DNA of 64,000 bases from Methylacidimicrobium sp. AP8 (lineage in GTDB: Bacteria; Verrucomicrobiota; Verrucomicrobiia; Methylacidiphilales; Methylacidiphilaceae). Location: assembly GCF_903064525.1 (NCBI RefSeq), contig NZ_LR797830.1, positions 434,001-498,000 of the forward strand, in the 5' to 3' direction. The translations under genes were made by a program, and so were the position numbers. Shown here in pieces: positions 1-64,000 of this stretch (positions are counted from its first letter, which is position 1; every line of letters starts with the position of its first letter). The notes beneath the pieces are model-generated. The model was given only the letters and a program-made list of their open reading frames with translations, had not been told where the DNA came from and did no database searches.

Positions 1-135
1 GGTATCGCTCCTGGCGGTCGGCCTCTTCCGGCACTAGCAGCCTGTCGTTCCGTGAACTCCGCCGGACCTTCGAGGAAGGGCGAAGACCGCTTCCCGGCGC
101 GCGCGTTGTGTCCGTAATGGAGGCAAAGCCGCATC

Positions 136-978
136 GTGCCAGCCTCTTCGGCAACCGCTGGGCTACTCCTCGAGCATGTCGCGGGCCGGATGCCGGACCT
201 GCGGGCTTGCGCCTTCCTGGCCAAGACCGCGCGGGATGCGCTGCTTAGCGGCTATCAACGAATCGGCCTTGGAAAGGAAATCCCGGAAGTGATCAGCGGC
301 CATGCCGCAGACGGGAATCCCACGCGCGCGCCGCATCTGGCCATCATTCCCTTATCCTTCACGGGCTTTCCTTATGCGGATGGCCACGTGCTGGGCCTTG
401 CGTTCGTCCCGCCGCGCCACAGCGCAATCCTGGAGGAGGAGAGCTTCCGCAAGGTGCTGAGAACGCTTGCGCCGATGGATGAAACGCGCGGGCGGCGGGT
501 CTTGACGCTCAGGACCAAAGAAGGGACGCCCTCCGGCCGGGCCTTTTCCATCGGCCTTTCTCCGACCTTCGAGCCGCCCGCAGGCAAACGCTCCCTCGAC
601 CCGGCGTGGTACACCCGCCCGTCGCAAACGTTCGCCACGGTCACGCCGATTGCGGCGGACCGGCATCTCAAGGAAGAAGGAAAGGCGCGCCCGGAGGAAC
701 TCGCGGCGCAGATCGCCAGCGCCTGCCGCAACATCAATCTGCCCGAGCCGGAAGCGATCGTCACCGACAACCATTCGGCCATAGAGGGGGCGCCTCCGGC
801 CTATCCATCGGGGAAATCGCCGGCCTGGATGCGATGGGGTCTGCCCCGATCGCTGGCCAGTCGTCCACTCACCCATGCGGTCATCCGCTTCGCTCAGCCC
901 ATCGAAGGTCCGGTGATTCTCGGAGCGGGACGTTTCCTGGGACTGGGGCTCTTCCGTCCTCTCGATCCGGAGGAATGA
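136..978 (+). CDS. csb2: Csb2/Cas5-Cas6-like protein (type I-U/I-G CRISPR), 3' part, probably frameshifted
   Basis: C-terminal part of the type I-U (I-G) Cas5-Cas6 fusion, the Cascade subunit that in this subtype processes crRNA. The frame from the GTG at 136 gives 280 residues, about half the usual family length. Its end has the glycine-rich RAMP loop GAGRFLGLGLF (about residues 263-273), and the stretches HLAIIPL and GHVLGLAFVPP earlier also fit the family. This frame is closed by TAA at 115-117. The frame starting at base 3 reads on with plausible protein (FRELRRTFEEGRRPLPGAR), so the gene probably enters from outside the window and changes frame between 118 and about 160 through a one-base indel. 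Its stop overlaps the next start (ATGA, 975-978), as in a translationally coupled cas operon. The family call rests on motif recognition only. Confidence 0.7.
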   Translation: MPASSATAGLLLEHVAGRMPDLRACAFLAKTARDALLSGYQRIGLGKEIPEVISGHAADGNPTRAPHLAIIPLSFTGFPYADGHVLGLAFVPPRHSAILEEESFRKVLRTLAPMDETRGRRVLTLRTKEGTPSGRAFSIGLSPTFEPPAGKRSLDPAWYTRPSQTFATVTPIAADRHLKEEGKARPEELAAQIASACRNINLPEPEAIVTDNHSAIEGAPPAYPSGKSPAWMRWGLPRSLASRPLTHAVIRFAQPIEGPVILGAGRFLGLGLFRPLDPEE

Positions 979-2738
979 TCGTGGCATCGCCGGACGATTT
1001 TGCGGCCTTCTTTGAAGAGGTTCACGGCTACCGGCCTTTCCCTTGGCAAACGCGCCTCCAGCGTCTGGTGGCCGAAAGCGGCCGATGGCCGAGGGTACTC
1101 GATTTGCCGACCGGCTCGGGCAAGACGGCGGCGATCGATATCGCCATCTATCATCTTTCGCTCGAAGCGGATCGCGGGAAGGGGCGGCGTGCTCCCGTCT
1201 GCATCGCCTTCGTGGTGGACCGGAGGCTGGTGGTGGACGACGCCTTCCTACGCGCGCAGAAGCTGCAAAAAGCACTCGCCGCTCCGCAAGGTCCCGTCAC
1301 CGCGCGCGTGGCGCAACGCCTGAAAACCCTCTCCGGTGAGGGCCCGCCTCTGATCGCACGCCGCCTGCGCGGCGGCATCCCGCGCGAGGACAATTGGGCG
1401 CGTACCCCTTCCCAACCGACGATACTCTGCTCGACCGTCGACCAGATCGGCTCGCCCCTGCTCTTTCGCGGCTATGGGGTTTCCGATTCCATGAAGCCGG
1501 TTCATGCCGGCCTCATCGGGTCGGACTGTCTGATCCTGCTCGATGAGGCGCATCTGGCCGAGCCCTTTCGGCAAACGCTGGAATGGGTGCACGGATATCG
1601 GGGGAAAAACTGGCGGGAGGCGGAATACGCCGCACCCTGGGGAGTCGCCCTTCTTACCGCAACGGCCGGCCAGACACCGCAAGAGGTCTTCCCGCTTGAG
1701 GATGAGGACAGGGTGCACCCGGTTTTGGGGAGGCGTTTGAATGTTTCCAAGCCTGCGCGTCTTGTGGAAGCGGCAAAGGGAACAGCAAAGGGGGAAGAAG
1801 CTGCTAGCCCCGCGGGTGACGAGGCGGAAGAAGGCGACAGTGACCTTGGCCGCCGCATCGCGGCCATCCTCAAAGAAGTTCATGCCTCCATCGATCGCTT
1901 CCGCGGCGCTCCTCCCCCCGCCATCGGCGTGGTGGTCAATCGCGTCGTCCGTGCGCGGGAGGTCTTTCGGCAATTGCGGGAAGAGATTGGCGCGGAAGAA
2001 GCGGATTGCCTCCTGTTGATCGGTCCGAGCCGTCCGGTGGATCGGGACAACGTTGCCGATCAGCTTGCGTCGATCCGGACCGGCGCCGAACGCACGCTCC
2101 AAAAGCCGCTTGTCGTCGTTGCTACGCAATGCATCGAAGCGGGCGTGGATATTGATCTCGATGCGCTCATCACCGAAGCCGCCCCGTTGGACGCACTACG
2201 CCAGCGCTTCGGCCGTCTCAACCGTGCGGGAAGAGATATCCGGCCGTATGCCGTCATCCTTGCCGCGAAATCCGATCTTTCCGCGCGAACCGACGATCCG
2301 GTCTACGGCAAGGCGATCCGGCAGGCATGGGATTGCCTACAGGAGGCGGCGGCTGCGAACGGCAGCGATCCGATCGTGGAGTTCGGTCTGCGCGATTTCG
2401 CTGTCCGCATGGAAAAGGACGCCCTTTCTAGGAAAGACGACGCGCCTGTTCTCCTGCCCGCCCACCTTGACCTGTTGAGCCAGACATCGCCCATCCCGGC
2501 GGCCGATCCGGAGGTTGCCCTCTACCTCCATGGAACATCCCGCCAGCCGGACGCGATCACCATCCTTTGGCGCGGCGACATCGATCCGAAGAACCAGAAC
2601 GACGAGCAGGTCCGCCGCCTTCTGCTGCTCGTTCCGCCCCGCTCAGCCGAAGCGATTGCCTTGCCGCTCTGGGCGGTGCGCCGTTGGTTGGAGGAACGCG
2701 GGCAAGCCCTGGCCCATGTTTGGGGGAAGGTCTTGTAA
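975..2738 (+). CDS. cas3: Cas3-type helicase, type I-U/I-G, truncated at the 3' end
   Basis: Superfamily 2 helicase that unwinds and degrades target DNA in type I CRISPR interference. The ATG at 975 overlaps the csb2 stop and gives 587 residues. Visible motifs: Walker A LPTGSGKTAA (about 44-53), DEAH in LLDEAHL (about 188-193), motif III TATA (about 227), motif V TQCIEAGVDID (about 380) and motif VI QRFGRLNRAG (about 410). The residues from about 430 to 587 show no metal-binding HD nuclease signature. Type I-U Cas3 proteins usually carry the HD domain C-terminally and are longer. The frame ends in VWGKVL and runs straight into an IS1634-family element, with no continuation of cas3 beyond that element. 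The likely product is a helicase without nuclease. The rest of the operon (cas8, cas7, cas1, cas2) lies outside the window or is lost. Confidence 0.82.
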   Translation: MIVASPDDFAAFFEEVHGYRPFPWQTRLQRLVAESGRWPRVLDLPTGSGKTAAIDIAIYHLSLEADRGKGRRAPVCIAFVVDRRLVVDDAFLRAQKLQKALAAPQGPVTARVAQRLKTLSGEGPPLIARRLRGGIPREDNWARTPSQPTILCSTVDQIGSPLLFRGYGVSDSMKPVHAGLIGSDCLILLDEAHLAEPFRQTLEWVHGYRGKNWREAEYAAPWGVALLTATAGQTPQEVFPLEDEDRVHPVLGRRLNVSKPARLVEAAKGTAKGEEAASPAGDEAEEGDSDLGRRIAAILKEVHASIDRFRGAPPPAIGVVVNRVVRAREVFRQLREEIGAEEADCLLLIGPSRPVDRDNVADQLASIRTGAERTLQKPLVVVATQCIEAGVDIDLDALITEAAPLDALRQRFGRLNRAGRDIRPYAVILAAKSDLSARTDDPVYGKAIRQAWDCLQEAAAANGSDPIVEFGLRDFAVRMEKDALSRKDDAPVLLPAHLDLLSQTSPIPAADPEVALYLHGTSRQPDAITILWRGDIDPKNQNDEQVRRLLLLVPPRSAEAIALPLWAVRRWLEERGQALAHVWGKVL

Positions 2739-4565
2739 GTCGTTGCGAGACAGTACCCGTCATTTCCAATTGGCACTACAGGGGCTATTTTTGCCCTTTG
2801 CGGTCGGCTACGGCTCCCGGGCAGAGATGCGTAAGGCGGAGAGGATTTGCCGGGCCTGATGATTCGCGGCGGTGACCCCGCGACGTTTTTCGCTTCCGAA
2901 GGAGAAATCCACCAGATGGATGGTTCGGAGGGCAACCCAAGCTTGCTCGCTGGAGAAGGGCAGATTGGCCGCCTTGAGCTTCTTCTCCAGGAGCCGGTCG
3001 AGCAGGAAGGCCAAGGCGGCGACGAAGACGTGCGCCCGCACCCGTTTGGGATTGTGGTGGTAGATCGGACGAAGCTCGAGCACGTCCTTGAGCTTCCGGA
3101 AGGCTCTTTCCACCTCGGAGAGCTCCTTGTAGGCCCGGACCGCCTCGAGCGGGGAGAGATCCTTTTCCTCGGTGAGGATCACGTACTTCCCCTCCAGAAG
3201 CTTTTCGGTCTCCACCGGCTCTTCGGACACTTGGAGCTTGCCTGCCCGCAGACTCCAGCGGAAGTAGCGGTGGCCGCGATGGAGAGAGAGGATTCGGGCG
3301 ACGGAGCTGCCGATCTCTTCCCGATTCCGAAGCTCTCCTTTTTCGATACGCTTGGCGAGTTTGCCCAACTCTTCCCGGGTCTTCGTGACATCCCTCTCCC
3401 GCATGGCCTGCTCGTAGGCCCGCCGCTCAGCGCTTTCGACCACGACGATCCGCTGCCCGGGAAGCGCTCCCTCGACTTCGCAGACCCGATCCTTTTCCTC
3501 CGGAGAGCAGGGCTGCCAGGAACCGCTCTAGGCCTTGCGGACATACTCCAAGACCTCCGGGCTCCTTCGTCGGCGTAAGCCGACCAAAAACCCATGCCCC
3601 TGGCTCCACAGGAAGCCCAAGTTGGCCATGCTCACCATCCCCCGGTCCCCGACGAAGACGATCCGACGCAACCCGAAGCGTTTCTCCAAATCGGCGACGA
3701 TCGGCAGAACTGTTTCCGAATCGTGCCGATTGCCCCGGAAGACATGGTGGGCAATCGGCCAGCCATTGGCCATGACGACTCCCAAGAGGATCTGCCGGTT
3801 TCCCTCCCGCTGATCCCGGCTGTAGCCGTATTGAGCCAAACCCTCGGGGCCTTCCCCTTCGAAATAGGAGGAAGTCAAATCATAGAAGACCATCTCGGGC
3901 TTAAGAGAAAAGAGATCCCGCAGCCGGGCAAAGAGCCCTTCCTAGGGTCCGCTCCTTCCGCCCTATGAGCTCGTCAAGGGTCCGGTACCACGGCCAAAGG
4001 AAGCGGTGGTCGACCCGAACTCGGCCATTCTGCTTCCAGACCGGCCGGATCCGCTCTCCTCTCCCGTCGGGAACGTAGCCGGTCTCCAGCCACTGGGCCA
4101 AGGCGTGTTCGCTCCCCGGGGACAAGAGCCGGTTGGCCACAAGGACGAACGCCCGTTCGCCAAGCGAGAGCCCTTTACCCCTCCCGCGCTTCTCCCCCAA
4201 GAGCTCTTCCATACCCAGCTCCTTCCAGAGATGTCTGGCGACAAGCGTTGGACCCCAAACTGTGGATTCCTGAGGCTCAAGCGCTCTCCGAGAAGCCGGC
4301 GCGCTCCGCCCGAGCAACTCCGCGAGCCGATCCAAGTGGGGTGCCAAGAGATCCTTGCGGCCAAGAGTCGCGACAATCCGCTGCTTGACCTGTCCCTTTT
4401 CCCGGTAGCTTTCCACCAAGCGGACATACTCCGCCTCGCTCCCGTCCTTCCGACGCAACCGCAGGGTGCGCAGAAACATGAAATAGCATTACCGGTCGTC
4501 ACCGTGAATCGCAAGCACAAAAGGCCACTTTCATGCGGCCAAGTTGTTCACAGTGTGGCACTACA
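2739..4565. mobile_element. Decayed IS1634-family insertion sequence next to truncated cas3
   Basis: The element lies between the truncated cas3 and the glycosyltransferase gene that starts at 4576. It is defined by the broken transposase on the minus strand. The limits are approximate. I could not find a convincing inverted-repeat pair, only the 10-base word TGGCACTACA in direct orientation at 2771-2780 and 4556-4565. A clean target duplication restoring cas3 is not visible, so a deletion or rearrangement probably accompanied or followed the insertion. Confidence 0.7.
2808..4479 (-). pseudogene. IS1634-family transposase, broken by a frameshift and a stop
   Basis: DDE transposase. Three pieces together cover the family. 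The N-terminal part (4479 to about 3905) has the LRLRRKDGSEAEYVRLVESY start. The middle part has the catalytic-core signature VFYDLTSSYFEGEG with GYSRDQREGNRQI (3893-3531). The C-terminal part contains the SEVERAFRKLKDVLELRPI helix carrying the conserved Glu (3443-2808). Two lesions are visible: a frame change near 3925-3945, and an in-frame TAG at 3530-3528, after which coding potential continues unchanged. Product is not expected to be functional unless the stop is suppressed. Minus strand, opposite to cas3. Confidence 0.85.
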
Positions 4566-4575
4566 TTTTTGCAAA

Positions 4576-6471
4576 ATGTCCTTCCCCAACCCTGGAGCCG
4601 TCGTCAAAAAGGCCGCTTTTCACCAAACATGGGCCGGTAGGCGCGGGGTGAACGTCGTCGGCGACCGGAACCTCTTCGAGATCTTTTGTGCCGCTCGGCC
4701 CAGCGACGTCGCTCTTCTGGCCATGTTTGCCGCTGAACCGCGGGATGGGCTCTGCGCGGAGGGCCTGATCTTGGAGGGAAACGGGGGCTCGCTCTACACT
4801 TTGGGTGCCCTGGCGGACGAAAGCCCGTCCGGAGAGATTCACTTCTTGAAGGCGGCGGGCAGTGGATGGCCGGGCCGTCTTCTTCGCCGCTTTCCTTTTT
4901 CCCGGGCGAAACCCTGGATCGTACTCCTGGAAAGGAGCGGGGACCCGGGGGAGGAGCAGAAGGCCATCGGGGAGGAGTTTCTTCTCTCTCGGGGGTATGC
5001 TCTCATCCGCTCGGACGGCCACAGCCGCTTCTATCTCGCGCGGGAGCGGTCGGAGAAGAGGGCGTGGCTGGAGGAGGGCGTCGGCGCGGGCGACGATTTC
5101 ATTCCCTTCCGTCATGCGGAGGAGATCAAAGGGCTCCGGAGGGAGCGGGCGGAGCTGCTCCGGCTGACGCAGCGGCTTTCCCAAGAAAACGAGCGATTCC
5201 ACCGGGCGCGGAGCGCGAGCCCCCTGCGGCGGCTGGAGCGGAGGATGCGCGGCATGTTTCGCCGGAAGCCCCACGGCGAGAAGGAAGAGCCGTTGCCGCC
5301 GATTCCCCGGGAGGCTACGGCGGTGGGGGCATTGGAGGTGCGCCGTCTTTCGGGAGTAGGGAGGTATGGGGACCGGTTGCCCGGGAAGCCGCGCATCCTG
5401 GTCCTGCAGCTCGACCATATCGGGGATTTCGTGTCAAGGCTGCCGGCATTCGGCCTTTTGCGCTCGCTCTGGCCGGAAGGGGAAATCGACCTGATCTGCG
5501 GTCCCTGGAACCTCCCCCTGGCCAAGCGGTGCGGCCATTTCCAGCGGATCCTCTCCTTTTGCTTCTTTCCGGCGGAATCGGGCGATTGGAGGCCGAGTCC
5601 GCCCAAGCTGCGGCGGATCGGGTCGGATTTCGCCGCGATCGCCCGCGGCCTGGGCGAGTACGATCTCGCGATCGACCTGCGGATGGGAACCGAGACGAGA
5701 TTTCTCCTGGGGTTCGTCCGGGCGAGGCTCCGGGCGGGATTCTCGGCTCCCGAGGCCGATGTCTTTCTGGACATTGCCCTGCCGGATCCCCGGGTCTTTG
5801 CTCCCGGGGAGAAGAACCGGCATGGGCTCAACTGGGAGATTTCGGCCCTCCTGCTCGTCCGCGCGGTGGAAGCGGCCGTGGTGCCGGCGGCGGCTCCTCC
5901 GCGGGAGAGGCCGCGAGGAGCACCAAGGCCCGAGCGCTTGGTCGCGGTCGCCCCGGGGGCGGGAAGCACGGCCCGGCAGTGGAGCGTCGGCCGCTTCTCG
6001 GAAGTCTGCCGGAAATTGGCGGAGGAGCACCAATGCTCGATCCTGCTACTGGGCGGCGCGGGCGACCGAAGGGATGCCGAGCGGATCGCGCAGGGCATCC
6101 CCTCGGAGCGCTGCCGCAACCTCGTCGGCGAGGTCGGCCTTGAGGAGCTTCCCCGGTATCTCGCCGAGGCGCGGGTGCTGGTCGGCAACAATTCAGGCGT
6201 GAGTCATATCGCGGCTTCCCTCGCCGGCATTCCCGTGGTGATCCCCTATTCGGGCACGGTCGACTTCCGGGTCTTCCATCCGGTGGGGGAAAGGGTGAGC
6301 GTGCTCCGCGTTCCCACCTCCTGCTCCCCCTGCTCTCTCTTGCGGGCGGAGGAGTGCCCCTATGCGATGGCCTGCCTGGAGAGCATCCCCCCCGATGCGG
6401 TGATCCGGGAAGTGCTCTTTTGGCTCGGGGAAGAGGCCGGCTCGGATGAAGAGCCGTCGCGAGGCCGATGA
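4576..6471 (+). CDS. Glycosyltransferase family 9 with degenerate FkbM-like N-terminus
   Basis: Probable heptosyltransferase-type (GT9, GT-B fold) enzyme of surface glycan synthesis, 631 residues from the ATG at 4576. Residues about 275-625 are the GT9 domain: ILVLQLDHIGDFVSRLPA opens it, VAVAPGAGSTARQW is the nucleotide-binding region, and VGNNSGVSHIAASLAGIPVV matches the C-terminal GT9 signature. Residues about 95-165 resemble the tail of an FkbM methyltransferase (HFLK...KPWIVLLE...SRFYLARER), but the SAM-binding start is absent and the KVD motif of the paralogue at 19415-21562 is lost. A charged linker with coiled-coil potential (about 175-225) joins the two parts. The gene starts 10 bases beyond the decayed IS, so the missing FkbM half may have been removed with that insertion. 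The methyltransferase part is probably inactive; the GT9 part looks intact. Confidence 0.82.
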   Translation: MSFPNPGAVVKKAAFHQTWAGRRGVNVVGDRNLFEIFCAARPSDVALLAMFAAEPRDGLCAEGLILEGNGGSLYTLGALADESPSGEIHFLKAAGSGWPGRLLRRFPFSRAKPWIVLLERSGDPGEEQKAIGEEFLLSRGYALIRSDGHSRFYLARERSEKRAWLEEGVGAGDDFIPFRHAEEIKGLRRERAELLRLTQRLSQENERFHRARSASPLRRLERRMRGMFRRKPHGEKEEPLPPIPREATAVGALEVRRLSGVGRYGDRLPGKPRILVLQLDHIGDFVSRLPAFGLLRSLWPEGEIDLICGPWNLPLAKRCGHFQRILSFCFFPAESGDWRPSPPKLRRIGSDFAAIARGLGEYDLAIDLRMGTETRFLLGFVRARLRAGFSAPEADVFLDIALPDPRVFAPGEKNRHGLNWEISALLLVRAVEAAVVPAAAPPRERPRGAPRPERLVAVAPGAGSTARQWSVGRFSEVCRKLAEEHQCSILLLGGAGDRRDAERIAQGIPSERCRNLVGEVGLEELPRYLAEARVLVGNNSGVSHIAASLAGIPVVIPYSGTVDFRVFHPVGERVSVLRVPTSCSPCSLLRAEECPYAMACLESIPPDAVIREVLFWLGEEAGSDEEPSRGR

Positions 6472-6573
6472 GGGGAAAGCTCGAAGGGAGCGCATGGGTT
6501 TGGGATTGACGGGAACGCCGGAGCGCCTTAGTCAGCGAGTCGTCCCTCTTTTTCCCAGCGAAGAAAGTTGATC

Positions 6574-8094
6574 ATGCCTACCGCGTCGCCGAAAGTCCGG
6601 CCGGGAATCTGTTTACTGCTTCCCGCTTCGCTGGCTCCGTCCGCCCAGAACGGGGCTGGTTATCTCGATCTGGCGCGGCGGCTCGCCTCCTCCGGCCGGA
6701 GCGTCACGCTCCTTCAAGCGGGCGATCCGGCCCAATCCCTTCTCCCGGTCCCCAAAGGCGCCGAAGCACTTCCCATTCGGTGGGCAGCGCTCGATGAGCC
6801 CAAGGTTCCCTTCCTCGAAGGCCACTGGGGTCCCCGAGCCCGCGAGTCCTATCTCGCTTTCCTCTGGTTGCGGGGGCGGGAGGAGGAATTTGACCTCGTT
6901 TATTTCCCGGTGCGTTCCGGGATCGGGTATTTCGCTTCGGTCGCCAAGCGGCAAGGGCTGGCCTTTGCGCGGACCAGACTCGTGGCCGGAGGGGACCCAG
7001 GCGAGGAAGAGCCCGAAGACCTCGACGCGCTGGAGACGACCTTTCTGGAACGGGAAACCGCCCTTCGGGCCGATGCGGTTCTTCCCGCTGGCGAGGAGGG
7101 GCTTTTTGGCTGGCTGGAGTCCATGCGCGAAGACCCAGTGGAGGCGCTGCCGGCGGAGCCTCCTCCCCTGGTCAGCATCTGCCTCGTCCATCACGACCGC
7201 CCGCAGCTCCTGGCGCAGGCGCTCGATTCCCTGCGTGCGCAGGACTATCCGCATTTCGAGGTTGTCTTAGCCGATAGCGGGAGCGAACGGCCGGAATCCG
7301 CCCTTTTCCTCGAAAACCTGGACGCCGAGTTCTCCCAAAGAGGCTGGCGGATCCTGTGGCTGGAGAACCGGGGACCCGGCGCCGCCCGAAATCTCGCCGC
7401 AAAGGCGGCGCGGGGGGAATTCCTGCTCTTCATGGACGATGACAACGTCGCCCGACCGGAGGAACTCTCGACCTTCGTCCGAGTGGCCCAGCGAACCGGC
7501 GCGGATATCGTAACCTGCGCTCAGGCTGTCTTCCAGGGAGAGGAGCCTCCAGCGCTCAAAACCCCGCCGGATCGCGTCTGTGTCTTTCCCGGTTCCTTTC
7601 TTCCCATGGCGCTCTTTCGGAATTGCTTTGGCGACACCAACGCGTTGATTCGGCGGCGGGTATTTGCCACTCTGGGCGGTTTCCACGAGGATGCTTGCGT
7701 CGAGGATTGGGAGTTCTTCATTCGAGCGTGCCTTTCCGGGTTCCGGCTGGAGGCGATCCCACTCCCCCTCTTTTTCTACCGGGTCCAGCCTCGGAGCCGT
7801 TTCCGTTCGCTCTCCCCGCGTACGATCCGTCAGACAGTCCGGCGTCCTTACCGGGAAACTCTCCCACCGGCCTTATCCGGCCTCTTTTCGCTGGCCCAGG
7901 GACAGGCCCTGCGGATCGAGGCGCTGGAAGCCGAGGTGCGCAGCCTCTCCGAGGCGCTCCGCCTCCCTCCCTCTCTTCCCGGTCCGACGAAGCGGCCGGG
8001 GGCCTTGCGGGAGATCGAGCGCACGGTACGGAATGCGCGCAAGGCCCTCCTTCGCTTCCTGGCGGGCGCAAAGCCCTCTCCGCCGCCCGCTTGA
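6574..8094 (+). CDS. Glycosyltransferase family 2 with a GT4-like N-terminal half
   Basis: Glycan-building transferase of 506 residues. I chose the ATG at 6574; the TTG two codons upstream is also possible. Residues about 10-170 resemble the donor half of a shortened GT4 domain, with NGAGYLDLARRLASSGRSVT as in glycogen-synthase-like N-termini. Residues about 190-430 are a GT2 (GT-A) domain: VSICLVHHDRPQLLAQALDS opens it, FLLFMDDDNVARPEE is the metal-binding DxD region, and CVEDWEFFIRACLSGFRLEA is the acceptor-side ED motif. The C-terminus is basic with a short coiled coil. It is closely similar in layout and wording to the GT2 half of the 11612-14035 protein, indicating duplication within the cluster. 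Same strand as the genes on both sides (103 bases after the GT9 stop, 36 bases before the next gene). Acceptor and donor sugars cannot be inferred. Confidence 0.85.
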   Translation: MPTASPKVRPGICLLLPASLAPSAQNGAGYLDLARRLASSGRSVTLLQAGDPAQSLLPVPKGAEALPIRWAALDEPKVPFLEGHWGPRARESYLAFLWLRGREEEFDLVYFPVRSGIGYFASVAKRQGLAFARTRLVAGGDPGEEEPEDLDALETTFLERETALRADAVLPAGEEGLFGWLESMREDPVEALPAEPPPLVSICLVHHDRPQLLAQALDSLRAQDYPHFEVVLADSGSERPESALFLENLDAEFSQRGWRILWLENRGPGAARNLAAKAARGEFLLFMDDDNVARPEELSTFVRVAQRTGADIVTCAQAVFQGEEPPALKTPPDRVCVFPGSFLPMALFRNCFGDTNALIRRRVFATLGGFHEDACVEDWEFFIRACLSGFRLEAIPLPLFFYRVQPRSRFRSLSPRTIRQTVRRPYRETLPPALSGLFSLAQGQALRIEALEAEVRSLSEALRLPPSLPGPTKRPGALREIERTVRNARKALLRFLAGAKPSPPPA

Positions 8095-8130
8095 CCCAGT
8101 GATCGAGGGCCGGGTAAACTCCGCCCTGTC

Positions 8131-8850
8131 ATGGCCGGCGCGCCAACCCAAGAGACCGATCCTCGAGACGTATTTTTGGCGAAGGTGGTGGGCGGCCGTT
8201 CGTTCGCGGAGGTCGGCGGCCTTTGGGGAACGGTCAACGAGAGGATTTCGGTGGCACACCGCCTTGGAGCGGGATCTCTGACGATGATTGACGCGGCCCC
8301 GGCGGGAGATCTCGGTTGGACGGCTTTCGAAGAACGAATGCGGAAGTTCGGGGTGCCGGTGGTCACCTGCATGAGCTCCGACGTCATTCGGCTCGCCGAG
8401 GCGCCCGATCCACCGCTCTTCGATGTGGTCCACTGCTCCGGGGTCTTGTATCATGTCCCGGAGCCGCTGCGGCTCTTGCTCGCGCTCAAGCGGCTCACTC
8501 GGGAGCATCTCGTCCTGACTTCTGTGGTTGCTCGCAGTGAATACCCCCATGCGGCGGGGCTCCTTCGCGTGCCGGAGGCGGCGTGTCTTTTCCTGCCTGC
8601 TCTGGAAGGGGCCGAAAAGGAGGCGGTTGGCGGCCACTGGAAAGGACTTGTCGGGGACGGGGCGGTGGGGTTGACGAAGGAGAATCGGACTTGGCGAGTC
8701 GAAGACTTTGGCCCCTGGTGGTGGCTTCCGACGCCCCAGGCACTGCGGGCGCTCTGTCAAAGCGCGGGTTTTCATCTGGTCGAGGAGGGCGAGTTCTGGG
8801 AAGGAAATGCCTGGACCCTGTTGCTCTCGGCTCGGCCCACGGTGCCATAG
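8131..8850 (+). CDS. SAM-dependent class I methyltransferase
   Basis: A 239-residue Rossmann-fold methyltransferase. The motif I region is SFAEVGGLWGTVNERISVA (about 23-41), followed by the acidic strand SLTMIDAAP. The motif IV/V region is FDVVHCSGVLYHVPEPLRLL (about 97-116), the usual signature of Methyltransf_11/DUF1698-like enzymes. The glycine loop is weak (EVGGLWG instead of ExGxGxG), so family assignment is general. It follows the GT gene by 36 bases and probably modifies a glycan or its lipid or protein carrier. Substrate unknown. Confidence 0.78.
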   Translation: MAGAPTQETDPRDVFLAKVVGGRSFAEVGGLWGTVNERISVAHRLGAGSLTMIDAAPAGDLGWTAFEERMRKFGVPVVTCMSSDVIRLAEAPDPPLFDVVHCSGVLYHVPEPLRLLLALKRLTREHLVLTSVVARSEYPHAAGLLRVPEAACLFLPALEGAEKEAVGGHWKGLVGDGAVGLTKENRTWRVEDFGPWWWLPTPQALRALCQSAGFHLVEEGEFWEGNAWTLLLSARPTVP

Positions 8851-8911
8851 GCCGAACGGTCGTGTTGCTCGGGACGGGCTGGAAAGCAATTGATTCCGCT
8901 TGCTTCGGCCG

Positions 8912-11491
8912 TTACGGGACGGGAACCTCGGGAACGGGGACCGGTCTGCTTGGCGCGGAATCTCCTCTTGGTGCAGTTCGGCTCTGGATCTCGATGGATG
9001 CCGGCCGCAGCAGCCGCTCGAGCGCACGCAGGTTTTCCGCATACATCGCAAAGCTTCGCTCGTTGATCCATGCATTGAGGCGGATCTTTCGGTGATCTCC
9101 CTGGAGCCACTCCTGGTAAATCGCCTGGAGATGGGGAACAGCCTCCTCCCAAAGGGGCTCCGCCCAGAGAGCTCCCTTGCGATAGACACGGAAGTCGCGA
9201 GCAATAGGGACAATCCGGTAGCCGACGAGCCGCGCGTTCTCGGGAGTACAATAGTCCATGTTCCCGCCGTAGGCGGTGGCTACGACAGGCTTTCCCAAAG
9301 AAAGCATCTCGGCGATCGGCAAGCCGAAACCCTCGCTGGAATGAAGCGAAATGAGCGCCGTCGAAGAGAGCAGCAGGCCGAACATCTTGGCCCTTGGGAT
9401 CCGGGAGGGGTAGATCCGCACGTCGGGTCGTCGCTCCGTTTCGGCACGGAGCCGCGCGAAGTAGTCGGCGTCTCCTTCGACATCGGTAAGTTTCAGGCAA
9501 AGCAGCCGGTCTTCCGCCGGTTCAGGAAAGGCTCGTGTGTAGGCCTGGAGGGCCAAAAGCGGATTCTTCCGCTCCGGATCGGAAAGGAAATCGGCGGCGG
9601 TCAGGAAGACACATTTCCCCGTAAGGCCGAGTTCTTCCCCGAGCGACGGGTCCGCCTGCCGGATCATCGACTCCAAGTCGAGGTTGTGCCAAGCAACCCG
9701 CGTCGTCTTGCCGGTCGCTTGGCGGAAGACCGCCGCATTGAATTCGGACGGACACCAGATCTCGTCCACGTGAGCCGATGCTTCCACGGCGCCCGGCGGG
9801 GCTTCGAGAAGCTCCCAGGCCCAGAAGGCGACGCGGGGCTTTGGCCGATGGAGGATTTCCGGATGCCATCGGAGCAGGTCCCCCATCAGGTACCATTGGG
9901 CATGGAGGATGTCGATCTGCGCTCGATTCGTGGGAAGGCTAAATCGGATAGCTGACGTTTCTTCACCAGCCCAGTGGCCCGCCTGCGCGCAGATTACACG
10001 ATGGGGATAGCCGAGGCGCTGCAGCGCCCGGACCGTGCCGCGAGCCGCCTCGGCGAGGCCGAGCGGCTTGAGAAAGTGGCCATACACATGGATTAGGGGC
10101 TTTTCATCGACGGAAATCCGAGGTCGGCGCTCGTCCCGGCTCCGCCCGAGGAGCCAGTTGCGCAGGCTCCGCGCGAGTCGGAAGCGGGATCGCCGTCGGA
10201 TGAGGCCCCGCCTGTGTCGGAGCCATCGTTCCACCGCCCGCCGCAGATGTTTTTCCCATCCTTGCTCTTGGGTCCACCAGCCGTGCGAAGGGAAAAGCGA
10301 ACCGAATCCGGCACCGGTCCGCCCCACGCTCTCGAACCAAGTGGCCAGATCCTGGAGGAAGAAGCCCGATTCGCACGGAAAAGTCTGCCGTAGCGCTGGG
10401 ATCGAGTCCAGAGAGCGGCCCAGAAAGATCGGCAGCCAGGGGTAGGTCCGGTCCGGGAGCTGAAGGAACTCCAAGACAGCTTCCTCGATGGAGCCACCTT
10501 GCCAGCCCGCTCGCGCGACAGCCTGGAATGCCGGCTCTTGACGCAGCCAATCGCGGAGAAAGCTGGGGATCGCATAGCCGCCGCTCAGCCCGAGGCGGGA
10601 GCCGGCTTGGCTCCATTGCTCCACCCTTTCGGATCGCAAAGAGCAAACATAATCCTCGAGGAGCGCCAAGACGGCGGGAGGGATCCCCCGGGTTCGGAAT
10701 CGGGTGTCCCATCGGGAGAGGATGTCCGGCTTCCGCCAGTCGAAGCCGCTGAAATGAAAGAAGCGGACGGGTAGCCCTCCTGCGCACCGGGGAACCTCCC
10801 CTGGCTCCCAGGAAAGGGGGTGATGGGGAAGGTTCCAATAAGCGAGGTTGTATCCCGGATGACGCAAGATCGAGCTCTGGGCAACAAAACAGGGGGCGTA
10901 GTTGAGCCACGCTTGGTCGTGGCAACTGGGCGGGAGGCAGTCGTGGGCGAGCGTCCGCTCCCACCATTCGAGGAAAGAACGGGTCTCTTGTGTATCCCGC
11001 ATGGCGAGAAAGCCCCCGTTAAAGCTGCCGGAATGACGAATGATCGCGTCGGTCGGCAGAAGACCGTCTTGAGGTAGAGGGTGCGTGAGATGCGGGGTTA
11101 GCACAAGGGCGTGCCGGGAGAGAGCCTCCTCGACCTCCCGAAATTCCGAATAGACCTTAATGTCGGCATCAAGGTAGAGGACGACATCGAAACCGTCGGC
11201 GAACAACCGGCGGAAGCCGAAGGGCTTGATCGAGTTGGTTGCCTCGAAAATCTCGTACCATACGAAGCGGCTGGACAAGTCGGGGAGGCCGAGCTCCTCG
11301 ATCGATCTTTGCACGGCAAGCCCGTCGGTGAAGGCCGGAGGCCCGCCGTCTCGATCGACGACGAAGACGTGCCGCACCCATCCGGGGTTGTGCCGAGCGA
11401 GGCTTGCCAACATCACCCGGGCGTGGGCGATTCGGTCGGGAGTTGCTAACGTAAAGACGGCAACGCGGTCTAAGTGTGGATGGAAGCCCAC
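8912..11491 (-). CDS. Bifunctional glycosyltransferase, GT8-like plus GT4
   Basis: An 859-residue two-domain transferase. Residues about 8-300 form a GT8-like GT-A domain: VAVFTLATPDRIAHARVML at the start, DVVLYLDADIKVY with the DxD metal site (about 104-116) and GSFNGGFLAMRDTQ typical of nucleotide-sugar retaining enzymes. Residues about 460-840 form a GT4 GT-B domain: HVYGHFLKPLGLAEAARGTV (donor start), WCPSEFNAAVFRQATGK, and LISLHSSEGFGLPIAEMLSL, the EX7E-type donor-binding motif. A basic linker separates them. Such fusions let one polypeptide add two successive sugars. The gene is in the minus-strand block of the cluster, 120 bases from the next gene. The start ATG at 11491 is the first in frame and begins the conserved strand almost at once. 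Confidence 0.86.
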   Translation of the reverse strand: MGFHPHLDRVAVFTLATPDRIAHARVMLASLARHNPGWVRHVFVVDRDGGPPAFTDGLAVQRSIEELGLPDLSSRFVWYEIFEATNSIKPFGFRRLFADGFDVVLYLDADIKVYSEFREVEEALSRHALVLTPHLTHPLPQDGLLPTDAIIRHSGSFNGGFLAMRDTQETRSFLEWWERTLAHDCLPPSCHDQAWLNYAPCFVAQSSILRHPGYNLAYWNLPHHPLSWEPGEVPRCAGGLPVRFFHFSGFDWRKPDILSRWDTRFRTRGIPPAVLALLEDYVCSLRSERVEQWSQAGSRLGLSGGYAIPSFLRDWLRQEPAFQAVARAGWQGGSIEEAVLEFLQLPDRTYPWLPIFLGRSLDSIPALRQTFPCESGFFLQDLATWFESVGRTGAGFGSLFPSHGWWTQEQGWEKHLRRAVERWLRHRRGLIRRRSRFRLARSLRNWLLGRSRDERRPRISVDEKPLIHVYGHFLKPLGLAEAARGTVRALQRLGYPHRVICAQAGHWAGEETSAIRFSLPTNRAQIDILHAQWYLMGDLLRWHPEILHRPKPRVAFWAWELLEAPPGAVEASAHVDEIWCPSEFNAAVFRQATGKTTRVAWHNLDLESMIRQADPSLGEELGLTGKCVFLTAADFLSDPERKNPLLALQAYTRAFPEPAEDRLLCLKLTDVEGDADYFARLRAETERRPDVRIYPSRIPRAKMFGLLLSSTALISLHSSEGFGLPIAEMLSLGKPVVATAYGGNMDYCTPENARLVGYRIVPIARDFRVYRKGALWAEPLWEEAVPHLQAIYQEWLQGDHRKIRLNAWINERSFAMYAENLRALERLLRPASIEIQSRTAPRGDSAPSRPVPVPEVPVP

Positions 11492-11611
11492 AGAACGGTT
11501 ATGACCTCCTGCTCGTTGCCAGCCAGCGTCATCGAAAAAACTCTACTCTGGCTACCCGATCGACCGACCAGCGCCAAGAAAAAAGCGACGCAATCCTTCC
11601 GCGTTCCAGCA

Positions 11612-14035
11612 TCAAGCCGATTTCTCCGAGCGATGGAACAGGGTCCTGCGCGCATTCCGCAGCTTCTGCTCCCATCGCCGCAGTCGAACCCCCAGGCGCC
11701 AGATCCGAGACCGGTGAATGCGGGAAAGCTCGTCTCTCGCTTCCCAAAGCTCTTGCTCCTTCTGATTCAATATGTTCCGAACGCGATCCCGTTGTTCGCG
11801 CGTGGCTTCCAGATCCAGGCGCGTGGCCTCCAGTTCATGGCGCGCAGCATCCAGATCCAGGCGCGTGGCCTCCAGTTCATGGCGCGCAGCATCCAGATCC
11901 TGGCGCGTGGCCTCCAGTTCATGGCGCGCAGCATCCAGATCCTGGCGCGTGGCCTCCAGTTCATGGCGCGCAGCATCCAGATCCTGGCGAGCCGCGTCTC
12001 CTTCCCGCCAGAAGGCCTCGGCTTGGGCAAACTTGCCCTGGGCCAGCAAGAGGGCTCCAGAAAGGGAGGGGAAGACTTCCCGATACGGGCGCAGGGCGCG
12101 CAGCATTCCTGCCGCCAGACTGGTGCTCCCGAGCATCCCATCCGCGCTTCTCCGATACCAAAACAGGGGTTCCGGGATCATTTCCAACCGGAAGCCGGCA
12201 AGAGCGGCGCGAGCGAAAAACTCCCAATCGTCGCAAGGGACCGAGCGCTCCTCGGTGAAGCCGCCGAGCGCCTCGAAGGCATCCCGACGGACGAAGGCGT
12301 TGGCGTCCCCAAAGAGGTTCCAGAGGACTCCAAGGGAGAGAGAGGGACCCAAGGGGGCGAAGATAGAGTGGTTCCTCCCCTCGCCGCCAAAGGGCTCCTT
12401 CCCCTCAAAATCTCTCTGGGCCGTGGTCAGGATCGCCGCGCCGGTCCGCAGCGCGACCCGGACGAAGGTCGAGATTTCGTGGGGCTCGGCAAGGTTGTCG
12501 TCGTCCATGAAGAGGAGAAACTTGCCCTTGGCCTCCCGGGCAGCCCGGTTCCGGGCGGCTCCCAGGTAGAGATTGGGCTGGCGGATGATCCGCCAGCCGC
12601 GCTTCGCAAACTCGGGCTCGATCCTGTCGAGGAAGTCCCTCGCCTCGGAGGTCGTGCTCCCATCGTCGACGAGGACGATCTCGAAGTTGGGGTAGTCCTG
12701 GGCGCGGAGCGAGTCTAACGCCTGGGCAAGCAGCACCGGCCGATCATGATGGACGAGGCAGACGGTGACGCTGGGGAGATCGGCTTTTTCGGGGTTTTGA
12801 TCCGAAGCGTCCCGCGACGAAAGCCCTTCTAGCCAGCGGGCCCACGTATCCCGAACCGGGAACGGGTCGGGATGCGCCTGGGGAGCCACCGTGCCCAAAT
12901 CTAGCGCCTCCCGGAGCCTCGCGGCAAGAGCGTTCGGGTCCGCGGAAACGATCCGTTTCCGCTCCGTTTCCGGCAAAGTTTCCGCTAGTCCCTCTCCTCC
13001 CACGCAGAGAAAGGGGATGCCCAGGGAAGCACACTCCCAGGCGGCCAAGGGAAGGCCTTGGGCCGTCGAGCCGACGATGACAAGGCACTTCCCCCGCCGG
13101 AGGTAGCCGAGCGCCTCCGTGCGCTCCCGTTCGTCCAGCCATTCCCAGGCGAAGGCCCAGCGGGCCGCCCTCCGGGCAACATAGTCCCTGCCCGGCTGGC
13201 TCTCGATTCGGCCGCACCGGCCGAGGAAGACGATCCGGGGCCTGCCCTTCCCGGAAGGCTCGAGCCGATCGACGGCGTCGCAAAAGAGTCGCAACCTCTT
13301 TCGTGACTCGAGGGGACCGAAGAAAACGATCTCCTCCGGCACGAACGTTTCCTTGTTCTCGTTCCCCAAAGGGAGGAGAGATGCGGGGAGAGGGGGGGCC
13401 AAGGAGCGGCAGGCTTCGGGGAAGCTCCAGCCCTCAGCCTTGAGTGTTTGGAGCAGCGCGGCGCTCGAAGCGACCACTCCATCGGCGAGCCGCACGCTCT
13501 CCCTTTCCAGAAAATCGGCGGCGAGGAGATCGTGGTCTTCCACGAGCTCGTCGTTCTCGAGGGTGCGGCGCAAGGTCGGGCTGTGAACCAGGACTCCGAG
13601 CGGAAGCTTTTCGAACGCCAACCCCTGGTGCTTTGCCAAGAGGGAGTAATAGCCCAAGCCGCCCCGATCGCAAAAGAGGACCCGGTCGAAGCCGGCTGCC
13701 TGCTCCCGGAGCCATCGATAGGTCTTGTAGGCCCGGGAGGAAGAGCGAGGCCAGACGAGACAGCGCTCGGCGGGTTCCGGCAAGGGAGTCAACCGAATCC
13801 CTCGGCGGGCGTAGGCCTCCACCAGCGGAGCGAGCGGGAGTGAGTCGACCGGTTGTTCGGCGGCGAGCACTACCGTGGCTTCCCAACCCGCCTCCGCCAG
13901 GGTTTCGGCCAGGGAGGAGACCAAGGAACCGAGGCCGCTGCTCGGGCCGAATCCCGCAAGCTCGAGGGTCGCCAAGCAGATTCGCGGGCGAGCCCTACCG
14001 GGAGCGGAGGAGCCGGAAGCGGGGAGCGAGTCCAT
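11612..14035 (-). CDS. Bifunctional glycosyltransferase, GT4-like plus GT2, with coiled-coil repeat tail
   Basis: An 807-residue protein from the ATG at 14035; an in-frame ATG at 14095 would add 20 residues with no family match. Residues about 15-400 are GT4-like: GFGPSSGLGSLVSSLAETL, EEIVFFGPLESRKRL and AQGLPLAAWECASLGIPFL. Residues about 420-680 are GT2: VTVCLVHHDRPVLLAQALDS, NFEIVLVDDGS, FLLFMDDDNLAEPHE and PCDDWEFFARAALAGFRLEM. Residues about 720-785 are repeats of a 14-residue unit (LDAARHELEATRQD), two heptads long, predicting a rod-like coiled coil that may multimerise the enzyme or hold it on a scaffold. The N-terminal GT4 half and the GT2 half each have relatives elsewhere in this cluster. 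Confidence 0.86.
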   Translation of the reverse strand: MDSLPASGSSAPGRARPRICLATLELAGFGPSSGLGSLVSSLAETLAEAGWEATVVLAAEQPVDSLPLAPLVEAYARRGIRLTPLPEPAERCLVWPRSSSRAYKTYRWLREQAAGFDRVLFCDRGGLGYYSLLAKHQGLAFEKLPLGVLVHSPTLRRTLENDELVEDHDLLAADFLERESVRLADGVVASSAALLQTLKAEGWSFPEACRSLAPPLPASLLPLGNENKETFVPEEIVFFGPLESRKRLRLFCDAVDRLEPSGKGRPRIVFLGRCGRIESQPGRDYVARRAARWAFAWEWLDERERTEALGYLRRGKCLVIVGSTAQGLPLAAWECASLGIPFLCVGGEGLAETLPETERKRIVSADPNALAARLREALDLGTVAPQAHPDPFPVRDTWARWLEGLSSRDASDQNPEKADLPSVTVCLVHHDRPVLLAQALDSLRAQDYPNFEIVLVDDGSTTSEARDFLDRIEPEFAKRGWRIIRQPNLYLGAARNRAAREAKGKFLLFMDDDNLAEPHEISTFVRVALRTGAAILTTAQRDFEGKEPFGGEGRNHSIFAPLGPSLSLGVLWNLFGDANAFVRRDAFEALGGFTEERSVPCDDWEFFARAALAGFRLEMIPEPLFWYRRSADGMLGSTSLAAGMLRALRPYREVFPSLSGALLLAQGKFAQAEAFWREGDAARQDLDAARHELEATRQDLDAARHELEATRQDLDAARHELEATRLDLDAARHELEATRLDLEATREQRDRVRNILNQKEQELWEARDELSRIHRSRIWRLGVRLRRWEQKLRNARRTLFHRSEKSA
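11818..11985. repeat. Four tandem 42-bp repeats coding for the coiled-coil tail
   Basis: Unit starts lie at 11818, 11860, 11902 and 11944, nearly identical, each 42 bp long (14 codons read on the minus strand). A partial, more divergent unit precedes the array at about 11798. The period is a multiple of three and of seven codons, so copy-number change would lengthen or shorten the coiled coil without breaking the frame. Confidence 0.93.
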
Positions 14036-14155
14036 CAGGGCGAAAGAGAACGAGCGAAGACATAGAGCATAACGCGGCAGATGCCCTCCGCGCACGCAGT
14101 TTTCAAAGGGAACCGGAGGGAAAAGCCTCGCGTACGAACGCCTGCACCGGAGATC

Positions 14156-14847
14156 CTAGGCGCGAAAGACCATCATCCGCTGGTTGCGCGGATGGTTCCA
14201 TTCCCCGATATACCGAGGATTCCAGCCATGCCGGGAGCCGAACTCCTCCATCTCTTGCCGGGTATAGGCGCGAAGTAGCCCAGGGAGTGGCTGGCGCGAG
14301 GGTTTTGGCTGGGACTCGCTGCTTCGAAAAAGGTCGCGTAGAAGACCCCACCGGGAAGGATGACCCGGCGGAGTCGGGCGAGGCAGCGCTCGAGGTCACG
14401 CCGGCAGAGGTGGGTAAAGACCGATTGCGCCAGCGCCCATTGCGGCCGGCGCGAAAAGCGGCGGAAAGCGAAGGAGCCCGAAGCGAGAAGCTCGGGCCGC
14501 TTCTCCTGGAGAAGATCGGCTCCCAGCTCCCGCTTGCTCGCTTCCAGGAGCAAGGGTTCCTTGTCCATACCGAGATAATGGCCGGGCTCCAGGTAGCGGA
14601 TGAAGCGGTTGCCACCCCGGAGGCAGCCGCAGCCGATGTCGAGGAGCACGTGCTCCGGCCTGAGTCCCTGATCGACCAGGAAGCGGAACTGGAGTTCGCC
14701 GATCTCCTCCCACAGGCCGCCAACATATCCCTTGGGCCCGAGAGCCCGGATCCCCTCCGTCCCTTCGGGGAGAAGATCCTGAGGAAGCCCGGTTGCCCGG
14801 TACCAGAGGTTTCGCAGGGATGAAGTCACCCGTTCGGCGAATCGCAT
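14156..14847 (-). pseudogene. SAM-dependent methyltransferase with a frameshift near its C-terminus
   Basis: Class I methyltransferase of about 230 residues, start ATG at 14847. Motif I is VLLDIGCGCLRGGNRFIRYL, followed by YLGMDKEPLLLEA, and post-motif regions FTHLCRRDLERCL and LPGGVFYATF. The annotated frame runs on to 14173 with nonsense after LGYFAP. The neighbouring frame from about 14277 reads RAYTRQEMEEFGSRHGWNP and ends MMVFRA with TAG at 14158-14156, a natural C-terminus for this family. One missing base near 14277 explains this. Either a sequencing indel or a late decay event; if the base is restored the gene is complete. It is in the minus-strand block of the glycan cluster and divergent from the sulfotransferase. 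Confidence 0.75.
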
Positions 14848-14992
14848 GAAGGGTTCTATATCTAAGGGGGAAGAGAGAACAAGAGGATTCCCGGGTCGCC
14901 CTCGCGGCCTCGCGCCGGGCGGGCACGGAAGGACGTCGTGGAATTTGGGCTTGCTACCCCAGGACAAGCGTAGGAGCATCCCCTTTTCTCCG

Positions 14993-16027
14993 ATGGAATC
15001 CCATGCGGTCCTCGTCCTCGGTATGCACCGCTGCGGCACCAGCGCCCTGACCCGGTGCCTCGGTTTTCTGGGCGCGGACCTCGGCTCGGAACTCGTCGAG
15101 CCGGCCGGAGACAATCCGACCGGCTTTTGGGAGGACATTAGGTTTCTCGCCATCAATCAACGGTTGACCGATCTGCTGGGAGAGGAGGGGGATCGCTGGT
15201 GGGAGCATTCGGTGCCGCCGGAAATCCCGTTGTCTTCCCCGGGAGTGCGCTCCCTGATGTCCGAGGCTGTCGAGGAGATCCGGGGGAGGTTTGCCGCCTC
15301 CGCGTGGTGGTCCTTCAAGGATCCCCGGACCCTGCGGGCATTTCCCTTTTGGGAGGAAGCCTTGGTTCAAGCCGGCGTGCAGATCATGGAAGTGATCGTC
15401 GTCCGCCATCCGCTCGCCTGCGCGCAGTCGCTTCTGCGGCGTAACGACATTCCGGAGGAGAGGTCCGTCCTTCTCTGGGCCGGCCAATATCTTGCCCATT
15501 GGCCCCGAGTCGCCGCCAGACCCTTTGTCGCGGTCGATTACGACCGCGTCCTGGAAGAACCGAAGCGGGAGCTGCGGCGCCTAAGCGATCGGCTGGGGCT
15601 GCCCTGGCGCGAGGCGGCGGCGGAGGAGGCGCGCCGCTTCCTGCGGGCCGACCTGCGGCACACCCGTTTTGCGGCCGAGGATCTGAAACATCGGCCCGAC
15701 ATTTCCCCCCTGGTCGTAGAGACCTTCGAAGCGCTCGAGGATCTTTGTGTGGACCGTGACTTACAATCGGCTTCTGCCCGGATGGTATCCCTTCACGCGG
15801 AGTTCTCTCGGGCCATTCCGGTGCTGCGCGCTCTGGATTCCGAGATAGCGCGCACTGTGCGGCGTTCGCACGAATTGTCGGCCTTGCAGCGAGAGGTGTC
15901 CGCGTTACGGAAGCGGATGGAAGCGTCGCGCACCTGGCAGTTTCTCCTCCGTTTGCAGGGCATGGAGAGAGCCGCCAGAGGGTTGCGGAAGCGACTGCTC
16001 GGATCGCGGGCCGACGGGTCGGAGTAA
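14993..16027 (+). CDS. Sulfotransferase family protein
   Basis: PAPS-dependent sulfotransferase of 344 residues from the ATG at 14993; the longer frame upstream is unsupported. The 5'-phosphosulfate loop is LGMHRCGTSALTRCLGFLG (about 8-26). FKDPRTLRAFPFW (about 107-119) and VVRHPLACAQSLLRRNDIP (about 137-155) provide the 3'-phosphate-binding R/S region. DYDRVLEEPKRELRRL is the later conserved segment. The C-terminal 80 residues are helical and coiled (LSALQREVSALRKRME), as in other bacterial members fused to scaffolding tails. Inferred role: sulfation of a sugar in the surface glycan. Confidence 0.85.
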   Translation: MESHAVLVLGMHRCGTSALTRCLGFLGADLGSELVEPAGDNPTGFWEDIRFLAINQRLTDLLGEEGDRWWEHSVPPEIPLSSPGVRSLMSEAVEEIRGRFAASAWWSFKDPRTLRAFPFWEEALVQAGVQIMEVIVVRHPLACAQSLLRRNDIPEERSVLLWAGQYLAHWPRVAARPFVAVDYDRVLEEPKRELRRLSDRLGLPWREAAAEEARRFLRADLRHTRFAAEDLKHRPDISPLVVETFEALEDLCVDRDLQSASARMVSLHAEFSRAIPVLRALDSEIARTVRRSHELSALQREVSALRKRMEASRTWQFLLRLQGMERAARGLRKRLLGSRADGSE

Positions 16028-16110
16028 GGTGCGGAGGAAAGAGGGAAAAGGTCTAGCGGCGGAGCTTCTTCGCCGCTATCCTCGGGCCACGCTCGTAAGG
16101 GATTAACGCG

Positions 16111-19100
16111 ATGACGGCCACTCGGCCGAATCAAACCATCGAGGATCTATCTGGGCAGGCGGAGTGGACGTCGGGCAGCGGCCTCTTACGCCTCATCCCC
16201 TGGTTTCCGATCGCAGCCGAGCGGCCGATCTTCCTTTCCGGTTCTTCCCGTTGGGCCGGCCACATTCCCTTCGCCTTCTGGTCGGTCGCGGCTCTTCGGC
16301 CGAGGGTCTTGGTCGAGTTGGGGACGATGGCGGGGCATTCGTATCTGGCTTTCTGCCAGGCGATCGAGGCCCTTTCCCTTTCGACGCGCGCCCATGCCGT
16401 GGATCACTGGAAGGGAGACGCGCAGGCGGGTTTTTACAAGGAGGAAGTCTACGAAGGTCTGAAGCGATACCATGACGAGCGCTACGGCCGGTTCTCGCGC
16501 CTCCACCGGATGAATTTCGAGGAGGCGCTCGCCCTTTTCCCCGAGGGGAGCATCGACCTGCTTCACATCGACGGCTGCCCCCGGTACGAGGCGGTGCGCC
16601 GCGATTTCTTCGATTGGTTGCCCAAGCTGAGCCCGCGTGCGGTAGTCCTGCTCCATGACGTGACCGAATGGCAGAGCGGCTTCGGGGTCTGGCGGCTTTG
16701 GAACGAGCTCAAGATCGCCTATCCTTCCTTTCTCTTTCCCCACGCCCACGGATTGGGGGTGCTCCGGATCGGCCCCGAGGCGCCGGAGGCGCTTCAGCAG
16801 CTTGTCAACCTTTCCGGCACCGGGGCGGCGCGAGTGCGCCGCTGGTTTGCCCGCCTGGGGGAACGGGTTGCCGCCGACTCGGCGGAAGCGAAGTCAAAGG
16901 ATGGGGTTGCCTCGGATCCGGGAATCCAGGAAGAGGGCATCTTGGCCGAGCCCGGGTTTCTCCTCGAACGGATCGGGCGCGATCCGGCCTGGAGGCTTCT
17001 CGGGGGGATGCAGATCCTCTCCCGGCGGTCGAGGAAGCAGCTGTTCGCGGCGCGGGCGTTCGCCCGGGAATTGGCCGACGGGGGGCTGCCCCCCGCGAGC
17101 CGGTGGCAAGCGCTGGCGGCCCTGCGGCGGGAGGTGGATCACCTGCTGGCCTCCCGGAGCTTTCGCTGGTTCTCCTCGCTGGCGACGACCTCCCGGCGTT
17201 TCGTCCGGGCGGATGCGGAAGGGGCCGGCGCCGGATTGCGGGAGGCCTTGCGCAAGAGCTTCGCGCTTCTCTTGGCCGCGGCCGGAGCCGAGGAAGCCCT
17301 CCCCTGGCGCGACTGCTTCTCGCTGCCGCTCGGAAAAACCGTGGATCGGCAAGCCCGGCGGGAACACTATCGGAAGAGCTTGGAGGAGTTTCTCCGGGGG
17401 GACGATCGGCTGGGTCTCCCTTCGGCCTCCGAGCCCGAGATCTCGATCGTCATCGTCCTCTTCAACCAGGCGGAGTTCACCTATGCCTGCCTCCGCTCGC
17501 TGGCGATCCACCTTGCACTTCCCTCCGAGGTGATCCTGGTGGACAATGCCTCGACCGACCGGACCGGGGAGCTGCTTGCGCGGGTAGACGGGGCCCGCGT
17601 TCTCCGCAACGCCGAAAACCTCCATTTCCTGCGGGCAGCCAACCAGGGAGCCGCGGCGGCCCGGGGCCGGCTGCTGCTTTTTCTGAATAATGATGCTCAG
17701 GTTGTTTCGGGGACCGTCGAGGCCGCGCGGGAGGCGCTCGAGAGCGATCCTTCGGTCGGAGCAGTGGGAGGGCGGATCGTCAACCTCGACGGTCGGCTCC
17801 AGGAAGCGGGATCGTTTTTCCGGGGGGATGGAAGCCCTCAGGGTTACGGGCGGGGCGATAGCCCGCTGCGCAGGGAGTATCTCTTTCGCCGGGACACCGA
17901 CTACTGCTCGGGGGCGTTTCTGCTGACTCCTGCCGCGCTCTTCCGCGAGATGGGCGGATTCGACGAGGTCTTCGCGCCCGCCTACTTCGAGGAGTCCGAC
18001 TATTGCCTTCGGCTTTGGGAAAGCGGGAAGCGGGTGCTCTACGAGCCCGAAGCGGTGGTGCTCCATTGGGAGTTCGGCAGCTCCGACGCGCGTCAGGCCA
18101 CGGAATGGATGGTGCGCAATCAGAAGATCTTCCGGGAGCGCCACCGGGCTTTCCTGCGGGAGCGGGAAGCGCGAGAGTCCGGCAAGGAACCGGCGCCGAT
18201 CTCCCCGCGCCCGAGGGTGCGCATCCTCTACATCGACGACCGGGTTCCCCGACCGGAGCTCGGGGCGGGCTATCCTCGGGCCAATTCCGTCGTCCGGGCG
18301 CTGGTCGGTTGGGGCGCGCAGGTGACCTTTTTCCCGATGAGTGGAGCCTGGGAGGAGTGGGAGGAGATCTACTGGAACCTGCCTCGGGAGGTCGAGGTGC
18401 TCCGAGGGATGGACTCCTCCGTCCTCAAATCCTACCTGGAAGCTCGTGGCGGCGGGTACGATCTGGTCTGGATCTCCCGGCCCCACAATATGGCCCACCT
18501 CTTAGCAATCGAGGGCTGGAAGAAGCTCCTGCCGGGGGCGCGGCTCGTCTACGATGCCGAGGCCCTTTTCGCGCTGCGCGAGATCCGGGGCGCGGAACTG
18601 TTGCAGGGTGCCGCGCTCCCGGAGGGGGAGGCGGCGCGGCGGATCGCGCGGGAGGTTGGATGGGCCCGCGCTGCCGACCGGGTCGTGGCGGTCTCCGGGG
18701 AAGAGGCCCGGGAATTCCAAGCCCGCGGAATCGAGGATGTTCGGGTGATTGGCCATGCGATCTTGCCCTCGCCGACCGCGGCCTCCTTCGCGGAGCGGAA
18801 GGATTTCCTCCTGGTGGGGGGAGTGCGCGATTGGCAGAGCCCCAACGGCGACGCCCTCTTCTGGTTCGCGCAAAAGGTCTTCCCGAGGATTCGCGACGGA
18901 TGGACAGGCGATCCTCCCCGGATCGTCGCCGTCGGCGAGGGGACCGATTCTTCGGAACTGCTGGATCGCCTCGGCCCGGGGGTGGTGGGGATCGGGCCGG
19001 TGGCGGACTTGACCCCCTACTACGAGCGGGCCCGGGTCTTCGTGGCGCCGACCCGGTTTGCCGCGGGGATTCCGATGAAGGCGCATGAGGCGGCCGCGCG

Positions 19101-19356
19101 GGGCGTGCCTATGGTCGCGAGCAGCTTGATCGCCCGCCAGCTGGGTTGGGATGGGGAGGCGCTCTTAAGCGCCCCGGTGGAGGACGCGGAGTCCTTTGCC
19201 GAAGCCTGCCGGGCCCTCTACGCCGATCCGGCGCTCTGGGAGCGGATGCGGGCCGGAGCCTTGGCGGCGGTCGCCCGCGACTGCGATCCCAAGCGCTTCA
19301 AGGATGCCGTTCGCGGGCTGGTCGACGAGTTGGTCCGACCGAAGCAGGGGAGGTGA
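16111..19356 (+). CDS. Trifunctional protein: methyltransferase, GT2 and GT4
   Basis: A 1081-residue fusion. Residues about 35-230 are a Methyltransf_24-like domain: RVLVELGTMAGHSYLAFCQA (SAM site), SIDLLHIDGCPRYEAVRRDF and VVLLHDVTEWQSGFGVWRLW. Residues about 443-690 are GT2: ISIVIVLFNQAEFTYACLRS, VILVDNASTDRTGELL, LLLFLNNDAQV and EESDYCLRLWESGKRVLYEP, the rhamnosyltransferase-type layout. Residues about 700-1075 are GT4: ILYIDDRVPRPELGAGYPRA, FLLVGGVRDWQSPNGDALFW and FAAGIPMKAHEAAARGVPMV. A close relative of the first domain occurs as a separate, now interrupted, gene at 38775-41354. One chain could therefore add two sugars and methylate one, perhaps capping chain growth. This is the largest intact coding sequence in the glycan cluster. 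Confidence 0.88.
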   Translation: MTATRPNQTIEDLSGQAEWTSGSGLLRLIPWFPIAAERPIFLSGSSRWAGHIPFAFWSVAALRPRVLVELGTMAGHSYLAFCQAIEALSLSTRAHAVDHWKGDAQAGFYKEEVYEGLKRYHDERYGRFSRLHRMNFEEALALFPEGSIDLLHIDGCPRYEAVRRDFFDWLPKLSPRAVVLLHDVTEWQSGFGVWRLWNELKIAYPSFLFPHAHGLGVLRIGPEAPEALQQLVNLSGTGAARVRRWFARLGERVAADSAEAKSKDGVASDPGIQEEGILAEPGFLLERIGRDPAWRLLGGMQILSRRSRKQLFAARAFARELADGGLPPASRWQALAALRREVDHLLASRSFRWFSSLATTSRRFVRADAEGAGAGLREALRKSFALLLAAAGAEEALPWRDCFSLPLGKTVDRQARREHYRKSLEEFLRGDDRLGLPSASEPEISIVIVLFNQAEFTYACLRSLAIHLALPSEVILVDNASTDRTGELLARVDGARVLRNAENLHFLRAANQGAAAARGRLLLFLNNDAQVVSGTVEAAREALESDPSVGAVGGRIVNLDGRLQEAGSFFRGDGSPQGYGRGDSPLRREYLFRRDTDYCSGAFLLTPAALFREMGGFDEVFAPAYFEESDYCLRLWESGKRVLYEPEAVVLHWEFGSSDARQATEWMVRNQKIFRERHRAFLREREARESGKEPAPISPRPRVRILYIDDRVPRPELGAGYPRANSVVRALVGWGAQVTFFPMSGAWEEWEEIYWNLPREVEVLRGMDSSVLKSYLEARGGGYDLVWISRPHNMAHLLAIEGWKKLLPGARLVYDAEALFALREIRGAELLQGAALPEGEAARRIAREVGWARAADRVVAVSGEEAREFQARGIEDVRVIGHAILPSPTAASFAERKDFLLVGGVRDWQSPNGDALFWFAQKVFPRIRDGWTGDPPRIVAVGEGTDSSELLDRLGPGVVGIGPVADLTPYYERARVFVAPTRFAAGIPMKAHEAAARGVPMVASSLIARQLGWDGEALLSAPVEDAESFAEACRALYADPALWERMRAGALAAVARDCDPKRFKDAVRGLVDELVRPKQGR

Positions 19357-19414
19357 GGAGGAGGCGGCCGAACGGCTTTTGGTGGGAAGATCCACCTCTT
19401 TTCGGAAGACGCCA

Positions 19415-21562
19415 TCAGGCGTGGGAGCGAGGAAGCCCGCGATCGGCTGTTCTTGACCCATTGGCACCGGCCGGATCCCCGTTGCCCGTTTCTGGCGGGT
19501 GATCCTCCGTTCCGGCTGCTTCTTGCTGCTCGAGGTAGAAGAGCACTTCTTGGGCCACGGCCTCGGGGGCGATTTCGGTCAAGCAGGCCTTTGCGTGGGG
19601 ACAGCGGTTGGAATAGCAGGGAGAACAGGAAATCGGGATGCGAAGCAGGCTCACGCGGTGGCCTGCCGGATGGGCCATCCTCCAATCGACGACACCGGAA
19701 AAAACGGTCACCGTCGGAACCCCGAGCGTAGCGGCAATGTGGCTCAAGCCCGAGTCGTTGCCGACGAAGACCTGAGCCGAGGCGAGGAGGCCCGGGACCT
19801 CTGCCAAGGGAACCTGCCCCACGAGGTTTCGGCAGCGCTCGGGCGGGAGGTCGCGAAGAATGGCTTCCGCCGTCTCCCGTTCCGCGGGGCCGCCGACGAG
19901 GAGCACGGTGCAATTGTGCTGGCCGGTCAAGAGGGCGCAGAGGCGGGCAAAATGCTCAACCGGCCACGCCCGGACCGGATCGCCGCAGCCGGGAGCGACG
20001 GCGATGAGCCTAGGCAGGGGGCTCTCGGTCGTGGCGATCCCTTGCAGGAAGGAGGGCAGGCAAGAAGAGGGGTCCTGGAGGGCGGCGCGGATCGCTTCGA
20101 CGAGGAGCAGGGCCGAGGAGCGCCGGTGGGTCGGGGCGTAAAGATCCCCGGAGAGTTCTCCGTTGGGCAGTGCGACGTCGAGGACGACGTCGACCTCGGG
20201 GGCCGCGAAGCCCGCGCGAAGCTCGGCCTGAAAATGGCAGAGAAGGAAGCGGGTGTCCGGGTCGGTGCGCAGGTCGACGGCCAAGTCGAACCGGCCCAGC
20301 GAGCGCGCGATGGCGGCAACCCGCTCCGCCTCGAGGTTGCTCACTCCCCGCCATTCTCCGGAGCGCTCCGGGAAGAACTCGAATGGGATGATCTGCTGGA
20401 AGCAGCCGGTCCGCTCCGCCAGGGGAACGTTCCATGGACCGCAGAGCAGGGTGATCTCCGCTTCGGGCCAGGACCGGCGCAGGAGATCGTGCGCCGGCAA
20501 CCGGTAGATAAAGTCGCCGATGTGGTCGAGCTGGAGCACCAGGATGCGTCGGATTGCGCCGACACGTCCGCGAAGTCCTTGAATGCCCGATAGGCGGAGG
20601 ATCTGGAGCGGGCCGCGGACCGGTTCCGCTCTCTCTCCCGCTTCGTCGATAGCGGTTCGGATGGCTGGTTCCTCCGACGGCTTTTCCTCCGACGGCTTTC
20701 CCCGACGTGCGAAGGACGTGCGGAGTGCCCGCTCGATCCGGCGCAAGGGCTGGCTCTCCCGCTTCCGGTGCAACCGGTCGACCTCGCGCCGGAGCTGCTC
20801 GTTGTGCTCGTTGTAATCCTGAATGTAATCCTGAAGCTGCGCGATCTGCACGCGGAGCGTGCGGATCTCTTTCGGTAGTGCATGTATTATGAACCTGTCG
20901 AAGACATTGGGAGGAAGGGCGAACCGCTCCCGGAGCGCCATCCGCTCCTTCGCCAGGTAAAACCGGTTGAGGCCGTCGAAGTAGACAAAGAGATAATCCT
21001 TGGCCAGAAGCAGAGGCTCCCAAGCCTCGTGCGAAGGTTCCTGGCCGTTCGTTGTCGTTGCTTTCACGAGGACGATCCAGGGACGAACGGCCTGGAAGGA
21101 AAACCCCCGCAAGGCGTCCGCCTCCGACCCTTGGCAGTCGACCTTGAGGAAGTGGATCAGGTCGACCCGGTTCTCCGCGACGACCTCGTCGAGAGTTCGG
21201 ACGGAGACGCTTACGGGCCGGGCGACGAAGCCGGCTTTGTTTCGGGGATCCAGCGCATACGCCTGGCGGAAGGTGCGCAAGCCCGATCCGGGGGAGAGGC
21301 TGAGGGTCCTTTCCCCGTTTTGGCTGCCGGCCGCCACCGGAAGGTTGCGGTCGCGCGGCCTTCCGGCCGCAAGCCTCGGAAACAAATCCGGGTCGGGCTC
21401 GAGGTTGATTCCCCTCCACCCATGGTCATAGAAGTGCTTGGTGACCGAGCCCCTGACCGGATCTCCGGCTCCGACGTCGACGTAACACCCGATCGGGACT
21501 TCGGCCAGGGCCCTGCGGAGGATCACGTCTTCGAAGTTCTCCGCGTAGGAAATCCAGGGCAT
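19415..21562 (-). CDS. FkbM methyltransferase fused to glycosyltransferase family 9
   Basis: A 715-residue bifunctional protein starting at the ATG at 21562 (the upstream extension to 22591 is antisense to a GT2 and rejected). Residues about 1-215 are FkbM-type: PWISYAENFEDVILRRAL, GCYVDVGAGDPVRGSVT (SAM site), HGWRGINLEPDPDLF, LIHFLKVDCQGSEADALRGF and RPWIVLVK. Residues 220-290 are coiled coil. Residues about 345-700 are GT9: RRILVLQLDHIGDFIYRLPA, ITLLCGPWNVPLAE, IAVAPGCGDPVRAWP and VGNDSGLSHIAATLGVPTVT. The protein at 4576-6471 is a paralogue in which the FkbM half has decayed. Convergent with the 16111-19356 gene (58-base gap). Confidence 0.88.
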   Translation of the reverse strand: MPWISYAENFEDVILRRALAEVPIGCYVDVGAGDPVRGSVTKHFYDHGWRGINLEPDPDLFPRLAAGRPRDRNLPVAAGSQNGERTLSLSPGSGLRTFRQAYALDPRNKAGFVARPVSVSVRTLDEVVAENRVDLIHFLKVDCQGSEADALRGFSFQAVRPWIVLVKATTTNGQEPSHEAWEPLLLAKDYLFVYFDGLNRFYLAKERMALRERFALPPNVFDRFIIHALPKEIRTLRVQIAQLQDYIQDYNEHNEQLRREVDRLHRKRESQPLRRIERALRTSFARRGKPSEEKPSEEPAIRTAIDEAGERAEPVRGPLQILRLSGIQGLRGRVGAIRRILVLQLDHIGDFIYRLPAHDLLRRSWPEAEITLLCGPWNVPLAERTGCFQQIIPFEFFPERSGEWRGVSNLEAERVAAIARSLGRFDLAVDLRTDPDTRFLLCHFQAELRAGFAAPEVDVVLDVALPNGELSGDLYAPTHRRSSALLLVEAIRAALQDPSSCLPSFLQGIATTESPLPRLIAVAPGCGDPVRAWPVEHFARLCALLTGQHNCTVLLVGGPAERETAEAILRDLPPERCRNLVGQVPLAEVPGLLASAQVFVGNDSGLSHIAATLGVPTVTVFSGVVDWRMAHPAGHRVSLLRIPISCSPCYSNRCPHAKACLTEIAPEAVAQEVLFYLEQQEAAGTEDHPPETGNGDPAGANGSRTADRGLPRSHA

Positions 21563-21728
21563 TCCCCCTTCCCGGTTTGCCGGTCCGCAGCATTCCCCAG
21601 CCAGAAGCCGGCCTCCAAGAGGAGGCGCGAACCCGCGCGGTTCTATCCGTTTTCCCGTAGGAAAAGGCAAGTTTATTTTTTTCTCTGCATCGCCATGGTG
21701 CGCCGAGCGCCTCGGCGCCCCCGCGGGA

Positions 21729-22748
21729 CTACGAGCCATCCGCGGGCGAGCGAGGATCCAGGGCCCCCTTCCGCGCGCGGCGCACGGCTTGGCCGCAGGA
21801 GCGAACGAGGCGACGGACGCGGCACGCCCGGCGGAAGCCGAGAAAGCGGACGAGCCAGCGGACATGCGGCTCGGCCGCTTCGGCGAGCGCCCGCTCGCTC
21901 CAGAGATCGGAAAGTCGGGCCTCGCGGGAGAGCGGCTCGACCGACTGCGGGGCCAACCGGTCGAGCACTCGGAGGATCCGGGCGTATTCGGCCTGGGCCG
22001 CCTCGCGGCGCGGACGCGTCCATTGGTCCATAGCCTGGAGTTCCTTGGCGGCCTCCCGGACCATCGAAGCGCGCCAGCGGAGGGCTTCGGGGATGTTGGA
22101 GGAGGTGAGGCTCGGCTCGTGGCAGACCCGGTAGACTGCCCCGGGGGTGGGGGTGTAGCGGAAGCGTAAGCCCGCTCGGATGGCCCGCCAGTAGATCTGG
22201 TAGTCGTCGTAATAGTCGACGGGAAGATCCTTCCAGCCGCCCAAGGCCAGGAGCTTCTCCCGGCGCCAGAGGAGGGCGCCGTTTTGGGGAAACTGCGAGG
22301 AGAGCCAGGTCCGGGGGAGATCCCGGGGATCGTCGAGCGGCTGGCGCTCGCAGGATTGGACGCTTCCGTTGCTCCATCGCTCGAGAAGAAAGGGGGAAAA
22401 GAGGACGTCGGCCTCGGCGAGGCTGCCGGCCTCGGCGATCTGGGTGGCGATCTTTTCGGGTAGGAGGTAGTCGTCGTGGTCGAGCCACTGGACCCACTCG
22501 CCGGAGGAGGCTTCGAGGAGGAGCTGACGGGCGAGGCTACTCCGGCCCGTGCGGGCCTGGAGAAGCCGGAGGCGGTCGCCGAAGGCGGCAAGGCGTTGGA
22601 CGGTCCGGTCGCTTGAGCCGTCGTCGAGGACCAGCACCTCCTTGTTCGGCCAGCTCTGCCCTAGGGCGCTCTCGATGGCGGGGACGATCCACGGGCCCGA
22701 GTTGTAGGCGGGGATCCCGATGGTGACCAGGGGGAAGGAGTTGCTCAT
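21729..22748 (-). CDS. Glycosyltransferase family 2
   Basis: A 339-residue GT2 enzyme from the ATG at 22748 (an in-frame ATG at 22826 adds 26 residues of unlikely sequence). VTIGIPAYNSGPWIVPAIES opens the GT-A domain, EVLVLDDGSSDRTV and WVQWLDHDDYLLPEKIATQI hold the nucleotide and metal-binding region, and DYYDDYQIYWRAIRAGLRF is the acceptor motif. The C-terminal 100 residues are helical, with no membrane segment. Divergent from the broken GT2 at 22807. Very similar in sequence style to the pair at 36651-37712 and 37709-38638. Confidence 0.86.
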   Translation of the reverse strand: MSNSFPLVTIGIPAYNSGPWIVPAIESALGQSWPNKEVLVLDDGSSDRTVQRLAAFGDRLRLLQARTGRSSLARQLLLEASSGEWVQWLDHDDYLLPEKIATQIAEAGSLAEADVLFSPFLLERWSNGSVQSCERQPLDDPRDLPRTWLSSQFPQNGALLWRREKLLALGGWKDLPVDYYDDYQIYWRAIRAGLRFRYTPTPGAVYRVCHEPSLTSSNIPEALRWRASMVREAAKELQAMDQWTRPRREAAQAEYARILRVLDRLAPQSVEPLSREARLSDLWSERALAEAAEPHVRWLVRFLGFRRACRVRRLVRSCGQAVRRARKGALDPRSPADGS

Positions 22749-22806
22749 CGGCGGAACGGAAAAGGGTAGCGCCGAGCCCAGGATCCCGGCAATAACTCCC
22801 TCGTCT

Positions 22807-25409
22807 ATGGAGCCCCTGGTCACCATCGCCGTCGTCTCGCCGGCGAGCGGGGAGGAAGAGGAGAGGCTCGTCGCGGAGGCCCGCGGGCAGAGCTGGGCGA
22901 GGAAGGAGATCCTGGTCGCCGGGCCGGGGAGGGCCCGGAGGAGCCCGGAAGCGCGGGCTGGCGGCGGATTCCGGTGGGCGGCGGGGAGGATCCCCGGGCG
23001 GCGCTGGTCCGGGCGGCCCGGGGGAGTGGATCCAGTGGCTGCGGGCGGGAGAGCGGCTCTCCCCCTCCAAGATCGAGGAGCAGCTCCGGGAAGGGGCGAA
23101 GCTTAGGGGAAGGGATCTTCTCTGCTCCCCCTATCGGCTCGGGGCGGGGGAGGACGCTCCGGTCGTCGATCCCGGGAAGGAGCCGCTGAGCTATGTCGCT
23201 CGTCTGGGGAGCCACTTTCCCTTGGTCGCTCCCGTTCTCTGGTCCGCCAAGGCGCTGCGCTCTTTCCTGCGCGATCCCAAGACAGGATTCGTGCGACGGA
23301 GAATCGGGCTTGGGGCAGAAGCGGGCGTCGGCTGCCCGGAGTCGGAGGGAGAGCCGGCGCAGGCCGAGTGGGCGGCGGCTTTGGCCTGGGCGTTTCTCTT
23401 GGCGTCCGCAACACCGGCCGTGTCCGCGGAGCGAGAGCGTCTTTATCGTCTCTTGCGGGAGATGTCCCCGGATCTGGCGCAAGGGATCGCGGTGAGGCTG
23501 CGTGCTTGGGATCTCCTGGAAAAGATGGCCCCCAAAAAGGGCTTGGCGGCTGCCGTGGGCCGGGTAGGCGGTCCGAAGGCCGCCCTTCGCATGGAGGCGG
23601 CGATGCAGCAGTTGCGCCGGGCCGAGAGCGCTTTCCGGCGAAGGCGGAGGCATATCCTCTATCGGATGGGGTTGCGGAAGCAACCGATCCCGGCGTGCCG
23701 GGAAGATACCGAATGGCGAGCCTTTGGGACCATGGCATCGGAAGCCTACGCGAGCTGGATCGCGGCCTACCAGCAACTCGACGGGGCGGATCGGGAGGCG
23801 ATTCGCAGGGAGATCGAGCGGTTTCCCCGAAGGCCGCTGCTTTCGATCGTCATGCCGGTGTTCAATAGCCCGGCGAAGTGGCTCCAGCGGGCCATCGACT
23901 CGGTGCGGGAGCAGCTCTATCCGGATTGGGAGCTCTGCATCGCCGACGATGGATCGACGGCTGCCCACATCCGGCCCTTGTTAGAAAGGAATCGGGAGAA
24001 GGACCCCCGGATCCGGGTCGTTTTCCGCGGGGAAAATGGGGGGATTTCCGCCGCCTCCAACAGCGCGCTCGAACTGGCGCGGGGGGAGTGGATCGTCCTC
24101 TTGGATCATGACGACGAGTTGCCCGAGGAGGCGCTTTATATGGTGGTGCGGGAGATCCTGCGCCATCCGGAGGCTGCGCTGATCTACTCGGACGAAGACA
24201 AGATCGACGAGGAGGGCCGCCGCTTCGAGCCCTATTTCAAGCCCGACTTCTGCTACGACCTGCTGCTTTCCCAAAACTGCATCAACCACTTGGGAGTCTA
24301 TCGGTCGGACCTTTTACGCTCCCTGGGAGGGTTTCGGGAAGGGTTCGACGGGAGCCAGGATTACGACTTGGCGCTGCGCTTCGTGGAGCGCTTGGAGCCC
24401 CGGCAGATCCGCCACATCCCCCGGGTGCTCTACCACTGGCGGGCGATCGCCTCCTCGGGCGCGGCCCGGCAGGAGGCGAAGCCCTACGCCTATGAGGCGG
24501 CGCGGCGGGCGATCGGGGATCATCTTCAGAGAGTCGGCGAACGGGCGGAAGTCCTCTTTACGCCGATTCGCTGGGCCTATCGGGTGCGCAGGAGTCTCCC
24601 GGAGAATGTCCGCGTCAGCCTCTTGCTCAGGGCGGGAACGACGGCGGAAGCTCTGGGACGATCGATCGAGAGGATTCGGAAGCAGGCGGATTGCCCGGAA
24701 TTGGAATTGCTCGTGGTTGCCGGCAGCCCGAGTTGCCCGAATGAGGACGATGAGGGCAAAGAAGGGGTGCGCTTCTTGGCTCCGCCGGCGGGACTGGCCG
24801 GCCCCTCCCTTTGGAACTGGGCGGCGCGGCAGGCGAAGGGGGAGATCCTGGTCTTCCTGGAGGCTCCGGCGGAGCCCAAGGGGGAGGATTGGCTTGCGGA
24901 GCTTGTGAGCCAGGCGGTCCGGCCCGAGGTGGGGGCGGTGGGAGCGCGGATCCTGGCCCCGACGGCACGGTGGCCGAGGCGGGGGTCGTGATCGGGCCGG
25001 GTGGAGCGGCCGCAGCCGCATTCCGGGGGTGGAGCGGGGGTCGACCGGCTATGTGGGGCAAGCGGTCCTGATCCGGAATCCGTCGGCGGTGAGCGCGGCC
25101 TGCCTGACGACGCGGCGGGCGGTTTGGGAGGAGTGCGGGGGATTCGACCAAGGGTATGGCCGGGATCTGTGGGACATCGACTACTGCCTGCGGCTGCGGG
25201 AAAAGGGCTACCGGATCGTGTATACTCCTTATGCCGAACTCGTGCGCCTCGAGGATTCCCCTGAGGAATCTACGGAGGATCGGGAGCGCTTTCGATTGAA
25301 GTGGCCAGAGTGGATCGAATGGGATCCGGCCTACAACCCGAACTTGAGCCTGGAAGAGGGGTACGCCCTGGCCTGGCCGCCGCGGGTCGGGCGGCCGTGG
25401 AGGGGGTGA
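22807..25409 (+). pseudogene. Glycosyltransferase family 2 (rhamnosyltransferase-like), four frame changes
   Basis: Starts at ATG 22807 (MEPLVTIAVVSP) and ends at 25409. Coding potential steps through frames at about 22970, 23018, 24960 and 25028, each step consistent with one missing base in a G- or C-rich run. Assembled, it resembles a protein of about 865 residues. It has an N-terminal GT2-like region with EWIQWLRAGERLSPSKIEEQ, and a central GT2 domain (LLSIVMPVFNSPAKWLQRAI, ELCIADDGSTAAHI, WIVLLDHDDELPEEAL, YDLLLSQNCINHLGVYR). A second, shorter GT2-like segment contains ARILAPDGTVAEAG and WDIDYCLRLREKGYRIVYTP. The longest uninterrupted piece is 23222-24991 and contains the whole central domain. 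Genuine decay and indel errors are both possible. Confidence 0.8.
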
Positions 25410-25599
25410 GCGGCGGGGATGCGAAGCAGCTCGGATTCCCCCCGGAGGGAGCGTGCAGGGGTCCCGGCCGATCAGCAGGGAAACCCCAACGATGCTACTG
25501 GAACCCATGAGTTCGACGCGATCCGTCAAGCACTGTCGAGCATGGCCTGGCCAGCCGAAAACGCCCGGCACCAGTAGCATGGTGGATCGTTTCAATGGA

Positions 25600-26640
25600 A
25601 GACCGGCGCAGATCCTCCGTGCTCATCGCTTCGAGGCTCCCCTGGACCTAATCGACCGCCTGCTTGCCTTGAGTATGGAGGCGGCGGCCTTCCGGGCTGG
25701 CCAGCTTCTCAACCCGCTTGCGCCTCCACGGGCTTCTCCCGTCGACGATCGGCGGGCGGGAACTCGTACCGCCGGCGGCATTCCCGAGCTTCGGCCCGCA
25801 AGGGACAGTAGACTTCGATTCCCTTCGCCTGCAGAGCCTCGACCTCTTCGCCATGGCCATATCCCGCCTGTCCACCAGCACCGCACGGACCCGAGCGGCT
25901 TCCGTAGGAATAGCCCGCGGGCCGGCTTCCCGCTCGCCGGTATCGTTGGCGCACACACTGACCCGAGCCGAAAGCACCAAGGCACTCCCTTCCGCATCCA
26001 CGGCCGCCTGCGCATGAATAGCTCTGCGCAAAGGCTTCGTTTCCGGCTCGTGCGCATCCGCCGGCTCAAGGGCTCGGTCAGGTTGCCTTGCTCCTCCGCC
26101 CCGGGCTTCTCCTCCGGAGGCTCGATATGCCGCCCTTTGGCACTCCCCTTGCGGGCTGCTCCCTCTTTTCCCTTCCGCTCGGAATCGGCATGCTCCTGCT
26201 CCGCTTGCTCCTTGGCGCCTTCCTCCAGGCGGCGTTGCGCTTCCTCTCGCTTTTGCCGGGAGCCGCTGCCACCGACCGATCTCCGCAGGCAGCTTGGCCG
26301 GATCCGCTTCCTCCGCTTTTTCCAAGATTCTCCCGCCGAAACCGGCAGATCGCCTCGGGATCCGGATGGGTTGTTCGCACAAAGATCACGCACCGCCACA
26401 CCTCGCCGCGGCCGCCGCCTCGACCCTCCGGCTCGGAAAAGATTCCGTTGGCGTAGCAATATCAAAAGCGAGAGCGGCATCGACGGCGGATACTGCCGGT
26501 CCCCCGTCCGGCGTGCGTCGACCCGAAAGAATGCACCAAGTCGTCCTCGTCCACCCAATCCCGCAGGCCTCGGGCAAAACCGTCAGCGCGATCCGATCCA
26601 CCGTCGCAAATCGCTCAGCCATGCGCTCTTCTACCCTATT
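25600..26640 (-). pseudogene. IS1182-family transposase remnant
   Basis: Scattered but recognisable pieces of an IS1182-type DDE transposase in all three minus-strand frames: THPDPEAICRFRRENLGK (about 26355-26300), HAQAAVDAEGSALVLSARVS with CANDTGE (about 26000-25910) and EEVEALQAKGIEVYCPLR (about 25860-25800). The order matches the family. Numerous frame changes and probable internal deletions leave no intact domain, and no terminal repeats were identified. It separates the glycan cluster from the secretion locus. The flanking bases 25410-25599 hold no recognisable gene. Confidence 0.65.
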
Positions 26641-26916
26641 CCAGAGGGAAAAGGAAAGTCCGACAGGCTGCCGGGAAGCCCAAACCGGGGAGATCGGCCG
26701 GAGTTGGCAAGGAGCTTTCAGGAGCTCTCAGAGGCCCTGCGCCGCGAAACGGCGGGGGGCATCGGCTGCTCGGGAAGAAGGCAGAAGGCCAAGGGCGGCG
26801 GGGGCTTGACTTGCCGGCTCCCTTCGGGTATGCGGGTGCACAAGCATCTCCTGCGGGGGCTTGCGCTCGGGCGCAAGGCGTCGCGGGAGGGGGAGAAAAA
26901 GGAGGAAGCGAGAAAG

Positions 26917-28017
26917 ATGAAGAGGAAGGCAAACGGCTATCGGTGGGCCCTGCTGCTGGCGGCGGGCTGGGGAGGGCTGGCTCTCGGATCGGCCCGGGCG
27001 ACGGTCGTCGGGCCCATGCAGCTTCCCGGGCATGGAACGGTCGTTTCCGGAGGGGCGGTCGCGACCGGGAGCTACGGGGCGGGAGGCAGCGGGCATATCC
27101 GGGTGACCGCGGCCGACACCGTCATCAACTGGGGGACAACCGGGGGGACGATCGGAACCCATCAGCCCGGAGGCTTCAACATCGGCAGCGACGCTCATCT
27201 GGCGATCACGGGGGGAGCCGGGGCTTCCCTGCTCAACGTCGACGTGAGCGGCAATCCCTCCCAGATCCTCGGCATGATGGCGACCAACATCCCGACTTTC
27301 GTGGCCAATGCGAACGGGATCACGGTAGGACCCGGCGCCAGGATCGTGGCACCCGCCGGGCTGGGTCTGGTGGCCGCCACGGTCAACGAGAAGGCCTTCG
27401 CTGCCGACGGGCGGCTGCCGGTGAGCTTCGCCGCCTCCGGTCCCTTGCAGGTGGCGGGCGACCTGGTGGCCGCCGGGGGACCCGGACGCTCGATCTTCCT
27501 GGCCGGCTCGGGCGCGGTCAACGTGGCGCCGGTTCCCAACGGGGCTGCGCACTACTTCAAGCCCGGGACCAACGTGACGGTCGACGGCGGGGTCGGCGGG
27601 GTCTTTGCGGCCGGCCGCTTTGTTCCGCAGGACGGCATCGGCTCCGCGACGCCTTCGGCGGCCGGCTTGACGACGGTGACCCTCCGCCTCGGCACCGAGG
27701 CGCACCCGTATAACCTGAGCCTGAGCGGTCCCAACGGGGCGAAGCCCTCGGTGGGGACCGTGGTCTTGGCCAACGGGAACCTGGTCAACGACGGGGTCCT
27801 GACCAGCAGCACCGGGAACCTGGTCCCCTACCTGCAGTGGACCGGGACGCTCACCAACAACGGGACGATCTTGGGGGTCCTGGACACGAGCGTAACGGGC
27901 GGCAAGGTGAGCTTCCAGGGGAACACCGCGGGCTTGCTGGCTTACGGCGGAGTCGTCAACAACGGGACGATCCTCTCCGTCTCCCCGCCGGTCCATCCGA
28001 GGGGCCACGGCCGGTAG
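26917..28017 (+). CDS. TpsA-like exoprotein with a haemagglutination-activity (TPS) domain, short
   Basis: Secreted partner of a two-partner (type Vb) secretion system, 366 residues. The ATG at 26917 follows GGAGGAAG; an earlier in-frame ATG at 26830 is possible. A signal peptide covers residues 1-29 (WALLLAAGWGGLALGSARA). The TPS fold follows, with TVINWGTTGG, GGFNIGSDAHLAI, SGNPSQILGMMATNIP and NANGITVGPGARIVAP corresponding to the usual INW, FNIG, NPSQILG and NPNGI motifs. After about residue 250 it has glycine and asparagine-rich beta-helix-like sequence (NGNLVNDGVLTSSTGN, LTNNGTILG). Known TpsA proteins are usually much longer, so this one carries little more than the secretion domain. 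The partner transporter tpsB lies 0.8 kb downstream on the same strand. Confidence 0.78.
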   Translation: MKRKANGYRWALLLAAGWGGLALGSARATVVGPMQLPGHGTVVSGGAVATGSYGAGGSGHIRVTAADTVINWGTTGGTIGTHQPGGFNIGSDAHLAITGGAGASLLNVDVSGNPSQILGMMATNIPTFVANANGITVGPGARIVAPAGLGLVAATVNEKAFAADGRLPVSFAASGPLQVAGDLVAAGGPGRSIFLAGSGAVNVAPVPNGAAHYFKPGTNVTVDGGVGGVFAAGRFVPQDGIGSATPSAAGLTTVTLRLGTEAHPYNLSLSGPNGAKPSVGTVVLANGNLVNDGVLTSSTGNLVPYLQWTGTLTNNGTILGVLDTSVTGGKVSFQGNTAGLLAYGGVVNNGTILSVSPPVHPRGHGR

Positions 28018-28047
28018 GCCGGGCGTGAGCCGGAGAGAAGGGCCGCG

Positions 28048-28760
28048 TCACGGCCGGGAGGCGGGCCGGGGAGGCCCCAGCCGGGCGCTGACGCGGGCGA
28101 GGTTCTCGAGGATCGTGGGGTTGTGGGGCTGGAAGAGGAAGGCCTTGCTGTAGGCCTCGCGCGCCTCGCGGAGCCGGCCGAGCTTTTCGTAGGCGACTCC
28201 TAGGTTGTTCCAGGCCTCGGCATTGCCCGGCCGGTCCGCGAGCGCCTTCCGGTAGGCCGCTGCGGCTTCCGCGAACCGGTCGAGCTCCCCATAGACGACC
28301 CCGAGGCGGAACCAGGAGGAGCTTTCCGGGGCGAGCCGGCAGGCGGTTTCGAAGGCGGGGAGGGCCTCGGCGTGGCGGCCCAGGTGCTCCTCCTCGGCGC
28401 CGAGCGCGAGCCAGGCCGCCGGGTCGGCCGGGCTCAGCCGCGTCGCGCGCTGGTAGGCCGCCAGGGCCAGCTTCCGGTAGCCGGCTGCGGCGTAGGCGCG
28501 GCCGAGGCGCAGCCAAGCCTCGCCGCGGCGGGGGCGAGGGCGGCGGCCTTGCGGAAGGCCGGAATCGCCTCGGCCGGCCTGCCGGCCTCGAGGAGGGCCT
28601 CGCCGAGCGAGCTCCAGGCTTCGACCGACCGGGGCATCGCCTGCGCCCGCTCCCGGAGGCGGGCGAGGCTTGACTGCGGAGCGGGCGCGGCGGACGGGTC
28701 GGCGGCCGCCGGCGGGAGGCAGAACGCGAGGAAGGCCAGCAGCAGGAGGAGGCGGTCCAC
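28048..28760 (-). pseudogene. Exported TPR protein with a frameshift
   Basis: Starts with GTG at 28760; residues 1-20 form a signal peptide (LLLLLAFLAFCLPPAAA). The first TPR is VEAWSSLGEALLEAGRPAEA. Near 28525-28535 the reading moves to another frame in a C-rich run. It then continues with clear TPRs: EAWLRLGRAYAAAGYRKLAL, AEAWNNLGVAYEKLGRLREA and FLFQPHNPTILENLARVSAR, ending at TGA 28050-28048. One restored base gives a periplasmic protein of about 237 residues with at least five TPRs. It lies between tpsA and tpsB on the opposite strand and may help assembly or secretion; that is inference. Confidence 0.72.
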
Positions 28761-28811
28761 GGCTAGGGAGGCTACTCGGAGTTCCTTTGGGCTTGCCAGG
28801 GAAAAACGAGG

Positions 28812-30476
28812 GTGGCCAATAGTCGGAGCTTCGCGGCCATGATCCTCCTCCTTCCGCTTCTCCTGGCGGTATTGCCGGAGACCGCTCCCATCGAGGGGGT
28901 TGCCGAGAGGCAGGAGGTCGTTCCGGTCGATCCCGCTTCGCTGGCCGCGAAGCCGATCGTCGTGGAGAGCGGGGGGATCCGGTACGTGGTCACGGGGAAC
29001 ACGCTCTTCTCGGCCGGCAGGATCGCCGAGGTCCTCCGGGGCGTCAAGGGTGCCGAGGACGCGGTCGCCCGGCTCAAGGAGGCCTACCAGAGAGCGGGCT
29101 ACTTCCTGGTTTCGGTCCGGGCGGCGGCCGGCCGGGGGCGGGTGGATCTCGAGGTGATCCAAGGGAAGATCACCGAAGCGCGGGTCGTCCCCTCCCTGCG
29201 GTGGTTCTACGGAGGGCTCACGAACCGGCCCTCGGTGAAGACCAGCGACGTCATCCGCCGGACGGTCGACGCGGAAGCCTACGCCGCCCGCCAGCAGGAG
29301 CGGCCGAAGGTGAGCTTCAGCCCGGGGCCGGATTTCGCCAGCTCGGTGATGGAGGTGGAGACCCGGCCGATCGATGCCTTCGCCCCCAACCCGCTCAATC
29401 GGCCCAACCCCTGGAACGCCTCGGTGGGCTTCGGCGACTACGGGAACCGGTTTTCGGCGCGCTACCTCAGCGATGCGGCGGTCGCCTACCGGCCGGGCTA
29501 CGGCCTGGAGATCACCGGCGGGTTCACCAACGGCTGGGACGGCCTCAACCCGTATACCGAGGGAGGCCAGTTCCAGATGGAAAACGGAGGCCTTTCCTGG
29601 GCAACCCCCTGGGGCGTCTACGGGGTGAACTTCACCAACATGCAGTCGGCCTTCGGGGAGGTGACCGCTCCGCTCTATCCGGAGGTGAACCTCCAGAGCT
29701 GGCAGGTCAGCGGGCAGCAGACGGTCTACGCCAGCGAGAGCTTCCGGTGGACGATGAACGAGCGGCTGACCTCGACCCGCTTCACCGAGGACGTCTTCCA
29801 GGGCGCCATCCGGCTGCTCACCCAGGATTACGGCACGGCTCAGCTCGGAACGACCGTCAGCCAGAGCTTCCGCGCCTTCGGGCTCCCCGGGCAGGTCGGG
29901 GGCACCGTCTACGGGGTGCGGGGGACGCGGCTCGGCGGCTTTTCCGGGCTGGAGGGAGCCCCGCTCGAAGGGCCGGGGGTGCCGACCCCCTACTTCACCT
30001 ACTACCGGGGGAGCTTCCAGTACACCCAGAGCCTCCCCGAAGGGATGCAGCTGGCCTTTAGCACCTACGGGCAGATCGCCCAAAACACGCTGCCGATCAT
30101 GGAATACTTCGTGCTGGGGGGCATGGGGAACCTCGCGGCCTGGTATCCCGGGGTCCTCTACGGCGACACCGGCTACATTAGCCGCGCGGCCCTCATCGCT
30201 CCTCCGGCCGAGGCCTGGGGGCTTCGGATCACCGCGCAGCTCTTCGCGGAAACCGGCGGGGCCCGCTTCAGCTCGGATGCGGCTCCCGGGCCGGCTTGGC
30301 ACTTTTTGAGCGACGTCGGGCTGGGGCTCGACATGGTCCACCGGTACGGAACGACGGTCAGCGCGATGGCGGCCCTGCCGATCGACGCGCCGATGATCGG
30401 CCCGACCGACAACCCACACGGTTACTTTCGGGGAGGGCGGGTCGCGGTGCTTTTTGTCTTGCGGCAGAACTTCTAG
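28812..30476 (+). CDS. TpsB-type outer-membrane transporter (ShlB/FhaC/HecB family)
   Basis: Omp85-superfamily pore of 554 residues (GTG 28812) or 545 residues (ATG 28839) that exports the TpsA partner. It has a signal peptide (MILLLPLLLAVLPETAP). A POTRA_2 domain follows at about residues 45-120 (IRYVVTGNTLFSAGRIAEVL, YQRAGYFLVSVRAAAG, VDLEVIQGKITEARVVPSL). The rest is a beta-barrel with alternating aromatic residues (NASVGFGDYGNRFSARYL, EYFVLGGMGNLAAWYPG) ending in VAVLFVLRQNF, with the terminal Phe required for barrel insertion. Only one POTRA domain is obvious, whereas FhaC has two. A SurA-like gene follows at 8 bases, suggesting an operon. Confidence 0.85.
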   Translation: MANSRSFAAMILLLPLLLAVLPETAPIEGVAERQEVVPVDPASLAAKPIVVESGGIRYVVTGNTLFSAGRIAEVLRGVKGAEDAVARLKEAYQRAGYFLVSVRAAAGRGRVDLEVIQGKITEARVVPSLRWFYGGLTNRPSVKTSDVIRRTVDAEAYAARQQERPKVSFSPGPDFASSVMEVETRPIDAFAPNPLNRPNPWNASVGFGDYGNRFSARYLSDAAVAYRPGYGLEITGGFTNGWDGLNPYTEGGQFQMENGGLSWATPWGVYGVNFTNMQSAFGEVTAPLYPEVNLQSWQVSGQQTVYASESFRWTMNERLTSTRFTEDVFQGAIRLLTQDYGTAQLGTTVSQSFRAFGLPGQVGGTVYGVRGTRLGGFSGLEGAPLEGPGVPTPYFTYYRGSFQYTQSLPEGMQLAFSTYGQIAQNTLPIMEYFVLGGMGNLAAWYPGVLYGDTGYISRAALIAPPAEAWGLRITAQLFAETGGARFSSDAAPGPAWHFLSDVGLGLDMVHRYGTTVSAMAALPIDAPMIGPTDNPHGYFRGGRVAVLFVLRQNF

Positions 30477-30484
30477 CTGCTGCA

Positions 30485-31354
30485 ATGGGCCGCATGGCGA
30501 GCGAGCCCTCGATTGCGCGGAGGATCCGCTCCCGCGCCTGTGCCTGGGCGCTCTTCCTGGCGGCGGGGCCGGGCTTGCTGCTCGCCGCGGAGGAGCCCGC
30601 GGCCGACCCGGTCGTCGCCTCGGTCAACGGGGTCGAGATCCGGCGCTCGGAGGTCGAAAAGGCCCTAGCGGGCCTGGGGCCCGGGAGCGGCGGCCCCGAG
30701 GCGGAGCGGAACGTTCTCAACGCCCTGGTCCAAGAAGAGCTCCTGGTCCAGGAGGCCTACCGCCAAGAGCTGGAGAAGTCGGCCGAGGTCAAGGCGGCCG
30801 TCGCGGAGGCGACCCGGAAGATCCTGGTGAACGCCGCGCTCAAGCACCACCTGGAGCGCAGGAAGTGGACCGAGGAGGAGCTGCGCCGCCGCTACGCCCA
30901 GGCGGCGGCCCTGGTTCCGCCGAGGGAGTACCGGCTCCGCCACATCGTGGTAGGGACGCGGAGGGAGGCGGCGATGCTGCTCGACTGGCTGCGGCAAGGG
31001 GCCAACTTCTCGATTCTGGCGCGGGGATCCCTGGAGAAGGCGACGGCCGAGCGGGGAGGGGAGATCGGCTGGCAGAACGCGCGGACCCTTTCGAGCTCCC
31101 TGCTCGCCCTGGTGGAGCGGCTCAAGCCGGGGCAGATCGGGGGGCCGATCCTCTCGAGCGGCGGCTGGGAGGTGATCCAGCTGCTGGAGGCCCGCCCGGC
31201 GAAGGTGCCGACCTTCGAGGAAGCCAAGGCCTCGCTGGAGCAGCAGCTCCAGCAGGAGTCGGCCCAGCAGCTGGTGCAGCAGCTGGCCGCCGGCGCCCGG
31301 ATCGAGGTCTTTCTGCCGCCCGTGCAAGCGGAGCCCGTGGCGGCGGCCCGGTGA
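30485..31354 (+). CDS. SurA/PpiC-type periplasmic peptidyl-prolyl isomerase
   Basis: A 289-residue exported chaperone/isomerase. It has an N-terminal signal peptide (ALFLAAGPGLLLAAE), then a SurA_N-like helical region (VVASVNGVEIRRSEVEKAL, NVLNALVQEELLVQEAYRQE). A parvulin domain follows at about residues 150-245: YRLRHIVVGTRREAAMLLDW, GANFSILARGSLEKATAERG, GGEIGWQNARTLSSSLLALV and GQIGGPILSSGGWEVIQLLE. The glutamine-rich C-terminal helix resembles that of other PpiC proteins. It starts 8 bases after tpsB, so it probably escorts TpsB or TpsA through the periplasm. The longer upstream frame is antisense and alternate-frame noise. Confidence 0.85.
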   Translation: MGRMASEPSIARRIRSRACAWALFLAAGPGLLLAAEEPAADPVVASVNGVEIRRSEVEKALAGLGPGSGGPEAERNVLNALVQEELLVQEAYRQELEKSAEVKAAVAEATRKILVNAALKHHLERRKWTEEELRRRYAQAAALVPPREYRLRHIVVGTRREAAMLLDWLRQGANFSILARGSLEKATAERGGEIGWQNARTLSSSLLALVERLKPGQIGGPILSSGGWEVIQLLEARPAKVPTFEEAKASLEQQLQQESAQQLVQQLAAGARIEVFLPPVQAEPVAAAR

Positions 31355-31373
31355 GTCGGCCGCTTCTCCTCCC

Positions 31374-31787
31374 ATGGGTGCAGCAAAGGGAAAGTATCGG
31401 GGCCGGGGCCTGCTGGTCCTGCTCCTCTGCCTCGGCGGCTGCGTCCACCAGGACGTGGTCGCGGTGCGCCGCCTGACGGCCGCCCGGTACGTGCCGACCC
31501 GCTACGTCCAGATCTACCGGAAGGCTCCCGAGGGCCGGTACGAGAAGATCGCGGTCCTGGAGGCCGGCGGGACCCCGGAGACGCCCCGGACCCAGCTCTG
31601 GGAGGCCATGGTGGAAAAGGCGCGGGAGCTCGGGGCGGAGGCGATCATCGTGGAGGACCGGAGCCAGCCGATCGGGAACCCCCTGGTCATGAACCCGGGC
31701 GGCGGGATGTACACGGTCAATCCCGGCATGCAGATGATCCCCCGGTTCCGGGCCACGGCGATCCGGTTTTCCCCCGGGGCGCGCTAG
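31374..31787 (+). CDS. Putative lipoprotein of unknown function
   Basis: A 137-residue protein with a lipoprotein signal (GLLVLLLCLGGCVHQ; lipobox Cys about residue 23). The mature part contains YEKIAVLEAGGTPETPRTQL and LWEAMVEKARELGAEAIIVE, a layout shared by small bacterial lipoproteins that carry a YbjQ/heavy-metal-binding-like alpha-beta core. The tail is rich in Gly, Pro and Met. It follows the PpiC gene by 19 bases and may be the last gene of the tpsB operon. Function unknown. Confidence 0.65.
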   Translation: MGAAKGKYRGRGLLVLLLCLGGCVHQDVVAVRRLTAARYVPTRYVQIYRKAPEGRYEKIAVLEAGGTPETPRTQLWEAMVEKARELGAEAIIVEDRSQPIGNPLVMNPGGGMYTVNPGMQMIPRFRATAIRFSPGAR

Positions 31788-31805
31788 GCCGCGCAGGCCG
31801 GGAGC

Positions 31806-32342
31806 TCACCCGGCGGCTTTTTGGGCCCGCTCGATTCCGGAGCGGATCAGGTCGACCGCCTCGGCGGGCTCCGCCCAGCGGAGGAGCTTCACCCACTTCT
31901 GCTTTTCGAGGTCCTTGTAGTGCTCGAAGAAGTGGGCGACGGTCTCGAGGAAGATCCCCGGCAGGTCCCGGTAGCTGGTCACCCGCGTGTAGAAGGGATG
32001 GAGCTTGTCGATCGGGACCGCGATGATCTTCTCGTCGATGCCGTGCTCGTCCTCCATGAGGAGGGCGCCGATCGGCCGGGCGGGAATGACCACGCCGGGC
32101 CAGACCGGCGTCTGGGAAACCACCAGGCAGTCGACCGGATCCCCGTCCTCCGATAGGGTGTGGGGGATGAAGCCGTAGTTGGCCGGGTAGTACATGGCCG
32201 TGTGGAGGAAGCGGTCGACGAACATCGCACCCGACTTCTTGTCGATCTCGTACTTGACCGGCACTCCCCCCTGCGGGATCTCGATGATCGCGTTGATCTC
32301 GTGGGGCGGATTGGCACCGACCGGAATGCGGGAAATATCCAT
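31806..32342 (-). CDS. ppa: Inorganic pyrophosphatase, family I
   Basis: Cytosolic Mg-dependent enzyme hydrolysing pyrophosphate to phosphate; 178 residues from the ATG at 32342, preceded by AGAAGG on the minus strand. The longer frame to 32411 adds an unsupported leader. Family signature EDGDPVDCLVV (three catalytic Asp, about residues 65-75), EIPQGGVPVKYEIDKKSGA near the start and YPANYGFIPHTL are all present. HFFEHYKDLEKQKWVKLLRW near the end is typical. Convergent with the lipoprotein gene (18-base gap). Confidence 0.95.
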   Translation of the reverse strand: MDISRIPVGANPPHEINAIIEIPQGGVPVKYEIDKKSGAMFVDRFLHTAMYYPANYGFIPHTLSEDGDPVDCLVVSQTPVWPGVVIPARPIGALLMEDEHGIDEKIIAVPIDKLHPFYTRVTSYRDLPGIFLETVAHFFEHYKDLEKQKWVKLLRWAEPAEAVDLIRSGIERAQKAAG

Positions 32343-32585
32343 CAAAAACCTTCTGTGTGGGCTGGTTCCGGGAAGCATCGAACCGACTTCGATTCGAGAC
32401 CGGTCGGCCATTGTCCATGGATCGGCCGCGGTGTCGAGCTCGGGGTACGGAAATCGGACGGGAGGCGGAAGGGAAGGGGGCGGAAGGAGGTGCCCGTTGC
32501 CCGAGGAGAGGACGAGAGCGGGGTTGCCAGGATCGCCGCCTCGGCGCTAATCTGATCCACGCATCATTCCACCAAGGAGAACCCG

Positions 32586-34112
32586 ATGGCCACAGCGACG
32601 CAAGAGACGGTGCCGAATGCAAAGACGAACCTGGTCCCGATCCACCCGCGGGTAGAGGAGTTTTTGCGGAGTCCCAAGCGGCTCCTCATCGGAGGAAAAT
32701 GGGTCGATGCGGCTTCCGGCAAGACCTTCGCCACCGTCAACCCGGCGACCGAGGAGACGCTCGCCCGGGTGGCCGAGGCGGATGCCGAGGACGTCGACCG
32801 GGCGGTCCGGGCGGCACGGGCGGCCTTCAGCTCGGGCCCCTGGGCCCGGATGGCGCCCGCGGAGCGGGGGAAGCTGCTCTGGAAGCTCGCGGACCGGGTC
32901 GAAGAGCACCTGGAGGAGCTGGCGCAGCTGGAGACCCTCGACAACGGAAAGCCGCTGGCCGTCGCCCGGGCGGCGGACCTGCCGCTGGCGATCGATCTCT
33001 TCCGCTACATGGCTGGCTGGGCGACCAAGATCGAGGGGAACACGATTCCCTTGGGGCTGGCGCAGCCGGAAAGCTTCCTGGCCTACACGGTGCGGGAGCC
33101 GGTCGGGGTCGTCGGGCAGATCATCCCCTGGAACTTCCCGCTGTTGATGGCGGCCTGGAAGCTCGGCCCCGCGCTCGCCTGCGGCTGCACAGTCGTGCTC
33201 AAGCCGGCGGAGCAGACCCCTCTTTCGGCCTTGCGGCTGGGGGAGCTGATCCAGGAGGTCGGCTTCCCCGACGGGGTGGTCAACATCCTGCCCGGCTTCG
33301 GGGAGACGGCAGGGGCGGCCCTGGCTGCGCATCCCGACGTCGACAAGGTGGCCTTCACCGGGTCGACGGAGGTGGGCAAGCTCATCGTGCGGGCGGCGGC
33401 GGGAAACCTCAAGAAGGTGACGCTGGAGCTCGGCGGCAAGTCGCCCAACATCATCTTCGCCGACGCCGACCTCGAGGAGGCGGCGGCCGGGGCGGCGATG
33501 GCGATCTTTTTCAACCACGGCCAGTGCTGCTGCGCGGGCAGCCGGCTCTTCGTGGAGGCGCCGGTGGCCGAAGAGCTGACCGAGCGGATCGCCAAGGAAG
33601 CCGAGAAGATCCGGCTGGGGCCGGGGATGGCGCTCGACACGGAGATGGGGCCGCTGGTCTCCCGGGAGCAGTACGACCGGGTCCGGGGATACATCCGGAT
33701 CGGAGCCGAAGAGGGCGCCCGGGCGCGCTCGGCCCCCTTGCAAGGCCTGGAGCGGGGCTACTTCGTGCCGCCGACCCTCTTCACCGACGTCCGGCCCGAG
33801 ATGCGGATCGTCCGGGAGGAGATCTTCGGGCCGGTGGTCTGCGCAAGCTCCTTCCGGACGGAGGAGGAGATCCCGGCAGCGGCCAACGACTCGATCTACG
33901 GCTTGGCCGCGGGGATCTGGACCCGGGACATACGCAAGGCCCACCGGCTGGCGGGCCGGCTGCGGGCGGGCACGGTCTGGATCAACTGCTACAACGTCTT
34001 CGACGCCGCCTTGCCCTTCGGGGGCTACAAGCAGTCGGGCTGGGGGCGGGAGATGGGCCACGCGGTGCTGGAGAACTACACCGAGCTCAAGTCGGTCTGC
34101 GTGCGCATCTAG
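32586..34112 (+). CDS. NAD(P)-dependent aldehyde dehydrogenase
   Basis: A 508-residue oxidoreductase converting an aldehyde to the carboxylic acid. Seen: PWNFPLLMAAWKLGPALACG (cofactor and oxyanion Asn region), KVAFTGSTEVGKLIVRAA, catalytic base Glu in LELGGKSPNIIFADADLEEA, catalytic Cys in NHGQCCCAGSRLFVE, EEIFGPVVCAS and LPFGGYKQSGWGREMG. Closest in style to betaine-aldehyde/phenylacetaldehyde-type dehydrogenases of the ALDH1/2 group; the true substrate is not inferable. The start ATG at 32586 follows AAGGAGAACCCG. The stop TAG (34110-34112) lies inside the CTAG at the edge of the IS1380 element, so the element inserted exactly at the end of the gene. Confidence 0.93.
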   Translation: MATATQETVPNAKTNLVPIHPRVEEFLRSPKRLLIGGKWVDAASGKTFATVNPATEETLARVAEADAEDVDRAVRAARAAFSSGPWARMAPAERGKLLWKLADRVEEHLEELAQLETLDNGKPLAVARAADLPLAIDLFRYMAGWATKIEGNTIPLGLAQPESFLAYTVREPVGVVGQIIPWNFPLLMAAWKLGPALACGCTVVLKPAEQTPLSALRLGELIQEVGFPDGVVNILPGFGETAGAALAAHPDVDKVAFTGSTEVGKLIVRAAAGNLKKVTLELGGKSPNIIFADADLEEAAAGAAMAIFFNHGQCCCAGSRLFVEAPVAEELTERIAKEAEKIRLGPGMALDTEMGPLVSREQYDRVRGYIRIGAEEGARARSAPLQGLERGYFVPPTLFTDVRPEMRIVREEIFGPVVCASSFRTEEEIPAAANDSIYGLAAGIWTRDIRKAHRLAGRLRAGTVWINCYNVFDAALPFGGYKQSGWGREMGHAVLENYTELKSVCVRI

Positions 34113-34338
34113 CCCCCATTTCTCACCAGTACGAGCTTTCGCGCGAGAGAGGTGCCGGTTGAGTCGCTTGCGAGCAGTTCCGGCCGCGCAGAGCTCTTCG
34201 TGAGGCAGGATCGAGCAAGATTTTCATTCGATTTGCCTTAACGCGAGCGCTGCAAAGCGCAAAAAGCCGGTTGTGGAGCAAGGCTCCGCCCGATCGTAGG
34301 CTTTGCGGAAGGAGAAGAGGTGGGGTTTTGATACCTGC

Positions 34339-35688
34339 TCAGCAACGCAGCACTCGGAAGACGTGGGTAAAGAGGCTCTTCCAAGGATAGGCGCTGCTCA
34401 TCGAGAGGAAGACGCGGCGGACGCTGACTCGGACCAGCGTGCCGATCTTAAAGAGCTTGAGCCGTAGGGTGTCGACCTGGGCCTCGGCCCAGTCCGTTCC
34501 TCGCAGACCGAGCCGTCGCAGCGCTTCGACCAGGGTGTAAGCAAGAGCCGAGAAGTAGAGGCGAAGTTGGTTGCTGGCCATTTGCGCGGTCGAGAGCCGG
34601 TCGGCAAAGAGGTGGAGTTGTTCCTTGATCCGATTCTCCATGTCGCCACGAGCACAGTAGAGCTTCTCGTAAAGGTTTTGGGCGGGCCACTCCTCGGTGG
34701 AGAGAGAGGTCACGACAAAGCGCGGATTCTCCCCTCTTTCCAGGTACTCGGCTTTGGCGACCACCCGGCGCTCCCTCGACCAGCTGCTCAAGGTGCGGTA
34801 GGCAAACTCGGTAAAGAAGCGGGCCGGCTTGCCACTCGACTCGTGCAGACGACGGGCTTGCTCCATCGACCCCTGAATGGTCCGGCACAAGCGCTCGTTG
34901 CGCGCCAAGCCGAAGAGGTAGTCGACTTGATTGGCTTCGCACCAAGCCATGATCTCTTCCCGGCAGAAGCCCGAATCGGCCCGGAGCACGATCCGGACTC
35001 CGGGCCAACGGGTACGGAGTTGTTCCACGATCCGGCTCACCTCCGTAAGGGAGCCCGCCGACGCATCCTGGTTCGATGGCCGAAGCCGGACGCCAAGGAG
35101 TTGATCGCCAGCAAAGATGTAGAGCGGCAAATAGCAGTAGGAGTCGTAGTAACCATGGAAGAAGCGCTCCGGCTGATGTCCGTAAAGGGGGATGTCGGTC
35201 GCATCCAGATCGAGCACCACCTCCTCAGGGGGCTGGGGATGCGATTGGAGGTAGAGATCGACCAGAAGACGGTCGATCGCTTCGGCCGAGTAGTCGATCT
35301 TGTGGTAGCGCTCGCTTCGACCCACCAGTTCCAGCCGGTTGAGCGTGCTCTTGCCCGCCAGATCCTCTTCCAGATCGCTTTTCCCGCTCAGGAGAGCAAC
35401 CAACGGATCGGTCCGCAACTGCTCATGGTCGTTGAGGTCTTCGTAGCCCATCGCAATCCCGAAAATGCGCTGGGCAAGCATCTCCCGTACCCGATGCACA
35501 ATGCGTTTCGGATGGCGTCGATCCACGAAGCAACCCTCTAACCGTCTTAACAAACCGATCTTCCGATCCGCTTCCCGCAACAGAATTGCGCCCCCATCGC
35601 TGGAGATCCGACCCGCGGTAAATCCCGCTTCCACCCGTCGCGAAAAATGATCTGTAAACGCAAAAGTCTCTTGGCTACACTCTGTCAT
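34339..35688 (-). CDS. IS1380-family transposase
   Basis: A 449-residue DDE transposase with no visible lesion. Seen: the N-terminal TAGRISSDGGAILLREADR, MAQRIFGIAMGYEDLNDHEQ-like segment, VLDLDATDIPLYGHQPE (first catalytic Asp), RIVLRADSGFCREEIMAWCE (second Asp) and YCARGDMENRIKEQLHLFAD (catalytic Glu), all characteristic of IS1380. The start ATG at 35688 lies just inside a strong hairpin that could limit read-through transcription from outside. The gene ends 227 bases from the left terminus of the element. Confidence 0.94.
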   Translation of the reverse strand: MTECSQETFAFTDHFSRRVEAGFTAGRISSDGGAILLREADRKIGLLRRLEGCFVDRRHPKRIVHRVREMLAQRIFGIAMGYEDLNDHEQLRTDPLVALLSGKSDLEEDLAGKSTLNRLELVGRSERYHKIDYSAEAIDRLLVDLYLQSHPQPPEEVVLDLDATDIPLYGHQPERFFHGYYDSYCYLPLYIFAGDQLLGVRLRPSNQDASAGSLTEVSRIVEQLRTRWPGVRIVLRADSGFCREEIMAWCEANQVDYLFGLARNERLCRTIQGSMEQARRLHESSGKPARFFTEFAYRTLSSWSRERRVVAKAEYLERGENPRFVVTSLSTEEWPAQNLYEKLYCARGDMENRIKEQLHLFADRLSTAQMASNQLRLYFSALAYTLVEALRRLGLRGTDWAEAQVDTLRLKLFKIGTLVRVSVRRVFLSMSSAYPWKSLFTHVFRVLRC

Positions 35689-35690
35689 GG

Positions 35691-35760
35691 AAGGCCGTTT
35701 CTTTTTCCTGGTTGTAGTAACGTCTTCTTAACGCACTTATACCAGGGAAAGACGGCCTTT
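35691..35760. promoter_or_regulatory. Inverted repeat in the transposase leader
   Basis: The arm 35691-35712 (AAGGCCGTTTC...TTCCTGGT) pairs with 35741-35760 (ACCAGGGAAAGACGGCCTTT), leaving a loop of about 28 bases. It lies directly upstream of the transposase start on the minus strand. Comparable hairpins in other insertion sequences hide the transposase start in transcripts that enter from outside; that role is inferred here. Confidence 0.6.
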
Positions 35761-35822
35761 CCTATGCCCTTTTGCCGGATTTTTTGCCTTCCGCTATGCC
35801 TGCCATTGGTGAGAAATCGGGG

Positions 35823-36008
35823 CTAGCGGCCATTTCTCACAAGCTTTCTCCTACGGCTTGCAAAACGGGCTCGTCTGCTTCGCTCCCGCTTGGTTTTCCA
35901 TCCTCGCAGTATGTCTTCATACAGCTCCGGTGGAAAACCTGCACCCGCCTCGCACCCAAGCCCATTTGCGGCGCCTCGGCTACGGAATTTGTGAGAAATG
36001 GCGGCTAG
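35823..36008. mobile_element. 186-bp MITE-like element with IS1380-related ends
   Basis: Bounded by CTAGCGGCCATTTCTCACAA (35823-35842) and its reverse complement with one mismatch (35989-36008). These ends share CTAGC and CATTTCTCAC with the adjacent IS1380 element, suggesting mobilisation in trans by its transposase. There is no coding capacity. The interior contains one copy of a 120-base repeat also found at 61120. Its last CTAG supplies the yceI stop codon. Confidence 0.75.
35861..35980. repeat. Dispersed 120-base repeat, copy A (inside the MITE-like element)
   Basis: Aligned with 61120-61239 over the same length. Shared blocks include GGGCT.GTC at the start, CTTGG..TTTT, GTATGTCTT, CTCCGGT and CCAAGCCCATTT near the end, then GCTCGGC or CCTCGGC. 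The start (AAACGGGCTCG) and the end (CAAGCCCATTT) are nearly complementary, so the repeat could fold with a terminal stem. My rough count gives about two thirds identity. Confidence 0.6.
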
Positions 36009-36634
36009 GGCTCGACCGGGGGCTTTTCGCGGGCAAGGACCGTGAAGTGGATCTCGACCTGGTCCTTGAGCCGCATCGCGCCCCCCGCGAAGCGGATCGG
36101 CACGATGCCGAAGTCGCTCTGGCGCACTTTGACCGTGCCGGTCGCCTCGAGCTCCCCGGGGGAAGGGGCCAGCCGGACCGGGAAGGAGATGCGCCGGGAG
36201 GCGCCGTGCAGGGTGAGGTCGCCGCTGACCAGGATCCGGGAAGGCACGGGGGCCGGAGCGGCCCCGGTCGAGCTGAAGCGGATTTCGGGGTAGCGGGCGG
36301 CGTCGAGCACCCGCGGGCCGCGCATGATCGCCTGGACTTCCTTCCGATCCCGGGGGATGGCCTCCGGATCGACGACCGTCAAGGAGGCGGCGGGAAGGCG
36401 GATCTCGGCCCCCAGCAAGCGGTGCGACGGGGCGTCGTAGGAGATCGTCCCGCTAAGCTTCCGGGAGAGAATCTCGTGGTCATGGCCGAAGACGCCGAAG
36501 AGCCCGCCGGGGATCACGAGGACCTCGATCTTGCTGCCGGCGGGGTCGACCTGGTAGAGGGCGGCGGAGAGCGGGAGAGGGGGGAGCAACAGGAGCCCGA
36601 GGAAAAGGAGGGAGATCGGCCGGCGGAAACGCAT
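36005..36634 (-). CDS. YceI family protein
   Basis: A 209-residue periplasmic lipocalin-like protein that in characterised members binds polyisoprenoid lipids. Signal peptide LLFLGLLLLPPLPLSAA (about 8-25), then the YceI domain: YQVDPAGSKIEVLVIPGGLF, GHDHEILSRKLSGTI, EVQAIMRGPRVLDAARYPEI, GDLTLHGASRRISFPVRL and VRQSDFGIVPIRFAGGAMRL. Sequence order and length fit the family. The stop codon is the minus-strand TAG within CTAG at 36005-36008, the outer end of the MITE-like element. Before these insertions the gene was probably convergent with the aldehyde dehydrogenase, with overlapping stops. Confidence 0.88.
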   Translation of the reverse strand: MRFRRPISLLFLGLLLLPPLPLSAALYQVDPAGSKIEVLVIPGGLFGVFGHDHEILSRKLSGTISYDAPSHRLLGAEIRLPAASLTVVDPEAIPRDRKEVQAIMRGPRVLDAARYPEIRFSSTGAAPAPVPSRILVSGDLTLHGASRRISFPVRLAPSPGELEATGTVKVRQSDFGIVPIRFAGGAMRLKDQVEIHFTVLAREKPPVEP

Positions 36635-36650
36635 GCGGGAGAGTCAAGGG

Positions 36651-37712
36651 CTAGCGGGTAGAGCATGCGGCTTTTCCGCGGGTTTGGAAAGCGAGTTTTC
36701 CGTCGCCGGTCTCTTGGGCTTCAGCGGAGGGAGCCGGCGGGGCCGGCTTCCGGCGCAAGGAGCGGAAGAAGCCTTCCAGCCGGGCCATCCAGGGCTTGCC
36801 GAGGCGCTTGATCCGGGCGGCCTGGGCGTAGGAGAGGCCGAGTCGGAGAAGCCGCCGGTCCCGGGAGGGGAGGACCGGCCAGATCCACTCGCCGTAGCGG
36901 GCCAGCTGCCGGTCGGCCTCGGCCGGATCGAACTGCTTGTAGGCCCCCAGCCGCTGGAAGAAGCCGATGCCGGCCGCCTCGGCGAGCTTGGGCGTCAGCC
37001 GCCCCTGGTTGACGAGCCAGGCGAGCATCGCCTCGGTCGCGCGGTTATGGGCGTCCAGGAACTCGCGGAGCTTGGAGGAGGTCAGCGAGGAGCTCCGGCC
37101 CATCCGGTAGACGGCGCCGGCGGACGGCGTGAACCGGAAGCGAAGCCCCTTCTGCAGGGCGCGGGCGTAGAGCTCGTAGTCTTCGGCCAGGTGGAGCGGG
37201 CTCCACCCTCCGATGCGGATCAGGGCCTCCCGGCGCCAGAGTTGGGCTCCGATTTGGGGAAACCAGAAGGCGAGCCAGAGGTAGAAGGGGTCCGGGTGAT
37301 CGGGGAGGCGGGCGGTCCAAGGCGGAGCCGGGCCGTCGCGCCCCCATTGCTCGATCAGGGAAGGGGAGACCAGCACGTCGGCGGGCTCCCCTCGGCCCTC
37401 GCGGAGCTGGGTCTCGATCTTCTCGGGCAGGAGGTAGTCGTCGCTGTCCAGCCACTGGATCCACTCCCCGCGGGCGGCCGCGAGGATCGCGTTGCGGGCG
37501 CCGGATGGGCCCGAATTGCCCGGGAGGGAGATCACGGTAATCCGGTCGCCGAAGCCCGCGAGGACCTCCCGGGTCCGGTCGGTCGAGCCGTCGTCGGCCA
37601 CGAGGACTTCCTTGTGCGGCCAGCTCTGGGCAAGAGCGCTTTCGACCGCCTGGGCGATCCACTCCTCCCGGTTGTAGGCGGGAATCCCGATCGTGACGAG
37701 GGGGGCGGTCAT
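36651..37712 (-). CDS. Glycosyltransferase family 2
   Basis: A 353-residue GT2 enzyme from the ATG at 37712. APLVTIGIPAYNREEWIAQA, EVLVADDGSTDRTREVLAGF and WIQWLDSDDYLLPEKIETQL carry the GT-A nucleotide and metal site; HLAEDYELYARALQKGLRF is the acceptor-side motif. The C-terminal half is helical and ends in a basic, proline-rich tail. The start overlaps the stop of the upstream GT2 gene by four bases (ATGA), indicating a translationally coupled pair. Closely related to the 21729-22748 enzyme; these look like duplicates split between two glycan loci. Confidence 0.87.
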   Translation of the reverse strand: MTAPLVTIGIPAYNREEWIAQAVESALAQSWPHKEVLVADDGSTDRTREVLAGFGDRITVISLPGNSGPSGARNAILAAARGEWIQWLDSDDYLLPEKIETQLREGRGEPADVLVSPSLIEQWGRDGPAPPWTARLPDHPDPFYLWLAFWFPQIGAQLWRREALIRIGGWSPLHLAEDYELYARALQKGLRFRFTPSAGAVYRMGRSSSLTSSKLREFLDAHNRATEAMLAWLVNQGRLTPKLAEAAGIGFFQRLGAYKQFDPAEADRQLARYGEWIWPVLPSRDRRLLRLGLSYAQAARIKRLGKPWMARLEGFFRSLRRKPAPPAPSAEAQETGDGKLAFQTRGKAACSTR

Positions 37713-38638
37713 GCGGGGGAGAGCCGGCGGAGGGCCGCCGAAAAACGTTCGGCCCGGGAGAAGCCGAGCCCGCCCAGGAGGATGCGGTAGAGGGGGCTGC
37801 GCGGCGGGCGCATCCAGCCGCGGGCGGAAGCCTCGGCGAAGAAGCGCTCGGCTTGTCCGGGGGCTCCGCCGCGGGCCAGCCAGCGGGCGGCGAGGAAAAA
37901 CGCCTCGCCGGCCGCGGCCCGGAGGCGGGGAGTCCAGCCTCCGGATTGGTCGAGCCAGCGGGCCATCTCTTCTAATACGGCCGCCTTTTGGCGGGCGAAG
38001 TCCCGGGTCCGTTCCGCGGAGGCGGGCCCGCGCCGGATCCGCCAAACGGCCCCCAGGGAAGGGGCGAGACGGAAGCGGAGGCCGCGGCGGAGAGCGCGGC
38101 CGACAAGCTCGTAGTCGTCGAAAAGAGGGGCGAGGTCGCTCCAGCCGCCGAGGCGGCGGACGGCCTCGCGCCGCCAGAGGTAGCCGCCGGTCTGCGGCAG
38201 CTCTCCCGCAAACCAGCTGCGGAGCAGGTCCCTTTCCGGGCAAGGGGCTTGGGCGCGGAGCTCTCCGGTGCCTTCGTCGAGGAGGCAGGGGCTGTAGAGG
38301 ACCTCGGCACCGGCTCCGCCGCCGGTCTCGGAGAGCTGGGTGGCGATCTTCGCCGGAAGGAGGAGGTCGTCCTGGTCAAGCCACTGGATCCACTCGCCCC
38401 GGGCGGCTTCCAGGAGCGCATTGCGTGCGGCGGCCCGCCCCCGGTTGGTCTGGGCCAGGAGCCGGATCCGGGGCAGAAAGGGCTCGAGGACCTCCCGGGT
38501 CCGGTCGGTCGATCCGTCGTCGACGACCAGGACTTCCTTCTCGGGGTGGGATTGGGCGAGGGCGCTCGCGACGGCGGCCGCCGCCGTGCCGGCGCCGTTA
38601 TGCGCGGGGATGCCGATGGAGACGAGAGGAGGAGCCAC
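37709..38638 (-). CDS. Glycosyltransferase family 2
   Basis: A GT2 enzyme of about 309 residues if the GTG at 38638 is used. The frame is open to an ATG at 38776, but the extra 46 residues are low-complexity and overlap the divergent methyltransferase start. PLVSIGIPAHNGAGTAAAAV, EVLVVDDGSTDRTREVLEPF, WIQWLDQDDLLLPAKIATQL and LFDDYELVGRALRRGLRFRL define the domain. Translationally coupled to the next GT2 gene. Donor and acceptor unknown. Confidence 0.82.
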   Translation of the reverse strand: MAPPLVSIGIPAHNGAGTAAAAVASALAQSHPEKEVLVVDDGSTDRTREVLEPFLPRIRLLAQTNRGRAAARNALLEAARGEWIQWLDQDDLLLPAKIATQLSETGGGAGAEVLYSPCLLDEGTGELRAQAPCPERDLLRSWFAGELPQTGGYLWRREAVRRLGGWSDLAPLFDDYELVGRALRRGLRFRLAPSLGAVWRIRRGPASAERTRDFARQKAAVLEEMARWLDQSGGWTPRLRAAAGEAFFLAARWLARGGAPGQAERFFAEASARGWMRPPRSPLYRILLGGLGFSRAERFSAALRRLSPA

Positions 38639-39047
38639 CGCAACGAAGCCTGCCGGATCGGGGGGAAAAGAGTCAAGAAAGGAGGAGGGCCGCTCCGGCG
38701 GCGCCTCCCGCGGCCGGAAAGGACCGCGGGCTGTCGACAAGCGGGATCCGGCCCTTCTATCATCGGTAACGGCCATGGGATTCGACCTGCTCGACCACCC
38801 GATCGTCTTCGCGCAGCCCGCCCGCTGGAGCCGGGTGGCCGCCTGGCACCTCCATGTTCCCTTCGCCTTTCTGCTGGTCGACCTGCTTCGGCCCCGACGG
38901 GTGGTCGAGCTGGGCGTCCATTACGGGGACTCCTACTGCGCCTTTCTGCCAGGCGGTCGCCGCGCTCGGGCTGGCCGGCGAATGCTGGGGTTGCCAGCAG
39001 CTAAAAAATATATGGACACATAGCAAGTTTAATGGCAGTATGTCCGA

Positions 39048-39281
39048 GTGAAGTTGAGTGTCTGGGCCAAGCGGCAGGGCGTCTGCTACAAGACGGCTTG
39101 GCGGATGTGGAAGGAGGGGCGTTTGCCCGTCCCGGTCGAGCAGTTGCCGACAGGAAACGAGAGGACCGATGACATCGTGCGCGACCTGCACGAGGTCATC
39201 GTTTCGATGTGTGCCAGGCTTTACGGGAAGCGATCCGCCCGGAACCGCGCCGAGAAGGCGCTCAAAGCGATCCATGAGTAA
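39048..39281 (+). pseudogene. IS607 serine transposase (TnpA) fragment
   Basis: A 77-residue reading frame fusing the two ends of TnpA: the MerR-like DNA-binding start (MKLSVWAKRQGVCYKTAWRM) through PVEQLPTG, then directly TDDIVRDLHEVIVSMCARLY and the C-terminal helix. Comparison with copy 2 shows that the segment coding for the catalytic serine (VALYARVSS) and most of the resolvase fold is deleted, in frame. Not catalytically competent. The frame ends at TAA 39279-39281, overlapping the tnpB start. Confidence 0.85.
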
Positions 39282-40926
39282 GCTTCCTGTTTTCACCTAC
39301 CAGACCCGGTTGAGGTTGACGCATGAGCAGACTTCGTGTCTTGACGCCTATGCGGCGCTCTACGGGCGGGCGCAGCGGACTCTTTTCGCCAGGATGCGGG
39401 CGGGCGTTCCCCTGAACGAGCTCAAGCGGTCGTTTCTGCGCCGATTCGGCCTCACCGCCCGGCAGTTCAACGCCATTCGGGTCGAGCTTGAGGGCAAGAT
39501 CGCCTCGATCCGGGAAAGGCGGCCCGAGTTGATCGAGGAAGCCAAATGGCGGATCCGGAAAGCGGAAGAGGCGGTCGGCCGGCTGGAGGAGAAGAAGCCG
39601 GGATCGAATGTCGTGCACCAGAAAAAGCGGCGGCTTGCCGTCCTGCGGGCGAAGCTCGAGGCGCTTCTGGCCGATCAGGAGTCCGGCCGGGTCCGGCTCT
39701 GTTTCGGTTCCCGACGCCTCTTCCGCAAGCAGTTTGCCCTGGAAGAGAACGGCTATGCGGACCATGCCGCATGGAAGAAGGATTGGCAGTCGGAGCGGAG
39801 CAGCCAGTTCTTCGTGCTCGGATCGAAGGACGAGACATCGGGCAACCAGTCCTGCCAAGCCGCAGTCGCTCCGGACGGCAGCCTGCGGCTGCGGTTGCGG
39901 CTGCCGAACGGATTGGGAAGCACGAGCAAACACCTGGTGCTCGAGGGCGTGCGCTTGGCCTACGGCCAGGAGGAAATCCTCCAGGCCCTCTCCGCCGGCC
40001 GGGTCGTGACCGCACAAACCAAGACGGGGAAGCTCTTCCGCAAGCGGGAGGGAGCTGCCGTGAGCTACCGCTTCGTGCGGGACCGGAAGGGGTGGCGGGT
40101 ATTCGCAAGCGTCGAGGCGCAACCGGTTGCCCTGGTGACACGCCGCCTTGCCGGAGCGATCGGCGTTGACATCAACCCGGATCATCTTGCCTTGGCCGAA
40201 ACGGATCGCTTCGGGAATCTCGTGGGAATCCGCCGGATCGGATTGCATCTCTATGGGAAGAGCGAGGAGCAAGCGAAAGCCAGAATCGGCGATGCGTGCC
40301 GGCAGATCGCCCGGGCCTGCGCCGAATCGGGCAAGCCGCTCGTGATCGAGCGATTGGATCTTCGCAAGCGGAGGGCCGAGCTGGAGGCGGTCGATGGCGT
40401 CCGGGCTCGCTCGCTCTCTTCCTTCGCCTACGCCAAGACGATCTCCATGCTCAAGGCGGCTTCCTTTCGCGCCGGAGTCGAGGTGATCGAAGTCGACCCG
40501 GCCTACACTTCCGTGATCGGCGCGGTCAACCACGCGCGCCGTCATGGCATCGGTTCTCACCAGGGCGCGGCCTACGCCGTCGCCCGGAGAGGATTGGGCC
40601 TATCCGAGCGCCCGTCCGTGCGGGAGGCGGTCGTGCCGACCCGCAATGGCGGCCATGTCACCTTCGCCCTACCCGCGAGGAATCGGGCGAAGCATGTATG
40701 GTCGTTCTGGGCGGACGTTCGGAAGGGGCTCAAAGCGGCGCATGCAGCGCATGCCCGGTCGGGAGGCAATCGCTTGCCTCCCGCGCCTCTGTCCCCGAAA
40801 TCGCGGGCATTGGGCGCTACCCGGGCTTTGCCGGCGAAACCCCGGCACGCGAACCGTCGGCAACACTGTTCGGCCGACGTCCTGGACGATCTCCCCTGGC
40901 AGGGGAATGGTTGTCTATGGTTTTAG
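39274..40926 (+). CDS. tnpB: TnpB-related RuvC-like protein of IS607 element
   Basis: A 550-residue accessory protein of IS607/IS605-type elements; studied TnpB proteins are RNA-guided nucleases that favour element retention. The ATG at 39274 overlaps the tnpA stop. The N-terminal half is basic and helical (TYQTRLRLTHEQTSCLDAYA, FLRRFGLTARQFNAIRVEL). The RuvC-like core has GVDINPDHLALAETDRFGNL (first Asp) and KPLVIERLDLRKRRAEL (Glu). The third motif reads SVIGAVNHARRHGIGSHQGA with AAYAVARRGLGLSE, lacking the usual Asp. No CxxC zinc ribbon is visible. This belongs to the divergent H.GAA...ARRG group. The C-terminal codons reach almost to the element end, where a guide RNA would be expected to arise. 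Confidence 0.85.
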   Translation: MSKLPVFTYQTRLRLTHEQTSCLDAYAALYGRAQRTLFARMRAGVPLNELKRSFLRRFGLTARQFNAIRVELEGKIASIRERRPELIEEAKWRIRKAEEAVGRLEEKKPGSNVVHQKKRRLAVLRAKLEALLADQESGRVRLCFGSRRLFRKQFALEENGYADHAAWKKDWQSERSSQFFVLGSKDETSGNQSCQAAVAPDGSLRLRLRLPNGLGSTSKHLVLEGVRLAYGQEEILQALSAGRVVTAQTKTGKLFRKREGAAVSYRFVRDRKGWRVFASVEAQPVALVTRRLAGAIGVDINPDHLALAETDRFGNLVGIRRIGLHLYGKSEEQAKARIGDACRQIARACAESGKPLVIERLDLRKRRAELEAVDGVRARSLSSFAYAKTISMLKAASFRAGVEVIEVDPAYTSVIGAVNHARRHGIGSHQGAAYAVARRGLGLSERPSVREAVVPTRNGGHVTFALPARNRAKHVWSFWADVRKGLKAAHAAHARSGGNRLPPAPLSPKSRALGATRALPAKPRHANRRQHCSADVLDDLPWQGNGCLWF

Positions 40927-41537
40927 GAACGGCATCGACCATTGGCGCGGAGACGAGCAGGCGGGGGAGTACGGGAGCGAAGTGCTCGAGGATCTGCGAC
41001 GGCACCACGACCCCCGATACGGCGGCTTTTCCCGGCTGCTGCGGGAGAGCTTCGAAGAGGCCCTCCCGCGCTTTGCCAAGGGATCGATCGACCTTTTGCA
41101 CATCGACGGCCTCCACTCCTACCAAGCGGTCCGCCGGGACTTCTGCTCGTGGCTCCCCCGCGTCAGCGTCCGGGGGGTGGTCCTGCTCCACGACGTCGCC
41201 GTCCGGCGGGAGGGTTTCGGCGTCTGGAGGCTCTGGGAGGAGGTCTCCAAGAGAGTATCCCTCCCGTGTCGTGCGCAACGGGTTCGGCTTGGGAGTGGTG
41301 GCCGTGGGGCAAAATCCCGAGCCGTCGGTGCGCGACCTGCTCGCTCTCCCCTGAGTCCCGGTGGCAGGCCTTGGAACGGCTCTGGGAGGCATTGGGCCAG
41401 GCGAACGAGCACCGTTGCTCCGGATCCGGGGAACCGAAGGGCCTCCGGTTTTGGTTGACGCGGAGGTTCTTCCGGAAAGGAGGCGGGTAGCTGCGGGGGG
41501 CGGGCCGGCCGCCCTCCGGCCGGGGCCTAAGAAAGCA

Positions 41538-41564
41538 GAAGGGCGGACCGGGAGTCCGCCCTTC
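41538..41564 (-). terminator. Hairpin terminator of the membrane-protein gene
   Basis: Perfect 11-bp stem GAAGGGCGGAC/GTCCGCCCTTC with a 5-base loop. On the minus strand it is followed by TGCTTTCTT. It is 25 bases downstream of the minus-strand stop at 41589. The plus-strand side (41355-41537), after the methyltransferase remnant, holds no recognisable gene. Confidence 0.8.
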
Positions 41565-41588
41565 ACGGGATATGGCACAACCCAAATT

Positions 41589-42107
41589 TTAGGCGCGCTC
41601 GGCCTCGTCCCGGTCGCGCCCCTCCGCGATCCACGGCGGGATCGCGAAGAGGAGAGCTATGGCCGGAGCCGCCGCTGCGGTCTTCAGGGCCAGAACCGGG
41701 GTGAGCGCGGGATGCCCCGGAGTGGCCAGCACGACGGCAAGCTGCCCGATCCACGCCAGGCCGACGAAGGCCGGAAGGAGAAGATAGGGCCAGCGGATCG
41801 CGCGCCGGGCGAGGAGCACGTAGGCAAAGCTCGCCTCGACCAACACCGCCAGGACCGCCAGGCTGCGGGGATAGCCCTCGGTGACCCACCGCTGCACGAA
41901 GGTCCCGTCCGCGCCGGGCCAGCGGAAGAGATCGTAGAAGAAGGCGGCCGCGGCCGGCAGCGAAACCAGCAGCAGGGTCAAGGCCGCCAGCCAGAGCCAC
42001 TGCGTCAGCCGTACGGCCGGTCCGCCGGGCCGAAGGTCCCGCCGGGGCTTCGGCAGAGCCGTGGCGGCTTCGGTTGTCGTTTTGGTCGTGTCGTATTGGG
42101 CAATCAT
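41589..42107 (-). CDS. Four-helix membrane protein of unknown function
   Basis: 172 residues from the ATG at 42107, chosen because AAAGGAG precedes it by about 6 bases. After a polar N-terminus there are four hydrophobic segments: LWLAALTLLLVSLPAAAAFF, SLAVLAVLVEASFAYVLLA, PYLLLPAFVGLAWIGQLAV and LKTAAAAPAIALLFAIPPW. The layout resembles small DoxX-like or DUF-type inner-membrane proteins, but no signature is certain. It is transcribed away from the CPICK/TonB receptor genes, sharing the AT-rich control region. Confidence 0.72.
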   Translation of the reverse strand: MIAQYDTTKTTTEAATALPKPRRDLRPGGPAVRLTQWLWLAALTLLLVSLPAAAAFFYDLFRWPGADGTFVQRWVTEGYPRSLAVLAVLVEASFAYVLLARRAIRWPYLLLPAFVGLAWIGQLAVVLATPGHPALTPVLALKTAAAAPAIALLFAIPPWIAEGRDRDEAERA

Positions 42108-42351
42108 CGTTACTCCTTTATAAGCGAACCGCATACAGGGTTAATTATGTGCCATACATTATGATAGCTTTTGCTATAGGCAAGAAAAAAAAGTATGCGC
42201 ATAGCTTATGATAAGAGCAAAGCCGCCGTCTTTTCGGGTGCGCCCGGGGGCAGCGGAGGACGGGCTCGAGCGGCTTTGCTTGGGAATCCGGTAAGAAAAA
42301 ACCCGAAAAGCCGTTGACAGAAGGCGGCGATTCGTGTAACGACTCCGCTTG
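42108..42351. promoter_or_regulatory. AT-rich divergent control region with two palindromes
   Basis: Much lower GC than the surroundings. It contains ATAGCTTTTGCTAT (42164-42177) and CTTATGATAAG (42205-42215), both inverted repeats, plus an A-run at 42184-42191. Located between the membrane-protein start (42107) and the CPICK start (42352), it probably holds both promoters and an operator. No known operator consensus is matched with confidence. Confidence 0.55.
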
Positions 42352-42732
42352 GTGAGAAAAACGGGGATCCTGCTCGCCTTCCTGGCGGCCTGCCACCTCG
42401 CCGGGGGCCACTGGCTCTTCTGGCAGGGGGCCGCCTGGGCCGGGATGCTCCTCCGCTATGCGCACAGCTACGGGGTGGAGACCGGCTTTGCGATGACCTT
42501 CGACGGGAAGCATCCCTGCCCGATCTGCAAGAAGGTCGTCAAAGAAAAGAGCAAGGAGCATCAGAGCTCGCGGACCGAGCGGTCCCGGGACGAGCTCGGG
42601 TTCTTTTGCCTCTCCGCGGCTTCCGTTCTTCCCCCGCTGCTTCTCTCTCCGGAGAGGCCGCCGCTCGACCGCTTTTGTCCGGCGAGCCGCGCGGACCGTC
42701 CCCATTCCCCCCCTCCCCGGCGTCTGGCGTAG
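42352..42732 (+). CDS. Small protein with GKHPCPICK motif
   Basis: 126 residues from the GTG at 42352 (TTG at 42349 also possible). Residues about 5-30 are hydrophobic (ILLAFLAACHLAGGHWLFWQ), a signal or anchor. The central part carries FDGKHPCPICKKVVKEKSKE. The C-terminal part has a hydrophobic stretch, LSAASVLPPLLLS, then DRFCPASRADRPH. Similar short proteins with a single CPxC after an N-terminal helix occur in Verrucomicrobiota near metal-uptake genes; I recall the pattern, not a named family. It precedes the TonB receptor by about 120 bases on the same strand, where no other gene is seen. A metal-related role is inference. Confidence 0.65.
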   Translation: MRKTGILLAFLAACHLAGGHWLFWQGAAWAGMLLRYAHSYGVETGFAMTFDGKHPCPICKKVVKEKSKEHQSSRTERSRDELGFFCLSAASVLPPLLLSPERPPLDRFCPASRADRPHSPPPRRLA

Positions 42733-42853
42733 CTAGGGCGCCGGCCGCGGCCGGCCTGCGCCGGGACGATTCCGGGCTCGCGTAGGCCTTGGGCCGCTCC
42801 GGGTTCCGGCGCTAGGAACGCGAACGTCAACTTTTCAACCCTGGGGAGGGAGT

Positions 42854-45658
42854 GTGCACAAGAAATTGCTGCGGCCTGATGAGGCTGCGCGGATGCTGAG
42901 TGTAAGCCGCTGGACGGTCTACCGCTGGGTGGGCGAGGGGCGGCTGGAAGGAACAAGGGTAGGACCCGGATCGCTGCGGGTCTTCGCGGAGTCGGTCGAT
43001 CGGCTGATCGACGGCAACCGGGTAGGGGAGTCGGCCGGTCGACCGCCGGGCCGGAGGGGCTCCAAGGGCGGGCGGTGTCTTGCCGCGGTCCTGGGCTTCT
43101 GGCTGCTCGTCCACGGTCCGCTTTGGGCGCAGCTCCCGCCCGAGGTCGATCCGCCCGCCGACGTTTCGGGTGCTTCCGGAGGGTCCGGGACAAAGGCGGC
43201 CGCGGCCTTGCCGGAGCGGGCGCCCGAGTCGACCATGGCGCCGGTCACGGTGAAAGCGGCCTACGACGTCCCCCAGATGCTGCCGACCGCGGCACCCACC
43301 GACTCGGTCTACGGGATGCCGATGGATGTGATGGACATCCCCCGGCAGGTCACGCCGATCAACAAGACCCTCATGGAGGAGGCGGGGATCAACGCGCAGG
43401 GCGGCTACGTGAACCCGATCAGCTTTGCGATGATCAACCCGACGGCCTTCGGCGGAGTCGATGCCTGGATCTCCCCGTCCCCGTATATCCGTGGAGATGC
43501 CGCCCTGCCGTTCATCAACGGGATGGCGATGAGCGTGATGAACGTCGAGATGGTCAACTCGGGGCTCCCGTGGAACTGGAACATGGTCGAGTCGGTCGAC
43601 ATGGTCGAGGGGCCCGGAAACGCGGTCTTCGGCGCCGGGCAGGAATCCTCGGGCTATGTCAACTACGTCACCAAGCAGCCCTACTTCGACAAGTTCCGGG
43701 GCAACGCCTGGGGCTCGATGGGCATGTACCAGCAATACATGTGGGGCGGGGAGATGGGCGGGCCGATCGACAAGGAGCACAAGCTCGCCTACCGGCTGAG
43801 CTACATGGGGATCGAGAGCGGGAGCTGGTACCAGACGGTCCACAACGACCAGCAGAACGTCTACCTAGCCCTCGGCTGGAAGCCGGTCGACAACTACTCG
43901 GCCGACCTCTACGTCGATGCCGACTTCGCCTCCTTCTCCCCGATCGGCTACGCGGGCTTCAACCGGCCGACCAACGCCCTCTTCCAGAGCGGAGGCTCGC
44001 TCGACTATCTCGGCGCGCTCCCGCCTTCCCAGTGGGGAAGCGTTCCCTACTTTCAAAACTACTGGGCGGCGAACCCGGGGGCGCCGGTGGCACCCTCCCC
44101 CGTGGGGTTCGGCACCTACGGGGTCGGCTTGGGCCCGGTCAACCGGCGGCAGCTTTTGATGAGCCCCTATGCGCAGCAGACGGGCTATCAGGGGATGACC
44201 CAGCTCATCCAGAAGGTCCACGTCGACGAGGGGTTCGATCTGGTCAACAACACGCTGGTCTGGTATACCCGCCACGATGCGTTGAACCCCTCCTACCTTT
44301 ACGACGAGGCGGTGATGGGCGACTACGAGGTGGACAACCGGACCGAGTGCCGGCTTGCCTTCGACACCCCCGTCGGCGGGAGCGGGTCCGGGCAGGGAGA
44401 AAAGGCTCCTTTTGCGATCTCGCACAACGTCGATACCGGCTTCGAATGGGTCTACCAGCGGAACCAGGACTACGTTTCGACCATGCTGATCAATGCGCCC
44501 AACATGTTCAGCCTGGCTCAGAACCCGATGCTCTGGGATGTCCGGAACACTCCCTATTTCCAGGCGGCGATCATGAATCCGAATGCGCCGGGAGGCGGAG
44601 AGTGGCCGATTCCCAACGGTCCGGCCGGCTACTACTTCGAGCCGCTCAACGGGACCACCGGCACGACCGACTCGCAGTACTGGGCGCTGGCCCCGTTCTG
44701 GCAGCATGTCATCAACTTCGGCGAGAAGCTGAGCCTCCAGTACGGGCTTCGGGCGACGACCTACCTCATCAATGCCCAGACGCCTCCGGGAACGCCGCCG
44801 ATGCTCTCCACCCAGCTCCAGACCTCGATGATCGACCCGCTCTTCTCGATCGGGCCGGTCTACAAGCCCTTTCCGTGGCTGAGCCTCTACGGGAACTTCA
44901 ACTACGAGTATGTGACCGCGGCGGCCGACATGGGGGGCTTCGTTCCGACGCAGACTTCGCAGGAGATGCATCTGCTCAACGAGCTCGGGGAGGTGGGTGC
45001 CAAGTTAAGCCTCCTCCACGACAAGCTCTATCTGTCGTTTGCCTTCTTCCACCAGAACCTCTACATGGACCAGATCGGCTTCCCCCCGAATCCTGGGCTG
45101 CTCCAGGGCTTCGAGTACAACATGACCTACCAGCCCGATCGTCACTGGTGGTTCCGGGCGGGCTACGCCTATATGCATGGCACCTGGAACTTTTCCTCGC
45201 TTCCCTATGGTCCGAGCCAGACCCAGAGCTATTCGACCGGCTACGCGTTCCGGCACAACCTGCCGCTCGACGACAACGGGACGGCCGTCGCTCCGGTCAA
45301 CGTGTCGGGGATCCCCGGGATCTACGACTGGATCGGCCTGCCCAACCAGACCGCCAACGCGATGGTCACCTACCGGACCGACTTCGGCCTTTCGCTGACC
45401 GCCTCGGCCCTGGTGATGAGCAGCTACCCGCTCTTCTACAACTATACCGCAGTGGTGCCGACCCAGTACGTCACCAACCTGAGTGTTACCTACCAGAAGA
45501 ACAATTGGAGCCTGACCGTCTATCTTTGGAATACCCTCAACTCGGTCTACTGGCTGCCGTACGCCAGCGGGCTGGCCTCCGACGTCGCCTCCAACTCGGA
45601 CTATGTCGCGGCCGGCTGGCCGTTCTGGATCCAGGGGACGCTGAGCTACCAGTTCTAA
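42854..45658 (+). CDS. TonB-dependent receptor with N-terminal excisionase-type helix-turn-helix
   Basis: A 934-residue protein in one uninterrupted frame. The GTG at 42854 follows GGGGAGGGAG. Residues 1-57 are an excisionase/HTH_17 DNA-binding domain (LLRPDEAARMLSVSRWTVYR, then WVGEGRLEGTRVGPGSLRVF). A basic linker (RPPGRRGSKGGR) leads to a hydrophobic signal segment, CLAAVLGFWLLVHGPLWAQ, at about 76-95. The plug domain is at about 120-280 (VDMVEGPGNAVFGAGQES, then SGYVNYVTKQPY). The 22-strand-type barrel runs to IQGTLSYQF with terminal Phe. No ATG, GTG or TTG lies between the HTH and the signal segment, so the receptor has no start of its own after the HTH. Probable outer-membrane uptake receptor, ligand unknown; the role of the HTH is unexplained. 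Confidence 0.85.
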   Translation: MHKKLLRPDEAARMLSVSRWTVYRWVGEGRLEGTRVGPGSLRVFAESVDRLIDGNRVGESAGRPPGRRGSKGGRCLAAVLGFWLLVHGPLWAQLPPEVDPPADVSGASGGSGTKAAAALPERAPESTMAPVTVKAAYDVPQMLPTAAPTDSVYGMPMDVMDIPRQVTPINKTLMEEAGINAQGGYVNPISFAMINPTAFGGVDAWISPSPYIRGDAALPFINGMAMSVMNVEMVNSGLPWNWNMVESVDMVEGPGNAVFGAGQESSGYVNYVTKQPYFDKFRGNAWGSMGMYQQYMWGGEMGGPIDKEHKLAYRLSYMGIESGSWYQTVHNDQQNVYLALGWKPVDNYSADLYVDADFASFSPIGYAGFNRPTNALFQSGGSLDYLGALPPSQWGSVPYFQNYWAANPGAPVAPSPVGFGTYGVGLGPVNRRQLLMSPYAQQTGYQGMTQLIQKVHVDEGFDLVNNTLVWYTRHDALNPSYLYDEAVMGDYEVDNRTECRLAFDTPVGGSGSGQGEKAPFAISHNVDTGFEWVYQRNQDYVSTMLINAPNMFSLAQNPMLWDVRNTPYFQAAIMNPNAPGGGEWPIPNGPAGYYFEPLNGTTGTTDSQYWALAPFWQHVINFGEKLSLQYGLRATTYLINAQTPPGTPPMLSTQLQTSMIDPLFSIGPVYKPFPWLSLYGNFNYEYVTAAADMGGFVPTQTSQEMHLLNELGEVGAKLSLLHDKLYLSFAFFHQNLYMDQIGFPPNPGLLQGFEYNMTYQPDRHWWFRAGYAYMHGTWNFSSLPYGPSQTQSYSTGYAFRHNLPLDDNGTAVAPVNVSGIPGIYDWIGLPNQTANAMVTYRTDFGLSLTASALVMSSYPLFYNYTAVVPTQYVTNLSVTYQKNNWSLTVYLWNTLNSVYWLPYASGLASDVASNSDYVAAGWPFWIQGTLSYQF

Positions 45659-45747
45659 GCTCCGGAGCTTCCCGCGGATTGCTTACAAAAAAATGCTTTA
45701 CTTCCGGCTCGGCGGCAGTCCTTTACTACAGGACATAGCGTTCGAGT

Positions 45748-46626
45748 GTGAAAGCGGGCTCGATGCGGTGCCTCCTGGCGGGGCTGGCGGCGGCGGCCGG
45801 GTGCCTGATTCCCGCCGGCGGCTTTTCGGCACCGGTGCGGCAGTTTTCCACGGTGCTGCTCGACCCGGGCCACGGGGGCACGGATAACGGGGGCATGAGC
45901 CGGCCGCTTCCGGGCGGACGGCTCTTGGAAAAGGATCTGGCGCTTGACACGGCGAGTCGGGTGGCCCGGATCCTGCGGGCGGAGGGCTTCCGGGTCGTGA
46001 TGACCCGGACCGATGACCGATTCGTCGATCTCGACGAGCGGGTGAAGATGGCCAACCGGCTCGGCCGCGGGGCGGTGGCGGTCAGCATCCATTACAACGC
46101 CACCGGGGATCGGAGCATCCGAGGGGCGGAAACCTACTTCTGGCATGCGGACAGCCATGGGTTGGCCACCCGCATCGAGCGCCGTCTTGCCGCAGTGAGC
46201 GGGGAGAGCCGGCGGGGAGCGGTCATCCGCCGGAGGCTGCGGCTCACCCGCAATCCGACGATTCCCGCCGTTCTTGTCGAATGCGCCTATCTGACCAACG
46301 CCGGCCAGGCGCGGCTGGTGGCGCAACCGGAGGTGCGCGAGCGGATCGCCCGGGCGATCGCCGAGGGGATCGCGGAGGAGGCGCGCTTCGGGGACGAAGG
46401 GATCGCGGCCGTGCCGGAAATCTGGGCGCCGCTCTCCCGCGCCTCGGATGCGCGGTCGCGGACCGCCGCGAAGCATTCCCATCGGAAGCGGCACGGGAAG
46501 CGGCGGGCGAAGGTCGCCGGCGGCGGGGAGTGCGGCCCAGGCGAGCCGCTTCAGATCATCCGGCCGGGGGCGGCCGGCGCTCCGCCGGGGCCTCCGGTGC
46601 CGGCGTCGAAGGCGGAGAGGGCTTGA
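45748..46626 (+). CDS. N-acetylmuramoyl-L-alanine amidase (Amidase_3)
   Basis: Zinc amidase that removes the peptide from MurNAc in peptidoglycan; 292 residues from GTG 45748, or 287 from the ATG at 45763. A signal peptide (CLLAGLAAAAGCLIPAGGFSA) is followed by the catalytic domain at about residues 35-220. Zinc ligands appear in LLDPGHGGTDNGG (His), EKDLALDTASRVA (Glu) and AVSIHYNATGD (His), with catalytic Glu in PAVLVECAYLTNAGQARLV. The C-terminal 60 residues are basic and histidine-rich, then proline-rich, without a known domain. Its 3' end overlaps the convergent lipoprotein gene by 71 bases. Confidence 0.9.
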   Translation: MKAGSMRCLLAGLAAAAGCLIPAGGFSAPVRQFSTVLLDPGHGGTDNGGMSRPLPGGRLLEKDLALDTASRVARILRAEGFRVVMTRTDDRFVDLDERVKMANRLGRGAVAVSIHYNATGDRSIRGAETYFWHADSHGLATRIERRLAAVSGESRRGAVIRRRLRLTRNPTIPAVLVECAYLTNAGQARLVAQPEVRERIARAIAEGIAEEARFGDEGIAAVPEIWAPLSRASDARSRTAAKHSHRKRHGKRRAKVAGGGECGPGEPLQIIRPGAAGAPPGPPVPASKAERA

Positions 46627-47293
46627 GGCCGGAGACGCCTCCCGCCTTTTCGGCGGACGCAGGCGCGGATTCGTCGGCGGTCCGGACATACTGGACCAGG
46701 AGAGGTCCGGCTTCGGCGAGGATCTGCTGGAGGCCCGCGTTCCAACCCTGCATGAGGGCCGAAGGGCTCCGCTCCCGGATGGGGACGCGGCGGACGATGG
46801 TCTGCTCCCAGAGAGGAGTCCCCGGGGGAACTTGGGTGACCAGGAAGCGCAGAGCGATCACCGCCTCCGGCTGCCGGCCGGGCCGGAAGTCCCCGTAGAG
46901 CTGCCGGACGGAGACGTCCGCAAAGGAGCGGGTCATGACCGCGCTCCCCGCGCCGACGACCGCCCGGAAGAGCCCCGAGGCCTGGAGCCGGTCGCTGATC
47001 GCGGTGCGGATCAGCAGGTCCGGGGCGGAGAGGAAGTGGGCGTAGGGGTCCCGCTCGTAGCGGTAGTCCGCGGCCCGGTAGACGAAATCCTCGCCCGAGA
47101 ATGCGGGTGCGACGCGGACCGAGCGGAGGACGAGGACCGGCCGGGAAGCATCCTGCTTCGCGGGAAAGCCGGTGGCCGGGGAGAAGGCGAAGGATTCGGA
47201 TGGGAGGCGGGCCGGGCGGCTCATGCAGCCGAAAAGGGGAAGGCAGAGCCAGAGGAGGAAAAGGGGCCGGGCGGCCGCGGTGCGGCCTCTCAT
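46556..47293 (-). CDS. ABC-type transport auxiliary lipoprotein (PqiC/YmbA-like)
   Basis: A 245-residue outer-membrane lipoprotein. The signal ends in the lipobox LPLFGC (Cys about 23). The mature domain includes PVLVLRSVRVAPAFSGEDFV, FVYRAADYRYERDPYAHFLS, LLIRTAISDRLQASGLFRAV and RQLYGDFRPGRQPEAVIALR, the pattern of the DUF330/ABC_trans_aux family. It is the last gene of the Mla-type operon and overlaps the mlaD stop by four bases. The proline-rich tail beyond residue 210 overlaps the amidase gene on the other strand. Confidence 0.8.
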   Translation of the reverse strand: MRGRTAAARPLFLLWLCLPLFGCMSRPARLPSESFAFSPATGFPAKQDASRPVLVLRSVRVAPAFSGEDFVYRAADYRYERDPYAHFLSAPDLLIRTAISDRLQASGLFRAVVGAGSAVMTRSFADVSVRQLYGDFRPGRQPEAVIALRFLVTQVPPGTPLWEQTIVRRVPIRERSPSALMQGWNAGLQQILAEAGPLLVQYVRTADESAPASAEKAGGVSGLKPSPPSTPAPEAPAERRPPPAG

Positions 47294-48102
47294 CGCTTCG
47301 ACCCCTGTAGGCTCTCGGGACGCGGGGGGGGTTGGCCGAAGAAGAAACCCGCCGGATACCGCCGAATGTCCCCGATCATCTCGTTGAGGCTCGCCGACGC
47401 ATCCCGGATCTGCGCGAGTGTCCGGTCGGTGGTCTCCAAAAGCTCCGGGAGGTTGCCCGAAGCCAGCGTCGTGGTCGTCTGGTCGAGGAGGGTTTTAAGC
47501 TGGCCGTTGGTGCGGCGCAGCTCTCCCAGCAGCCCGTTGGCGCTGGCTCCCAGGGCCGGGAAGTCGACCGCGCTCAGCTTTTCGAGCAGCGTCTCGACCT
47601 CTTGGACGATGTCCTTGAACTGCCCGGGAGCCGAAGGAATGTAGTAGTGCCTCGGCTTCCAGGGGACCGAGAGCGGCGGAAAGCGCTTCGGATTCACGTA
47701 TTCGAGGGCGACCACGCTGGTGCCCGTGATGCCTTGCGATTGGATCCGCGCGCGCAGCCCGTGGTCGATCGCCTCTTGCAGCTGCTGCTCCCGCTCCTGC
47801 CGGGTCTCTCCCTGCGCGATTCCGGTGCTCACCTCGCCGACGACGACGACGAAATGGCGGCGATGGGGGGGATAGGCGAGCCAGCTGAAGGTGATTTGGG
47901 TGACCTTGCCGATCGGCACGCCGTCCAGCAGCACCGGCGAGCCGACCGACAAACCCGCCACCCCCCCGGACACGTAGGTCTCGAAGTAGTCGTGCGGCAC
48001 GAAGAGGTCGCGCAGCCCGAAGGCGAGCAGGCCGGCGACGAGGAGCGCCAAAGCGGCCAGCACGAAGAGGCCGATCTTGACGTCCTTGATCTTGCGGTTC
48101 AT
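47290..48102 (-). CDS. mlaD: MlaD/MCE-family lipid transport protein
   Basis: 270 residues, one N-terminal membrane anchor (IGLFVLAALALLVAGLLAFG, about 10-29). The MCE domain follows at about 40-120 (ETYVSGGVAGLSVGSPVLLD, GVPIGKVTQITFSW) and IQSQGITGTSVVALEYVNP. The C-terminus is a long helical region (VETLLEKLSAVDFPALGASA, LPELLETTDRTLAQIRDASA) as in periplasm-spanning MCE proteins. Binds phospholipid between the inner-membrane complex and its partners. Four-base overlaps with neighbours on both sides show tight coupling. Confidence 0.9.
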   Translation of the reverse strand: MNRKIKDVKIGLFVLAALALLVAGLLAFGLRDLFVPHDYFETYVSGGVAGLSVGSPVLLDGVPIGKVTQITFSWLAYPPHRRHFVVVVGEVSTGIAQGETRQEREQQLQEAIDHGLRARIQSQGITGTSVVALEYVNPKRFPPLSVPWKPRHYYIPSAPGQFKDIVQEVETLLEKLSAVDFPALGASANGLLGELRRTNGQLKTLLDQTTTTLASGNLPELLETTDRTLAQIRDASASLNEMIGDIRRYPAGFFFGQPPPRPESLQGSKR

Positions 48103-48884
48103 CGGTGCTCGCGGAGATCGGGGGATTTGCCCTCCCGCCGGAAGAAGTGCTGGACTAAGGGATCGCGCGAGGTGTCCCGCAGGGTCCTGGGATCCCCCTC
48201 GGCGAGGATGCCCTTGGTCCGGCCGTCGATGAGGATGACCCGGTCGGCGATGCCGAAGATGCTCTCCAGCTCATGGGTGACCATTACAAAGGTAATGGTG
48301 AACTCCTTGGCAAGCCTTTTGATCAGATTGTCCAAGTCGGCCGAGCTGACCGGATCGAGGCCCGCCGAAGGCTCGTCGAGGAAGACGATCGCCGGATCGA
48401 GCGCCATGGCCCGGGCGATGGCGGCGCGCTTGCGCATGCCCCCGCTCAGTTCCGCAGGCAGCTTTTCGGCCGCGGCCAGAAGGTCGACCTGCGCCAGCTT
48501 GGCGTCGACGATCGCGTTCCGGATCTTGAGCGGAAGATCGGTGAAGACATCCAAGGGGACGCGGACGTTTTCCCGAACGGTCATCGATCCGAAGAGGGCG
48601 CCGTTCTGGTACATCACGCCGAATCGCTGCAGGAGCCGGGTCCGCTCGCGGCCCTCGAGCGCCACCAGGTTCCTGCCCTCGATGAGCACCTCCCCGTCCA
48701 GGGGCGGGTAGAGCCCGATCATGTGCTTGAGCAGCGTGCTCTTTCCGGAGCCGGAGCCGCCGAGGATGGCGAAGATCTCTCCCCGGCGGACCGAAAAGGA
48801 GATCCGATCGAGGATGACGGTCTGGCCATAGCCCGCGCGCAGGTTGCGGACTTGGATGACCGGACCGGGGGAGGCGCTCATCAT
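48099..48884 (-). CDS. mlaF: MlaF-type ABC transporter ATP-binding protein
   Basis: 261 residues. Walker A GGSGSGKSTLLKHM (about 40-53), Q-loop MYQNGALFGSMTVREN, signature ELSGGMRKRAAIARAMALDP, Walker B AIVFLDEPSAGLDPVSSADL and switch His in FVMVTHELESIFGIADRV. The GALFGSMTVRENV wording is typical of MlaF/Mkl ATPases. Start chosen at the double ATG (48884) overlapping the permease stop by four bases. Powers phospholipid movement with MlaE and MlaD. The much longer frame to 49826 is antisense-like noise. Confidence 0.93.
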   Translation of the reverse strand: MMSASPGPVIQVRNLRAGYGQTVILDRISFSVRRGEIFAILGGSGSGKSTLLKHMIGLYPPLDGEVLIEGRNLVALEGRERTRLLQRFGVMYQNGALFGSMTVRENVRVPLDVFTDLPLKIRNAIVDAKLAQVDLLAAAEKLPAELSGGMRKRAAIARAMALDPAIVFLDEPSAGLDPVSSADLDNLIKRLAKEFTITFVMVTHELESIFGIADRVILIDGRTKGILAEGDPRTLRDTSRDPLVQHFFRREGKSPDLREHR

Positions 48885-50023
48885 AGATTGAGCAGGTAGG
48901 TGAGGATCGCGAAGATGCTGTCGGCGATGATGATCAGGAGAATGCCGCTGACCACCGCTCCGGTCGCCGAGGCGCCGACCGCGGCCGGTCCTTGCTGCGT
49001 GCGCAGGCCGAGGAAGCAGCCGCTGGTCGAGATCAGCAGGCCGAAGACGGCCGCCTTCGCGACGCCCACGAAGAGGTCGTGGATGCGGACGGCGGTGTTC
49101 ATCTGGTGGTAGACCGCCTCCAGCGGATATCCGAGGCCGATCATCACCAGAACCCCTCCCAGGATGCCGACGAAGATCGAGTAGATGGTCAAAAGGGGGC
49201 TTACGATCGCCCCGGCGATCACCCGTTGGACGACCAGGAACCGGATCGGATCGATGCCCATGGTCCGGAGGGCGTCGATCTCTTCGTTGACCTTCATGGT
49301 GCCCAATTCGGCGGCGAAGGCCGAGCCGGAGCGGCCGGCCAGGAGAATGCCGGTCATGATCGGGCCCATCTCCCGGACCATGAGCAGGCCGATCATGTTC
49401 GCGATGAAGATCTGGGCTCCGAAGGTGGCCAGGGGCCGGGCCGATTCGAAGGCGATGACCAGGCCGATCAGAAAGCTGATCAGGGAGACGATCGGCAGCG
49501 CGTCGACTCCGGCGGCCTCGAAGATCCGCAGGAATTCCCGCGGCCGGAAGAGGCGCGGACGGCAGGCGGCCTCGAGCCCCTTCGCCAGCCGGCCGAGAAA
49601 GGCCACGGCATCGACCAGAACGGTCGCTTCCTCCACCGCGGTATGCCCGAGGGTCCCGATCAGGCCCTCTTCTTCCCGCGCCGGTTTCTCCCCGGCGGCC
49701 GAAGCCGGCGGCTCTAGAGAACGCTCCCACTCGGGGGGGAGACCTTCGATGCGGGCCTCGGCGCCGAGGCTTGCCTCGGCTTCCCGGCGGAGGAGATGGA
49801 CGAAGGCGACCCCGGCGCTGTCCCACCGGCTGACCTCGCCCGCCTCGATGCGGAGCCGGCGGAACCTAAGCTTCCGCAAGCGGCGTTCGATCGGCCGCCA
49901 GCATCGGGAGACGGCAGCGGCGTCCAGCGGGCCCCGGAACCGCAGCCGCACCGCGTCGGACCCCTCGGGGAGGATCTCGAACCGGGAGGCTTCTCCCGGG
50001 TGCAGGAACGTCTGCTCCGCCAT
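48881..50023 (-). CDS. mlaE: MlaE-type permease with N-terminal STAS-like domain
   Basis: 380 residues from the ATG at 50023. Residues about 1-110 are STAS-like (VRLRFRGPLDAAAVSRCWRP, IEAGEVSRWDSAGVAFVHLL), as in other MlaE/Ttg2B fusions. The permease follows at about 140-380 with five to six membrane segments: LPIVSLISFLIGLVIAFESA, IMTGILLAGRSGSAFAAELG, IDALRTMGIDPIRFLVVQRV (coupling helix) and VFGLLISTSGCFLGLRT. First gene of the operon mlaE-mlaF-mlaD-lipoprotein. Divergent from mscL. Confidence 0.92.
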   Translation of the reverse strand: MAEQTFLHPGEASRFEILPEGSDAVRLRFRGPLDAAAVSRCWRPIERRLRKLRFRRLRIEAGEVSRWDSAGVAFVHLLRREAEASLGAEARIEGLPPEWERSLEPPASAAGEKPAREEEGLIGTLGHTAVEEATVLVDAVAFLGRLAKGLEAACRPRLFRPREFLRIFEAAGVDALPIVSLISFLIGLVIAFESARPLATFGAQIFIANMIGLLMVREMGPIMTGILLAGRSGSAFAAELGTMKVNEEIDALRTMGIDPIRFLVVQRVIAGAIVSPLLTIYSIFVGILGGVLVMIGLGYPLEAVYHQMNTAVRIHDLFVGVAKAAVFGLLISTSGCFLGLRTQQGPAAVGASATGAVVSGILLIIIADSIFAILTYLLNL

Positions 50024-50193
50024 GGGGCATGACCATATATCAGGCATCCGGGGCGAAAAAGGAGAGAAACGCGGGGCGCAGCCCCCTCAGGCGCGGAGGC
50101 CTCTCCGGAGGCCGCGAGGGGAAGGGGCGGCGGAAAAGAGCTTGCCGCCGGGGGAGAGGCCGTTTATCTGGAGCGGTAAGGAAGGAGGAAAGA

Positions 50194-50580
50194 ATGGCCG
50201 GGAAGCTGCTCGAGGAGTTTGCGCAGTTCGCCCTCAAAGGGAATGCGATCGATATGGCCGTCGGCGTGGTGGTCGGGACCGCGTTCAACAAGATCGTCGA
50301 CTCGGTGGTCAATGACTTGGTCATGCCGCCGCTGGGAATCGCGATCGGCGGTGTGGATTTCCAGGACCTGCTCTGGGTGCTCAAGCCCGCGGTCACCGCC
50401 GGGGGGAAGGTGGTGAGCCCCGAGGTGGCGATCCGGTATGGGCGGTTCCTCAACACGCTCGTCCAGTTCCTGATCATCTCCGGGAGCGTCTTCGTGGCGG
50501 TCAAGGTTATGGCCAAGCTCGCCGCGCTCCGCAGGAGTCCGCCGCCTCCGGCGGAGGCGCCGCCCGCCGCCGGTTCCTGA
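50194..50580 (+). CDS. mscL: Large-conductance mechanosensitive channel
   Basis: 128 residues from the ATG at 50194, preceded by AAGGAGGAA. KGNAIDMAVGVVVGTAFNKI (about 15-34) is the conserved first membrane helix; VVNDLVMPPLGIAIGGVDF follows. The second helix is LVQFLIISGSVFVAVKVMAK. Length and order match MscL, the homopentameric emergency valve opened by membrane tension under osmotic downshock. The C-terminal tail is proline- and alanine-rich instead of the usual short helix. Confidence 0.95.
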   Translation: MAGKLLEEFAQFALKGNAIDMAVGVVVGTAFNKIVDSVVNDLVMPPLGIAIGGVDFQDLLWVLKPAVTAGGKVVSPEVAIRYGRFLNTLVQFLIISGSVFVAVKVMAKLAALRRSPPPPAEAPPAAGS

Positions 50581-50590
50581 GGTCCGCCTC

Positions 50591-53119
50591 CTACGCGTAC
50601 CAGAGGATCTGATTTGCCTCGAGCGGGGTGAGGAGGTCCGGATGGAAGGGGCGGACGCGCGGGGTGTAGTGCTGTGCCGGCCGGTCCGCCGGGACGGCGG
50701 CTTGGAAAAGAAAGGCGTTGATGGCTCCCGCCAGCGATTCGACCCTCTCCATCGGAACCACGACGGGCTTTTGGTCCTCGCCGTCCGGCGGATCGGCATA
50801 GACCTCGACCCGGACCCATTCGGGCGAGATCTCGTCGAGGTAGACCGGCAGCGAGAACCGGTGGCCGGACTCGTCGGTCGTCACCGAAAGCGGGCCGAAG
50901 CGGATCTTTTTCCAATGGAGGGCGAGCTCGTGCAGCCGCTCCTCGATCTCTAGGGCTCGCGCCCCGTTCTTGGCCGAACGCTTAAGGTAGGCGGCGTCCA
51001 GCGGCCGGTAGTAGTCGATGGTGTATTGGCGGACCATTCGGTTGGTGGAGAAGTAGCCGGTCAGAAGCGCGGTGCTCTCCCGGATCTTGGCGATCCACCG
51101 GGTGGGAACGCCATGGGGGTCTCGTTCGTAGAAGGCGGGGGCGACCTCCTGCTCCAGAATCCGGTAGAGCTGGTCCGCCTCGGCGGCATCCCACGCGGGA
51201 TCCTCGCCGTGCTCCCGGCCGTCTCCGAGGGCCCAGCCGACTTCGGGCCGATAGGCCTCGACCCACCAGCCGTCGAGCTCCGAAAGGTTGAGGCCGCCGT
51301 TGGCCAGCAGCTTCATGCCGCTGGTTCCGCTCGCCTCCCAAGGCCGTCGCGGGTTGTTGATCCAGAGATCGACGCCGGAGACAAGCTCCTTGGCCATCCG
51401 CATGTCGTAGTCTTCCAGGAAGACGATGCGGCCTTGGGTCTCTGGGCGCCCGGCGAAGGTGTTCCAGCGCCGGATCATCTCCTTGCCGAACTGGTCCGCC
51501 GGATGGGCTTTTCCGGCGATGACCAGCTGCATGGGCGCGGAGGGGTTGGTGAGGATGCGGAGGAGCCGGCCCGGATCGTGCAGGAGGAGGTCGGGCCGCT
51601 TGTAGGTGGCGAACCGCCGGGCGAAACCCAAGGTCAGGGTGTTCGGGTCGAAGATGCAGGCGCAGCTCTCCATCTGGCGATCCTCCTTGCCGAGGAAAGT
51701 GCAGTGGCATCTCCGCCGCCTGCGGATCGCAAGGATGAGCTTCATCCGGCTCCGCATCCGGAACTCCCAGAGCTCGCGTTCGCTCGCCTGCCGGTAGCGT
51801 TCCTCGAGGACCTCGGTGGGCTGCCGCCAGCGGTTCGGTCCGCAAAAGCGGGTCCAGAACTCGTCGGATTCGGGCGAATGCCACGTCGGCACGTGGATCC
51901 CGTTGGTGACATGGCCGACGGGGACCTCGTTCTGCGGCCACCGGGGGAAGAGAGGCTGGAAGAGCTTTCGGCTGACCGCTCCGTGAAGGCGGCTGACCCC
52001 GTTGACCGCGGCCGATCCGCGGATCGCCAGGTAGGCCATGTTCAGCGGCTCGTCGGCTCCGTCGCCGAGGCGGCCCAGGCGGAGGATCTCCTCGACCGGG
52101 ATCCCGCACTCGGCGGCGAAACCGGAGAGGTAGTGACGGACCAAGCCGGCGGGGAAGGAATCGAAGCCCGCCGGGACCGGGGTGTGGGTGGTGAAGAGGT
52201 TTCCGGCCCGGGTCGCCCGGAGGGAGACCGCGAACGGCTGGCCGGTCTGCTCTCCGAAGGCGCGGGCCCGCTCGAGGACCGCAAAGGCGGCGTGCCCTTC
52301 GTTGAGGTGGCAGACAGTGTAACGGTCGCCGAGCTCCTGGAGGGCGCGCCAGCCTCCGATCCCGAGGGCCATCTCCTGGAGGAGCCGCAGCTCGGTTCCC
52401 CCGCCGTAGAGGGCTCCGGTGATCGTCCGATCGGGGGCGCTGTTCACCGGGTCGTTGCTGTCGAGCAGGTAGAGGGGGACGCGGCCGACGGTCGCCTCCC
52501 AGACGCGCAGGATGAGATCGCGTCCGGGCAGAGCGACCTTGACGCGCAGCCACTCCCCGCTGGCCGTTCGGACCGGGATGACCGGGAGGAGGGTCGGGTC
52601 GTTGTAGGGAAAATACTCCACTTGCCGGCCGTCCTCCGCGATGACCTGGCGGAAATACCCTTGCTGGTAGAGGAGGCCGACGCCGACCATGGGCACGCCG
52701 AGGTCGCTGGCCGCCTTGAGGCAATCCCCCGCCAGGATCCCCAAGCCGCCCGAATAGATGGGCAGAGCCTCGCTGAGGCCGAACTCCATGCTGAAGTAGG
52801 CGATGCGCCCGAGGCCGTGGAGGCTCTCGGTCGTCTCGAACCAGGTCGGGTGCTCGAGGTAGGCCTTCCGCTTCGCCAGCTGGCTCTGGAGCTCCTCGAG
52901 GAAGACCGGGCTGCCGCGCAGCTGCTCGAGCCGGCTCTCCGAAACGCTTTCGAGCAGGAACCAGGGGTTGGTGGTCTCCTCCCAGAGCTTGGCATCCATC
53001 ATCTGCCAGATCTTGTGGGATCCGGTCTGCGAGAGCCAGAGCAGGTCGGCGGCGAGCTCCTCCAATCCGGCGAGCTCGGACGGCAGTTCGCGGGCGAGGT
53101 AGTGGTGGATACAGGGCAT
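50591..53119 (-). CDS. glgP: Alpha-glucan (glycogen) phosphorylase
   Basis: 842 residues, GT35 family, short bacterial type. It releases glucose-1-phosphate from glycogen or maltodextrins using pyridoxal phosphate. Seen: IAYFSMEFGLSEALPIYSGG (substrate-site start), ILAGDCLKAASDLGVPMVGV, CHLNEGHAAFAVLERARAFG, VGHVTNGIHVPTWHSPESDE, FARRFATYKRPDLLLHDPGR and the PLP-binding region EASGTSGMKLLANGGLNLSE. The C-terminal 120 residues (RVEVYADPPDGEDQKPVVVP) form the beta-rich tail of this subgroup. Start chosen at the ATG 53119, just before conserved HHYLARELPSELAGLEELAA. Convergent with mscL (10-base gap). Confidence 0.94.
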   Translation of the reverse strand: MPCIHHYLARELPSELAGLEELAADLLWLSQTGSHKIWQMMDAKLWEETTNPWFLLESVSESRLEQLRGSPVFLEELQSQLAKRKAYLEHPTWFETTESLHGLGRIAYFSMEFGLSEALPIYSGGLGILAGDCLKAASDLGVPMVGVGLLYQQGYFRQVIAEDGRQVEYFPYNDPTLLPVIPVRTASGEWLRVKVALPGRDLILRVWEATVGRVPLYLLDSNDPVNSAPDRTITGALYGGGTELRLLQEMALGIGGWRALQELGDRYTVCHLNEGHAAFAVLERARAFGEQTGQPFAVSLRATRAGNLFTTHTPVPAGFDSFPAGLVRHYLSGFAAECGIPVEEILRLGRLGDGADEPLNMAYLAIRGSAAVNGVSRLHGAVSRKLFQPLFPRWPQNEVPVGHVTNGIHVPTWHSPESDEFWTRFCGPNRWRQPTEVLEERYRQASERELWEFRMRSRMKLILAIRRRRRCHCTFLGKEDRQMESCACIFDPNTLTLGFARRFATYKRPDLLLHDPGRLLRILTNPSAPMQLVIAGKAHPADQFGKEMIRRWNTFAGRPETQGRIVFLEDYDMRMAKELVSGVDLWINNPRRPWEASGTSGMKLLANGGLNLSELDGWWVEAYRPEVGWALGDGREHGEDPAWDAAEADQLYRILEQEVAPAFYERDPHGVPTRWIAKIRESTALLTGYFSTNRMVRQYTIDYYRPLDAAYLKRSAKNGARALEIEERLHELALHWKKIRFGPLSVTTDESGHRFSLPVYLDEISPEWVRVEVYADPPDGEDQKPVVVPMERVESLAGAINAFLFQAAVPADRPAQHYTPRVRPFHPDLLTPLEANQILWYA

Positions 53120-53216
53120 AGCGCCAATATAAAGGTTTCGTGCAGGCGAAGGCGACCAAAATGGCGCTCTCTTCCCTTTTTCCTTGGTTTTGCGAAGATC
53201 GGTCGGAGGAAAGTCC

Positions 53217-54011
53217 GTGAGCGAGGTCGTCGTCGCCGTCGAAGGGTTGCGGAAGGAGTTTGCGCCCGGCCGCCCGGTCGTCGCCAATCTCTCGTTTTGC
53301 CTGCACCGGGGAGAGGCGCTCGGACTCTTGGGCCCCAACGGGGCGGGCAAGACGACCGTGGTCCACCTCCTGTTGGGCCTGACCACGCCGACCGGGGGGC
53401 GGATCACGATCTTCGGGCTCCCCATGCCGAGGATGCGGGTCCCGGTGCTCCAGCGGGCCAACTTCGCCTCGGCGTACGCCCTTCTGCCCTCGAACCTGAC
53501 CGTCCGCCAGAACCTGACAGTCTTCGCCCGGATCTACGGGATCGACCGGGAGCAGGAAAAGATCGCCGGGCTCTTGTCCGACTTGGAGATCGAAGGACTG
53601 GCCGATCAGGTCGCCGGTCGGCTCTCCGCCGGCGAGGCGGCGCGGGTGAGCCTTTGCAAGGCGCTGCTCAACGACCCGGAGCTCCTCCTGCTCGATGAGC
53701 CGACGGCCGGGCTCGACCCCGACATCGCCGACAAGGTCCGACGCCTGCTCCGCCGCCTCCAAGTGGAGCGCGGGATCGCCATGCTCTACACCTCCCACAA
53801 CATGCGCGATGTGGAAGAGATCTGCGACCGGGTCCTCTTTTTGCGCCGGGGGCGCTTGCTCGCGGAGGGCAGCCCGGCCGAAGTGCTCCGGCGCTTCCGC
53901 TGCGAGGATTTGGAAACCCTTTTCATTCAGCTGGCGCGGGAGGGAGCCGGCGCTCCCCTTGCCGAGCCCGGCGGGCGATCCCGGGAAGCGCAAACCGAGG
54001 AGGCCGGCTGA
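53217..54011 (+). CDS. ABC transporter ATP-binding protein
   Basis: 264 residues from the GTG at 53217, with GGAGGAAAG upstream. Walker A LLGPNGAGKTTVVHLLLGLT, Q-loop region NFASAYALLPSNLTVRQNLT, signature LSAGEAARVSLCKALLNDPE (degenerate SAGE in place of SGGQ), Walker B LLLLDEPTAGLDPDIADKV, switch His in YTSHNMRDVEEICDRVLFLR. Typical of ABC-2 exporters of drugs, polysaccharides or other compounds. Paired with the permease 40 bases downstream. Confidence 0.9.
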   Translation: MSEVVVAVEGLRKEFAPGRPVVANLSFCLHRGEALGLLGPNGAGKTTVVHLLLGLTTPTGGRITIFGLPMPRMRVPVLQRANFASAYALLPSNLTVRQNLTVFARIYGIDREQEKIAGLLSDLEIEGLADQVAGRLSAGEAARVSLCKALLNDPELLLLDEPTAGLDPDIADKVRRLLRRLQVERGIAMLYTSHNMRDVEEICDRVLFLRRGRLLAEGSPAEVLRRFRCEDLETLFIQLAREGAGAPLAEPGGRSREAQTEEAG

Positions 54012-54050
54012 AATGCGGCCCAGCCTGCCGCCCAACCGATGGGGGGCCGG

Positions 54051-54842
54051 ATGAATCTCCGGCGGGTCGGGGCCCTGGTCCTCCGCTACACCTACGTCTA
54101 CCGGCGGAGCCTGCTGCGGCTCCTCGAGGTCTTCTTCTGGCCGGCCATCGATCTGCTCGTCTGGGGCTTCCTCACCCTCTACCTCGAGCAGGAGGGACGG
54201 ATGCTTCCCGCGGGGATCGCCTTCCTGGTGGGAGCCGTGATCTTCTGGGATATCATCTACCGGGCCCAGCAGGGAATCACCCTCTCGTTCCTCGAAGACA
54301 TCTGGTCGCGCAACCTCCTTAACCTCTTTTCGGCTCCGGTTCGGGTCACGGAGTTCGTGGCCGCGACTTGCCTGGTGGGGATTCTCAAGACGGTCGTCGT
54401 GGGGGGATACCTCGCCGTGGTCGCCTTCCTGCTCTACCGATTCAACCTGCTCTCTGTCGGGCCGGCCCTCCTCCCCCTCTTCGCCAACCTGCTCTTGATG
54501 GGTTGGTCTCTCGGAATCACGACGACGGGGCTTTTGCTCCGCTGGGGTCAGGCGGCCGAAGCGCTCGCCTGGGCGATTCCCTTCGCCATTCAGCCCTTTT
54601 CGGCCGTCTTCTACCCGGTCAGCGCCCTTCCTTCCTGGTTGCGGCCTCTCGCCGGGGCGATCCCGGCGACCCATGTCTTCGAGGGGATGCGGTCGTCCCT
54701 CCGCGGAGGGTCCGCTTGGCGGGAGCTTCTCTGCGCGACGCTCATCAACCTGGTCTACCTGGCTGTGGCCTGCGGGTGGTTCGCTTACTGCTTTGCGGTG
54801 GCGAGGCGGAAAGGGCTGCTGGTCAAGATTGGCACCCAGTAA
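54051..54842 (+). CDS. ABC-2 type permease
   Basis: 263 residues from the ATG at 54051 (an in-frame ATG at 54039 adds four residues). Six hydrophobic segments, including LEVFFWPAIDLLVWGFLTLY, GIAFLVGAVIFWDIIYRAQQ, ILKTVVVGGYLAVVAFLLYR, LPLFANLLLMGWSLGITTTG, IPFAIQPFSAVFYPVSALPS (conserved ABC-2 motif region) and LINLVYLAVACGWFAYCFAV. It forms an exporter with the preceding ATPase; the substrate is unknown. IS607 copy 2 begins 17 bases after its stop. Confidence 0.88.
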   Translation: MNLRRVGALVLRYTYVYRRSLLRLLEVFFWPAIDLLVWGFLTLYLEQEGRMLPAGIAFLVGAVIFWDIIYRAQQGITLSFLEDIWSRNLLNLFSAPVRVTEFVAATCLVGILKTVVVGGYLAVVAFLLYRFNLLSVGPALLPLFANLLLMGWSLGITTTGLLLRWGQAAEALAWAIPFAIQPFSAVFYPVSALPSWLRPLAGAIPATHVFEGMRSSLRGGSAWRELLCATLINLVYLAVACGWFAYCFAVARRKGLLVKIGTQ

Positions 54843-54885
54843 CGGGCGGCCTGCACCGTTCCTAAAACCATAGACAACCATTCCC

Positions 54886-56515
54886 CTACCAGGGGAGATC
54901 GTCCAGGACGTCGGCCGAACAGTGTTGCCGACGGTTCGCGTGCCGGGGTTTCGCCGGCAAAGCCCGGGTAGCGCCCAATGCCCGCGATTTCGGGAGCAGA
55001 GGCGCGGGAGGCAAGTGATTGCCTCCCGACCGGGCATGCGCTGCATGCGCCGCTTTGAGCCCCTTCCGAACGACCGCCCAGAACGACCATACATGCTTCG
55101 CCCGATTCCTCGCGGGTAGGGCGAAGGTGAGATGGCCGCCATTGCGGGTCGGCACGACCGCCTCCCGCACGGACGGGCGCTCGGATAGGCCCAATCCTCT
55201 CCGGGCGACGGCGTAGGCCGCGCCCTGGTGAGAACCGATGCCATGACGGCGCGCGTGGTTGACCGCGCCGATCACGGAAGTGTAGGCCGGGTCGACTTCG
55301 ATCCGTTCGACTCCGGCACGAAAGGAAGCCGCCTTGAGCATGGAGATCGTCTTGGCGTAGGCGAAGGAAGAGAGCGAGCGAGCCCGGACGCAATCGACCG
55401 CCTCCAGCTCGGCCCTCCGCTTGCGAAGATCCAATCGCTCGATCACGAGCGGCTTGCCCGATTCGGCGCAGGCCCGGGCGATCTGCCGGCACGCATCGCC
55501 GATCGCGGCTTTCGCCTGCTCCTCGCTCTTCCCATAGAGATGCAATCCGATCCGGCGGATTTCCACGAGATTCCCGAAGCGATCCGTTTCGGCCAAGGCA
55601 AGATGATCCGGGTTGCTGTCAACGCCGATCGCTCCGGCAAGGCGGCGTGTCACCAGGGCAACCGGTTGCGCCTCGACGCTTGCGAATACCCGCCACCCCT
55701 TCCGGTCCCGCACGAAGCGGTAGCTTACGGCAGCTCCCTCCCGCTTGCGGAAGAGCTTCCCCGTCTTGGTTTGTGCGGTCACGACCCGGCCGGCGGAGAG
55801 GGCCTGGAGGATTTCCTCCTGGCCGTAGGCCAAGCGCACGCCCTCGAGCACCGGGTGTTTGCTCGTGCTTCCCCATCCGTTCGGCAGCCGCAACCGCAGC
55901 CGCAGGCTGCCGTCCGGAGCGACTGCGGCTTGGCAGGACTGGTTGCCCGAGGCCTCGTCCTTCGATCCGAGCACGAAGAACTGGCTGCTCCGCTCCGCCT
56001 GCCAATCCTTCTTCCATGCGGCATGGTCCGCATAGCCGTTCTCTTCCCGGGCAAACTGCTTGCGGAAGAGGCGTCGGGAACCGAAACAGAGCCGGACCCG
56101 GCCGGACTCCTGATCGGCCAGAAGCGCCTCGAGCTTCGGCCGCAGGACGGCAAGCCGCCGCTTTTTTTTGGTGCACGACATTCGATCCCGGATGCTTCTT
56201 CTCCAGCCGGCCGACCGCCTCTTCCGCTTTCCGGATCCGCCATTTGGCTTCCTCGATCAACTCGGGCCGCCTTTCCCGGATCGAGGCGATCTTGCCTTCG
56301 AGCTCGACCCGAATGGCGTTGAACTGCCGGGCGGTGAGGCCGAACCGGCGCAGAAACGACCGCTTGAGCTCGTTTATGGGAACGCCCGCCCGCATCCTGG
56401 CCAAAAGAGTCCGCTGCGCCCGCCCGTAGAGCGCCGCATAGGCGTCAAGACACGAAGTCTGCTCATGCGTCAACCTCAACCGGGTCTGGTAGGTGAAAAC
56501 AGGGCGCTTACTCAT
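54886..56515 (-). pseudogene. tnpB: TnpB-related protein, frameshifted at an A8 run
   Basis: Starts at ATG 56515 (MSKRPVFTYQTRLRL) and matches copy 1 almost residue for residue up to NVVHQKK. There copy 1 has AGAAAAA and this copy has eight A (T8 at 56162-56169 on the plus strand). The +1 change moves the frame, and the rest continues as an open frame from ATG 56181 to TAG 54888-54886. The 3' end stops nine codons before copy 1 because TGGCAG became TGGTAG. All RuvC-like motifs remain (GVDSNPDHLALAETD, PLVIERLDL). Transcriptional slippage on A8 could restore some full-length protein. Confidence 0.82.
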
Positions 56516-57072
56516 GGATCGCTTCGAGCGCCTTCTCGGCGCGGTTCCGGGCGGATCGCTTCCCGTAAAGCCTGGCACACATCGAAACGATGACCTCATG
56601 CAGGTCGCCCACGATGTCATCAGTCCTGTCGTCCGACTCCACCACCAGGACCGATCGGCTCTGCGCGGCCAATGCCGCTTCCACGTACTCCAAGCCGAAG
56701 CGCATCAGCCGGTCGCGATGCTCGACCAGGATGACGCCGACATTGGGATCACGGAGCAGCCCGATCAGGCCCTTCCGATGGCCGTTCATTCCGGAGCCGA
56801 CCTCCTTGACGGCCTTGACGATCGGCAACCGTTTGCTTGAGCGCAAATTCGGTCAGCCGAGCCAATTGCCGGTCCAGATCCCCGCTTTTTGATCGGAGCT
56901 CGATACCCGTGCGTAAAGGGCGACCCCATTGGGTTGTGAGGGCCCCGCATGCACGATCACCGTTCCGGTCGGCAACTGCTCGGCCGGGACGGGCAAACGC
57001 CCTTCCTTTCTACATCCGCCAAGCCGTCTTGTAGCAAATGCCCTGCCGCTTGGCCCAGACACTCAACTTCAC
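56508..57072 (-). pseudogene. IS607 serine transposase (TnpA), broken
   Basis: GTG start at 57072 reads MKLSVWAKRQG, then a TAG at the position of the Trp codon of copy 1 (ATGTAGAAAGG against ATGTGGAAGG) and a frame change. The serine-recombinase core follows: NGVALYARVSSSDQKAG (catalytic Ser) with another frame change after SDQK. Then comes RLPIVKAVKEVGSGMNGHRK, GLIGLLRDPNVGVILVEHRD and RLMRFGLEYVEAALAAQSRS up to the C-terminal helix ending AIHE. Content is nearly complete but at least three lesions inactivate it. Confidence 0.82.
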
Positions 57073-57175
57073 TCGGACATACTGCCATTAAACTTGCTAT
57101 GTGTCCATATATTGTTTAGCCGCTGGCAAACCCTGGGGGTTCCGACGGCCGGCGGCTCGGGCCCGGCCGGAACAG

Positions 57176-57340
57176 CTATTCGGGCAGCTCCGGAGACTCC
57201 GGACGGTCGCCCTGCAGCCAACTAAAGGCGGCGGCGGCACCGAGAGCGACGATCCAGCCCCCGAACAGGAGGAAGAGGAGCAAAAGACCGCAGGCGGTCG
57301 CTACGCCGGTCGCCAAAGCGGTAATGATATTAATAAGCAT
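57176..57340 (-). CDS. Small single-span membrane protein, 54 residues
   Basis: ATG at 57340 preceded by GGAAAGGTAGG; stop TAG at 57178-57176. The sequence starts MLINIITALATGVATACGLL, continues LLFLLFGGWIVALGAAAAFS and ends WLQGDRPESPELPE. One or two closely spaced hydrophobic helices with an acidic, proline-rich tail. No family recognised. Upstream sequence (57341-57440) is AT-rich and could hold a promoter, including a GATGCA/TGCATC inverted repeat at about 57360-57391. The gene is separated from IS607 copy 2 by about 45 bases. Confidence 0.62.
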   Translation of the reverse strand: MLINIITALATGVATACGLLLLFLLFGGWIVALGAAAAFSWLQGDRPESPELPE

Positions 57341-57569
57341 AATAGCCTACCTTTCCGGAAGATGCATTTCGCAAAAGTAATGTCTGCATCTTGTGTGCGA
57401 TCGTATAAGCAGAGAGAATAGCTCTGTCTAGAAAAAAAAGAGGTTTCCGTTAGCTGCTTCGGGCCCCCCTAGGCGGCAAGCCGGTGGCCTCCCGCCGGAG
57501 TGTTTCCTATGCTCGGGATGGCCTTCGGCGGCTTGCGGACGGCACCGGTTCGCGGTAGCGAGGGAGTCG

Positions 57570-58130
57570 ATGGACGACGAGCTGTTGCGGGATCAGACGC
57601 GGGAGATCGTGGACGACGCGCTCCGGGAGGCGCAGAGGGCGGAGCGGTGGCTCCTCTATCTCTCCTTTTCGGTCATCCTGATGGCGATCTTGGCCACGAT
57701 CGCGGGGACGATGGCGGAGGAGGAAGTGACCAAAGTGATTCTCTTGCGCAACGAAGCCGTTCTTTTGCAGAACAAGGCGACCGACGCCTGGGGGCATTTT
57801 CAGGCGAAGGCGGTTCGCGGCAGCCTGTACCGGGTCGCCGACCGGCTGAAGCCGGATCCCTTCTTTGCCGGCGAAGCGTCGCGTTACGAGCGGGAGAAAG
57901 CGCAGATTCAGCGGGAGGCGCAGGAATGGGAGCGGCAGGTGGAAGATCGGCTGGCGGCGAGCGAACGGGCGTTCGACCGGCACCATCGGCTCCGGCTCTC
58001 GACGGTCGTCCTCCAGCTGGCCACCGCCCTCGGGTCGGTGGCCGCCCTAGTCAAGCGGAAGAGCGCTTGGTTTCTCTCGCTGGCGATCGCACTGGGAGGG
58101 GCTCTGATCTTTCTTTGGGGTTCGTGGTAG
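57570..58130 (+). CDS. DUF4337-like membrane protein
   Basis: 186 residues. N-terminal acidic helix, then a membrane helix (LLYLSFSVILMAILATIAGT), then EVTKVILLRNEAVLLQNKAT and AWGHFQAKAVRGSLYRVADR, the recognisable DUF4337 core. A helical coiled segment rich in E, R and Q follows, then two C-terminal hydrophobic helices (STVVLQLATALGSVAALV, AWFLSLAIALGGALIFLWG). Function unknown in the family. Eight bases upstream of the ankyrin gene, probably co-transcribed. The region 57440-57569 before it holds no gene. Confidence 0.75.
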   Translation: MDDELLRDQTREIVDDALREAQRAERWLLYLSFSVILMAILATIAGTMAEEEVTKVILLRNEAVLLQNKATDAWGHFQAKAVRGSLYRVADRLKPDPFFAGEASRYEREKAQIQREAQEWERQVEDRLAASERAFDRHHRLRLSTVVLQLATALGSVAALVKRKSAWFLSLAIALGGALIFLWGSW

Positions 58131-58138
58131 GGGGCCGG

Positions 58139-59326
58139 ATGCGCGAGCAGGGAAGAGAGGGGGGGATTGCTCCCCGCCGGCTGGCGGGCGTCCTCCTTTG
58201 CTTCTGGCTGGCGAGTCTCCCGCGCGCGCTCGGAGCCGTCGATGCCGCGGAGGTGCGCAGCTTTCCGGAAGGCGGGCGGTGGGTCTACCTGCACGCCTCT
58301 CCGGCCGTCGTCGGCTACCAGGACCCGTCCTTGGCGAAGAGCGAGGAAGAGGGGGAACGGGATATCTCCTGCCTGCTGGTGCTGCCGTCGGCGGCCGAAG
58401 GGCTCCGGCCGCGGGAAGCACTCGACCGGCTCTTGCAGGATATCTTTCTCTTCTATTACAACGAGATGGTCGGCGCGCGCGCCCCCTACTTCCGCCGGCA
58501 GAAGCTCTCCTTCTTCCTCATCCGTCCCGGCTCCCGCCCGGACGGAGCGGGCCGTTTCGCGGCGAGCCAGGTGACCGGGGCGGGAACCGTGGGGCTGGCC
58601 GAGATGGCCGCGGCGGTCTTCCCGCGGGCGATTGCGCGACGGCAGGTGCGGATCATCTGGGGGCGGGCGGAAGGGGAAGTCAGTGGTTTGGCCGAGGCAT
58701 GGGAGCCCGCGTTGGGCGGGAGCGAGCAGGAAGAGGGCGGGCCGCGCCGAACGCTGCGGGCGCTCGACGAGGCGATCGCAGCCCATTCCCGCGAGAGCCT
58801 GGAGAAGATCCTGGCTTCCGCGCCGAGCTATCCCATCGACTACGGGGATCCGGAATCGGCGCTGGTGGAAGCGACGCGGAGGGATCCGGGGCTGGCGCAG
58901 CTTCTGGTCGAGCGCTACGGAGCCGATCCGACCCGCCAAGCCTCTGCCCTGATCGCGGCTCTTCCCGCCGGCGCGGACGAGCCGGCGATTCTCTCCCTGC
59001 TCCAGAGCTTCCTCAAGCGCGGCCTGGGCATCAACGCGGCTACGGACACCGGCCAGACGCTCCTGCACCGGGCGGTCGCGCTCCACTATCCGGCGGTCCT
59101 CGCCTTCCTGCTGGTGCAGGGAGCCAACCCGAACGCCCAGGACCAGCAGGACCGAACCCCCTTGATGCTCGCGGTGGAACAGCGGGATCCGGAGGCGGTC
59201 AAGCTGCTGCTTGCGCACGGCGCCGATGCGCATCGGGTGCGCAACAACCGGGGGGTGACCGCCGCCGAGATGGCCCGCGCCCTGCAGGATCCGGGCCTAG
59301 TGCGACTGCTCGAAGAGAGCCCCTGA
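58139..59326 (+). CDS. Exported ankyrin-repeat protein
   Basis: 395 residues from the ATG at 58139. Signal peptide LAGVLLCFWLASLPRALGA (about 15-33). The middle region (about 40-210) is unrecognised, with WVYLHASPAVVGYQDPSLAK and DRLLQDIFLFYYNEMVGARA. At about 295-395 there are ankyrin repeats: TGQTLLHRAVALHYPAVLAF, LLVQGANPNAQDQQDRTPLM, LAVEQRDPEAVKLLLAHGAD and NRGVTAAEMARALQDPGLVR. A protein-binding role in the periplasm or cell envelope is likely; the partner is unknown. Follows the DUF4337 gene by 8 bases. Confidence 0.78.
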   Translation: MREQGREGGIAPRRLAGVLLCFWLASLPRALGAVDAAEVRSFPEGGRWVYLHASPAVVGYQDPSLAKSEEEGERDISCLLVLPSAAEGLRPREALDRLLQDIFLFYYNEMVGARAPYFRRQKLSFFLIRPGSRPDGAGRFAASQVTGAGTVGLAEMAAAVFPRAIARRQVRIIWGRAEGEVSGLAEAWEPALGGSEQEEGGPRRTLRALDEAIAAHSRESLEKILASAPSYPIDYGDPESALVEATRRDPGLAQLLVERYGADPTRQASALIAALPAGADEPAILSLLQSFLKRGLGINAATDTGQTLLHRAVALHYPAVLAFLLVQGANPNAQDQQDRTPLMLAVEQRDPEAVKLLLAHGADAHRVRNNRGVTAAEMARALQDPGLVRLLEESP

Positions 59327-59350
59327 GCGGGACGGCTCCCGCTCGGCGGG

Positions 59351-59578
59351 CTACCTCCGGCCGTGGTGACGGCTTGCGCGCCACGCCGACCGGTGGTGGA
59401 GGATCCAGTCGAGAAGCGCCCTCTCGAAGCCGATGTCATGGCCCTGCTTCTCGCTCTCGAGCCATTTGTGCTTGAGGATCTCTTCCCGCTCCTCGAGATA
59501 CTCCCGATAGAGGGTCGAGTTCTGGAACAGGGATTCCCCTTCCGCCGGGGACAAAGGTTCCTCGGAAGATCGATCCAT
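59351..59578 (-). CDS. Small conserved-looking protein, 75 residues
   Basis: ATG at 59578 chosen; a longer frame to 59782 adds an unlikely leader. The sequence contains LYREYLEEREEILKHKWLES and EKQGHDIGFERALLDWILHH. The pattern LxHKWxxSExxGxDxGxExA resembles the short conserved block found at the end of DUF4032 proteins, so it may be a free-standing version. Highly charged, presumably cytoplasmic. Bases 59579-59768 upstream show no other convincing gene. Confidence 0.6.
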   Translation of the reverse strand: MDRSSEEPLSPAEGESLFQNSTLYREYLEEREEILKHKWLESEKQGHDIGFERALLDWILHHRSAWRASRHHGRR

Positions 59579-59768
59579 GATCGTTGCTGCTGCCCCTCCT
59601 CCCAGCGGCGCGCCGGCCGGCCTCTTTGCTCTCACCTTAAGGCCTCCCCACGCGGCGGGAAACAACGACGGATCCGACCGCCTCCGGCTACCGGGAGGGT
59701 TTTCCCAGGGGATCGCCCATCCGATAGCCTCCGGAAACCCGGCGACCGCCGGACCGCTTCCCGGCGCT

Positions 59769-59951
59769 TCAAGCCAGGCCATTCCCCCGTCCCGGGGGTG
59801 ACGGCTGCCTCCGCGGCGGAAGCAATCGGCCGAGCCGGTTCAGGGCTTCCGATACCGATCTCCACAAAACCAATTCCTCGATCTCCTCGTTTTCCCGATG
59901 CGAGGGAAGGAGGCCGGCCTTCCCCGCGCCACACCTGGTGCACGAGATCAC
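59769..59951 (-). CDS. Possible 60-residue CxxC protein
   Basis: GTG at 59951, two bases after the mrp stop. It begins MISCTRCGAGKAG, a CxxC motif, followed by ENEEIEELVLWRSVSEALNR and a proline/arginine-rich tail. No good ribosome-binding site is visible, but the position suggests coupling to mrp. Could be chance coding. Confidence 0.35.
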   Translation of the reverse strand: MISCTRCGAGKAGLLPSHRENEEIEELVLWRSVSEALNRLGRLLPPRRQPSPPGRGNGLA

Positions 59952-59953
59952 AA

Positions 59954-61000
59954 CTATGAGGAGGATAGGCTGTCAAGGATTTTCTTGGCGGCGGCCCGGA
60001 AGGCCCGGCTCGACGGGCGATCCGGCTCGGTGAGGACGATGGGGGCGCCCAAGTCGCCCGCCTCGCGGATCGCGATCTCCAAGGGAATCTCGCCCAGGAA
60101 GGGAACGCCGATCCGCTCGGCTTCCCGGCGGCCGCCGCCGGCTCCGAAGATCTCGTAGCGGCGTTGATCGTTCGGACAGAGAAAGTAGCTCATGTTTTCG
60201 AGGATGCCGAGGAGGGGGACGTTGACCTTCTGGAACATGCCGACCGCCTTCCGGGCGTCGATCAAGGCGACTTCCTGAGGGGTCGTCACCACCACCGCAC
60301 CCGCGAGGCGGACGGTCTGCACGATGGTCAGCTGGATGTCTCCGGTTCCGGGCGGCAGGTCGAGGAGGAGAACGTCGAGGTCGCCCCATTCGACGTTCCG
60401 GAGAAACTCCTGGGTGTAGCGGGTGACGAGCGGCCCGCGGAGGACGGCCGGTTGATTCTCGTCGAGCAGCAGCCCCATGCTCATCATCCGCAGGCCGAAG
60501 CGCTCGACCGGCACCAGGCGCTGCTCGGCCGTGACCCGGGGCGGCTCGTGGGTGCCGAGCATCAGGGGGATGCTCGGGCCGTAGATGTCGCAGTCGCAGA
60601 GGCCGACGGCGCCCGCCCCTTCCTTTTGGAGCGCGATCGCCAGGTTGGCGGCGACGGTCGACTTGCCGACCCCGCCCTTCCCGCTGGCGACGGCGATGAT
60701 ATGGCGGGCCGAGGGGCCGGCGGTCTCCTTGGCGCGCGCGGGTCCGGGACCGGAGGTGGAGACGGCTACCTCCACGTGCGTCACGCCGGGAAGCCCGGAA
60801 AGGCGCTCCCGCACCTGCTCCTCGAGCTGCGCGCGGATGCGGGGGTCGGTCGTCGTGAGCTCCATCCGGACGGAGATCGCACCGTTGTCGACCGCGACTT
60901 CCTTGACGAGGCCGAAGGAGACGATGTCTCGGCTGAAGCCGGGGTATTTGACCTGTCGGAGCTGCTGGCGGATGACTTCGGCTGTAATCGGTTCTGCCAT
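59954..61000 (-). CDS. mrp: Mrp/ApbC-type iron-sulfur carrier P-loop ATPase
   Basis: 348 residues. Residues about 1-85 are a MIP18/DUF59 domain (EVIRQQLRQVKYPGFSRDIV, PGVTHVEVAVST). The ATPase follows with the deviant Walker A ASGKGGVGKSTVAANLAIAL (about 108-127), GLCDCDIYGPSIPLMLGTHE, LLLDLPPGTGDIQLTIVQTV and VTTPQEVALIDARKAVGMFQ. The usual C-terminal cluster-binding CPxC is here ENMSYFLCPNDQRRYEIFGA, with only the first Cys kept. Family members bind and transfer Fe-S clusters. ATG at 61000 preceded by AGAAGG, the same leader arrangement as ppa. Confidence 0.93.
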   Translation of the reverse strand: MAEPITAEVIRQQLRQVKYPGFSRDIVSFGLVKEVAVDNGAISVRMELTTTDPRIRAQLEEQVRERLSGLPGVTHVEVAVSTSGPGPARAKETAGPSARHIIAVASGKGGVGKSTVAANLAIALQKEGAGAVGLCDCDIYGPSIPLMLGTHEPPRVTAEQRLVPVERFGLRMMSMGLLLDENQPAVLRGPLVTRYTQEFLRNVEWGDLDVLLLDLPPGTGDIQLTIVQTVRLAGAVVVTTPQEVALIDARKAVGMFQKVNVPLLGILENMSYFLCPNDQRRYEIFGAGGGRREAERIGVPFLGEIPLEIAIREAGDLGAPIVLTEPDRPSSRAFRAAAKKILDSLSSS

Positions 61001-61302
61001 AAAACCTTCTGTGGGCTCCGGGTGCCGCGGCGAAAGGGAGCATGCGCCGGGGGCGGCTCGGGGACGCTCTTGGCCGCGGCGCGGGCCGCGGTTTCCCTGA
61101 GGCCGGCTCCCGCTTCAGGGAAAATGGGCTTGTCCGGCTCGGTCTCCTTGGCGTTTTATCATTGCCGTATGTCTTTGGACTCCTCCGGTCGAACTCCTAC
61201 GGGGTCGCCAGTAGCCAAGCCCATTTCCGGCGGCTCGGCGACAAAAAAATAACGAGAGCCTCCACCGAACTCTTACCGGGGCGCGGCTTCCCGCGCGCAT
61301 CT
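61001..61302. other. Divergent intergenic region between mrp and namZ
   Basis: About 300 bases, no gene seen. The mrp side holds its AGAAGG leader. Bases 61120-61239 are copy B of the dispersed 120-base repeat; the last 60 bases before namZ contain AAAAAAATAACGAGAG. A promoter for namZ is expected here but no clear -35/-10 pair stands out. Confidence 0.6.
61120..61239. repeat. Dispersed 120-base repeat, copy B
   Basis: Same length as copy A at 35861-35980 and alignable with only small gaps. Its ends AAATGGGCTTG (61122-61132) and CAAGCCCATTT (61216-61226) are perfectly complementary over 11 bases, enclosing 83 bases. Unlike copy A it is not flanked by the CTAG/ATTTCTCAC terminal repeats. It sits in the presumed leader of namZ, 63 bases before the ATG. 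Confidence 0.6.
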
Positions 61303-62657
61303 ATGGAGCGATTCGTCCTCTTTTCGATCGGCTTCCTCCTCCTACTATCGGCTCTGCCCTGCGCCTTGCAAGCCGCGGCTGTCGTCGACCTGGGGGTCGA
61401 CGTATTGGCCAGGCATCAGTTCGGCGAGCTCCAGGGGAAGCGGGTCGGGCTGATCACCAACGCTTCGGGAGTCAACAAGAACGGGGTCTCGACCCTCGAT
61501 CTGCTGCTCCATGCTCCGGGAGTGCGCTTGACGGCGATCTTCGCCCCGGAGCACGGGCTCTATGGAACGGCCTGGGCGGGAGAAAAGGTCGATTCTCTGC
61601 GTGAGCCGCGGAGCGGCCTGCCGATCTACTCCCTCTACGGGGAGACCTGGAAGCCGACGCCGGAGATGCTGCGGGAGGTCGATATCCTGGTCTACGACGT
61701 GCAGGATATCGGCTGCCGGAGCTACACCTACATCAGCACGCTCGGGCTTGCCATGGAGGCGGCCGCGGAAAACGACAAGGACTTTTGCGTCCTCGACCGC
61801 CCGAACCCGCTCGGAGGCCTCCGGAGCGAAGGCATGCCCCTGGATTCCCGCTTCCGCTCCTTTGTCGGCGAGTGGGACGTTCCGTATGTGTACGGGCTGA
61901 CCGCCGGTGAGCTGGCGAGGATGATCGCCGGGGAGGAATGGATCAGCAAGCGGCCGCGGTTGACGGTCGTGGCCATGAACGGCTGGCGTCGCGATATGCT
62001 CTGGGAGGATACGGGCCTTCTCTGGGTTCCCCCCTCCCCCAACATTCCCGAGCCGCAGAGCGCCTTCCACTACGTCCTCACGGGGCTGCTGGGCGAACTG
62101 AGCGGGGTCAACAACGGGGTCGGCACGCCGCTGCCGTTCGCCTTGGCCGGCTCACCGGCTCTCGATCCCTACGCTTTCGCGCGAGCCCTGGCGCAGTGTC
62201 GGATCCAAGGCCTCGTCTTCCTCCCCTGCCGGTACCGGCTGTTCGGAAGGGAGACGCGGAACACGGTCTATGCCGGGGTGCAGATCCATCTCCGGGATCC
62301 GCGGCGGGTGCCGCTGATCCCGGCGGCGCTGACGCTGCTGGAGGAGATCAACAAGGCGCTCAACGGCTCTCCGATCGCCGGCATGCGGGCGGAGGAATCC
62401 GCAATGTTCGACAAGCTCTGCGGCGGGGATGCGGTGCGCCTGGCCTTGCAGCAGGGCCGGTCGATCCGGGAGCTGTGGGAAAGCTGGGACTCCTATCTTG
62501 AGGAATATCGGATCCGCCGGCAAAAATATCTTCTCTATCCGGAACCGGCCGCCGAGGTCCCGGCGGCGGCCCCGGTCGTCCGGCCGCGGCGGCGGCCGCC
62601 GGCGAGCCGGTGGTGCCGAAGGCGCAGCCGGTGCCCGGATATCGAAAAGAGCCGTGA
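61303..62657 (+). pseudogene. namZ: NamZ/DUF1343 murein hydrolase, frame disturbed only at the C-terminal tail
   Basis: Exo-beta-N-acetylmuramidase family (DUF1343), about 450 residues. The ATG at 61303 begins a signal peptide (FSIGFLLLLSALPCALQAAA). Conserved regions: LQGKRVGLITNASGVNKNGV, AIFAPEHGLYGTAWAGEKVD, LPIYSLYGETWKPTPEMLRE, VDILVYDVQDIGCRSYTYIS, FCVLDRPNPLGGLRSEGMPL and WVPPSPNIPEPQSAFHYVLT. All catalytic regions are intact. Near 62580-62590 the main frame runs on into the next genes. The neighbouring frame reads AAAAAAGEPVVPKAQPVPGY and ends at TGA 62655-62657, overlapping relE by four bases. One missing C would explain this, so the gene may be functional and the change an error. 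Confidence 0.85.
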
Positions 62658-63013
62658 GCCAACCCTTCCAGGTCGTGTTCAGCAAGCCGAGCTTGGCCGA
62701 GCTCGCCGCCCTTCCCAAGGAAATCCAGCTGCAGGTGCTCGCCGAGTTCGAGGTGCTTCCGAGCGAATTGCGGGGAGGAGCCTCGGAAAAGCTTGGAACG
62801 CTCGAGCGGGAGGGCCGGAGGCTCCACCGCTTCCGGTGCCGGGATTACCGGATCTACTTTGCAGTCACCGACGCCGGGGTGCAGGTCTACCGGATCCTGC
62901 ACAAGAACACGCTCGCCGACTTTCTCTTCCGCAGCAATCTCCCCTTGGCGGAAGACGAAGAGCTGCAAAAGAGCGCGGCCTTCTGGCGGTGGATCGACGA
63001 CCGGGAGAGCTGA
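62654..63013 (+). CDS. RelE/ParE-superfamily toxin-like protein
   Basis: 119 residues from the GTG at 62654, overlapping the namZ stop (GTGA). Seen: FQVVFSKPSLAELAALPKEI, EKLGTLEREGRRLHRFRCRD and YRIYFAVTDAGVQVYRILHK, the beta-sheet core of RelE-type ribosome-dependent RNases. The C-terminal extension (LPLAEDEELQKSAAFWRWID) is longer than in typical toxins. No antitoxin gene is adjacent; upstream is namZ and downstream the convergent mdh. It may be a solitary, regulatory RelE homologue. Confidence 0.75.
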   Translation: MSQPFQVVFSKPSLAELAALPKEIQLQVLAEFEVLPSELRGGASEKLGTLEREGRRLHRFRCRDYRIYFAVTDAGVQVYRILHKNTLADFLFRSNLPLAEDEELQKSAAFWRWIDDRES

Positions 63014-63026
63014 CCTCCGCCCCCGC

Positions 63027-63953
63027 CTATCCCCCGATCCGCAGCCGGGCGACCCGGGCGGCCACACGCGCGCTGCTTGTCTGCAGCTCCCTCATCTCGT
63101 CCGCGTTGAGCGGCAGCTCGACGATCTTCTCGACTCCCCTTCGACCGAGAACGACGGGCACGCCCACGAACTGCCCGGTGATGCCGTATTGGCCGCTGCA
63201 CCAGGCCGAGCAGGGGAGAAGCCGCTTCTGATCGCGGACGATGCTTTCGACCATCTGGGCGACGGCGGCCGACGGGGCGTAGTAGGCGCTCCCCTTCTTC
63301 AGGTAGCCGACGATCTCGGCTCCGCCGCTCCGCGTCCGCTCCACGAGCTTTTGAATCCGCTCCTTGGGGAGCAGGGCTTCGATCGACACCCCGTTGACCG
63401 TGGCGAACCGGGGCAGGGGGACCATGTCGTCGCCGTGGCCTCCGAGCACCATGGCGTCGACGTCGGCTTGGGCGACGCCCAGCTCGGTGGCGAGGAAATA
63501 GCGGAAGCGGCCCGAATCGAGGATGCCGCCCATCCCGAGGATGCGCTCCTTGGGGGTGCCGACCTTCGCCGCCGTCAGATGGGTCAGGACATCGACCGGG
63601 TTGGTCACAACGATAATGATCGCCTGGGGCGCATGCTCGAGCAGGTGATCCGCGACGGAGGCAACGATGGCCGCGTTCCGCTCCAGGAGATCGTCCCGGC
63701 TCATTCCCGGCTGCCGGACGATGCCGCTGGTGATGACGGCGATGTCGGCTCCGGCGAGGTCCTCCGGATCGTTCGTCCCGGAGACGGAGGATTCGAAGCC
63801 CCAGATCGGGGCGGATTCCATCATGTCGAGAGCCTTTCCCTGCGGAAGCCCTTCGACGATGTCGTAGAGGACGACGTCGGCCAAGTTCCGCTCGACGATC
63901 CGCTGGGCTGTGGTGGCCCCGACAAATCCCGCTCCGATGATGGCAACCTTCAT
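63027..63953 (-). CDS. mdh: Malate dehydrogenase, lactate-dehydrogenase-like type
   Basis: 308 residues; interconverts malate and oxaloacetate with NAD in the TCA cycle. NAD-binding MKVAIIGAGFVGATTAQRIV, cofactor-selecting Asp in VVLYDIVEGLPQGKALDMME, substrate Arg in GIVRQPGMSRDDLLERNAAI, VTNPVDVLTHLTAAKV, GMGGILDSGRFRYFLATELG and catalytic His in AMVLGGHGDDMVPLPR. The substrate-loop RQPGMSRDDL identifies malate rather than lactate specificity. Convergent with relE (13-base gap). Confidence 0.95.
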   Translation of the reverse strand: MKVAIIGAGFVGATTAQRIVERNLADVVLYDIVEGLPQGKALDMMESAPIWGFESSVSGTNDPEDLAGADIAVITSGIVRQPGMSRDDLLERNAAIVASVADHLLEHAPQAIIIVVTNPVDVLTHLTAAKVGTPKERILGMGGILDSGRFRYFLATELGVAQADVDAMVLGGHGDDMVPLPRFATVNGVSIEALLPKERIQKLVERTRSGGAEIVGYLKKGSAYYAPSAAVAQMVESIVRDQKRLLPCSAWCSGQYGITGQFVGVPVVLGRRGVEKIVELPLNADEMRELQTSSARVAARVARLRIGG

Positions 63954-64000
63954 GACAGCTCTTTTGGCTCCCTGACGGCCTTTTGGAAAGAACTTCCGTG

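Follow-up and report, generated by a model that had tools for sequence, protein, structure and literature searches.

The gene analysed here lies in a 64,000-nt stretch of the Methylacidimicrobium sp. AP8 genome (contig NZ_LR797830.1, positions 434,001 to 498,000), referred to below as the window. It encodes a protein in which a small winged helix-turn-helix (HTH) domain is followed by a linker, a signal helix and a TonB-dependent receptor (Table 1).

Table 1. Features of the HTH-receptor locus (positions in the window).
Feature	Position	Strand	Remarks
Small membrane protein, HPCPICK motif	42349..42732	+	directly upstream of HTH
Ribosome-binding site, GGGAGG region	42842..42853	+	kept before GTG in 7/7 genus genomes (alignment)
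Fused gene: BldC/Xis-type HTH + linker + signal helix + TonB-dependent receptor	42854..45658	+	934 aa, GTG start
Winged HTH domain, residues 5-55	42866..43018	+	HTH_17, TIGR01764, predicted fold, invariant residues
Linker, residues 58-75	43025..43078	+	five Lys/Arg, predicted disordered
Signal helix, residues 76-92	43079..43129	+	hydrophobicity and AlphaFold2 model
Mature receptor	43130..45655	+	plug and barrel by homology
N-acetylmuramoyl-L-alanine amidase (Amidase_3)	45748..46626	+	downstream of receptor; Pfam

The fused gene and its parts

The frame runs through 934 codons without interruption. Its GTG start sits behind GGGGAGGGAGT, a good ribosome site, and upstream of it no in-frame start codon is found back to the next stop. 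Within the gene, in-frame ATG, GTG or TTG codons occur at codons 5, 14 and 26, all inside the HTH, and then none until codon 119, which lies beyond the signal helix. Together with the profile matches and the receptor homology described below, this bears out two statements of an earlier sequence-only reading: One frame joins HTH, signal-like helix and receptor, and the interval between HTH and helix lacks an ATG, GTG or TTG codon. The HTH-receptor fusion is probably a real but unusual arrangement.

Residues 5-55 match the Pfam profile HTH_17 with 33.8 bits (curated cut-off 27) and residues 6-50 the 'excise' profile TIGR01764 with 34.7 bits (curated cut-off 28.8). By the definition of invariance, all 15 positions invariant in a 28-row HTH alignment are present in the HTH of the window. 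Structure prediction of the N-terminus had been suggested previously, and an AlphaFold2 model of residues 1-130 yielded a confident winged HTH at residues 1-57 (block means of pLDDT 90-97 up to residue 50), a low-confidence, apparently disordered linker at 61-75 and a helix at 76-93. In a Foldseek search, the nearest structures were the phage Xis protein 4J2N (target TM-score 0.83) and Streptomyces BldC 6AMA (0.86), and the E-values, 1e-3 to 1e-2, were modest, as is usual for a domain of 50 residues. The HTH resembles these small winged-HTH proteins (BldC, PMC5859096; mycobacteriophage Pukovnik Xis, 4J2N) in fold, domain size and recognition helix, and neither they nor the fused HTH carry an effector domain. 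According to the title of PMC5859096, BldC forms cooperative multimers on direct repeats. The known BldC/Xis members are soluble, free-standing proteins of about 60-100 residues, whereas the fused HTH forms the N-terminal end of a precursor for an exported receptor.

Of all 15-residue stretches in the protein, the one starting at residue 76 is the most hydrophobic. The hydrophobic helix 76-92 thus comes after 75 residues of protein and ends in a predicted signal peptidase site, A92/Q93 (LWA/QLPP), which was picked by inspection. A TonB-box-like stretch, ESTMAPVTVKA, follows near residues 125-135. Residues 121-906 align with annotated TonB-dependent receptors at 24-25% identity (E 2e-27), and weak FoxA/FhuA profile matches fall into the same part. 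Neither a Pfam Plug nor a barrel domain matched the fused protein at the limits used, a PDB sequence search with the receptor gave no match, and an AlphaFold2 model of the full-length protein, built from an alignment of eight rows only, reached a pLDDT of 28. A paralogue (L022) scored 22.9 bits with the Plug profile, just below the cut-off of 23.9. The receptor family is divergent, and its identification as a receptor with a barrel rests on full-length homology without a domain match.

Fused and separate versions in Methylacidimicrobium

Seven genomes of the genus (G000 to G006) were compared. G000 is the genome of the window, a single 2.30-Mb contig; among the others are Verrucomicrobia bacterium LP2A (G001), M. 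cyclopophantes 3B (G004), M. tartarophylax 4A (G006) and two Sandtown MAGs (G002, G003). An HTH of this subfamily is present in exactly one copy in all seven, always directly before this receptor, so that no free-standing spare copy exists. The upstream gene and the downstream amidase are the same in the six relatives as in the window, and the order HTH/receptor - amidase is kept across the genus.

When the order HTH, signal helix, receptor was sought in these relatives, as the sequence-only reading had proposed, it recurred: Four of the seven genomes (G000, G001, G003, G005) carry the in-frame fusion, with a short linker in G000 and G003 and one about 60 residues longer in G001 and G005. In the remaining three (G002, G004, G006), HTH and receptor are separate genes. 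There, the HTH frame closes after 74-75 codons at a TGA which overlaps an ATG of the receptor frame (ATGA). Candidate starts of the unfused receptor are an ATG at +221/+224 or an ATG at +338; in G002 and G006, the second ATG is located 117 nt downstream, right before the signal peptide. Relatives whose receptor has its own start codon had been named beforehand as evidence against a fusion. They do exist in these three species, but not in the four fused genomes, and unfused sister species do not undo the fusion in G000, G001, G003 and G005.

Two types of junction can be distinguished. In G000 and G003, about 200 nt including the HTH stop codon have been lost, and the linker of the window marks the site where the approximately 200-nt spacer and the stop codon of the unfused relatives are missing. 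In G001 and G005, two bases and the ATGA are lost. A sequencing or assembly error that joins two frames is scarcely credible. Three sister genomes do have two frames, but the same fused frame as in the single contig of the window's genome is found in three other genomes, two of the four fused genomes are single-contig assemblies, and no single-base error gives two junction types with a deletion of about 200 nt in two genomes. The indel which the sequence-only reading had considered as a possible cause was discarded on these grounds.

The unfused relatives also bear on a second alternative, by which one frame yields two products: Synthesis of the receptor would begin, additionally or exclusively, at an internal non-standard codon (ATT, ATC or CTG) close to the signal helix, and drop-off or degradation would terminate the HTH chain. 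Re-initiation would keep the old logic of the unfused relatives, whose receptor has its own start, and in the window an SD-like GGAGGGG precedes the signal helix. However, no in-frame start follows this motif, G000, G001 and G005 have no in-frame ATG, GTG or TTG between HTH and helix, which excluded a later standard start codon for their receptors, and the linker of G001 and G005 looks coding. In G003, two in-frame GTG codons are present, one at codon 57 that lacks a ribosome site and one within the signal helix. A non-standard start (ATC or CTG near the end of the HTH) is possible, without positive support, and the two-product alternative as a whole is improbable.

In the outgroup genus (G008), the HTH stands alone as a gene of 73 residues, directly preceded by an orthologue of the same upstream gene, the HPCPICK protein, and no receptor follows. 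In an rpoB tree, the unfused G004 forms the first branch of the genus (support 82/98), the fused G003 is sister to the unfused G006 (100/100), and G000 groups with G001/G005 (85/99). The free-standing HTH is the likely ancestral state because outgroups carry only short free HTHs and the rpoB tree places the unfused G004 first. As judged by junction type, the fusion arose at least twice. In the receptor tree, G000 joins G003/G006 (95/98), and G000 and G003 have the signal peptide HGPLWAQL in common, unlike the other genomes. The shared signal peptide and the receptor tree suggest that recombination may have carried the short junction from one lineage to another. Since three sister species and all outgroups have the HTH as a gene of its own, the fused gene is, by this comparison, a unit merged from two genes and does not belong to a receptor family in which an HTH is an original component. 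We infer that the gene of a locally acting HTH regulator at a TonB locus was joined to the adjacent gene when a stop codon was lost or a deletion occurred.

Substitutions were compared between pairs of genomes; these pairs are not independent, and G001 and G005 are too similar for an HTH test. Between the fused HTHs of G000 and G003, 15 synonymous and 9 non-synonymous changes were counted over 46 and 125 sites (P 2.7e-4 against neutrality). Most other HTH pairs, fused or not, agree with purifying selection; the weakest are G003-G001/G005 and G003-G006 (P about 0.02). For the receptor, dN/dS is 0.08-0.22, so that this half of the gene evolves under purifying selection too. The long fused linker differs between G001 and G005 by 6, 10 and 14 changes at the three codon positions (dN/dS 0.34), a third-position bias that is weak with 30 changes, whereas the unfused spacer (9, 10 and 10 changes, dN/dS 0.77) looks non-coding. 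The substitution pattern thus indicates that purifying selection on the HTH persists in the fused state, which argues against a mere inert n-region.

This result concerns a third alternative, a neutral merger. Here, the fused HTH would be inactive on DNA, serve only as a long n-region and be kept because the clean start of the receptor was lost. Other secreted proteins with long n-regions are known, the fusion came by simple deletion or stop loss, and the HTH of G003 has more amino-acid changes towards G001/G005 (11 of about 22) than other pairs. On the other hand, purifying selection acts on the HTH in the fused genomes, the recognition helix and wing are intact, and G001 and G005 have the same HTH protein sequence but different linkers. 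Weakened by the selection data, a neutral merger is rather unlikely.

HTH relatives outside the genus

The nearest relatives of the HTH beyond the genus come nearly all from Nitrospira and Methylomirabilis (55-71% identity). Among 148 Nitrospirota genomes, 27 contain such an HTH (47 matches), and none of the 47 lies in an open frame above 206 aa. These free-standing proteins are the closest sequence family and share the TonB-linked neighbourhood with the fused gene but, unlike the HTH in the four fused Methylacidimicrobium genomes, are never fused in the 47 matches. In a search of 388 Verrucomicrobiota genomes, this HTH subfamily was confined to G000 and G008, apart from one weak match.

Among the HTH relatives in Nitrospira, six of 12 genes in six genomes are located within 4 kb of a receptor plug domain, compared to 0.3 expected (P about 2e-7; distances were read by hand from two tables). 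A receptor, TonB or ExbB is present in 34 of 45 full 12-kb HTH loci, a raw count without matched random-locus control, and Pfam matches of the genes downstream of HTH relatives include receptors, ExbB and TonB. Several relatives overlap the next gene, which encodes an exported protein, by 4 nt. In view of their position near TonB, ExbB and receptor genes, the HTH family most plausibly comprises regulators that act locally on loci for TonB-dependent uptake. Small BldC/Xis-like HTH genes are therefore likely local regulators of TonB uptake in Nitrospira, Methylomirabilis and methane-oxidising Verrucomicrobiota, which have high needs for iron, copper or rare-earth metals. In the open-access literature, no paper was found that links small BldC/Xis-like HTH proteins to TonB-dependent uptake.

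Eight Nitrospira HTH genes with the 4-nt overlap (L088, L100, L106, L111, L117, L126, L128, L129; near 6001-6300) are paired with open frames whose products are exported; one family of 354 aa has a signal peptide, and another of 478 aa a weak amidohydrolase match. G012 contains many near-identical HTH_17 frames of 170-211 aa, which probably encode recombinases of an IS607-type element.

The HTH might also be the excisionase of an integrated mobile element that landed before the receptor. Its match to TIGR01764 ('excisionase family') and a TnpB-like gene 2 kb upstream in the window fit such an origin. Against it stand the same location in seven species, the same upstream gene in G008, the Nitrospira relatives in TonB clusters and the absence of a visible integrase nearby; moreover, the TnpB-like gene is unmatched at this place in the genus members read. 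A mobile-element origin is accordingly very improbable. The TnpB-like gene itself (39058-40926) has a weak Cas12f1-like TNB match. The open frame 40544-41458 contains a Methyltransf_24 domain, and the corresponding gene region of G002 and G006 shows no TnpB match; the TnpB-like gene appears to interrupt a methyltransferase gene.

Closer to the fused gene, the small membrane protein with the HPCPICK motif has no Pfam match; it may belong to the same metal-uptake unit as HTH and receptor. Upstream of the HTH, conserved blocks exist, but nothing links them to the HTH and no operator was found. Inverted repeats are present there in some genomes and differ between them. An Rfam search of positions 41000-47000 gave nothing.

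Proposed working of the fused protein and comparison with known systems

On balance, we favour a scheme in which the regulator gene of a TonB uptake locus has merged with the receptor, and a single precursor, by predicted translation, cleavage and DNA binding, leaves an HTH remnant that regulates its own locus. The whole gene would be translated as one precursor, and the HTH would fold in the cytoplasm, where it would amount to an n-region of exceptional length. Entry into the Sec pathway, with the N-terminus staying inside, would be mediated by helix 76-92 together with the linker rich in Arg and Lys. After cleavage by signal peptidase I near A92/Q93, the receptor would proceed to the outer membrane, and an HTH of about 92 residues with a C-terminal membrane helix would stay behind at the inner membrane, on its cytoplasmic side. 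Alternatively, the HTH remnant could be freed by intramembrane proteolysis. In either case it would be made 1:1 with the exported receptor, and it would most likely bind and regulate the DNA of its own locus, as presumed for the free-standing HTH in the relatives. An attractive consequence would be that the quantity of tethered regulator tracks the export of the receptor. A folded HTH ahead of the signal helix may slow export.

A more specific version is a polyprotein of regulator and receptor, in which cleavage frees the tethered HTH 1:1 and reports receptor export, or export failure, to its own promoter. We put this forward only tentatively. If true, it would couple transcription to secretion without any separate sensor.

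The precursor shares properties with two known types of system. As in signalling TonB-dependent receptors of the FecA/FpvA type (STN domain, FecR, sigma factor), the receptor is physically tied to gene regulation. These receptors, however, have a periplasmic STN domain and act via FecR and a sigma factor, whereas the fused protein has a predicted cytoplasmic DNA-binding domain and no STN match; its neighbours are the small membrane protein and the amidase and not FecR or sigma factor genes. Membrane one-component regulators of the ToxR/CadC type combine a cytoplasmic HTH, one membrane helix and an exported C-terminal part, and the fused precursor would look alike if it remained uncleaved. ToxR and CadC belong to another HTH family (OmpR-type wHTH), while the fused HTH falls into the HTH_17/MerR-like group and hence outside the ToxR/CadC-like proteins. 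Furthermore, their membrane helix is not cleaved, whereas the fused protein has a cleavable-looking signal peptide and its C-terminal part is an outer-membrane receptor.

In the open-access literature, no paper was found on a DNA-binding domain that heads an outer-membrane receptor precursor. The fusion is built from known parts and is not a new kind of system; as far as the literature search reaches, it is undescribed. As sister species have fused and unfused versions, it is directly testable how the merger affects regulation and export.

The divergent receptor family is expanded in Methylacidiphilaceae, with about 9-18 matches per genome in G000 to G012 except G008; some copies are broken. 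Other receptors of this family with long upstream frames (1043-1293 codons) were considered as further fusions, and none shows this HTH. In L166, L167 and L169, an in-frame start codon is present a short distance ahead of the signal peptide, and the frame upstream of it appears to be spurious. In L168 (G012:C1:1242815-1245163), a truncated receptor-like stretch is joined to a second receptor in a frame of 1293 codons, possibly a recombined or decaying tandem pair.
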